The notes under the pieces are model-generated. The model saw nothing but the letters and a program-made list of their open reading frames with translations, was not told the DNA's origin and made no database searches. Positions 1 to 30,278 of a stretch of DNA of 30,278 bases are shown here, piece by piece. A program made the position numbers and the translations under genes. This DNA is from a virus. Numbering within the stretch: position 1 is the first letter of the stretch; the number at the start of each line of letters is the position of its first letter. The stretch covers positions 1 through 30,278 of the IMG/VR virus record IMGVR_UViG_3300032291_001802. The stretch is one strand, 5' to 3'.

Positions 1-123
1 AAGACAAAGAACAACACAAGCAGGGACTGGACTACAACAGGCACAAACTGGATTTGAAAACGTAGCACAACAAGCCAGAACAGGACTACAGGGAATTCAG
101 GGAGTCAATACTTTTGTTAGGAA
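1..123. repeat. Terminal overlap, left copy (same as 30156-30278)
   Basis: The first 123 bases are identical to the last 123 bases of the window. Joining the two copies keeps one long reading frame open across the junction. The repeat is therefore best read as the overlap of a circular assembly (circular or circularly permuted genome of 30155 bp), not as two separate loci. Confidence 0.97.
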
Positions 124-1144
124 TGTTCTAAGAGATCCAACAGCAGCAGCAGCAAACCCAGCTAATTTGCAAAGATTCCAAGCACTCAGAACGGGAACAG
201 AAAGAATTGCCAATCCAACAGATGTATTGCAACCATTTACTCAGGCACAAACTGGATTTGAATCACAGAGAGAACAGTTAGCAGGAGGTCTTAGAACAGA
301 TGTCACTGGAACAGGCTTACAAAATTATATAAAATCACAAAGGGCAAATCCATCACTTGCAACACAAGGCGAGAATGTATTAGATAGATTTTTAACAGAG
401 TCAACTACAGCAGGTAAGACAGCACTACAGCAAGCACAAGAAAGAGCAGGTCAAATACAGGCAACTGCATTGCCAAGTATCTCAGGGCAAGTAGAAACAC
501 TAAGACAACAAGTTGAACCATTGCAATTCAGAACACAACAGGCTATACAAAGTGGGATTATGGCTCCAGTAACACAAGAACAAGATTATATAAATAATTT
601 AAATAAATTATATATAGCTCAACAAGTTGGTTTAGGTGCAAATTTACAGCCAGATAGAATTCAATATTCTAATAATATTCTACAGACTCCAATTATTAAT
701 TACAATAGACCAGAAGACTTAGGAACTGCAACACAATCCAATATAGACACGGCTAAAACAGAATATGACAGATATAATAATTTCATAAATCAAAGAGATT
801 CTATTGATAGGTCATTGAGAGAAAACGAAAGAGAATTAAAAAAGGCTGAAAATTCAATAGTAGATCAATTTGACTTCAACAAAGCAATACAAAAAGCTCA
901 AGTCGAAGAACAGCTTCGAGGAAATCTAGAAAATTTAAAAAAACAAAAAGAAACTTTGTTTGCTCAGTCTTCTGGAATAGATGTATCAAAAGTTCCTGTA
1001 TACCAAGAATACGTTAATCGACTAGGTAAAACAAGACAGCAATTATTACAAGAATACGATCCTAATAGACTTGCCAGAATAAATGCACTATCCCAATTAT
1101 CGGGTTCAAGTTTCCAAGATTTACTAAATAGAGGAGTATCATAA
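1..1144 (+). CDS. Ejection/internal virion protein candidate, 3' part of a gene that wraps the window end
   Basis: The frame is open from base 1 and continues the gene starting at ATG 29962. The joined product is 445 residues (194 nt before the junction plus 1144 after it). An ATG at 167 is only an internal methionine. The protein is rich in Q, A, T and G in its first half, with no signal peptide, and becomes a charged coiled coil around 785-960 of the DNA. It contains an internal duplication of about 68 residues marked by the repeated string QAQTGFE. It lies directly upstream of three more large Q/A/G-rich proteins, after the nozzle gene, which is where podoviruses encode proteins ejected with DNA. 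No enzymatic motif is visible, so the ejection role is inferred from position and composition. The stop overlaps the next start (TAATG at 1142-1146). Confidence 0.75.
   Translation, partial: RQRTTQAGTGLQQAQTGFENVAQQARTGLQGIQGVNTFVRNVLRDPTAAAANPANLQRFQALRTGTERIANPTDVLQPFTQAQTGFESQREQLAGGLRTDVTGTGLQNYIKSQRANPSLATQGENVLDRFLTESTTAGKTALQQAQERAGQIQATALPSISGQVETLRQQVEPLQFRTQQAIQSGIMAPVTQEQDYINNLNKLYIAQQVGLGANLQPDRIQYSNNILQTPIINYNRPEDLGTATQSNIDTAKTEYDRYNNFINQRDSIDRSLRENERELKKAENSIVDQFDFNKAIQKAQVEEQLRGNLENLKKQKETLFAQSSGIDVSKVPVYQEYVNRLGKTRQQLLQEYDPNRLARINALSQLSGSSFQDLLNRGVS
38..262 (+). repeat. 21-bp direct repeat inside the ejection-protein gene
   Basis: The 21 bases at 38-58 recur exactly at 242-262, beginning CAGGCACAAACTGG. 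The offset is 204 bp (68 codons), so the reading frame is kept. Flanking residues are also similar (Q-rich, then a conserved RTG/RTD stretch), which suggests duplication of a 68-codon unit within the gene. Confidence 0.85.
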
Positions 1145-2166
1145 TGCCAGTTACAACAGCAGCCATAATCGGAGGATCAACACTAGCAGGGGGGCTTCTA
1201 GGAAACGTCCTAGCAGGTCAACAAGCACAAGCATTAGCAGGGTCTAATAGGCTACAACAATTATCTGCATTGGCTCAATTAGCAAATAGACCTCCTGAAA
1301 TTGGAAATATAACATACCAACAATATGCAGCACCGATTGACTATGAACTAGCAGGCACACTCACTCCTGAACAGTTACAAGAAACTGAACTAAGAAACAT
1401 CCTAAGAAACGAACAAGCACGACAAGCACAATTGGACGTTTTAGGGGAATACCAAGATCTTTCCCAAACTGGATTGACGGCAGTAGATAGGGCAGCACTA
1501 ACCGATATACAAAACCAGATTGCCACACAGGAAAGAGGACAGAGAGAAGCCATTCTCCAAAACATGGCTCAAAGAGGATTGGCAGGGTCAGGAACAGAAC
1601 TGGCAGCCAATCTCTTAGCAGGTCAATCGGCAGCACAGAGAGCGAGCCAGATGGGCATGGATCAGGCGGCACAAGCACAGCAAGCACGATTGCAAGCATT
1701 AGGAAACGTAGCACGAATGGGTCAAGGACTAGAGGAGACAGACTTTCAAAGGGCAGCACGAGAAGCAGAAGCGAGTGATGTGATAAACCAATTCAATACT
1801 CGTAATAAAATTGTTGCAGAAGCTGAAAACCTAGCCAATAAACAAGACATTATGAATCGTATAACGACAAATAAAAACAGGATTAGAGAAGGAAATACAG
1901 ATCTTATTAACCGAGCATTGACAGAAAATGTGATTAATAAACCCAAAGCTCAATACGGTCTTCAAACACAATACACTTCAGGCTTGGCAGGTGGTCTACA
2001 AGACATAGCAGGATCAAGAGAACGTCAAGCCATGAATCAATATAATACTCAGGCTCAGATGTTGGGAGCAGGATTGCAAACAGGTGGAACATTGGGAGGT
2101 GCTTATATGAATAGACCAGCAACTCCAAAAGATCCATACTCTACAAATGTATCATACGGAGCATAG
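1144..2166 (+). CDS. Ejection/internal virion protein candidate with N-terminal glycine-rich hydrophobic segment
   Basis: This is a 340-residue protein. Residues about 5-28 form a hydrophobic, glycine-rich segment (AAIIGGSTLAGGLLGNVLAG) that could insert in a membrane. The rest is Q/A-rich helical sequence, including ATQERGQREAILQNMAQRGL around 128-147, which resembles phage proteins ejected into the host envelope. A strong ribosome site (GGAG, 1132-1135) precedes the ATG, which overlaps the stop of the previous gene. No lytic transglycosylase motif is visible. Its place between two other large Q/A/G-rich proteins supports an internal virion role. The precise step, such as periplasmic channel formation, is inference. 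Confidence 0.65.
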   Translation: MPVTTAAIIGGSTLAGGLLGNVLAGQQAQALAGSNRLQQLSALAQLANRPPEIGNITYQQYAAPIDYELAGTLTPEQLQETELRNILRNEQARQAQLDVLGEYQDLSQTGLTAVDRAALTDIQNQIATQERGQREAILQNMAQRGLAGSGTELAANLLAGQSAAQRASQMGMDQAAQAQQARLQALGNVARMGQGLEETDFQRAAREAEASDVINQFNTRNKIVAEAENLANKQDIMNRITTNKNRIREGNTDLINRALTENVINKPKAQYGLQTQYTSGLAGGLQDIAGSRERQAMNQYNTQAQMLGAGLQTGGTLGGAYMNRPATPKDPYSTNVSYGA

Positions 2167-2175
2167 GAGAATAGT

Positions 2176-3276
2176 ATGTTATCAAAAAGACCACAAAGTA
2201 ATAGTTTTCTTGATTCTTCGCAATATCCAAGTATAGACAGGGATCAACCTTCATTTAATCCAGAAGATGTATTTTTATTGCCAGAAGATGTAAATAATTT
2301 TAAAAAACCTAGGAATGTAAAAAATACAATTACATCTACTCCACCAATGGCACAATCAAAAATGCCCACAATGACTCCTCCTTCTATGCCTACTCCAAGA
2401 CCATCTATGCCATCAATGGAAGAACCACAACCAGAACAGGACAGCACTAACTTCCTCGGATCTCTACTTGCTCAAGGTACTGCAATGTTGGGAGCAGGCA
2501 TCCAAGGTAGAGACGTAGGGCAAGTAGGAAGATCATTCGAGATAGGAAGACAGAGAGCGGAGCAGGATAGGAAAGCCAAAGCTTTGGTTGATCCCAAAAG
2601 CGAAGAAAGTAAAAGAAGAAGAATGGTATTCGAGAAAGCACTAGGCTCTTCTATCCCAGAGGAGTATAGTGCTACCGATCTGAATGATCCTGTTGTATTG
2701 CAAAGTATCCGAGATAAGAAGATGCAAGAGATGGCTCCAAAGGGTGGAACTGGAATTGGTGGTGTTCGTGGTGGTGGTGTAGGACAGGCAAAGCCAGAGA
2801 AGAAAAAAAAGTTAGGAGTAGAAGAAGCAAAAACATTATTTAATATATCTACTGCTTATAATGCAATACAAGATTTGAAAGATGCAGTTAATAAAAATGT
2901 AAATAAATATAGTTTAATTGGAGATAATGAATATACAGAATCTGCTAATAGATTTAAAGAAGGAATTGGTAGATTATTATCAGGAGGGGCAATTGGAGAT
3001 GAAGAAGGTAAGAATTTTTTAAATTTAATACCTACAATTAGAGATAGCGATGAAACAGCAAAAAGAAAATTAGAAAAAATGGATCAAGATTTAACATTTA
3101 AATATAAAACTCTTGGATATAATAAAGAAGATGTTTTGTATGACAAACCTAATGAATTAATAACTAATATTAATCCAGATGAAAAAAAAGAAGCAATTAA
3201 ATGGGCAAACGAAAATATAAATAGTAAAGATGAAGCTACAAGAAATAAAGCTATTAGAATATTAGGAGAACAATAA
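2176..3276 (+). CDS. Ejection/internal virion protein candidate, proline/methionine-rich N-terminus
   Basis: This is a 366-residue protein I cannot name. The first 90 residues are low-complexity and rich in P, M and S, probably disordered. Residues about 93-116 are a short hydrophobic, glycine-rich stretch (FLGSLLAQGTAMLGAGIQG). A glycine/arginine-rich patch lies near 192-207. The C-terminal 150 residues are charged and predicted helical. Base composition changes inside the gene: the last 450 bp are clearly more A+T-rich than the first 650, which may reflect a mosaic origin. AGGAG at 2166-2170 supports the start. Neighbours on both sides are ejection-type proteins, so an internal virion role is the best guess. 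Confidence 0.55.
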   Translation: MLSKRPQSNSFLDSSQYPSIDRDQPSFNPEDVFLLPEDVNNFKKPRNVKNTITSTPPMAQSKMPTMTPPSMPTPRPSMPSMEEPQPEQDSTNFLGSLLAQGTAMLGAGIQGRDVGQVGRSFEIGRQRAEQDRKAKALVDPKSEESKRRRMVFEKALGSSIPEEYSATDLNDPVVLQSIRDKKMQEMAPKGGTGIGGVRGGGVGQAKPEKKKKLGVEEAKTLFNISTAYNAIQDLKDAVNKNVNKYSLIGDNEYTESANRFKEGIGRLLSGGAIGDEEGKNFLNLIPTIRDSDETAKRKLEKMDQDLTFKYKTLGYNKEDVLYDKPNELITNINPDEKKEAIKWANENINSKDEATRNKAIRILGEQ

Positions 3277-3277
3277 A

Positions 3278-5005
3278 ATGCCAAAATTTGATCCTGATGC
3301 ATATATATCAAAGCTAGATAAAATTAAGGTAGAATCTCAACCATCTCCTACCACTCCACAAATATCTAAAACAGAATCTGCAATACGTGGAGGAGCTCAA
3401 GGTCTTATGTTTGGTTTTCCAGACGAAGCTACTGCATTACTAGAATCAATCACAAAAGGTGTTCCATACGAGAAGTCGCTAGAAGAATCAAGAATGGCAT
3501 ACAAACAAGCACAAGAAGCTAATCCGATAACTTACACAGGGTCAGAGATTGCAGGGGGTGTTTTACCTGCATTGATTCCAGGTGTAGGTCAAGCAGCAAC
3601 AGGGGCAAAGCTTGGAAGATTGGCAGCCATGGGAGCAGGGACAGGAGCTTTGTCTGGACTAGGCTACTCAGAAGGTCAAGACATCGGTCAAGTGGCAAAA
3701 GATGTTGGGATTGGTGGGGCATTGGGTGGAGCTTTGCCAGTGTTACCTGCTGCATCACGATATGCACTAGAAAAATCTAAACCTATAATAGATACTGGAA
3801 TAAAATCAGTAATATCGGCGGTAACTGGAAAAGGATCTCAATATTTAGAAAAATTAGAAAGAAATCCTGAACAGATTAAAAGAATGGAAAGAATATTTAC
3901 TGAGACTGCTCCAGAAGAAATTTCAAAATTATCTAATCAATTAGCAGATGTTGCAACGATTGATCCTTTTGCAAAAAGAGCATTGGCATATTCTAGAAAA
4001 TCATATAAAATTTTAGATAATGCAGGCGATAATATAAAAATAGATAGAAATCAAATTACTGACTATTTAAATAATTTATCTGCAAGTAAAATCAAATCAA
4101 CATCAAAAGTAGATAAATATTTGGTTAATGAATATAAAAAAAGAACAGATGATATTATTGAAAAATATCCTGAAACATTAAATGGAAGAGATGCAAAAAG
4201 ATTAATACAGGAAATTGATAAAGATAGAAAAATATTATTGCCCGAAAGAGGAAAACAATTAGATAAATTTGATTCTGCAGAATATAGAGAATTAAATAAA
4301 TTAAGAACAGAAATAGATCGACCGTTAAAAAGCCAATCTCCTGAATATGCTGAATCTATGAAACCCGTAGCAGAAGCAACTGAACTTTCTAGTTTGTTAG
4401 ACAGATTTAAAGTAGATACTTTTCAAGGTAGAGTAGGAGATCCTAAACTAGCAAAAACTTATATCGATAAAAAATTAGCTAGCAGTAAGACTGGACTCGC
4501 AGATTTACGATCTGAAAACGAAACATTAAATAAATTAGAAAAAGAATTACAAAGAAATAAATATAATGATATAGAAGGAATTGATAAATTGAGAAATTTA
4601 ACTCAGACTTTTAATGATTTAAATTTATATAAAGAATTACAGGCAACAGGAGCAATTGGATCTAATCTCAACAATAGAATAATGGGAAGTGGTGCTGCTT
4701 TGGGATCTGCAATGGCAGGGACACCTGGAACAATAGCGGGAACTATTGCAGGAGCTTTGTTGTCTCCGAAAATGGAAAAAGAAGGTGGAAGAATTGCTCA
4801 AAAATTAATGGAAAAATCTCAGGGCATCCGAACACCATCTTTATCTCCAATACCAGAAGCTACTCAAAGAGGATTTGCAACACAACAAGGTCTACAGAGA
4901 GGATTACTTGATCAATTCTTGACAGAAAATGCAGATGAGGTAAGACGTAAAAAAGAGATGGAATCAAAGTTCCAACAAGACAATCAAAACAGGGTGACTA
5001 AATGA
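3278..5005 (+). CDS. Large ejection/internal virion protein candidate with two glycine-rich hydrophobic regions
   Basis: This is a 575-residue protein. Residues about 35-60 (RGGAQGLMFGFPDEATALLE) and 88-160 are glycine/alanine-rich amphipathic or hydrophobic segments. A long charged helical middle (about 170-450) follows, then a second glycine/alanine-rich segment near 465-495 (GSAMAGTPGTIAGTIAGALL), with a charged tail. Hydrophobic glycine-zipper blocks flanking a coiled coil are common in the largest podovirus ejection proteins. No catalytic motif is visible. The start has AGGAG (3264-3268). The 3' end overlaps the next gene as ATGA (5002-5005), so the two are probably translationally coupled. 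Confidence 0.6.
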   Translation: MPKFDPDAYISKLDKIKVESQPSPTTPQISKTESAIRGGAQGLMFGFPDEATALLESITKGVPYEKSLEESRMAYKQAQEANPITYTGSEIAGGVLPALIPGVGQAATGAKLGRLAAMGAGTGALSGLGYSEGQDIGQVAKDVGIGGALGGALPVLPAASRYALEKSKPIIDTGIKSVISAVTGKGSQYLEKLERNPEQIKRMERIFTETAPEEISKLSNQLADVATIDPFAKRALAYSRKSYKILDNAGDNIKIDRNQITDYLNNLSASKIKSTSKVDKYLVNEYKKRTDDIIEKYPETLNGRDAKRLIQEIDKDRKILLPERGKQLDKFDSAEYRELNKLRTEIDRPLKSQSPEYAESMKPVAEATELSSLLDRFKVDTFQGRVGDPKLAKTYIDKKLASSKTGLADLRSENETLNKLEKELQRNKYNDIEGIDKLRNLTQTFNDLNLYKELQATGAIGSNLNNRIMGSGAALGSAMAGTPGTIAGTIAGALLSPKMEKEGGRIAQKLMEKSQGIRTPSLSPIPEATQRGFATQQGLQRGLLDQFLTENADEVRRKKEMESKFQQDNQNRVTK

Positions 5006-5205
5006 GATTTAGTTTCGACTTCAAAGATATTATAACTTACGGATCCTTTATCGTATCACTAACAGTCGCATACTATACCCATGAGGTCAGACTTGTAAAA
5101 CTGGAATCTGAAACCCAACAAGACAGGCAAGTAGTACAGGAGATTAAGCTAGAATTGAAAGAGATCAAGGCAGACATAAAAGAATTATTGAAGCATACGA
5201 GGTAA
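5002..5205 (+). CDS. Small membrane-anchored coiled-coil protein
   Basis: The product is 67 residues. Residues about 9-27 form one hydrophobic segment (DIITYGSFIVSLTVAYYTHE). The remainder is a highly charged heptad-like helix rich in E, K and L. A single N-terminal span plus coiled coil resembles inner-membrane lysis accessory proteins (i-spanin or Rz type) and some T7 gp-type membrane proteins. This phage appears to carry a one-piece spanin at 6473, so a spanin role here would be redundant. It lies just before the lysis cassette. Function is unknown; the topology is only what the sequence suggests. Confidence 0.6.
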   Translation: MRFSFDFKDIITYGSFIVSLTVAYYTHEVRLVKLESETQQDRQVVQEIKLELKEIKADIKELLKHTR

Positions 5206-5209
5206 CACA

Positions 5210-5668
5210 ATGGGAGAAGAAGAATTATATGATGTCTTACATAGACCAGGTGAAACAAAAAAGTCAAGAATCAAAGCACTAGAAAAGTTATCTAAAATTG
5301 TAGATTTAAATAAATTAGATTATGATTATAATGCAGCAATCAAGGCAGGCATGGCACCAGACGAAAGAGGTCATTGGGAAAACAAATTCAAAAAACCTTC
5401 TCACATAACTTTTGGATCTGATAGCATTTATTCCAATCCAATATCCAAAGGAGGAGAATGGGAAGAAATAGCACCATTATCAACAGGAGAAAGTTATCAA
5501 TTTACTCCTTCTTTATACCAACAATTAAGAGTCCCAAAAAAAGAATATGAAAACTATTTCAAAGATTTTGAATCTGGAAAAGGTGGAGCTATTTTAAATT
5601 ATCCTAAAGAAGAAAACAAAGCAATACTTAAAGATTATATAATATCTAATATACTAAAAAAGAAATGA
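5210..5668 (+). CDS. Virion-associated protein of the hydrophilic 'GHW' type
   Basis: The product is 152 residues. The stretch around 40-75 (YDYNAAIKAGMAPDERGHW, then FKKPSHITFGSDSIY) resembles a short conserved module I associate with C-terminal parts of tail or ejection proteins in many phages: A-x-x-A-G, DE-x-GHW, K-P-x-H-x-T-F. Here it is a separate small gene. It has a soluble, basic N-terminus and no membrane segment. It sits between ejection proteins and the holin candidate. Its start is preceded by a weak ribosome site (GAGGTAACACA), and its end overlaps the next gene as ATGA. Family assignment is from memory of the motif, so the role remains tentative. Confidence 0.6.
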   Translation: MGEEELYDVLHRPGETKKSRIKALEKLSKIVDLNKLDYDYNAAIKAGMAPDERGHWENKFKKPSHITFGSDSIYSNPISKGGEWEEIAPLSTGESYQFTPSLYQQLRVPKKEYENYFKDFESGKGGAILNYPKEENKAILKDYIISNILKKK

Positions 5669-5889
5669 AAATTAAATTTAAAATAAAATCATACTACCAA
5701 CCAACACCTAAAAAGATGCGTAAAATTGGCGATGCACTACTAGGGGCAAGTCAATTTCTTACAGGTTATTCTATTGTCATGGACGAGAAGTGGTTAGCGT
5801 TTACCTGTATTGCAATTGGAACCATAGGAAAGTTTATGACCAATTTCTTTGTCGAGGAAGAAGAAACACAAGATAAGGGTTTCACTTGA
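5665..5889 (+). CDS. Holin candidate
   Basis: The product is 74 residues, with a basic N-terminus ending PTPKKMRKIGDALLG, two hydrophobic segments (about 22-37 and 43-62) and an acidic tail (EEEETQD). Two spans, small size and a position directly upstream of a cysteine peptidase and a spanin fit a class II holin, which would open the inner membrane at the end of infection. Holins are poorly conserved, so this rests on topology and context. Start ATG 5665 overlaps the previous stop (ATGA). The stop overlaps the TTG start of the next gene (TTGA). Confidence 0.6.
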   Translation: MKIKFKIKSYYQPTPKKMRKIGDALLGASQFLTGYSIVMDEKWLAFTCIAIGTIGKFMTNFFVEEEETQDKGFT

Positions 5890-6485
5890 AAAAGATTCTA
5901 GATATACAACAGAATGACCAAATAGACAACAAGCTATTAGGAAGAATAAAACCAAGCGGTCAATGTGGTTATACATCGGCGGCAATGTTATTGTCTTCAG
6001 TGTATGAAAAAGCTAAAACAGATGAGTTTATCATTGAACTAATACTTACAATGGACAAGCCATTTATCGATAACAAGTCGGATGTCCGGAACGGAGCATT
6101 TCTTGCCAAGTATCCAGACTATCTAAACGCAATACTTAAGAAAAATAACATCTCAAAAAAAGCAAAATTTATCCCACATTCAGGAACCAATCAAGATATC
6201 ATCAATGCAATAGATAAAGGATCTCCTGTAATGTGTAGTACATTAATCACAAAAGACGGTCACTATATTTGCATTATAGGTTATGATAACGATCGTAAAG
6301 TTTGGATAGTCAATGATCCTTTTGGACATTATTCTTTTGCAGATTCCAAGTATGCAATTATCGGAAAGAACTCAGGGCATAAAGTAGAATACCCATATAC
6401 TCTTCTTGGAAATGCAATGGTCTCATCTAGTAGAATTGCATCGGGTGGGTCAAAATCTGGATACCGATTACTATGGTTAGAATAG
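5886..6485 (+). CDS. C39-like papain-fold cysteine peptidase, endolysin candidate
   Basis: The product is 199 residues. The papain-like triad is recognisable: Cys27 in SGQCGYTSAAM, His126 in KDGHYICIIGYD, and Asp144 in WIVNDPFG. This order and spacing match the peptidase C39-like (C39_2) families, which occur in phage endolysins and virion cell-wall hydrolases. There is no signal peptide, so export would need the holin candidate just upstream. It is followed at once by a spanin, giving a holin-endolysin-spanin order. The start is TTG at 5886, overlapping the upstream stop as TTGA, with AAGGG at 5876-5880 as ribosome site; no nearby ATG keeps the Q-N-D N-terminus. Peptidoglycan cross-link cleavage is inferred, and a virion peptidase is the alternative. 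Confidence 0.75.
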   Translation: MKKILDIQQNDQIDNKLLGRIKPSGQCGYTSAAMLLSSVYEKAKTDEFIIELILTMDKPFIDNKSDVRNGAFLAKYPDYLNAILKKNNISKKAKFIPHSGTNQDIINAIDKGSPVMCSTLITKDGHYICIIGYDNDRKVWIVNDPFGHYSFADSKYAIIGKNSGHKVEYPYTLLGNAMVSSSRIASGGSKSGYRLLWLE

Positions 6486-6835
6486 TACTATTAATTCTAT
6501 TACTTGGATGTGCTACAGATAATCAGATTAACAAGCCAATAGATACCAAAGAAGCAATCAAAGACTTACAATCAATTGAGATAACTACTATAAAGGATTC
6601 TGCTATTAGGGAGAGAGTGGTGAGGGTCTTACAGGATTGTGGGGAGTATGGCAAGGAAGCTTATAAGAGTGCTACTGCTTTACAGAGTCGAGTATCCGAA
6701 CTAGAAAAGCAATTGCTAGAACTAGAAGAAGAAATAAAGCCATATAGGTATTTTAAGAGATTCCTTTTAGTGTCTATAATTGCAGTTCTAATATTTTTTG
6801 GAATTAAATTTTATTTGAAGTTAAAACCAATTTAA
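6473..6835 (+). CDS. Unimolecular spanin (u-spanin): lipoprotein with C-terminal transmembrane segment
   Basis: The product is 120 residues. It starts MVRIVLLILLLGC, a very short lipoprotein signal with lipobox LLGC and Cys13 as the lipidation site. Residues about 67-90 are a charged coiled coil. Residues about 96-113 (RFLLVSIIAVLIFFGIKF) are a C-terminal membrane span. An outer-membrane lipid anchor plus an inner-membrane span in one chain is the arrangement of T1 gp11-type u-spanins, which fuse the two membranes in the last lysis step. The gene overlaps the peptidase gene by 13 bp and ends tail-to-tail with the leftward HTH gene, sharing 4 bp. It implies a diderm host. Confidence 0.8.
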   Translation: MVRIVLLILLLGCATDNQINKPIDTKEAIKDLQSIEITTIKDSAIRERVVRVLQDCGEYGKEAYKSATALQSRVSELEKQLLELEEEIKPYRYFKRFLLVSIIAVLIFFGIKFYLKLKPI

Positions 6836-7026
6836 TAATTTTTAGCATGTTTTATAAACTTAGCAGGTTGAACTTGCAATCTATCTTGCCATTCTAATTT
6901 TAGCAATTCCAGATCTTCAGAGTTAACAGTACCATCTGCTAGTGTTCTAAGTTTTCGTTCTTTCATAAGTCTCCTGATTGTCGTGTGGTGACATCCTAAG
7001 TATCTTGATGCATCTTGTATTTTCAT
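6832..7026 (-). CDS. Small helix-turn-helix DNA-binding protein (excisionase/MerR-like)
   Basis: The product is 64 residues from the ATG at 7026, chosen because GGAGAG lies just upstream of it on the minus strand. A longer frame to 7068 lacks such a site. Residues 1-40 (KIQDASRYLGCHHTTIRRLM, then a K-x-R-K-L wing) form a winged helix-turn-helix of the HTH_17/excisionase type: an alanine/serine turn, GCHHTTIRR as recognition helix, then D-G-x-V as wing. It is one of only two leftward genes, so it could be a repressor, Cro-like switch or activator. No integrase is present, so an excisionase role is unlikely. The target could be the divergent control region at 7591-7735. Confidence 0.7.
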   Translation of the reverse strand: MKIQDASRYLGCHHTTIRRLMKERKLRTLADGTVNSEDLELLKLEWQDRLQVQPAKFIKHAKNY

Positions 7027-7047
7027 ATTCTCTCCTATAAAATAAAA

Positions 7048-7076
7048 TGAGTCGTTTGGAAATACCAAACAACTCA
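7048..7076 (-). terminator. Hairpin with T-rich tail between the two leftward genes
   Basis: An inverted repeat pairs TGAGT and GTTTGG (7048-7059) with CCAAAC and ACTCA (7065-7076), giving 11 pairs with one mismatch and a 5-base loop. On the minus strand it is followed by TTTTATTTTA. It could end or attenuate transcripts of the membrane protein gene before the HTH gene. A protein-binding dyad is the alternative. Confidence 0.5.
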
Positions 7077-7089
7077 GGTGTAATCAATT

Positions 7090-7590
7090 CTAATCTAGTT
7101 TTATGTCGTGCCAACTATTTTTGTAAGTCTCATTTATATTTTTTATCTCTCTATCGTATTGCTGAACTGCCAATTCAGTCAGATAAACTATTATTGCAAT
7201 CGGTAACACACTCATAATGAGAGCTTGACTAAATGCGAGTAGTGTCCCCGGATCATCAATCGGTTGTTTGCAAGCACCGGCACAAACAAGAAACGAATTA
7301 GTATTGGCAGTCGTAGAGATTAGAAACGCCAGTATCACACTACCCCACATTAACGCATATGTCCGCATCAAGTGGAATACAATAATAGCTATGTCCAGTG
7401 CAAGGGATATTCCCAAAGCATAGATTGTAAGAGTAGTCTCGGATTGGATTAGATCCATCCTAGTTTGTAGTAAATAATACTTAATAGCTGAATAGTTAGA
7501 TATTATTCCTACCGTGCCAAAAAATATTGCAATGGAAAGTTTTAATCGTTTTGTCTCGAAAAATTGAAAGAATTTTGATTGGTTAGTCAT
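7090..7590 (-). CDS. Multi-span inner-membrane protein, function unknown
   Basis: The product is 166 residues, with four hydrophobic segments at about 17-40 (LSIAIFFGTVGIISNYSAIK), 54-72 (LTIYALGISLALDIAIIVF), 78-96 and 117-141. Two cysteines (CAGAC) lie in the loop between spans 3 and 4. The tail is hydrophilic. Its ATG has AGGAGAC just upstream on the minus strand, so translation should be efficient. It is the first gene of the short leftward unit, divergent from the early operon. This position and topology would suit a superinfection-exclusion or membrane-signalling protein expressed apart from the lytic programme, but I recognise no family. Confidence 0.65.
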   Translation of the reverse strand: MTNQSKFFQFFETKRLKLSIAIFFGTVGIISNYSAIKYYLLQTRMDLIQSETTLTIYALGISLALDIAIIVFHLMRTYALMWGSVILAFLISTTANTNSFLVCAGACKQPIDDPGTLLAFSQALIMSVLPIAIIVYLTELAVQQYDREIKNINETYKNSWHDIKLD

Positions 7591-7735
7591 GTTGTTATGT
7601 CTCCTAGAATGTTTATCGAATTTTATTGAAAAAGCTTGAATAAAATAAAAATCATTTTTTTTTATTTTTTTTTATTTTTTTTCTTTACTTTTTGAGATGG
7701 GTAAACGATAATAAATATATAGAGAGGAAATTAAG
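7591..7735. promoter_or_regulatory. Divergent control region with phased T-tracts
   Basis: This 145-bp region separates the leftward and rightward genes. It holds three long T runs at 7655-7663, 7665-7673 and 7675-7682, spaced 10 bp apart and each interrupted by one base. A-tracts in phase with the helix bend DNA and can act as UP elements. GATAA-type motifs lie on both sides (minus strand 7613-7618, plus strand 7707-7712). It is the obvious place for an early promoter pair and for an HTH operator. Confidence 0.6.
7684..7712 (+). promoter_or_regulatory. Early rightward promoter candidate
   Basis: TTTACT (7684-7689), a 17-bp spacer, then GATAAT (7707-7712) make a good sigma70-type promoter. 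The T-tracts sit immediately upstream, where an UP element would be. Transcription would start near 7719, about 17 bases before the ATG at 7736, whose ribosome site is AGAGGA. Matches are by eye. Confidence 0.5.
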
Positions 7736-8029
7736 ATGAACAGAAAACACCAACTAACATTCGATATCACAGAAAAAACAACAGTAATCAGAAACGCTTT
7801 TAATACTGCATATTATATAAGAAATGACCAAACTGGAATGATAGAAGAAAAAAAGACAGGAAGTATGTTTTTAGTAAACATAACAGAAGAAGGTAAATAT
7901 ACTTTAGAGGACAATCACCACAGAACAGGTTTTTGGTATGTCCAATATTTTGAAGAAAAAAACGGTAGAATTTTTATGACCGTTTTTGATGAAAAAAAAT
8001 ATAAAACAGTAGGAGGAGGAAAATCTTAA
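7736..8029 (+). CDS. First early gene, small basic protein of unknown function
   Basis: The product is 97 residues, lysine-rich and without membrane segments or a named motif. The pattern of short alternating hydrophobic strands (QLTFDI, SMFLVNI, YTLED, FWYVQYF, RIFMTVFD) suggests a small all-beta or beta-sandwich fold. The start is supported by AGAGGA at 7723-7728 and a promoter candidate just upstream. As the first product of the early operon it may act on the host or on early regulation; this is inference from position only. Its stop codon lies at the base of the hammerhead ribozyme. Confidence 0.7.
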   Translation: MNRKHQLTFDITEKTTVIRNAFNTAYYIRNDQTGMIEEKKTGSMFLVNITEEGKYTLEDNHHRTGFWYVQYFEEKNGRIFMTVFDEKKYKTVGGGKS

Positions 8030-8032
8030 AAA

Positions 8033-8085
8033 CTAGCCTGATGATGGGGGGTTTGCTACCTCCCGAAACTCTTCGGAGTCGCTAG
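8033..8085 (+). ncRNA. Hammerhead self-cleaving ribozyme (type I)
   Basis: All core elements are present in order. Stem I is CTAGC (8033-8037) with GCTAG (8081-8085). The core CTGATGA is at 8038-8044. Stem II is GGGGGGT (8046-8052) with ACCTCCC (8058-8064), loop TTGCT, one G-U pair. The core GAAA is at 8065-8068. Stem III is ACTC/GAGT with a cUUCGg tetraloop (8068-8079). The cleavage triplet is GTC, so the predicted cut follows C8080. The one departure is an extra U (8045) between A9 and stem II. Stem I may extend beyond an internal loop through ATCT (8023-8026) with AGAT (8090-8093), which could supply the usual loop I-loop II contact. It lies between the first two early genes, so cleavage would split their mRNA. 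Confidence 0.87.
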
Positions 8086-8107
8086 AAGCAGATCAAAGGA
8101 GATCACT

Positions 8108-8401
8108 ATGAACACATATTTATCAAATTATTTAACTCAAGATTGCAATTGCAATTTAATCGAAGAAGTAGGAGAATTTGCAAAAGTTGCTGAAATTACA
8201 AAAAGAAAACATCAAACTGCAGTTTACAAAAAATCTGTCGATTGGACACAATCAAACTATTATATAATCAACGATATAGTTTGGGAGGAATCTACAGTTT
8301 GGAAAAATACTCAGCTATCAGGTGTAGGGTCTGCAAGAAATACAGGAAAAACAGTATTAGAATATTTTGGCGAATCTATATATAATTATATTATTAAATA
8401 G
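8108..8401 (+). CDS. Unknown early protein downstream of the hammerhead
   Basis: The product is 97 residues, soluble and not recognised. It has a cysteine pair near the N-terminus (CNCN, about residues 13-16) and many aromatic residues in the C-terminal half. The ribosome site AAAGGA (8095-8100) lies in the loop of a possible GATC/GATC hairpin (8091-8094 with 8101-8104). Cleavage by the ribozyme would leave a 27-base leader with a 5'-hydroxyl for this gene, so its expression may depend on RNA processing. The next gene begins 10 bp downstream with its own GGAG. Confidence 0.65.
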   Translation: MNTYLSNYLTQDCNCNLIEEVGEFAKVAEITKRKHQTAVYKKSVDWTQSNYYIINDIVWEESTVWKNTQLSGVGSARNTGKTVLEYFGESIYNYIIK

Positions 8402-8410
8402 GAGAATAAA

Positions 8411-8590
8411 ATGAAAAACTCAAACACATCAATAGCAGTATCAAAAGAATTGCTTGACAAGGCAATAGAGCAACATCGTATAACAAAAAAATTGAATCCA
8501 GAGGAAAAAATCCATAGGCAAGGATTTATAGCTTTACTGTTAGCAAAATACGCAGCAGGTAACCTAGTAGAAAAGGAAGGAAAAAAATGA
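8411..8590 (+). CDS. Small helical protein, possibly ribbon-helix-helix
   Basis: The product is 59 residues. It is preceded by AGGAG (8400-8404) and ends overlapping the next start as ATGA (8587-8590). The N-terminal pattern SIAVSKELLDKAIEQH (residues 7-22) resembles a strand plus first helix of ribbon-helix-helix proteins. A second helix follows (EEKIHRQGFIALLLAKYAAG). This could be a small DNA-binding protein. The fold guess is weak, but the gene is well supported by its ribosome site and tight packing. Confidence 0.6.
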   Translation: MKNSNTSIAVSKELLDKAIEQHRITKKLNPEEKIHRQGFIALLLAKYAAGNLVEKEGKK

Positions 8591-8835
8591 GAACGTATTT
8601 TAGCACAAACTTAAAAGGAAAATCTTTGTATGATAAAATCGAGGTTATAAAAGAACTTGCAAGATTGCCAGAAAACACCCTGGCAACAATTCAGTGGAAC
8701 ATGTCAGATGATACTCTATACGGAGTATCAAGTCTAGACCCAACCGTAGAAAATGCGAGTGATGAAGGGCATATATGGACATTTTTGTCACAAAATTATT
8801 TGCTAGAAGAAGTTATAAAAAGTTTAGGAGACTAA
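8587..8835 (+). CDS. Small acidic early protein, unknown
   Basis: The product is 82 residues with no recognised family. The N-terminus (FSTNLKGKSLYDKIEVIKEL) is followed by a tryptophan-containing middle and an acidic C-terminal half (DEGHIWTFLSQNYLLEEVIK). There is no membrane span or cysteine cluster. AAGGAAGG lies upstream of the ATG, and the start overlaps the previous stop, so translation is probably coupled. Five bases separate it from the downstream recombination-like gene, making it part of the same operon. Confidence 0.65.
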   Translation: MRTYFSTNLKGKSLYDKIEVIKELARLPENTLATIQWNMSDDTLYGVSSLDPTVENASDEGHIWTFLSQNYLLEEVIKSLGD

Positions 8836-8838
8836 AAA

Positions 8839-9654
8839 ATGAACGACATAGTAATATCTACAAATAACCCACTTGAAAACATAAGGCAGTCAACCGACGT
8901 GGCTGGAGCTTGCAAGGAAATTGTAAGCAAAACAGCAATCAAGATACAGAATAAAAAATATGTCCCTGTCGAGGGATGGATGAGTATTGCAACTGCTCAC
9001 GGATGTGTATTAAGTGCATCCGATGTAAAACAGATAGAGGGTGGCATTTCAGCGAGAGGAATCGTAAGACGTGTGTCCGATGGTCTTATAATAGGAGAGG
9101 CAGAAGGATTCGTGGGAGACGATGAAAAGACATGGGCAAATCGTCCATTGTTTGCAAGGAGAGCAATGGCGCAAACTCGTGCAATGTCAAGGGCTGCAAG
9201 ATCTGTATTTGCACATGTGGTGGTCTTGATGGACGCAGGATTGGAAACTACTCCTATGGAGGAAATGGAGCATCTAGCACACGTTCAACCCGTAGCACAG
9301 CCAGTAACACAACCACAAAATAAGTCAATAAAATCAGGCATCGAAGAGACTTTCAGCAAGTTTAAGACTGCTATTAGTGAATGTCTTATCACTTTGAATC
9401 TGGATAGATTTATAAAAGCATATAAGACTTTTGATAAGTATGTTCAAACCTTGCCAGAAGATTTATTCGAGGAGTTTGATCACTTCATGACCAAAGCAAT
9501 TACTCAAATTTGCGAAGGAATCGAAACAGGAGACTACACAGTCAATGAACAGATGAGAGATGATTTAAGTAAATTATTTCCTACATGGAAAAATGAAATC
9601 AGTCGAGTATATAACAACCAACCAAAAAAGGATCAAGAGGAGAGAATATTTTGA
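8839..9654 (+). CDS. Candidate single-strand annealing / ssDNA-binding recombination protein
   Basis: The product is 271 residues. The first ~135 residues form a conserved domain: NNPLENIRQSTDVAG, then KYVPVEGWMSIATAHG, then EAEGFVGDDEKTWANRP and ARRAMAQTRAMSRAARS. I recall similar sequences in phages and plasmids. The R-A-x-A-Q-T-R-A-x-S-R-A helix is reminiscent of Rad52/Erf/DdrA-type annealing proteins, but this is suggestive only. Residues about 140-160 are a low-complexity Q/P/V linker (VQPVAQPVTQPQ). The C-terminal ~110 residues are a separate charged helical domain. TAGGAG precedes the ATG. Its place among early genes fits a DNA-metabolism role. The stop overlaps the TTG start of the next gene. 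Confidence 0.6.
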   Translation: MNDIVISTNNPLENIRQSTDVAGACKEIVSKTAIKIQNKKYVPVEGWMSIATAHGCVLSASDVKQIEGGISARGIVRRVSDGLIIGEAEGFVGDDEKTWANRPLFARRAMAQTRAMSRAARSVFAHVVVLMDAGLETTPMEEMEHLAHVQPVAQPVTQPQNKSIKSGIEETFSKFKTAISECLITLNLDRFIKAYKTFDKYVQTLPEDLFEEFDHFMTKAITQICEGIETGDYTVNEQMRDDLSKLFPTWKNEISRVYNNQPKKDQEERIF

Positions 9655-10019
9655 ATACAGAAACTAAAATAAACAGACAAAGATATTGGCATATCAAAGA
9701 AGAGAAGTATATTTACAGTGCATTGAGCTATGAAGGCAATCATAATTATATACGATCAGAATGGACTGGGTTAGTAGATATAGACTTACAACCAATCTAC
9801 GAAGATGATATTATCCATGTGATTGAAACAGAGAGAGAAGACTACTATGCTATTGCTAGACATGACTATAAGTCTTACAGAGTATTCGACACTTACCCAG
9901 TAAGACAACCATTTTCTTCCCTAGGATTGGCATGGATCACAGCATCTATAGTCAAGTCTGTAAAAGTCGTAGGAAATATCAGAGAAGAGAAATACAAAAA
10001 ATATAGGGATATGATATGA
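9651..10019 (+). CDS. YopX-like small protein (divergent)
   Basis: The product is 122 residues from a TTG start at 9651, strongly supported by GAGGAGAG at 9637-9644 and overlapping the upstream stop as TTGA. The centre reads WTGLVDIDLQPIYEDDIIHV and the end reads VKVVGNIREEKYKKY. These parallel the TG-x-x-D-x-x-G-x-x-IYEGD and GNIYEN signatures of YopX proteins, one of which is clearly encoded three genes downstream. It is therefore probably a diverged YopX paralogue. YopX proteins are widespread in phages, but their function is unknown to me. Confidence 0.65.
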   Translation: MNTETKINRQRYWHIKEEKYIYSALSYEGNHNYIRSEWTGLVDIDLQPIYEDDIIHVIETEREDYYAIARHDYKSYRVFDTYPVRQPFSSLGLAWITASIVKSVKVVGNIREEKYKKYRDMI

Positions 10020-10216
10020 AAAAGTTTTACGGATATGCCTTCGCAGGTTTTAACAAAATCGGTGGAACACTAGGAAGTATCACATCTTGTGAAGTAGTTC
10101 ACATTGAACTCTCAGAGGAAGATGCTAAAAATAGGGCAGTCAGACAAAAAAGTCTGATTGCTACTATCGATAAACTATGGAATGAAAGGAATCTAAATGG
10201 AAGAAATTGTAAATAA
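10016..10216 (+). CDS. Small unknown protein
   Basis: The product is 66 residues, starting at an ATG that overlaps the previous stop (ATGA). The N-terminus is glycine/aromatic-rich (FYGYAFAGFNKIGGTLGS). The C-terminal half is a charged helix (ELSEEDAKNRAVRQKSLIAT). It has no named domain and no strong ribosome site of its own, so translation probably depends on coupling to the YopX-like gene. Its last 20 bases overlap the next gene in another frame. Confidence 0.55.
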   Translation: MKKFYGYAFAGFNKIGGTLGSITSCEVVHIELSEEDAKNRAVRQKSLIATIDKLWNERNLNGRNCK

Positions 10217-10565
10217 ATTCGTAGATCTCAAACCTACTCACAGATATTACTGTGAAAATTGCCAGGATACCGGTAAGATAGAAACGCTAGTCTACACAGG
10301 CAAGGACATAGGCTATCTCACACATGGACAAGTGATTGTATCGTATGACAGGTTTGCTCGCATCTGTTGGAACTATCACAGGTCACTGTATCCAAGTCTA
10401 CCTGAGTATAATAGATTTTTAATGAGCAATAAGGAAGCAATTGAGATATATTGCAAAAGTGCGGAAAAATATAACCCATCTGCACACTACGACATACAAA
10501 GCATGGATCCTTGCAAATGTAGTCGAGGAAATTGGATAAAGGAGAAACGAAATGAGGGAAATTAA
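10197..10565 (+). CDS. Cysteine-containing protein, possible zinc binding
   Basis: The product is 122 residues. Cysteine pairs occur near the start (YYCENCQDTGKI, about residues 18-29) and near the end (DPCKCSRGNW, about 104-113). The two CxxC/CxC pairs could together bind one zinc ion, as in DnaJ-like knuckles. The ATG has AAAGGA at 10187-10192 upstream. The gene overlaps its neighbours on both sides, typical of this operon. The YopX gene follows directly. Its function is unknown, and the zinc suggestion is inference from the cysteines. Confidence 0.6.
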   Translation: MEEIVNKFVDLKPTHRYYCENCQDTGKIETLVYTGKDIGYLTHGQVIVSYDRFARICWNYHRSLYPSLPEYNRFLMSNKEAIEIYCKSAEKYNPSAHYDIQSMDPCKCSRGNWIKEKRNEGN

Positions 10566-10977
10566 ATTTAGAGCATGGGATAAAACATTAGAATATATGA
10601 TACAATGGGATAAAATAGAAATGTATCATTTTTATGATGATGATTTTATTCTTATGCAATATACTGGAATTAAAGATGCTTGTGGGAAAGAAATATATGA
10701 GGGGGATGTTGTTTGCATTTATTTTGATAATAATAAAAATAAATGCAAAGTAAGAGTAATAGAGTATAATAATGGAATGTTTTATTGCATGAATTATTTA
10801 AATACAAATTACTATTTATTATATAAAATTAGTAAAGACTCAATAATAAATAGTATTATAATTTTAGATAATATTTATGAAAATCCTACAATTTATAAAG
10901 CTAACTTAAAACACAAATTAAACTGGGATGTAAACTATACAGAACTCATCAAAGAATTGGAGAAAGACAATGTATGA
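10552..10977 (+). CDS. YopX protein family
   Basis: The product is 141 residues with the clear YopX signature: MREIKFRAWDKTLEYM at the N-terminus, QYTGIKDACGKEIYEGDVV at about 41-59, and IILDNIYENPTIY towards the C-terminus. This family is common in phages and prophages of many bacteria; its molecular role is not known to me. A strong ribosome site (GGAG, 10541-10544) supports the start. The middle of the gene is very A+T-rich compared with its neighbours, which hints at recent acquisition. It overlaps a short gene at its 3' end. Confidence 0.85.
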   Translation: MREIKFRAWDKTLEYMIQWDKIEMYHFYDDDFILMQYTGIKDACGKEIYEGDVVCIYFDNNKNKCKVRVIEYNNGMFYCMNYLNTNYYLLYKISKDSIINSIIILDNIYENPTIYKANLKHKLNWDVNYTELIKELEKDNV

Positions 10978-11125
10978 TAATGCATATATTAAATTTAAAC
11001 TATTCGATTGGGTTATCTGGATTAAGCCAGTTGACTGTCTCCTGTTCAGCGAACGACATGAGATTGGATGCAAGGTCTATGTGTATTGGTATATGGCTAT
11101 CGTTGCGAGGAGAACCATAAAATAA
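10970..11125 (+). CDS. Small hydrophobic/aromatic protein, last gene of the early operon
   Basis: The product is 51 residues. ATG 10970 is chosen over ATG 10974 because it is best placed after GGAG (10959-10962) and its product has a more protein-like, basic and aromatic composition (KFKLFDWVIWIKPVDCLLFS, then VYVYWYMAIVARR). There may be one membrane-associated segment near the C-terminus. It overlaps the YopX gene by 8 bp in another frame. I do not recognise a family. A structured non-coding region follows. Confidence 0.5.
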   Translation: MYDNAYIKFKLFDWVIWIKPVDCLLFSERHEIGCKVYVYWYMAIVARRTIK

Positions 11126-11165
11126 AACTTTACAAAATAATAAGACATAACAAACTAGCACTAAG

Positions 11166-11205
11166 CCCAGAGCCGTCACTCTGGGTAGATTCTTGACGGG
11201 GAATC
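11166..11205 (+). ncRNA. Two hairpins with complementary (kissing) loops
   Basis: Hairpin 1 pairs CCCAGAG (11166-11172) with CTCTGGG (11179-11185) around loop CCGTCA. Hairpin 2 pairs GATTC (11188-11192) with GAATC (11201-11205) around loop TTGACGGG. Loop 1 is perfectly complementary to TGACGG (11194-11199) in loop 2, giving six possible kissing pairs. The hairpins are two bases apart. I do not recognise a named riboswitch or ribozyme class. It may be a 3'-end stabiliser or regulatory element of the early transcript. Confidence 0.65.
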
Positions 11206-11238
11206 ATAGCAACAGACATCCTTCCTCTGATCTACTCA

Positions 11239-11278
11239 GTGACATCTGGACTAATTAAAGGGTATAACAAAAGTTATA
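11239..11278 (+). promoter_or_regulatory. Promoter candidate with overlapping dyad upstream of the Rha-like gene
   Basis: GTGACA (11239-11244), an 18-bp spacer and TATAAC (11263-11268) give a sigma70-type promoter with one mismatch in each hexamer. The -10 box is half of a dyad, TATAAC-AAAA-GTTATA (11263-11278), which could be an operator or an RNA hairpin. The ribosome site AGGAG of the next gene follows at 11286. Between 11126 and 11238 I see no gene, only the kissing hairpins. Confidence 0.5.
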
Positions 11279-11298
11279 GCCTTATAGGAGTCCATACA

Positions 11299-12024
11299 AT
11301 GGAACTAAAAACAATCAATAATCAACCGACAATGACCAGTATACAATTGGTCGATTATATCAATGAAGACAGAAGACTTGTAGCAGAACAAGACAATGGA
11401 AAATATACGGAGCTTTTGCACAAAAATTTTATGGCAAAAGTACCTGAAGTTTTAGGGCATAAGCACGCTGCTAAATTTTTAGCAACGCAAAAATATGGCA
11501 ATAACAATGAAAGAAATATTTACATATTCCCAGAACGTGAAGCAATCCTTATGGCTATGTCTTATTCTTACTCTTTACAATCTAAAGTTTACGATCAATT
11601 TCAATCTATGAAAAGCATAGTAGAAAGCATAAATCCAAATGAAATTTTGTTAATAATTGCAAATATGCAAAAACAATTTATGGAATTAAACTCTAATGTC
11701 ACTGCCTTAATCAACAATCTAGCAATTAAGCATGAACCAAAAGTAGAAACACCTAAGTACTTCCAACCTTCATTCTCAAACAATTCCAATGAAGACATTC
11801 ATCTCTATCATAGAATTACTATCTATGGAAAGAAGTTCAGACCAGATTTAGATCAATCTCAGATTAGAGACAGAGCGAAAGAAATAGGGATGATGGCAAG
11901 CAGATTATCTAAAGAAAGAAATATTCAGATTATCAAGGAAGACAATTTGGATGGAAGATTCCAGAATAAGATTTCTTACTATCATCAAAATGTATTGAAA
12001 GAAGTATTTGATTTAATATTTTAG
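11299..12024 (+). CDS. rha: Rha-like phage regulatory protein
   Basis: The product is 241 residues from ATG 11299, chosen because AGGAG (11286-11290) lies 8 bases upstream. An in-frame ATG at 11239 falls in the promoter candidate and lacks a ribosome site. Residues 10-100 match the Rha/pRha pattern: TMTSIQLVDYINEDRRLVAE, then H-K-N-F, and YIFPEREAILMAMSYSYSLQ followed by VYDQFQSM. This corresponds to the Y-x-F-t-x-x-G-x-x-x-L-x-M module seen in phage Rha and related antirepressor-like proteins. A coiled linker follows, and the C-terminal domain (about 160-241) is different, probably a separate DNA-binding or partner domain. Regulation of the replication genes downstream is an inference from position. 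Confidence 0.7.
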   Translation: MELKTINNQPTMTSIQLVDYINEDRRLVAEQDNGKYTELLHKNFMAKVPEVLGHKHAAKFLATQKYGNNNERNIYIFPEREAILMAMSYSYSLQSKVYDQFQSMKSIVESINPNEILLIIANMQKQFMELNSNVTALINNLAIKHEPKVETPKYFQPSFSNNSNEDIHLYHRITIYGKKFRPDLDQSQIRDRAKEIGMMASRLSKERNIQIIKEDNLDGRFQNKISYYHQNVLKEVFDLIF

Positions 12025-12031
12025 AACAAAA

Positions 12032-12056
12032 CCGAGTAGGTGGATAGCCTACTCGG
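12032..12056 (+). other. Perfect 9-bp hairpin upstream of the replication gene
   Basis: CCGAGTAGG (12032-12040) pairs with CCTACTCGG (12048-12056) around a 7-base loop. It is flanked by AAAA on both sides and not by a T-run on the plus strand, so it is a poor rightward terminator. It lies 24 bases before the replication-initiator ATG and may be a protein-binding dyad or a leader hairpin. Confidence 0.6.
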
Positions 12057-12080
12057 AAAACTTGAACAAAAGGATAGAAC

Positions 12081-13403
12081 ATGAATAACACACCAACCGA
12101 AAAAAGCAATCAGAAAAACTCAGAGTTTATACCAAACTTTACCCAGTATCCGAACGAGATCCTCGACAACTGGATGCCACATTTATCAGGAAACCAAACC
12201 AAGATTATCAATGTGTTTGTCCGTCAGATTTATGGCTATCATAAAGACTACGATAGGATATCTATTAGACAGATCTCTCAGAAGACGGGAATATCTATAT
12301 CTAAAGTCTTTAAAGATGTTAAAAGTTTAATTTCAATCGGATGCATTAAGATCCTCAAAAAGGGAGATAAGAATAATTCCCACCTTTATCAAATCTTAAA
12401 TATTACTGAAGAGTTACCCCAGAGGGAACACTCTAGAAGAAACAAGGGTGTTACCCCAGAGGTAACAGGGTGTTACCCTATAGGTAACTCATGTGTTACC
12501 CCAGAGGTAACTGAAGAGTTACCCCAGAGGGAACAACAAAAGAAAGAAATAAAAGAAATAAAATGTGAAATAAAGGAAACGATTCCAAATTACAGAGAAC
12601 AGAGAACAGATTTAGTTCACACATCCAAGATCGAGTCCTATTCAATGGAAAGACTTCTGGAAAAATCTAATAACTTCCTACAACAAGTCGGATTTGGATT
12701 TTCCAAGAATCCCAGATACATCCTAGATCAGATCTACAAGCTACTCCCAGACGACTACCAAGTGAAAGAGGATGCCAAGGATACCGAGATCCTTAAGCAA
12801 GCCATAGAGAAGTTTGAGAGTGGTTCTGGAGGGGATAGAGACGCAATCTCGAAGAAATTATTTCAAGGTGTGGAAGCCATGGCTAAATTGTACTTAATCA
12901 AGAAGTATGGAGAAGAATTCCGAGATGTCTTGTATCCTAAGATCCTTAATGATAACCTGATCCTTTATCTCAATTGCAATCCTACGTTAAAGTACTGTTT
13001 GCAGGGATTTAGCAATGACATTGACGGAGTCTACTCGGAGATCAATCGAATTGTCAGGAAGAGACAAGAACAGGAAGAGAGAGACAGAATCAGAGAGGAG
13101 CAAAGATACCTGGAAAGGGAAAGGATCAAAGCCGAGGCACTCTCTAGACCACATTTTACAGATGATGACATCCATGCTCTTGGATTGAGGACAGTTCCGG
13201 AACTCTTACAGTCGATGCAGGACAAAGGAAGTAATATTGATTTACTCGACAAAAAATATCAGGCTATTGATCAAACGATAACCGATAGTGAGAGAGAGAG
13301 ACTTGGAGAGCTATTGAGGATTAAGATTTCAAAAGGGAACTTGGATCTTAGCGAAGAGAATGAGTATTTGAGTTTGAATAGGAAGATGAAAGGAAATGGA
13401 TAA
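12081..13403 (+). CDS. Lambda O-like replication initiator
   Basis: The product is 440 residues. Residues about 14-112 resemble the phage replication protein O N-terminal domain: FIPNFTQYPNEILDNWMPHL, then a helix ending VFVRQIYGYHKDYDRIS, and IRQISQKTGISISKVFKDV as a winged helix-turn-helix. Residues about 111-152 are encoded by five DNA iterons and are repetitive in three frames (LPQRE, VTPEVT, YPIGN). A lysine/glutamate-rich linker follows, then a helical C-terminal region that may recruit a host helicase. There is no Walker motif, so it is an origin binder and not a helicase. ThyX overlaps its end by 8 bp. The origin role is supported by the embedded iterons and A-rich tract, as in lambda. 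Confidence 0.8.
   Translation: MNNTPTEKSNQKNSEFIPNFTQYPNEILDNWMPHLSGNQTKIINVFVRQIYGYHKDYDRISIRQISQKTGISISKVFKDVKSLISIGCIKILKKGDKNNSHLYQILNITEELPQREHSRRNKGVTPEVTGCYPIGNSCVTPEVTEELPQREQQKKEIKEIKCEIKETIPNYREQRTDLVHTSKIESYSMERLLEKSNNFLQQVGFGFSKNPRYILDQIYKLLPDDYQVKEDAKDTEILKQAIEKFESGSGGDRDAISKKLFQGVEAMAKLYLIKKYGEEFRDVLYPKILNDNLILYLNCNPTLKYCLQGFSNDIDGVYSEINRIVRKRQEQEERDRIREEQRYLERERIKAEALSRPHFTDDDIHALGLRTVPELLQSMQDKGSNIDLLDKKYQAIDQTITDSERERLGELLRIKISKGNLDLSEENEYLSLNRKMKGNG
12413..12578 (+). other. Replication origin candidate: five iterons plus A-rich tract inside the initiator gene
   Basis: Five 17-bp repeats start at 12413, 12450, 12472, 12495 and 12518. Two read GTTACCCCAGAGGTAAC, two GTTACCCCAGAGGGAAC, and one GTTACCCTATAGGTAAC. 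Each is a near-dyad with GTTACC/GGTAAC or GGGAAC arms. The last four are spaced 22-23 bp apart, about two helical turns. An A-rich, almost C-free tract (12535-12578) follows, a likely unwinding element. The arrangement matches lambda ori within gene O. Confidence 0.85.
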
Positions 13404-14073
13404 CTCAGTCGAGCTTATTGGAATCTATGGAGATGACGAATTGATAGCTTGCAGTGCATGGACAAGCACATCCAGAGAGTTGACAAAGGAAAAGAAAAAT
13501 AGAATTAATCAATTGATTAATGAGCTATGGAATAATGGACATGAAACCCCATTTGAAAAAGGTGTAGTACACTTTCTTGTCAATTGTGATATTGCATCAC
13601 ATATCCATCTTTTGAAACATCGTATATCTAGTTTGAATGCTGAGAGTGCGAGATACAAAGAATTAAAAGAGGATAAGTTTTATATTCCAGAGGATTGGAA
13701 AGATTTAAAAATTACAGAAGAGATTGAAATGTGTGATGGGGACATACCATCTTATAGAGCAAACTTTCATACATGGGATAAGATCATTAAAGACTTTACA
13801 CAAGAGTCAAATAGATTATACCATGAATGTATTAAGCAATTGACTCCTATTCTCGGACGCAAAAGAGCTAAAGAGTCAGCAAGGTATTTTAAGACTTATA
13901 ATAGTCAAATTCAATCCGATGTTATGTTTAACATGAGAAGTTTTGCAAACTTCCTTAAACTTAGAAAATCAGAACATGCACAATTGGAAATCAATGAGAT
14001 AGCCAGTCAGATGTTAAAACTTGTAAGACAAACAGGAAAGTTTGACCATACTCTTAATGCGTGGGGGGTATAG
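13396..14073 (+). CDS. thyX: Flavin-dependent thymidylate synthase
   Basis: The product is 225 residues, the usual length for ThyX, which makes dTMP from dUMP using FAD, NADPH and methylene-tetrahydrofolate. The signature lies at residues 74-84, KHRISSLNAES followed by ARY. The family motif is RHR-x7-S, so the first Arg is Lys here while His75, Arg76 and Ser84 are kept. The substrate/FAD-binding C-terminal block FNMRSFANFLKLRKSEHAQ is also present, followed by E-I. It overlaps the replication gene by 8 bp, and AGGAAG lies about 12 bases upstream of the ATG. Linking dTMP supply to replication fits the phage life cycle and is useful in an A+T-rich genome. Confidence 0.92.
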   Translation: MDNSVELIGIYGDDELIACSAWTSTSRELTKEKKNRINQLINELWNNGHETPFEKGVVHFLVNCDIASHIHLLKHRISSLNAESARYKELKEDKFYIPEDWKDLKITEEIEMCDGDIPSYRANFHTWDKIIKDFTQESNRLYHECIKQLTPILGRKRAKESARYFKTYNSQIQSDVMFNMRSFANFLKLRKSEHAQLEINEIASQMLKLVRQTGKFDHTLNAWGV

Positions 14074-14100
14074 TAGGATAGTAGACAATGGAGATATGGA

Positions 14101-14322
14101 ATGAGTAAACAGTACTATACCAAGGCAGAAATCATAGAAAAGTTTCAGATTAAGAAACATCTTTATCAGTCGCTTGTAAATACAGGAAAATTAAAAAGAA
14201 TAAAAGTTGATGAGAAAACTAATTATCATCCGATAGATAATGTAGAAGAAGTCATGAAGGAAGTCGAGGAGAGAAAAAAGATGAGAGTAAAAGAATGGAA
14301 AAAGGGATACAGATCATGCTAA
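14101..14322 (+). CDS. Small helix-turn-helix protein
   Basis: The product is 73 residues. KQYYTKAEIIEKFQIKKHLY (residues 3-22) followed by QSLVNTGKLKRIKVDEKTNY looks like a MerR/excisionase-type winged helix: helix 1, a turn, a recognition helix, then a K-L-K-R-I-K wing. The C-terminus is a basic charged helix. GGAGAT (14090-14095) supports the start. It opens a long run of overlapping small genes and could regulate the late region, but no target site is evident. Confidence 0.6.
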   Translation: MSKQYYTKAEIIEKFQIKKHLYQSLVNTGKLKRIKVDEKTNYHPIDNVEEVMKEVEERKKMRVKEWKKGYRSC

Positions 14323-14483
14323 AAGAGATATTGTTTATGATGTTTGCTATAGTTTTTACTATGTTGTTTGGAATATATACAATTAAGTTAGCAATCAGAA
14401 ATCACAATGGAACTTATAAGATTGAGAGAACAGTTGAACAGATTGATCCAGAGTATGATAAGAAGTATCCAAAGAGGAATTGA
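14316..14483 (+). CDS. Single-span membrane microprotein
   Basis: The product is 55 residues from ATG 14316, which overlaps the stop of the HTH gene and has AAAGGG upstream. An in-frame ATG at 14295 would add seven residues. Residues about 4-23 are one hydrophobic span (ILFMMFAIVFTMLFGIYTIK), followed by a basic then acidic soluble tail (EQIDPEYDKKYPKRN). I recognise no family. It belongs to a group of tiny membrane proteins in this stretch. Confidence 0.5.
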   Translation: MLKEILFMMFAIVFTMLFGIYTIKLAIRNHNGTYKIERTVEQIDPEYDKKYPKRN

Positions 14484-14484
14484 T

Positions 14485-14853
14485 ATGAAAACATTTAATG
14501 TTAAAGGTAAAACTAATTTTGTAGATGATAACAATGTATTTGTTGGATTTGATAAGGAAGGTTTGTGTTGCGAGAGATTTGGTTATGTCTTTACTATGTT
14601 TATTCCTGAAGACATGGATTCATTGTATTCTGATGTAGAAGAATCTATTTTGGAAGGATATAACTTTGATATAAATTTTATTATAGATTTGCCATATCCA
14701 AAACATTATGAAAACGGTGGAGCTAAATGTTTTAGGCTAGAAAAAGACGGAGAGGAAGTATATCTTACTATATATAATTATCATAATGGATATTATTCAC
14801 ATGGCTTTGAGTTTGTTGATGATGAAGAAATAATAGAAGAAGGGAGATTATGA
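14485..14853 (+). CDS. Acidic soluble protein, unknown
   Basis: The product is 122 residues from ATG 14485, chosen because AGAGG (14473-14477) lies just upstream. An in-frame ATG at 14407 falls inside the previous gene without a ribosome site. The protein is acidic, with many aromatic residues and alternating strands (FVGFDKEGLCCERFGYVFTM, then YLTIYNYHNGYYSHGFEFV). It has one adjacent cysteine pair (CC) near residue 30. No known domain is recognised. The stop overlaps the start of the next gene (ATGA). Confidence 0.6.
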   Translation: MKTFNVKGKTNFVDDNNVFVGFDKEGLCCERFGYVFTMFIPEDMDSLYSDVEESILEGYNFDINFIIDLPYPKHYENGGAKCFRLEKDGEEVYLTIYNYHNGYYSHGFEFVDDEEIIEEGRL

Positions 14854-15023
14854 AAAGTGGATCTATTATCGAGTTTGTATTATTTGGATTGATCTCTTTT
14901 TCTTTTGGCTATGTATCTGGAATGATGCCTTTATTGGATGGTATCACGTTTGGAGCTACTTATGGATTGTTACTATTTTTATTTATTTTTCACGATTATA
15001 AAAAAAATAATAGACATGAATAA
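14850..15023 (+). CDS. Two-span membrane microprotein
   Basis: The product is 57 residues. AGGGAG (14841-14846) precedes the ATG, which overlaps the previous stop. Two hydrophobic segments at about 6-27 (IIEFVLFGLISFSFGYVSG) and 30-48 (TFGATYGLLLFLFIFHDY) are joined by a short turn, with a basic C-terminal tail. Two-span small proteins are often holins, but the lysis cassette lies elsewhere, so this may be a host-membrane modifier or an antiholin. No family is recognised. Confidence 0.55.
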   Translation: MKSGSIIEFVLFGLISFSFGYVSGMMPLLDGITFGATYGLLLFLFIFHDYKKNNRHE

Positions 15024-15120
15024 AAATATAAGTATTATTAGTTTACCGATAAATCGGAAATTAACCAAAATAAAACAAGGAGATATAAACTATTTTTTAT
15101 GTCTGAATAGGGATGGTTGA
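15016..15120 (+). CDS. Very short basic protein
   Basis: The product is 34 residues, beginning MNKNISIISLPINRKLTKIK. The ATG at 15016 overlaps the upstream stop (ATGAATAA) and has no strong ribosome site, so it would depend on coupled translation. A longer in-frame ATG at 14938 lies inside the membrane protein gene and gives an implausible N-terminus. The gene is supported only by packing between neighbours, and it may be non-coding. Confidence 0.35.
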   Translation: MNKNISIISLPINRKLTKIKQGDINYFLCLNRDG

Positions 15121-15368
15121 TCATCCCTATTAAATTAAATAAAATGAAACAGTACTTTTCACTATTAAAGTTTGCCAGAAAAAGATTCTTGCAATACAAA
15201 TTAGATAAATTGTCTCACAAGGATAAAGACAGAGAAATGGTTATGCTCATGAGTTTTATGTATGCGAGTGGTATTAGTAGCTATTATAGAAAGTATAGAG
15301 ATGCAGTTATAAGGGTAGAGAAAGATTTGGATGTGATTATTGCAATGGAACGGGAAAGAGATGAATAA
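15117..15368 (+). CDS. Small basic helical protein
   Basis: The product is 83 residues if started at TTG 15117, which overlaps the preceding stop as TTGA and has AGGGA nearby. ATG 15144 would give 74 residues but lacks a ribosome site. The sequence is lysine/arginine-rich and helical, with LLKFARKRFLQYKLDKLSHK and a YYRKYRDAVIRVEKDL stretch. Nucleic-acid binding is possible, but I recognise no domain. The 3' end overlaps the next gene by 8 bp. Confidence 0.5.
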   Translation: MIIPIKLNKMKQYFSLLKFARKRFLQYKLDKLSHKDKDREMVMLMSFMYASGISSYYRKYRDAVIRVEKDLDVIIAMERERDE

Positions 15369-15582
15369 AGATTTAAAAAAAGCAATAGAATTATATAGTC
15401 AAGCTAGAGATATATTAGATAATATTTTAGATCAGAAATTTATTCAAAATAATATGTACTACTACCAAAAAAAAGGCATAGGAAGCAATACGCTCCAAAA
15501 GTTAAAAAACCAAAGAGAGCATATGCAGATTACTACTTTGATAAATATTATTGAAAAAATGGATAAAATAGAAAATGAATAA
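15361..15582 (+). CDS. Small helical protein, unknown
   Basis: The product is 73 residues from ATG 15361, overlapping the previous stop (ATGAATAA). An in-frame ATG at 15340 would add seven residues inside the upstream gene. It is highly A+T-rich and helical: NKDLKKAIELYSQARDILDN, then a Q/Y/K-rich middle and an isoleucine-rich end. No domain is recognised. Tight packing and uninterrupted frames on both sides are the main support. Confidence 0.5.
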   Translation: MNKDLKKAIELYSQARDILDNILDQKFIQNNMYYYQKKGIGSNTLQKLKNQREHMQITTLINIIEKMDKIENE

Positions 15583-15739
15583 TACAAAAACAAGTTACAA
15601 GTATGATCCTGAATTCCAGATGGCACTATTTGACTTTATGGGAACAATAGATAATGTATATGAATCTTTAGATCTTAAATTGTCAGACAGAGAAAAAATA
15701 AAAATAGCATTGATAAAAGAAAAAAATGCCAAGCAATAA
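15575..15739 (+). CDS. Small acidic protein between the helical gene and the nuclease
   Basis: The product is 54 residues: NNTKTSYKYDPEFQMALFDF near the start, and SDREKIKIALIKEKNAKQ at the end. Its ATG overlaps the upstream stop by 8 bp, and its end overlaps the nuclease-like gene by 14 bp. It would be read from coupled translation, since no clear ribosome site precedes it. Function is unknown; the charged C-terminal helix is the only visible structure. Confidence 0.5.
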   Translation: MNNTKTSYKYDPEFQMALFDFMGTIDNVYESLDLKLSDREKIKIALIKEKNAKQ

Positions 15740-16145
15740 TATACGAAACAACATTGCTAAGATTAAGAGATCTCAGAACTCGAGTCAGAAACTAAAATAC
15801 GAAGAACCTTTTAAGAAATTTCTTATAATCAATAACATAGATTTTATACAGGAGTTTTGTCCGATACCGAACAGAAAATTTAGAGCAGATTTTTATCTTA
15901 AGAAATACAATGTTCTTATTGAGATCGAAGGTGGGATCTGGAATCAAGGCAGACATACTAGAGGATTTGGATATGCCAACGATGTCAGGAAATATAATGA
16001 CTATATCCTAGCAGGTTACAAATTAATACGTTTTACATCCGATGACTTTATGGCTATCACTAAATACGATTACTACATTAAAGATTACATTAAAACAACA
16101 ATACAGAAAATTACAGGAGATACTTATGCAGATAGGACACTATAA
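15726..16145 (+). CDS. PD-(D/E)XK-type nuclease-like protein (DUF559/Vsr-like)
   Basis: The product is 139 residues. The core reads FRADFYLKKYNVLIEIEGG (about 56-74), giving the D-x(n)-E-x-E pattern of a PD-(D/E)XK active site. Next come W-N-Q-G-R-H-T-R-G, D-V-R-K-Y-N, and Y-K-L-I-R-F-T as the conserved last strand. This layout resembles DUF559 and Vsr/very-short-patch-repair-like nucleases that phages use for DNA processing, branch resolution or host DNA degradation. The N-terminus is basic. The position shortly before the terminase genes would suit a role in trimming branched DNA before packaging. Specificity cannot be read from sequence. Confidence 0.7.
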   Translation: MPSNNIRNNIAKIKRSQNSSQKLKYEEPFKKFLIINNIDFIQEFCPIPNRKFRADFYLKKYNVLIEIEGGIWNQGRHTRGFGYANDVRKYNDYILAGYKLIRFTSDDFMAITKYDYYIKDYIKTTIQKITGDTYADRTL

Positions 16146-16461
16146 AGACGAGAAAATAATACTCTATATTCCGACGCATCCAGTAGCAGAATTGGAAGTC
16201 AGGGAAAACACACAAAAAAATCAGGATGCACAACCAGACTTAAAACTGTATTACAGGGAATTAGAAGTCGGTGCTTTGTGGAATAGACAGAGTCAAAAGG
16301 GACATTCATATACTACGGGACATTTTTATATCTATGATCGTAAAATTCAGATAGTGATATTTAAAACTCAAAACGGTGGAGTGGTTAGGATAGCAGACAA
16401 AGTGGACAAGAAAGAACCTTCAAAGCCTTTTGGAGTTTACTCAGAGGAGAGTGAGTTTTGA
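16126..16461 (+). CDS. DUF736-like small protein
   Basis: The product is 111 residues from ATG 16126, chosen because AGGAG (16115-16119) lies 6 bases upstream. An in-frame ATG at 16042 falls within the nuclease gene. The opening MQIGHYKDEKIILYIPTH and the central YRELEVGALWNRQSQKGHSY resemble the G-x-F/Y-K-D start and the E-I-G-A-x-W-x-x-x-S-x-x-G-x-x-Y motif of DUF736 proteins, found in mobile elements and phages, of unknown function. The similarity is by eye and modest. The stop overlaps the TTG start of the GNAT-like gene. Confidence 0.55.
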   Translation: MQIGHYKDEKIILYIPTHPVAELEVRENTQKNQDAQPDLKLYYRELEVGALWNRQSQKGHSYTTGHFYIYDRKIQIVIFKTQNGGVVRIADKVDKKEPSKPFGVYSEESEF

Positions 16462-16913
16462 CACCTTTGGAATGGTTAAGAATCGTAGAGATCTTTACGG
16501 AGGATAAGGAACTTTATAAATACTGTGATCCTGATTTTGTCATAGATGGGGACAAGGTTAGTGTTAAGATTGTGAAGAGAATTCAAGATACTTTGAAAAC
16601 CTATCCTGATTCCTATTGTATAATCAATGAGAGGGACAATTATTTCTTTGTGTTTCTTTTTGCTCATGGAGAGTGGATCTTGTATTCTTTTGGTGTGCAT
16701 CCTGATTTTAGAACTCATGAGAATTTACAAAGATTTTGGGATCATCTTACAAGGGAGCATGAGGAGTTTATCTGCTATCTATACGACAACAATACTAGGG
16801 CGATTAATTGGCTAAAAAAAATGGGAATGGTTGCAGAGTCTAAAGTAGTGGAGTCTGCTAAAAAGATAGCAGTAAAATTAAGATTGACAAAAGAAGAAAT
16901 AAGTCTAATATAA
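16458..16913 (+). CDS. GNAT-like acyltransferase-fold protein
   Basis: The product is 151 residues from TTG 16458. GAGGAGAG (16444-16451) just upstream strongly supports this non-ATG start, which overlaps the previous stop as TTGA. The C-terminal half, ILYSFGVHPDFRTHENLQRF and EEFICYLYDNNTRAINWLKK followed by MGM, follows the GNAT pattern: a beta4-alpha3 V-x-P-x-x-R region and a final N-x-x-A-x-x-x-x-K-x-G-M motif. Many podoviruses carry a similar GNAT-like protein (T7 gp13-type, DUF2833) near structural genes. The acetyl-CoA loop Q/R-x-x-G-x-G/A is not clear, so it may be catalytically inactive or a virion assembly factor. Confidence 0.65.
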   Translation: MTPLEWLRIVEIFTEDKELYKYCDPDFVIDGDKVSVKIVKRIQDTLKTYPDSYCIINERDNYFFVFLFAHGEWILYSFGVHPDFRTHENLQRFWDHLTREHEEFICYLYDNNTRAINWLKKMGMVAESKVVESAKKIAVKLRLTKEEISLI

Positions 16914-16917
16914 ATTT

Positions 16918-17112
16918 ATGATTTGGTTTTCTATGGCTTTAGTTATTATATCAACAGAATTTATTTTAGCAGTACTCTATTATTTGAGGGAGATTAGAAA
17001 ACCGATAGAGATTAATATTGACGTGAACAGTATCGAAGATCGGTTGAAGGCTTTGGAGGATCAAGTAAGTAATATTAGAGTAGCACAGGGAATGAGGCGA
17101 AGAGATGGATAA
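16918..17112 (+). CDS. Membrane-anchored coiled-coil microprotein
   Basis: The product is 64 residues. Residues about 3-22 are a hydrophobic span (WFSMALVIISTEFILAVLYY). The remainder is a charged heptad-like segment (IEDRLKALEDQVSNIRVAQG) with a basic tail. The layout is like the protein at 5002-5205, and both could be inner-membrane anchors with cytoplasmic or periplasmic coiled coils. There is no clear ribosome site. Its end overlaps the next gene by 8 bp. Function is unknown. Confidence 0.5.
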   Translation: MIWFSMALVIISTEFILAVLYYLREIRKPIEINIDVNSIEDRLKALEDQVSNIRVAQGMRRRDG

Positions 17113-17365
17113 GATACTTAACAAACCTTTCAGACTTCCAAAAGGATCTGGAAAGAAATTTGGTGTTTATGTGAAGAACAAGTCTACAGGGAAGATCGTC
17201 AAAGTTACCTTTGGAGATCCTAACCTTTCTATCAAGAGAGATGATCCAGAGAGGAAAGCTAGTTTCAGGGCAAGGCATAATTGCGAGGATGCGAAGGACA
17301 AGACTAGTCCTAAGTATTGGTCATGTCGCATGTGGTCGAATAAGCCAGTGAGTAAGATTGTATAA
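17105..17365 (+). CDS. Small protein with conserved RxDP...FxARHxC...YWSCxMW signature
   Basis: The product is 86 residues. The signature runs from FGDPNLSIKRDDPERKASFR to KYWSCRMW, with two cysteines about 19 residues apart and a histidine between. I recall this short module as a conserved stand-alone protein or domain near packaging and head genes of many phages and in some large DNA viruses. I cannot name a proven function. Cys/His spacing could bind metal. GAGG (17096-17099) precedes the ATG. It is just upstream of the terminase genes, which supports a packaging or head role. Confidence 0.6.
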   Translation: MDKILNKPFRLPKGSGKKFGVYVKNKSTGKIVKVTFGDPNLSIKRDDPERKASFRARHNCEDAKDKTSPKYWSCRMWSNKPVSKIV

Positions 17366-17369
17366 TGAT

Positions 17370-17792
17370 ATGAGTGCTTCTAAAAGCAAAAAAAAAGCAA
17401 AAATAGTAGGGAAGCCAATACAAAAGGGACAAGTGCTTAATCCAACAGGAAGACCAAAGTTACCTGAAGATATTCTCCAAATGAAGAAGGCATCAACCGA
17501 ACAACTAATCAGTGCTTACCATAAATTTGCTTTTACAGAGATCAAAGAACTCAATAACGAAAAACCCAATAATCTAATCGAACAAGGTGTAAGACAGACA
17601 ATCTCAAACTTTGCAAACACAGGAGAGATAGCAGATATAAGTAAGCTATGGGATAGGGTCTTAGGAAAGCCTTTGGAGTCTATTGATATAACTAGCAAAG
17701 GTGAAAGTCTTACAAACGACAAGTTAACTCCTGAAGAAAGGAGAGCTATGATTGACAGGTTAAGATCCGAGATGGGAAACAACAACGCTTGA
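17370..17792 (+). CDS. Candidate terminase small subunit (DUF5681-like N-terminus)
   Basis: The product is 140 residues from ATG 17370; an upstream in-frame TTG (17358) would add four residues. The N-terminus is lysine-rich, then KGQVLNPTGRPKLPEDILQM matches the G-x-x-x-N-P-x-G-R-P-K motif of DUF5681 proteins that often precede TerL. The middle is helical, and the end (KLTPEERRAMIDRLRSEMGN) resembles C-terminal tails of small terminases. Small terminases bind pac or cos and regulate TerL. Position directly before TerL is the strongest support. The stop overlaps the TerL TTG start. Confidence 0.65.
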   Translation: MSASKSKKKAKIVGKPIQKGQVLNPTGRPKLPEDILQMKKASTEQLISAYHKFAFTEIKELNNEKPNNLIEQGVRQTISNFANTGEIADISKLWDRVLGKPLESIDITSKGESLTNDKLTPEERRAMIDRLRSEMGNNNA

Positions 17793-19180
17793 ATAATACA
17801 AGATACATAAATAATCTGATCGAAGATGGTTGGAAAAATGCAGACTTGTACTACAAACTCAAAGATCATCAAATAGATTTATATAATCAGATAACCAAAG
17901 GCAATAATAAAAAGCACGTAGTCAACTGTTCTCGTAGATTTGGAAAGTCTTACACATTATGCCTTATTGCCATTGAGCATGCTCTAAAAAGCAAAGTTCA
18001 TGTAAGATTTGCAGCACCTACTTCCAAGCAATTAAAAGAAATCATACAACCTATTATGGTTAAAATACTTTCAGATTGTCCAGAGGATTTAAAGCCAGAC
18101 TTTAAAAGTCAGGACAATAAATATGTATTCCAAAATGGTAGTGAGATACACATAGCAGGGTGTGACAATGGTAACTCGGAGAATCTAAGAGGACATGAAT
18201 CAGATTTAAATCTAATAGACGAGGCAGGTTTTATAGATGATCTGGAATATGTTCTCAAGGACATTCTTATGCCACAGACTTTGACAACAGGAGGAAGAAC
18301 AATTGTAAGCAGTACTCCTCCAAGAACTCCAGCCCATTATTACAATAGACTATGCACAGAGGCACAATTAGGAAGATTCTATTCACTGTTCACTATCTAT
18401 GATAATACAAGTATAGATCAGGAGACCATAGAAGAGTATTGCCAAGAAGCAGGAGGGGTAAACTCGACTACTTGGAAGAGAGAATATTTATGCCAATTCG
18501 TAGTCGATGAACAGATTGTTGTTGTCCCAGAATGGAATGAGAGCTATATCGGAGAACTAGAACTGGATGCATGGAGAATGTACTATCATAACTATACAGT
18601 GATGGACATAGGAGGACGACATAAGACAGCCGTTTTGTATGGCTATTATGATTTCAGGAAGAGTGCATTACAGATAGTAGATGAATCGGTCTTTACTGGA
18701 CAAGACACAACAACCGATCTCATTGCAAAAACTATACAATACAAGGAGTCAGTCTTATTTGAATCTATGGTAGAACCGAAGAGGATTGCAGACAATAACA
18801 ATGTGATACTATTACAGGATATGTCATTGATGCATGGTGTCCACTTTGCCCCAACAAACAAAGATACTCTTATGGCAATGGTCAATGAGGTAAGAGTCTT
18901 TATCTCACAAGGAAGATTGCGAGTGTCGAGTATATGCAGAGAATTGATAGGATGTCTTACAAGTGCAATCTGGAACAAACAAAGAACGCAATTCGACATA
19001 TCCGATTTGTATGGTCACTTTGATGCATTGGCTGCATTGATATACATGATACGTAACTTGGATCAATATTCTAATCCAGTGCCATTCACAGGGACAGCAA
19101 CTCCTTACACACATCATATTAATTATCAGCAAGAGCAAGCAGAAAGAAGTAATTACAAGAAATTATTTGGAAGAAGGTAA
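17789..19180 (+). CDS. terL: Terminase large subunit
   Basis: The product is 463 residues. The ATPase domain has Walker A SRRFGKS (48-54), Walker B LNLIDEAGF (140-148, with D144 and E145) and coupling motif SSTPP (174-178). The C-terminal RNase H-like nuclease has candidate metal ligands D273 (VMDIGGRHKT), D335 (KRIADNNNV) and D412 (GHFDALAAL). It pumps concatemeric DNA through the portal and cuts it. The start is TTG 17789, overlapping the preceding stop as TTGA; the ribosome site is weak (GATGGGA), so coupling is likely. Portal follows 3 bp downstream. The circular map with no terminal repeat in a non-coding region would suit headful packaging. Confidence 0.92.
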   Translation: MNNTRYINNLIEDGWKNADLYYKLKDHQIDLYNQITKGNNKKHVVNCSRRFGKSYTLCLIAIEHALKSKVHVRFAAPTSKQLKEIIQPIMVKILSDCPEDLKPDFKSQDNKYVFQNGSEIHIAGCDNGNSENLRGHESDLNLIDEAGFIDDLEYVLKDILMPQTLTTGGRTIVSSTPPRTPAHYYNRLCTEAQLGRFYSLFTIYDNTSIDQETIEEYCQEAGGVNSTTWKREYLCQFVVDEQIVVVPEWNESYIGELELDAWRMYYHNYTVMDIGGRHKTAVLYGYYDFRKSALQIVDESVFTGQDTTTDLIAKTIQYKESVLFESMVEPKRIADNNNVILLQDMSLMHGVHFAPTNKDTLMAMVNEVRVFISQGRLRVSSICRELIGCLTSAIWNKQRTQFDISDLYGHFDALAALIYMIRNLDQYSNPVPFTGTATPYTHHINYQQEQAERSNYKKLFGRR

Positions 19181-19183
19181 AAA

Positions 19184-21178
19184 ATGTTAACCAAAACAAA
19201 ACTAGAAAGTGGGGCAACTTACTACGCCAATTTGCCAGTAGATGAGATAGGTGGGGAGCTACAAAAGAAAGTAGATGACTACTATCAATACGTAAGACTT
19301 AACGGTATGTTGGATCTATGGCGAAAGTCTTACAGGCAATACTTCAGAGCAGGCTTTCACTTAGGGGACACGGTCAGAGGTGGGGAGTCTGGAGAATATT
19401 CTTTTCTGTATGTCAATCACTTTAGATCAATCCTACAAGCAATCCTATCTATCACAGTATCACAGAGACCGACATTCGACGCAAGGGCAGTAAACAATGA
19501 TTATTCAAGTCAAGCACAGACTAAGCTTGCACAAGGTCTCTTAGATTACTACATGAGGGAGAAACGCCTGGAAAGATATGTAGCAGACGCAGTCGAGTTT
19601 GCTATCTGGAGTGGTGAAGGATATTTGGCTCTTAATTGGGATGTGGCACTAGGAAGAGAGTATGGTGTAGGACAAAACAATGAACCAGTCAGAGAAGGTG
19701 ACATTAAATTTACTTCCTGTTCTGGAATTGATATTATACGGCATCCATACTTGAGAAAGTTTGAAGATCGTAACTGGCTCATAGTAAGAGAATTTGTGAA
19801 CAAGTATGAATTGGCAAAGAAATATCCAGACTTTGCAGATGATATAATTAATTCTGAAATGTTTAGTCAAAATCTTAAGAATGACTTTCTAGACTTTTAC
19901 AAAATCACAGACTCAGACTTAATCCCATTCTATCGTTTCTACCATGACAAAACGCAGTCAGTTCCCAATGGTAGATACTCAGAATTCATTGAGGGTGGAA
20001 CCGTCATATTTGACAGTGATCTTCCTTATCCTGAGATACCAGTTTATGCACTTCATCCCGGATCAATCTATGCTTCTCCTTTTGGTTATACGGTCTCTTT
20101 CGATATGTTACCTATTCAGAGAGCAATCGATGGATTGGCATCTACAATCCAGACAAACCAAGAAGCCTTTGGAGTACAGAATGTTTTAGTCCCGAAAGGA
20201 TCAAACTTAGACGTAGAAGAATTAGTGGGAGGTCTTAACATAGTTCAGTATGACGCAAAGATGGGCAAGCCAGAACCAATGAACTTGACTGCTACACCTG
20301 TAGAGATTTTTAATCGATACAAAGAATTAATCAATGAGATGGAAAGTATTTCAGGTATCAACTCAGTAGTACGAGGAAATCCAGAGGCAAGTCTTAAGAG
20401 TGGAGCAGCCTTGGCATTGGTCGCATCACAAGCAATTCAGTTTCTACAATTAACACAACAGAGATACGTCCAGTTACTAGAAGACTCGGGAACTGCTATC
20501 ATTAATATGCTCAAGAGCTATGCAGCCGTTCCAAGAGTAGCAACAATCGTCGGAAAGATGAATACTCCATACATGAAGGAATTTAAGGGAAGTGATCTCG
20601 AGAATGTTCAGAGAGTGATTGTTGACATGGGCAATCCATTGTCGAAGACCACGGCAGGGAAAATACAAATTGCAGATACTTTATTGCAATATGGATTTAT
20701 CAAGAACAGTGACATGTATTTTTCTGTACTACAGAACGGAAGACTTGACTCAATCCTTGATCCAGTGCAAAGACAATTGATGCTCATAGCACAAGAAAAT
20801 GAACAGATGTCAGACGGTATAGATCCTCCTGTTCTTGTGACTGACAATCATCCTATGCACATTCAAGAACATAAACAATTATTGGATAGTCCAGAAGCCA
20901 GAAACAATGTCGAATTAGTATCTATTGTATTACAGCACATGCAAGAACATATTCAACAATTACAGACTGGAGATCCTAACCTGTTTGCTATTCTTGGAAT
21001 TCAGTCTCTTCCTCCTGCAACTCCTCCACAGGGTCAACCCCCAATAGATCAAGTCACACAGGGAGCAAGCGTAAACCCATTGGAACAGGCAACAGGAGCT
21101 TTACCCAACTTGCCAACCAATCCAATGACTGGAGAACAATACCAGACTCCAAGTGGAGCTAGTGCAGTACCAATATGA
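19184..21178 (+). CDS. Portal protein
   Basis: The product is 664 residues, a usual size for podovirus portals. It directly follows TerL. Features are an N-terminal helical clip region (LDLWRKSYRQYFRAGFHLGD), the VAAE-like central helices (SQAQTKLAQGLLDYYMREKR and FAIWSGEGYLALNWDV), and a long helix with SGINSVVRGNPEASLKSGAA near 395-414, a typical portal stem motif. The C-terminal 60 residues are a proline/glutamine-rich tail (PPATPPQGQPPIDQVTQGAS), likely flexible or a barrel end. The dodecameric ring would take TerL outside and the adaptor below. GAAGG upstream supports ATG 19184, and its stop overlaps the next start. Confidence 0.88.
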   Translation: MLTKTKLESGATYYANLPVDEIGGELQKKVDDYYQYVRLNGMLDLWRKSYRQYFRAGFHLGDTVRGGESGEYSFLYVNHFRSILQAILSITVSQRPTFDARAVNNDYSSQAQTKLAQGLLDYYMREKRLERYVADAVEFAIWSGEGYLALNWDVALGREYGVGQNNEPVREGDIKFTSCSGIDIIRHPYLRKFEDRNWLIVREFVNKYELAKKYPDFADDIINSEMFSQNLKNDFLDFYKITDSDLIPFYRFYHDKTQSVPNGRYSEFIEGGTVIFDSDLPYPEIPVYALHPGSIYASPFGYTVSFDMLPIQRAIDGLASTIQTNQEAFGVQNVLVPKGSNLDVEELVGGLNIVQYDAKMGKPEPMNLTATPVEIFNRYKELINEMESISGINSVVRGNPEASLKSGAALALVASQAIQFLQLTQQRYVQLLEDSGTAIINMLKSYAAVPRVATIVGKMNTPYMKEFKGSDLENVQRVIVDMGNPLSKTTAGKIQIADTLLQYGFIKNSDMYFSVLQNGRLDSILDPVQRQLMLIAQENEQMSDGIDPPVLVTDNHPMHIQEHKQLLDSPEARNNVELVSIVLQHMQEHIQQLQTGDPNLFAILGIQSLPPATPPQGQPPIDQVTQGASVNPLEQATGALPNLPTNPMTGEQYQTPSGASAVPI

Positions 21179-21396
21179 AAAAATATAATGGATTTACTGA
21201 AGGAAATAGATATTTAGTTAAATGTAATGGAGCAATAAATGTTATTGAAATAGAAATTTTAAAAATAACTAAATATGGAATAAAATATATTATGTATGGT
21301 GGAGGTCATCCAACAACACATTGGAAATTAAAAGAAGAATTTAATTGGGTTCCACTTGAAAAATTAAGAAAAGAAAAAAATATAGAAGGAGAATAA
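21175..21396 (+). CDS. Small A+T-rich gene between portal and scaffold
   Basis: The product is 73 residues with an all-beta look: RYLVKCNGAINVIEIEILKI, then YGIKYIMYGGGHPTTHWKLK and a charged tail. The gene is markedly richer in A+T than the portal and scaffold genes that flank it, suggesting later insertion (a moron-like gene). It overlaps the portal stop by 4 bp and is followed by AGGAG of the scaffold gene. Function is unknown. Confidence 0.6.
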   Translation: MKKYNGFTEGNRYLVKCNGAINVIEIEILKITKYGIKYIMYGGGHPTTHWKLKEEFNWVPLEKLRKEKNIEGE

Positions 21397-21397
21397 T

Positions 21398-22309
21398 ATG
21401 GAAGAGACAATAGAATCAAGTGAAATAGAAAGTAGTTCAGAACCAATCGAGTCAACAGAAGAAGTAGTAACACAAGAACCAATTGCAATACCTAAACTCA
21501 GAGAAGCAAAAGTAGATGTCGATGGTCATGTATTGCAAATCAATGAGAAGCAATTGAAAGCTTTGTGGGGATTGCCAGATAATGAAGACTTATCAGACAA
21601 GGAATTTAAGTCATTGGTCTCGGCATACAAAGCACAAAAGACGGCAGACCAAAGAAGCTTGCAGGCATCTAAACAAGAAAAGTTAGTCAAAGAGATTGCA
21701 GAACTAATCCAGAAAAATCCTTTTGAATTGCTCCAAAGAGCAGGTTATGATCCTAGAGAATTAGCAGAGCAATACTTGGCACAAGCTATAGAAGAGGATA
21801 TGCTTCCTGAAAGTGAGAAAGAACTGAAGAGGGTAAGACTAGAACGGGATGAACTGGAAAGGCAATATCGAGAAGAGATGACTCGACGTGAACAGGAGCA
21901 GGTCGATCAAGCACTTGTCCAGGCACAACAGGAAATCACTTCCCAGATCATTGACTCACTAGAAAACAGTACCCTTCCTAAGTCAGCAGATGTCGTGCGA
22001 AGAATTGCAAACTATATGTTGATTGCAGAACAGAGAGGATTGGCAATACATCCAAAGCAGGTTATACCTTTAGTTGAAGAGGATTTCAGGAATCTTAATT
22101 CTCAGATTTTAAAGTCTATGGATTCTACTAATCGGATTAATTACATTGGTGAGGATCTTCTCAAGCAGATCAGACAGGAGGATCTTGCCAGACTCAAAAA
22201 ACCTACCAGCAACTCAGTTCAATCTCAACCTAGATCGTTAAGAGAGACATCCAAGAAAATAACTAAAGACGAATGGAGAAAGCAGTTGGCGGAAAGAATT
22301 AAATCATAG
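21398..22309 (+). CDS. Scaffolding protein candidate
   Basis: The product is 303 residues lying between portal and major capsid protein, the normal place for scaffold. The N-terminal 30 residues are S/E/T-rich and disordered. A small folded region follows (KVDVDGHVLQINEKQLKALW). The centre is a long charged coiled coil (SEKELKRVRLERDELERQYR). The C-terminus is basic (SKKITKDEWRKQLAERIKS), as in P22-type scaffolds that bind coat through a basic helix-turn-helix. AAGGAG precedes the ATG. A strong terminator follows the stop. There is no protease motif. Confidence 0.75.
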   Translation: MEETIESSEIESSSEPIESTEEVVTQEPIAIPKLREAKVDVDGHVLQINEKQLKALWGLPDNEDLSDKEFKSLVSAYKAQKTADQRSLQASKQEKLVKEIAELIQKNPFELLQRAGYDPRELAEQYLAQAIEEDMLPESEKELKRVRLERDELERQYREEMTRREQEQVDQALVQAQQEITSQIIDSLENSTLPKSADVVRRIANYMLIAEQRGLAIHPKQVIPLVEEDFRNLNSQILKSMDSTNRINYIGEDLLKQIRQEDLARLKKPTSNSVQSQPRSLRETSKKITKDEWRKQLAERIKS

Positions 22310-22319
22310 TTGGTGTTTG

Positions 22320-22342
22320 TGGGCAGTGATGCCCATTTTTTT
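22320..22342 (+). terminator. Rho-independent terminator after the scaffold gene
   Basis: TGGGCA (22320-22325) pairs with TGCCCA (22330-22335) around loop GTGA, followed by seven T (22336-22342). This is a textbook intrinsic terminator, placed 11 bases after the scaffold stop and just before a new promoter, so capsid-gene transcription is reset here. Confidence 0.85.
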
Positions 22343-22351
22343 AAAAATGAC

Positions 22352-22379
22352 TTGACAACTTTTTTAATATGGTCATAAA
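22352..22379 (+). promoter_or_regulatory. Major capsid gene promoter candidate
   Basis: A perfect -35 box TTGACA (22352-22357), a 16-bp spacer and CATAAA (22374-22379) follow the terminator directly. A separate perfect TATAAT at 22428-22433 lacks a good -35 but could be a second -10. Either would drive the highly expressed coat gene. Confidence 0.6.
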
Positions 22380-22516
22380 AGTATCAATGGTCTCATTAGA
22401 TCTCCTATAAGCGAAAAACTTACACGCTATAATTACAACAAGGGTCAACCTGATTCGATATACCGAGAGACAAGAACTCTTTAAAATCTTATTATTAAAT
22501 TTATCGAGGTATAACG
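22380..22516 (+). promoter_or_regulatory. Structured leader of the major capsid gene
   Basis: This is about 137 bases without a gene. A bulged stem pairs TATAAGCG (22406-22413) with CGCTATA (22425-22431). TATACC (22459-22464) can pair with GGTATA (22508-22513), covering the ribosome site GAGG. An alternative helix, CGATA (22456-22460) with TATCG (22502-22506), excludes the first. Translational control of coat synthesis is possible but unproven. Confidence 0.4.
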
Positions 22517-24076
22517 ATGAGCGCAAACACACTAGCCACACTTAACGGTTTCTATAAACAAATTTACGGTGACTCCTTAGTCAATCTAATCCCAGAGTCT
22601 GCAAAATTTATCAAAGAAGTTCCATTTGAAAGACGTAAAAAACTTGGGGATTTCTATAATGTCCCAGTGGTTCTCCAAGCTGAACAAGGCTTTACGTATA
22701 ACGATGGGGATGGAACTGCTTTTGCTCTTAATGGTGCATTGGCAATGGGTACAAAAAACGCACAAGTAAGAGGTGCGGAAAAAGTTCTCCAATCTCAAAT
22801 TTCCTACAAAGCAGCAGCAGCAGCAACTTCAAACAAAGAAGCTTTTGCAGATGCTACTTCTACTCTATTTGAAAACATGGTCGAGTCAATGTCTAATAGA
22901 CTGGAACTCTCTTCATTTTACGGTCAGTCAGACATTGCAGAAGGTCGAGGAAGTGTTGCATCTGCTTCTACTACAGGAGTGGGAGCATCTTTTGGGGTGG
23001 CTACTTATACAAGAGCTACAACTACAGCAACGATTACAACAACATCGCCTCATGGTTTGGTGGCAGGTCAAAAAGTATATTTTACCGATGATGCAGGAAA
23101 CTCTGTAGTACCAACCACGGGTCTAGTTTTATCAGGGCCAACAGCAACAACTTTTACATTAACTGTTAACACTGGAACTAACGCATCTGCACAAGCTTGC
23201 ACAATTGCTCCTTTCGTGAGAACTGGATCTGCAACAGATTCTTTTTGGTTTTACGTAGACAGAAATCAGTGGTCAACAGGATTATGGGCAGGTAAAGTAG
23301 GAGCTGAATTACAGATTTTTTACGATGACAACACTACTCTTATTTCTTCTTTAGCTAACTCAGTATTGACTGTTGCGGCAATTGATCCACAATACAAAAG
23401 AATTCGTATTACAAGCACATCTACTGGGACTACAGCTATCGAGACAGCAGCAGGAACAAAAGCTAATTTTGATACTGGTTTTAAAGTATATTTCAATGGG
23501 ACTTACACAGGATCTGCTTATAAAGATTTTGTTGGAATTGATAAAATTATCACTACTTCAGGAACTCTTTTTGGTATTGATAACACTGTTTACTCTTTGT
23601 TCAAAGGAAATGAGTATACTGCAAGTGGTGCTTTATCTCTCAACAGTATCATAGCAGCTACTGAAAATGCAGTGGCTCAAGGTCTTATGGAAGATGTTTG
23701 TGCTTATGTTCCAATTTCATCTTGGAATACATTAGCATCAACCGAAGCAGGTTTGAGAAGGTATGACTCTTCTTACAAAAACAGTATTGCAGAAAATGGA
23801 GTACAGAAACTTGCATTCTATGGTGCAAATGGTAAGATTGAAATTGAACCACACCCAATCTTGAAAGCAGGCGAAGTTTTCATAATTCCTAAAAAGGAAT
23901 TCATCAGAGTAGGATCAACAGACGTAACCTTCCAAACACCTGGTATGGATGCAACTGAGATCTTCTTACAACTTCCATCTAACGCAGGGTATGAAGTTCG
24001 TGCTTATGCAGATCAAGCTTTACTTTGTATGGCTCCTGCTAAATGTACTAAAGTTACTGGATTTACAGTATCGTAA
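22517..24076 (+). CDS. Major capsid protein with inserted beta-domain
   Basis: The product is 519 residues. The N-terminal arm (YKQIYGDSLVNLIPESAKFI) and ERRKKLGDFYNVPVVLQAEQG, the spine helix region (TSTLFENMVESMSNRLELSS) and the C-terminal P-domain (KIEIEPHPILKAGEVFIIPK followed by KEF) fit the HK97 fold. Residues about 160-235 form a threonine-rich beta-module (TTTSPHGLVAGQKVYFTDDA, then TATTFTLTV) not part of that fold. Another beta-rich stretch extends to about 360. The insertion explains the large size and may act as a built-in decoration domain, like the I-domain of P22 coat. Scaffold lies upstream, and an own promoter fits high expression. Confidence 0.88.
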   Translation: MSANTLATLNGFYKQIYGDSLVNLIPESAKFIKEVPFERRKKLGDFYNVPVVLQAEQGFTYNDGDGTAFALNGALAMGTKNAQVRGAEKVLQSQISYKAAAAATSNKEAFADATSTLFENMVESMSNRLELSSFYGQSDIAEGRGSVASASTTGVGASFGVATYTRATTTATITTTSPHGLVAGQKVYFTDDAGNSVVPTTGLVLSGPTATTFTLTVNTGTNASAQACTIAPFVRTGSATDSFWFYVDRNQWSTGLWAGKVGAELQIFYDDNTTLISSLANSVLTVAAIDPQYKRIRITSTSTGTTAIETAAGTKANFDTGFKVYFNGTYTGSAYKDFVGIDKIITTSGTLFGIDNTVYSLFKGNEYTASGALSLNSIIAATENAVAQGLMEDVCAYVPISSWNTLASTEAGLRRYDSSYKNSIAENGVQKLAFYGANGKIEIEPHPILKAGEVFIIPKKEFIRVGSTDVTFQTPGMDATEIFLQLPSNAGYEVRAYADQALLCMAPAKCTKVTGFTVS

Positions 24077-24088
24077 GACAACCAAACT

Positions 24089-24113
24089 GAGAGGAGATAA
24101 TACTCCTCTCTTT
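24089..24113 (+). other. Perfect 8-bp hairpin after the capsid gene
   Basis: GAGAGGAG (24089-24096) pairs with CTCCTCTC (24103-24110) around loop ATAATA, followed by only three T. It may be a weak terminator or an RNA-stabilising or processing hairpin that sets the ratio of coat to downstream proteins. Confidence 0.6.
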
Positions 24114-24135
24114 GCAATACTAAAAGGAGAATAGA

Positions 24136-24204
24136 ATGTACGGAAAAAAATCAGGCTCTAAGATGCCCGTTAAGAAACCTATGTCCAAAAAGAAAGGAAA
24201 GTAA
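24136..24204 (+). CDS. Lys/Met-rich 22-residue microprotein
   Basis: The product is 22 residues, starting MYGKKSGSKMPVKKPMSKKK. AAGGAG (24123-24128) precedes the ATG at good spacing, and its stop abuts the fibre start (TAAATG). I recall very short basic proteins after the coat gene in many phages. Such a peptide could bind packaged DNA or the inner capsid, but that is speculation. The ribosome site is the main support. Confidence 0.6.
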   Translation: MYGKKSGSKMPVKKPMSKKKGK

Positions 24205-25308
24205 ATGTCCGTTACGGTAAATGTAAATGGAGTAGCAATATCATATCCCCAAACAGGAGATTCTGAGTGGGGAGATGAAGCTACAGACTTTGCAATACAG
24301 ACAGGGTCTGCACTAGGAAAGATTGGATTATCAACAGGAACATCTGTAGATATCACAAGTACTCTCGACGTGACAGGAGCAACAACTCTTGACTCAACTT
24401 TGACAGTTGCAGGTACTACTACTCTAAACGGAACAGCAAATTTAAATGGAAATACAAATTTAGGCAATGCAACAAGTGACACAATAGCAGTTACTGGAAT
24501 ATTAAATGTAGACTCTGGAACTTTGTATGTCAATCCTACCGATAACAAAGTAGGCATTAACGATTCTACTCCATCTGAAGCATTGGATGTGACTGGAAAT
24601 GCATTGATTAGTGGAACTCTTGGAGTGACAGGAAATGCTACATTTACAGGTGATGTAATAACATCAATAGTAAAGGCTTCAGGTAGCGGAGGATTGACTA
24701 TTGATAGTAATGGCGGAACAGATGTTGCATTATTTGGAGCAGGAGGTGGGTCAGGAACAACTCTCTATGGTGGTCTAAACGGTACTACAGCAACCTTTAG
24801 TGGTGTCATATATGCAGATGATGACACAACAGCCAATACTCCAGTAATATCATTTACAGGAGATACAAATACAGGTATAGGTCGTAGTGCAGCAGATACT
24901 TTAGATTTTGTAACAGGAGGAGTATCACGAGCTAGAATATCATCTGTTGGTTTACAATCTTCTGTTGTTCCAGATTTATCAGGAAGTAATACAACTCTAT
25001 TTCCTGAATACAAGTGTAGAGCATGGGTAAATTTTGGTTATGTGGGATCTTCTATGGTAACGAGAGGAAGCGGGAATATCAGTAGTGTTGCAAGAACTGG
25101 TACAGGAGAATATACCGTTAATATAGATATAGATATGCCTGATATAAATTATGCCGTATTGCTTGGGCAACAAAGAACAGCATCTTCTAGTGATGTGGGA
25201 ATGCAAGGTAATAATTCAAATTTAGTTGGGAGTACAAAATTAACGACTTATAATACAGTAGGTGCTCCTACGGATTTTGAATCGATTATGGTAGGTATAT
25301 TCAGATGA
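24205..25308 (+). CDS. Fibre protein (tail or head fibre)
   Basis: The product is 367 residues. The N-terminal anchor (MSVTVNVNGVAISYPQTGDS followed by EWGDEATDFA) resembles attachment regions of many environmental phage fibres. Residues about 45-150 are T/G/N/L beta-repeats (VTGATTLDSTLTVAGTTTLN) with a KVGINDSTPSEALDVTGNAL motif typical of trimeric fibre shafts. The C-terminal domain (CRAWVNFGYVGSSMVTRGSG, then TGEYTVNIDIDMPDINYAVL) matches a fibre tip module I have seen in phage fibres. A tail-assembly chaperone-like gene follows two genes downstream. It is encoded between coat and adaptor instead of after the nozzle, so a head-fibre role is also possible. Confidence 0.75.
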   Translation: MSVTVNVNGVAISYPQTGDSEWGDEATDFAIQTGSALGKIGLSTGTSVDITSTLDVTGATTLDSTLTVAGTTTLNGTANLNGNTNLGNATSDTIAVTGILNVDSGTLYVNPTDNKVGINDSTPSEALDVTGNALISGTLGVTGNATFTGDVITSIVKASGSGGLTIDSNGGTDVALFGAGGGSGTTLYGGLNGTTATFSGVIYADDDTTANTPVISFTGDTNTGIGRSAADTLDFVTGGVSRARISSVGLQSSVVPDLSGSNTTLFPEYKCRAWVNFGYVGSSMVTRGSGNISSVARTGTGEYTVNIDIDMPDINYAVLLGQQRTASSSDVGMQGNNSNLVGSTKLTTYNTVGAPTDFESIMVGIFR

Positions 25309-25514
25309 AATTAATTGTGTATACACAATCAAACAATCAAGTAGCAGTTATGATTCCATGTAGTGTAAGATTAACATTTGTAGAAATAGGAATTAAAGAT
25401 GTTCCAAAAAATATTCCTTTTTGGATTGTTAATGAAAGTGAATTTCCTAACACTCCTCAAGAAACATGGAAACTTGAAAATATGGGTCAACCAGATGGAA
25501 TAGGTACTGCATGA
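25305..25514 (+). CDS. Small fibre-associated protein
   Basis: The product is 69 residues, starting MKLIVYTQSNNQVAVMIPCS, then DVPKNIPFWIVNESEFPNTP. This pattern (short strand, V-A-V-x-I-P, then D-V-P-x-x-x-P-x-x-I-V) is familiar from small proteins found beside fibre chaperones in many phages. I know no experimental function. It overlaps the fibre stop by 4 bp (ATGA) and the chaperone start by 4 bp, so the three are probably made together. Confidence 0.6.
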   Translation: MKLIVYTQSNNQVAVMIPCSVRLTFVEIGIKDVPKNIPFWIVNESEFPNTPQETWKLENMGQPDGIGTA

Positions 25515-25735
25515 TAATTACTAACCAAGAAAAACTATCTAAAATACAAAAAGATTTATGTGAATCAAAAGCAAAAGAATTAATTTCTAAAAGTGATTGG
25601 TCTGTACTACCAGATGTAAACTTACAAAACAAATCAGAGTTTGAAAGATATCGTTCTACGTTAAGAAATCTTATTTTAGATCCAATAGAAGACCCTATCT
25701 TTCCTGTAGAACCAACACCAATATGGAGTAATTAA
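25511..25735 (+). CDS. Tail fibre assembly chaperone-like protein
   Basis: The product is 74 residues. The pattern SKSDWSVLPDVNLQNKSEFE, then RYRSTLRNLIL and ending FPVEPTPIW, matches the phage tail assembly chaperone family (T-D-W-x-x-x-P-D, then Y-R-x-x-L-R-x-x, then P-x-P). Such proteins assist folding or trimerisation of fibres. Its place just downstream of the fibre gene agrees. The ATG overlaps the previous stop. The conserved D-W and Y-R-x-x-L-R residues are intact. Confidence 0.75.
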   Translation: MIITNQEKLSKIQKDLCESKAKELISKSDWSVLPDVNLQNKSEFERYRSTLRNLILDPIEDPIFPVEPTPIWSN

Positions 25736-25736
25736 A

Positions 25737-25892
25737 ATGGGACAAAAGAAAGGTTTGTATGACAATATACATGCAAAGAGAAAACGTATAGAAGCAGGGT
25801 CAGGAGAAAGAATGCGATCTACTAAAAATCCTAATTCTCCAAGTGCAAAAGATTTTAAACAAGCAGCAAAGACTGCAAAGAAAAAAAAGTAG
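25737..25892 (+). CDS. Basic 51-residue protein of the GLYxNIHAKRKRI type
   Basis: The product is 51 residues. It begins MGQKKGLYDNIHAKRKRIEA, then G-S-G-E-R-M-R-S and ends in a lysine run. I recall the G-L-Y-x-N-I-x-x-K-(R/K)-x-R-I-x-x-G-S-G-E motif in small proteins of many phages, near head and tail genes, without a known role. The basic character suggests DNA contact in the virion. It begins 2 bases after the chaperone stop, with GGAG (25725-25728) upstream. Confidence 0.65.
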   Translation: MGQKKGLYDNIHAKRKRIEAGSGERMRSTKNPNSPSAKDFKQAAKTAKKKK

Positions 25893-25902
25893 GGAGATTA
25901 AA

Positions 25903-26199
25903 ATGCCTGGAATAATGAAGCAAGCAAAATTAAAAGCAATCATGGATATTATATCGCAGATGGATGATCTTGAAATGGATCGTATGATGCCTAAAGAGAT
26001 GGAACAAGAAAAGATGTACGACATGGAAGAAAAGCCAGTCAAGAAAGGCATAACAATTATGAAACTGGAATCTTCCAAGAAACCCAAAATGGAAATGGAA
26101 GAAGAAGGTGAAGAGATGGAAGAAGATGATGATGAGGAAATTGACCCACTCTCTTCGCTTGCCAGACTTAAAGAGAGACTCAAAAAAGGCAGAATGTAA
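25903..26199 (+). CDS. Met/Glu-rich acidic protein
   Basis: The product is 98 residues from ATG 25903, chosen because GGGAG (25892-25896) lies 6 bases upstream. An in-frame ATG at 25843 lies within the preceding gene. The N-terminal 35 residues are helical (IMKQAKLKAIMDIISQMDDL). Residues about 60-80 are a strongly acidic run of E, M and D, and a basic helix ends the chain. Acidic, probably disordered proteins before an adaptor gene may be scaffold- or head-completion-like, but no family is recognised. Confidence 0.55.
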   Translation: MPGIMKQAKLKAIMDIISQMDDLEMDRMMPKEMEQEKMYDMEEKPVKKGITIMKLESSKKPKMEMEEEGEEMEEDDDEEIDPLSSLARLKERLKKGRM

Positions 26200-26203
26200 T
26201 TAA

Positions 26204-27085
26204 ATGGATTTTACGTCCACAGGTCTAATATCACAGATTAAGAGGCGTGCATTAATTCCTACTTCTCAGAATCTATTTAGCAATTCAGATTTTATCGACA
26301 TGCTCAATGAAGAATTACAAAATAGAATCGTTACATACATAATGTCTGTTCGAGAAGATTATCTTCTGAAATACAATGACATTTTACAAGATGGTTCAAC
26401 CAAAGAATTTACTATTCCCTACAATGCTATAGGTAACAAATTAAACTCAGTATCACTATACGACAATAGAGATCCAAATAGTTTCAACATTAGCCATGTT
26501 CCCAGACTTGCACTCTCTCAGATCAATGAGATGGCAGGATACTACTTAGAGGGAAACAAAATTAAAGTCACTCCACAGGCTTTTAATAGTGGGTATCTCA
26601 GAGTGTACTACTATAGAAGACCATCGGACATAGTTCCATTGACTTCGGTGGGTCTTATCAGTTCTATTTCCACAAATACTTCCATCACTTGTGCATCTCT
26701 TCCTAATACTATTACAACTGGAACAGAGATTGATATAGTAAGTAATGACTCACCATTCCAGACGATCAAGTCAGTCACAGCAGGGACAGTCGCAGGGAGT
26801 GTGATTAATTTATCCGATACTAGCGACATTGAAACTGGATTCTATGTATGCCTAAAAGATCAATCTCCTTATGCACAGATAGTTCAAGATGTTATACCCT
26901 TATTGATCCAAGCAGTAGTTGTTCGTATTATGGAATACATGGGAGACAACAATGGACTACAGGCATCACTATTGACTTATGCACAGATGGAAAGTGACAA
27001 TAGAAATCTAATATCTCCAAGAGTAGATGGACAACCTAAAAAAATAGTATCATCCAAGAGATTGCAAAGGCATCTAGTATGGTGA
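26204..27085 (+). CDS. Adaptor (head-to-tail connector) protein
   Basis: The product is 293 residues. The N-terminal helices (GLISQIKRRALIPTSQNLFS, then IDMLNEELQNRIVTYIM) and the beta-region KEFTIPYNAIGNKLNSVSLY resemble podovirus adaptors (T7 gp11 / P22 gp4-type), which ring the portal and receive the nozzle. Residues about 148-218 are a beta-rich module (SSISTNTSITCASLPNTITT, then GTVAGSVINLSDT) that seems inserted before the C-terminal helices (IVQDVIPLLIQAVVVRIMEY). The nozzle gene follows after 4 bp. No catalytic motif is seen. Family placement is by motif pattern and position. Confidence 0.7.
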   Translation: MDFTSTGLISQIKRRALIPTSQNLFSNSDFIDMLNEELQNRIVTYIMSVREDYLLKYNDILQDGSTKEFTIPYNAIGNKLNSVSLYDNRDPNSFNISHVPRLALSQINEMAGYYLEGNKIKVTPQAFNSGYLRVYYYRRPSDIVPLTSVGLISSISTNTSITCASLPNTITTGTEIDIVSNDSPFQTIKSVTAGTVAGSVINLSDTSDIETGFYVCLKDQSPYAQIVQDVIPLLIQAVVVRIMEYMGDNNGLQASLLTYAQMESDNRNLISPRVDGQPKKIVSSKRLQRHLVW

Positions 27086-27089
27086 CTCT

Positions 27090-29546
27090 ATGCAAGTTTT
27101 AAATCTTAAAATAGCAGGTCTTTATACCAATCCTAATCAGTTTTCTGAGATACCAGAAGGAGCATTGATCCAAGCAGACAACATTCAGATTGACAAGGGA
27201 TCAGTAGCAGAACCAAGAAGGGGACAAGCTAAATACGGACAGATGCCATCTTCTTATACTGGAGTTATTGATGCACTATTTGAATATGACGATAAACTTC
27301 TAGCCAGTTATGACAATAAGATTGCGTATGACAATGGTAGTGGAACATTCACAGCATACACAGATCCATACTCGGCACAGTCAGGATATAGAATAAAATC
27401 AACCAAAGCTAATAAGAATTTTTATTTTACTACTACCCAGAATATTAAGAAGATTTCAGTATTAGCAGATGAGCCAATCTCGGCAGGTGTGCCAAGGGCA
27501 TTAGATGCAAGTCTTTCTGTAGTGGCAGGAAGTTTTCTTCCTAATGATAAATCAGTGTGTTACAGGTTTGTTTGGGGCTATAGAGATGCCAATGATAATT
27601 TACTTTTAGGGGCTCCAAGTGGGAGAGCAGTAATAGTCAATGAATCAGGCGGAACAAAAGATGTTAGTGTTACATTATATATTCCAGACAATATACTAGA
27701 AGGATATTTCTTCCAAGCTTATAGATCTGCAATTGTCGACAAAACAATAGAACCGTCAGACGATTTACAACTAGTATATGAAGGGGTGGCAACTTCTACA
27801 GATATAACAAATGGCTATGTAACTTTTACCGATATTACTCCAGACGATCTAAGAGGAGCAGCACTCTACACCAATCCAACACAAGAAGGAATCTTACAGG
27901 CTAATGATGAACCTCCTTGTGCTACAGATATTTGTACTTTTAAGAATATGACTTTCTATGCAAATACTAAGTCTAAGCAAAATATATTTATCACTCTTAT
28001 AGCAGTATCATCTACACCTTCCTCTGCAAGTACTACAAAATTAGTTTACAACGATACTATTACAGTAAACAGTATTACATATACAGCACAATCAACAGAA
28101 AATTCAGCAACTGGACAATTCAAACTTACAAGTTCAGGGACAGACGCAAGTAATATAGCAGACACTGCAAAAAGTCTTGTTAAAATTATTAATCTTAGAC
28201 AGGCTAATGTGAGCGCTTATTATATTTCTAACTTTGGAGACTTGCCAGGTAAAATACAAATTATAGCCAATGATTATGCACTTTCTCAGTTTGCAGTTAT
28301 ATCATCAAAGGCTCAGTGTTGGAATCCTGTATTGCCATCAAGTGGAACAGACAATTCATCTACTAACGATGTAAATCCAAATAGAATTTATTTTAGCAAA
28401 ACACAGCAACCAGAAGCAGTACCGATACTTAATTATCTTGATGCAGGAGTAGCAACAGATCCTGTAATAAGAATTATTCCATTAAGAGATTCTGTTTTTG
28501 TTTTAAAAGCTAATGCAATCTTTAGGATAATTGGCGAAGATCCTACTTCATTAAGAATCTCATTATTTGACAATACGGTTTCCCTTATTGCAACAGAGTC
28601 GGCAGTCGAAATGAATAATCAAATCTATTGCTATACAGATCAAGGAATAGTCGCAGTTAGCGACAATGGAATACAAATTATATCCAGACAGATAGAAGAC
28701 CAAATCCAACAAGCAGAAATACTAACCAATTTTCAAACTCTTTCTTTCGGTGTGAGTTATGAAGTAGATAGGAAATACATATTCTATTGCAAAAAAATAG
28801 AGACCGATACTTATCCTACTCATGCCTATGTTTTCAACTTCTTTACCAATGCTTGGACTAAATATATTAATAATCGTTCATGTGGTATCACATTTGATAA
28901 TAAATTATACATGGGTGGAGTCGATGGATATATATACAGGGAGAGAAAACAATTAAACTCTTCAGACTATGTCGATGATGTTTACAATGTAACTATCAAT
29001 AGTATCTCAGGAAATGTCATAACCTTGGCAAGTGCTACCAATGTAGCCGTCAACATGGTACTTGCAAAAGGAAACATATACTCAGTTATAACAGTAAAGG
29101 CTGGAAACAATATCACAGTAGAGTCAGGCGTGGGATTTACTACAGGAGCGGCTTTTGTTTATGAAGCTATTGAATCTATAATAGAATGGAGTCAAAATAG
29201 TATTCAAAACCCAGGTATTCTAAAACATTTTAGAGAAGTGACAATGTTGTTTAGAACAGCAGACTTTTCTTCTATTGAACTTGGGTTCTCTTCAAACTTT
29301 GATCCTAATCCAGAGTATACAGAAGTATCTCCTTTGAGGTCAGACCAATGGGGGTCTTTTGCGTGGGGATCAATTCCATGGGGTTTTGGTTCTGGATTGG
29401 CTTACCCGATACGAACATACATTCCATTGCTTAAAAGACGTGCTTCATGGATATTCTTTAAAGTGAGATCTAAGAAAGCACAGTCTTATTTTGCAATACA
29501 AGGTCTGAGTGTGCAATACGAAAACATGTCGGAGAGGTTCAAATAG
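27090..29546 (+). CDS. Tail nozzle / tail tube protein
   Basis: The product is 818 residues, close to T7 gp12 nozzle size. The N-terminus (NLKIAGLYTNPNQFSEIPEG, then ALIQADNIQIDKGSVAEPRR) is the typical opening of podovirus nozzle or stabilisation proteins, followed by beta-propeller-like repeats (DDKLLASYDNKIAYDNGSGT). Residues about 300-424 form an inserted domain. Residues about 630-692 hold a beta-module (ISGNVITLASATNVAVNMVL). A tryptophan-rich W-G-S-F-A-W-G-S-I-P-W-G patch lies near 750. It would assemble below the adaptor to form the tail tube. Confidence 0.75.
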   Translation: MQVLNLKIAGLYTNPNQFSEIPEGALIQADNIQIDKGSVAEPRRGQAKYGQMPSSYTGVIDALFEYDDKLLASYDNKIAYDNGSGTFTAYTDPYSAQSGYRIKSTKANKNFYFTTTQNIKKISVLADEPISAGVPRALDASLSVVAGSFLPNDKSVCYRFVWGYRDANDNLLLGAPSGRAVIVNESGGTKDVSVTLYIPDNILEGYFFQAYRSAIVDKTIEPSDDLQLVYEGVATSTDITNGYVTFTDITPDDLRGAALYTNPTQEGILQANDEPPCATDICTFKNMTFYANTKSKQNIFITLIAVSSTPSSASTTKLVYNDTITVNSITYTAQSTENSATGQFKLTSSGTDASNIADTAKSLVKIINLRQANVSAYYISNFGDLPGKIQIIANDYALSQFAVISSKAQCWNPVLPSSGTDNSSTNDVNPNRIYFSKTQQPEAVPILNYLDAGVATDPVIRIIPLRDSVFVLKANAIFRIIGEDPTSLRISLFDNTVSLIATESAVEMNNQIYCYTDQGIVAVSDNGIQIISRQIEDQIQQAEILTNFQTLSFGVSYEVDRKYIFYCKKIETDTYPTHAYVFNFFTNAWTKYINNRSCGITFDNKLYMGGVDGYIYRERKQLNSSDYVDDVYNVTINSISGNVITLASATNVAVNMVLAKGNIYSVITVKAGNNITVESGVGFTTGAAFVYEAIESIIEWSQNSIQNPGILKHFREVTMLFRTADFSSIELGFSSNFDPNPEYTEVSPLRSDQWGSFAWGSIPWGFGSGLAYPIRTYIPLLKRRASWIFFKVRSKKAQSYFAIQGLSVQYENMSERFK

Positions 29547-29960
29547 ATGGCTTCTCTCCCAACACTCACAAGGATACAAAAAGAGGATCTAGGACAAGAT
29601 GCGCCAGATTGGATCAATGGCATACTTTCAGTCATGAATCAATTTATGGAAGAAATCTATCAGTCTTACAATAGGAATCTTACTATACCTGAAAACGTAG
29701 CAGGACAGATTAAGACTTTGGATGTTGTCACTACTAGTACTTATACAAGTGGGGACTTTGCAGAAATTAGATTTTCTTCTGAACTAAAAAGAAGAATGAA
29801 CATCCTTTTAATTGGTCAAGTAGTACAGAGTGATGATCCAACCACAAAATATGATTATTGTTTTCCTTCATGGGAAGACAATAACGGAACTATTGTAGTC
29901 AGATATATTTCTGGACTAGCAAACAGTAAAAAATACAAAATAACATTCTTAGGAATATAA
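29547..29960 (+). CDS. Small tail protein candidate
   Basis: The product is 137 residues. The helical N-terminus (RIQKEDLGQDAPDWINGILS, then VMNQFMEEIYQSYNRNLT) is followed by a beta-rich C-terminal half (SGDFAEIRFSSELKRRMNIL). A short helix plus beta-barrel arrangement resembles small proteins that follow nozzle genes and bind fibres or plug the tail. It begins 1 base after the nozzle stop and ends just before the ejection-protein gene at 29962. No specific function can be read. Confidence 0.6.
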   Translation: MASLPTLTRIQKEDLGQDAPDWINGILSVMNQFMEEIYQSYNRNLTIPENVAGQIKTLDVVTTSTYTSGDFAEIRFSSELKRRMNILLIGQVVQSDDPTTKYDYCFPSWEDNNGTIVVRYISGLANSKKYKITFLGI

Positions 29961-29961
29961 T

Positions 29962-30278
29962 ATGCTATCTATAAGACAGGATCAGGAAGAAAACCAAAAC
30001 GTAGCACAAGCTCCAACGCTAGGAAGAACGGCAGGATCAATCTCGCAGGGTGGAGGGACTGGACAGAGAAGAAACGTGTCTCAAAGAGGGAGCGGGTTCA
30101 CCAACCTACAGCAGTATGTCACAGCAAACGAAAACAATGCTAATCCTGAAATAGTAAGACAAAGAACAACACAAGCAGGGACTGGACTACAACAGGCACA
30201 AACTGGATTTGAAAACGTAGCACAACAAGCCAGAACAGGACTACAGGGAATTCAGGGAGTCAATACTTTTGTTAGGAA
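29962..30278 (+). CDS. Ejection/internal virion protein candidate, 5' part (continues at base 1)
   Basis: ATG 29962 has AGGA (29951-29954) upstream and opens a frame that is still open at the window end. Bases 30156-30278 equal 1-123, so the gene continues in frame to the stop at 1142-1144 (445 residues in all). The new N-terminal part (MLSIRQDQEENQNVAQAPTL, then a G/Q/R/S-rich stretch) is soluble and low-complexity. This was the missing start of the gene described at 1-1144. Confidence 0.88.
   Translation, partial: MLSIRQDQEENQNVAQAPTLGRTAGSISQGGGTGQRRNVSQRGSGFTNLQQYVTANENNANPEIVRQRTTQAGTGLQQAQTGFENVAQQARTGLQGIQGVNTFVR
30156..30278. repeat. Terminal overlap, right copy (same as 1-123)
   Basis: These 123 bases are identical to bases 1-123. 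They lie inside a protein-coding gene whose frame continues across the junction. They should be counted once in a 30155-bp circular map. Confidence 0.97.

Follow-up and report, generated by a model that had tools for sequence, protein, structure and literature searches.

A conserved two-hairpin RNA with covarying loops ahead of phage antirepressor genes, a candidate bistable switch on their translation

The sequence analyzed here (the window, 30,278 nt) is an IMG/VR virus record in which a non-coding region separates an early operon from an antirepressor-replication operon; the leader features described below and the two genes of the latter operon lie on the plus strand. The first gene of the latter operon (11299..12024) encodes a 241 aa Rha/antirepressor-like protein (PHROG 63 'anti-repressor Ant', E 2.4e-12), and the second (12081..13403) a replication O-like protein whose C-terminal domain is conserved (Pfam Phage_rep_O, E 2.5e-11; PHROG 678, E 1.2e-20). 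Two YopX-family genes (9651-10019 and 10552-10977) belong to the early operon just before the non-coding region. Two divergent genes on the minus strand (6832-7590), one HTH_17/excisionase-like and the other encoding a membrane protein, face the early operon across a T-rich stretch (7652-7690) that may be a regulatory region.

The non-coding region contains two adjacent hairpins. P1 (11166..11185, CCCAGAG-CCGTCA-CTCTGGG) pairs arms 11166-11172 and 11179-11185 around the loop CCGTCA (11173-11178), and P2 (11188..11205), separated from P1 by the linker TA, pairs arms 11188-11193 and 11200-11205 around the loop TGACGG (11194-11199). An earlier note on this DNA had reported both hairpins and an exact complementarity of their six-base loops, and the sequence confirms it: the loops are exact reverse complements, able to form six Watson-Crick pairs (S2, 11173..11199). 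P2 can be drawn with a 5-bp stem (11188 GATTC-TTGACGGG-GAATC 11205), and is best read with a 6-bp stem, GATTCT/GGAATC, closing the hexaloop TGACGG; its innermost (sixth) pair, U-G in the window, is U-A in relatives, where the 6-bp stem and hexaloop recur as GATTCT-TGAGGG-AGAATC. Thermodynamics alone are only suggestive, with mildly unusual folding energies for both a 63-nt piece (z = -2.86; 2 of 200 shuffles fold equally well) and 172 nt (z = -3.39).

Relatives of the window were sought with the Rha-like protein, the terminase and DNA patterns, yielding nine members in all (the window, L002, L003/L008, L009, L014, L015, L018/L020, L023 and L034). The nearest named terminase, at 28% identity, comes from a phage of Silvanigrella. 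Four loop pairs occur among these nine members (CCGTCA/TGACGG, CCCATA/TATGGG, CGCCCA/TGGGCG and CCCTCA/TGAGGG), and alignment of the four distinct sequences reveals that all 19 pairs (7 in P1, 6 loop-loop, 6 in P2) are standard in every row. Nine of these pairs show changes on both sides, a result matched by none of 500 shuffles, and the covariation score (0.596, versus 0.260 for shuffles; 0/500) loses its signal when the partners are slid. A tenth member, L257, which the first hairpin pattern had missed, came from a search that used as query the C-terminal domain of Rep, the protein encoded downstream. This more distant phage (51% identity) carries, ahead of a Bro-N/KilAC-like gene, the core CCCGATG-TCCCTAT-CATCGGG-TG-GATCTT-TATAGGG-AAGATT, which contributes a fifth matched loop pair (CCCTAT/ATAGGG) in loops that are each one base longer (7 nt). 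Found by protein synteny alone, L257 is an out-of-sample confirmation of the element.

The element is hence documented in ten related phage contigs, with five distinct P1-P2 core sequences and one copy per genome. Across the five types, all 30 loop-loop cells (30/30) are Watson-Crick, and five of the six loop-loop positions carry double changes; the seven pairs of P1 and six pairs of P2 are standard in all members, with double changes at 3/7 and 2/6, respectively. Covariation, named beforehand as the check for both stems and for the loop-loop pair, is found in all three; on this evidence the loop-loop contact is real, and conservation is the decisive argument for the reality of the P1-P2 element. 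An element acting as DNA or as a protein-binding site and palindromic only by coincidence, such as a repressor operator or a replication signal, might also present itself as single-copy inverted repeats adjoining a replication gene. A dyad operator, however, would retain its sequence rather than covary in its loops, and the G-U pairs in P2 and in the alternative helix PX (see below), as well as the positional tie to promoter and SD, favor an RNA; we consider a DNA element very unlikely.

Searches of Rfam at gathering and relaxed thresholds (E<=10 for the window, E<=5 for three relatives) returned nothing relevant, and BLASTN of the region against 50,697 phage records gave short unrelated matches only. 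A pattern scan of 84,980 bacterial and archaeal genomes yielded 53 stretches, none with the two-hairpin and matching-loop layout, and the promoter-box pattern 81 stretches in viral contigs, with no added member. No member was added by a looser hairpin pattern except L257, already known by synteny, and a search with the gene immediately upstream of the leader returned known contigs only. A covariance model run over 195 fetched sources recovered family members only, its other matches (L032 and the reverse strands of members) having E values of 0.011 or worse. L169 and L032, inspected as candidate members, and L259 and L260, from the looser hairpin pattern, were judged to be chance matches. The initial label of unclassified RNA element suits a conserved structured RNA without an Rfam match at E<=10, and the same search bears out the remark that the element does not match purine riboswitch, guanidine-II, pistol or twister.

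Upstream of P1 lies a promoter-like box (11129..11156) consisting of TTTACA (11129-11134), a 16-nt spacer and a weak -10 sequence, CAAACT (11151-11156); in the window this box is under the cut-off of the promoter scan. In all ten members the TTTACA hexamer precedes the AAG in front of P1 by 37 nt (counted from first base to last), with variable bases in between, and in L257 the box (TTTACA-16-CATAAT) agrees with the sigma-70 consensus at 10 of 12 positions. Transcription would then start near 11163, next to P1, and therefore the element would form the 5' end of a transcript, not its 3' end. Conservation starts with the CTTTACAAAA box, which is promoter-like, and extends into the next operon's SD, and the element is therefore, by position and conservation, the 5' leader of the antirepressor-replication operon. 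The same span argues against the role in 3'-end stabilization or polymerase pausing after the early operon that had been suggested. The element is also larger than first described (about 11163-11298), its remainder consisting of complementary sequence further downstream, from which a second fold can be built. What survives of the initial interpretation is a conserved structured RNA; its 3'-end or pausing function does not, nor does its extent, as the two hairpins account for roughly half of the element.

Constrained folding indicates that all ten members can take this second fold (state B), which competes with the P1 and P2 hairpins (state A). In the alternative helix PX (11183..11237), GGGTAGAT (11183-11190) pairs with ATCTACTC (11230-11237); across members, GGGTRGAT, comprising the end of P1, the linker and the start of P2, pairs with ATCYAYYC. 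PX is standard in 40 of 40 cells over the five types, with one double change (A-U/G-C) and a lineage-specific G-U, and has lost one end pair in L015 and L023. A second alternative pairing (11198..11227) joins GGGGAA of the P2 loop and 3' arm (11198-11203) to TTCCTC (11222-11227) in the conserved CCTWCC segment. A reading of CCTWCC as an anti-SD was dropped, pairing with the P2 loop in state B being more consistent. Finally, helix P1c (11167..11249) joins CCAGA of the P1 5' arm (11167-11171) to TCTGG (11245-11249), a second copy of the P1 3' arm situated just before the SD hairpin (for the arm CCCGATG, a second copy of its partner CATCGGG). Most members form 6-7 P1c pairs; the window forms 5, in a shifted register, and the helix is weak (4 pairs) in L009. 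Lineage-specific state-B pairs include TCACT/AGTGA in the window and TACAT/ATGTA in L002.

The energy of the duplex that the 5' part forms with the downstream part is equaled in only 0-11 of 1000 dinucleotide shuffles per member (6/1000 in L257), ten results that do not amount to ten independent tests, the members being related. Constrained energies for states A/B are near each other in most members (window -44.8/-43.8, L257 -31.7/-32.7, L003 -32.4/-33.3, L014 -31.7/-31.0 and L034 -27.6/-28.0 kcal/mol), and the gap is largest in L002 (7.3 kcal/mol) and reaches 5.7 in L023. With 45 nt of coding sequence added, L023 and L034 lean strongly to A, and L002 to B. The SD itself (AGGAG, 11286-11290) is covered by a further hairpin (11248..11293), in which GGACT (11248-11252) pairs with AGTCC (11289-11293) and encloses an inner hairpin (11258-11283) that is present in L002 too, with a different stem sequence. 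This SD hairpin, GGACTC/GAGTCC or a weaker equivalent, is found in all ten members, and its 5' arm (GGACTC) overlaps P1c. The unpaired fraction of the SD is higher in B than in A in 9 of 9 members tested (e.g. rising from 0.24 to 0.54 in L003), with a small gain (A/B) in four of the nine (window 0.46/0.51, L002 0.24/0.28, L009 0.50/0.51, L034 0.01/0.08). The direction of switching that this weak computed difference would predict is A = off and B = on.

The loop pair had been described as a kissing loop, a term of which the complementarity stands, as it covaries, and the ordinary complex in cis does not. If both stems stay intact while the six loop pairs stack coaxially in idealized A-form geometry, the ends to be joined lie about 50 Å apart, and the 2-nt linker reaches about 21 Å, so that an intramolecular six-pair kissing complex of this kind appears sterically implausible. 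In addition, the calculated loop-loop duplex (-6.5 to -9.9 kcal/mol including initiation) is stronger than the P2 hairpin (-1.5 to -3.7 kcal/mol). Taken together, these estimates would require either that P2 opens, leaving P1 and the loop pair to make an H-type pseudoknot, or that two RNAs pair; the loop pair is therefore probably an intermolecular contact or part of a pseudoknot that alternates with P2. The P2 stem is preserved by covariation despite the stronger loop duplex, which suggests that the P2 hairpin and the loop pair are both used, at different times or in different molecules.

The first gene after the leader is Rha-like in the window, L002 and L003, Bro-N/KilAC in L015, L018 and L257 (the last two judged from sequence) and KilAC/ANT in L014 and L023; L009 has a small unknown gene first and Bro-N second, and the first gene of L034 belongs to no recognized family. 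An antirepressor-type gene (Rha, Bro-N, KilAC) hence comes first in eight of the ten members and second in L009, and the rep O-like gene follows directly or, in L257, after two further genes. Judged from this gene order, one leader serves interchangeable antirepressor-type genes, and its presence ahead of at least three antirepressor gene types suggests a portable control module.

Several further exchanges were observed around this locus. The slot at 11299-12024 is swapped between phages (Rha, Bro-N, KilAC/ANT or unknown) in the manner of a cassette site, as seen with L009, L014, L015, L018, L023, L034 and L257. In the Rep protein (window 12081-13403, L014 3443-4864, L034 1999-3465, L015 2370-3863) the C-terminal domain is conserved and the N-terminal parts are exchanged, with three unrelated-looking N termini. 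Genes identified by eye as DNA methyltransferase-like adjoin the leader-antirepressor unit in some relatives only (L034 652-1461, L023 8475-9281, L257 4293-5063).

Among known RNAs, the leader is best read, by analogy, as working like Gifsy-1 IsrK, P1 C4 and P4 CI, set apart from IsrK and CI by their descriptions and lacking a catalogued family match. According to PMC4825925, IsrK is an RNA located before an antirepressor gene that has two alternative folds and a short form acting in trans; it has a terminator and controls a short ORF coupled to anrP (the IsrK-orf45-anrP leader). IsrK is the closest working model for the leader: each is a 5' RNA directly upstream of an antirepressor operon whose translation changes, or would change, and the 5' part of each either makes its own hairpin or pairs with a downstream stretch. 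Two mutually exclusive folds, local and long-range, are what constrained folding of the ten members and the shuffles found here. The leader differs from IsrK in adjoining the SD of the antirepressor gene itself instead of a short ORF, in a long-range fold that is predicted to be more open where that of IsrK is inactive, and in its covarying loop-loop pair, none being described for IsrK in the passages of PMC4825925 consulted; no Rfam family matches the window at E<=10, and IsrK is likened to it by description. P4 CI, as portrayed in PMC4825925, is an operon-leader RNA complementary to other parts of the same leader that controls replication genes, but acts by premature transcription termination, and no intrinsic terminator was found in the leader.

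The C4 RNA of P1/P7 (Rfam RF01695; PMC5320573, PMC2864571) likewise folds into a defined structure within an antirepressor operon leader and is complementary to sequence at the ribosome-binding site further down, a feature matched here by the PX, CCTWCC and P1c pairings; both RNAs combine variable loops with constant stems. C4 comprises three stem-loops, whereas the leader has no conserved hairpins other than P1 and P2 ahead of its complementary sequence; C4 is cut by RNase P, whereas no processing signal was seen here, and its covariance model (RF01695) has no match in the window (E<=10) or in three relatives (E<=5). What C4 and CI share with the leader is the logic of an operon-leader RNA complementary to sequence elsewhere on the transcript that carries it. 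To our knowledge, none of IsrK, C4 and CI has a covarying loop pair.

These parallels raise the possibility, which we hold to be doubtful, of an immunity RNA: P1-P2 would be cut or terminated off as a small antisense RNA acting in trans before the SD of same-type phages, incoming or resident, with the variable loops setting specificity. The complementary target does lie directly upstream of the antirepressor SD, as for C4 (PMC5320573, PMC12197685) and IsrK, the loops change fastest yet always match, as a specificity code would, and two stable hairpins with exposed hexaloops suit an intermolecular kissing that is sterically hard in cis. Yet neither a terminator nor a processing site was seen after P2, cross-pairing energies separate the types poorly (the 5' part of L014 prefers the L003 target over its own), and no integrase or clear lysogeny cassette was recognized among the window genes scanned.

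The suggestion of a new riboswitch or ribozyme holds as far as an unclassified RNA is concerned; we find no support for a metabolite riboswitch or for a ribozyme. A P1-P2 pseudoknot serving as aptamer, with the SD hairpin as expression platform, would be in keeping with the conserved fold, its pseudoknot potential and the alternating structures, and two hairpins with kissing loops also characterize the guanidine-II riboswitch. In the latter, however, ACGR loops are conserved, the loops contact each other through two pairs and the linker measures 7-40 nt (PMC7357161), versus variable hexaloops, six pairs and a 2-nt linker in the leader, and ACGR loops are absent from both hairpins, the loops being CCGTCA/TGACGG and the four other pairs. 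Few unpaired bases are invariant in P1-P2, where pairing in A or B explains most conserved positions, no Rfam riboswitch matches the window (E<=10) or three relatives (E<=5), and the controlled genes are regulators without a common metabolite; a ligand-binding riboswitch is improbable. Still harder to sustain is a self-cleaving ribozyme, which we regard as having almost no likelihood: the P1 loop does pair with a downstream strand, recalling the pistol pseudoknot (PMC4604425), and a hammerhead-like motif lies 3 kb upstream, but the leader has neither P3 nor the ten-nucleotide conserved core of pistol, shows no conserved unpaired core and freely changing loops, and at E<=10 the window matches none of the pistol, twister, hatchet and hammerhead families.

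Our preferred reading, to which we assign a probability of roughly 0.6, is that the leader is a bistable RNA switch on translation of the first, antirepressor gene. In state A, the P1 and P2 hairpins would form while a separate hairpin sequesters the SD (off). In state B, the 5' arm of P1 would join the repeat of its partner immediately ahead of the SD, and the intervening sequence would pair with the P1-P2 region; the GG of the 5' arm of the SD hairpin would thereby be taken and the SD freed (on, or less off). The covarying P1 and P2 loops would most likely decide the state, either through an alternating pseudoknot within one RNA or through kissing between two RNAs of the same phage type, in which case a short 5' RNA could act in trans like IsrK, C4 and CI. 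The covariation in ten members, the matched fifth loop pair of L257, a state-B complementarity exceeding that of shuffles, the near-equal energies of A and B in most members, an SD that is freer in B, the mostly antirepressor-type gene context and the precedent of IsrK all speak for a switch. Against it stand the limitation to five distinct P1-P2 sequences, the weak P1c of L009 and its shifted register in the window, the small SD difference in 4/9 members, one-sided folding in some members and the first gene of L034.

Antirepressors, which turn off repressors of the host or of prophages, are key switches of phage lifestyle and are under RNA control in several unrelated phages (P1, P22, Gifsy-1); the leader would be a further, independent RNA device for them, in uncultivated phages and absent from Rfam. 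A more speculative extension, which we think unlikely, is that the loop pair is an intermolecular, phage-type-specific code, by which the leader RNAs of one phage, or a short 5' version of them, would dimerize through reciprocal P1-P2 kissing, so that the switch would respond to how many genomes of its own type are co-infecting or resident. If true, the loop code would act as an RNA-only sensor of dose or kin within a circuit of lysis-lysogeny style. With five matched loop types available in nature, loop swaps offer a direct test of the loop-loop contact.

The sequence AAACTAGC, which precedes the element and had been noted, with the caution that it may be chance, to precede the upstream hammerhead as well, is present in just 3 of the 10 members; six have AYATAG(C/T), and L257 has TTGACTC. 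As AAACTAGC is not conserved, its match with the hammerhead-like element is attributable to chance, and it was rejected as a link between the two. The hammerhead-like motif itself (window 8033-8085) reads CTAGC-CTGATGA-T-stem II-GAAAC-TCTTCGGAG-TC-GCTAG, with an extra T after CTGATGA, and is without an Rfam match at E<=10 in the window. A matching site occurs in L018 (about 170-225) and L020, and stem II shows a compensatory change between the window and this second phage.
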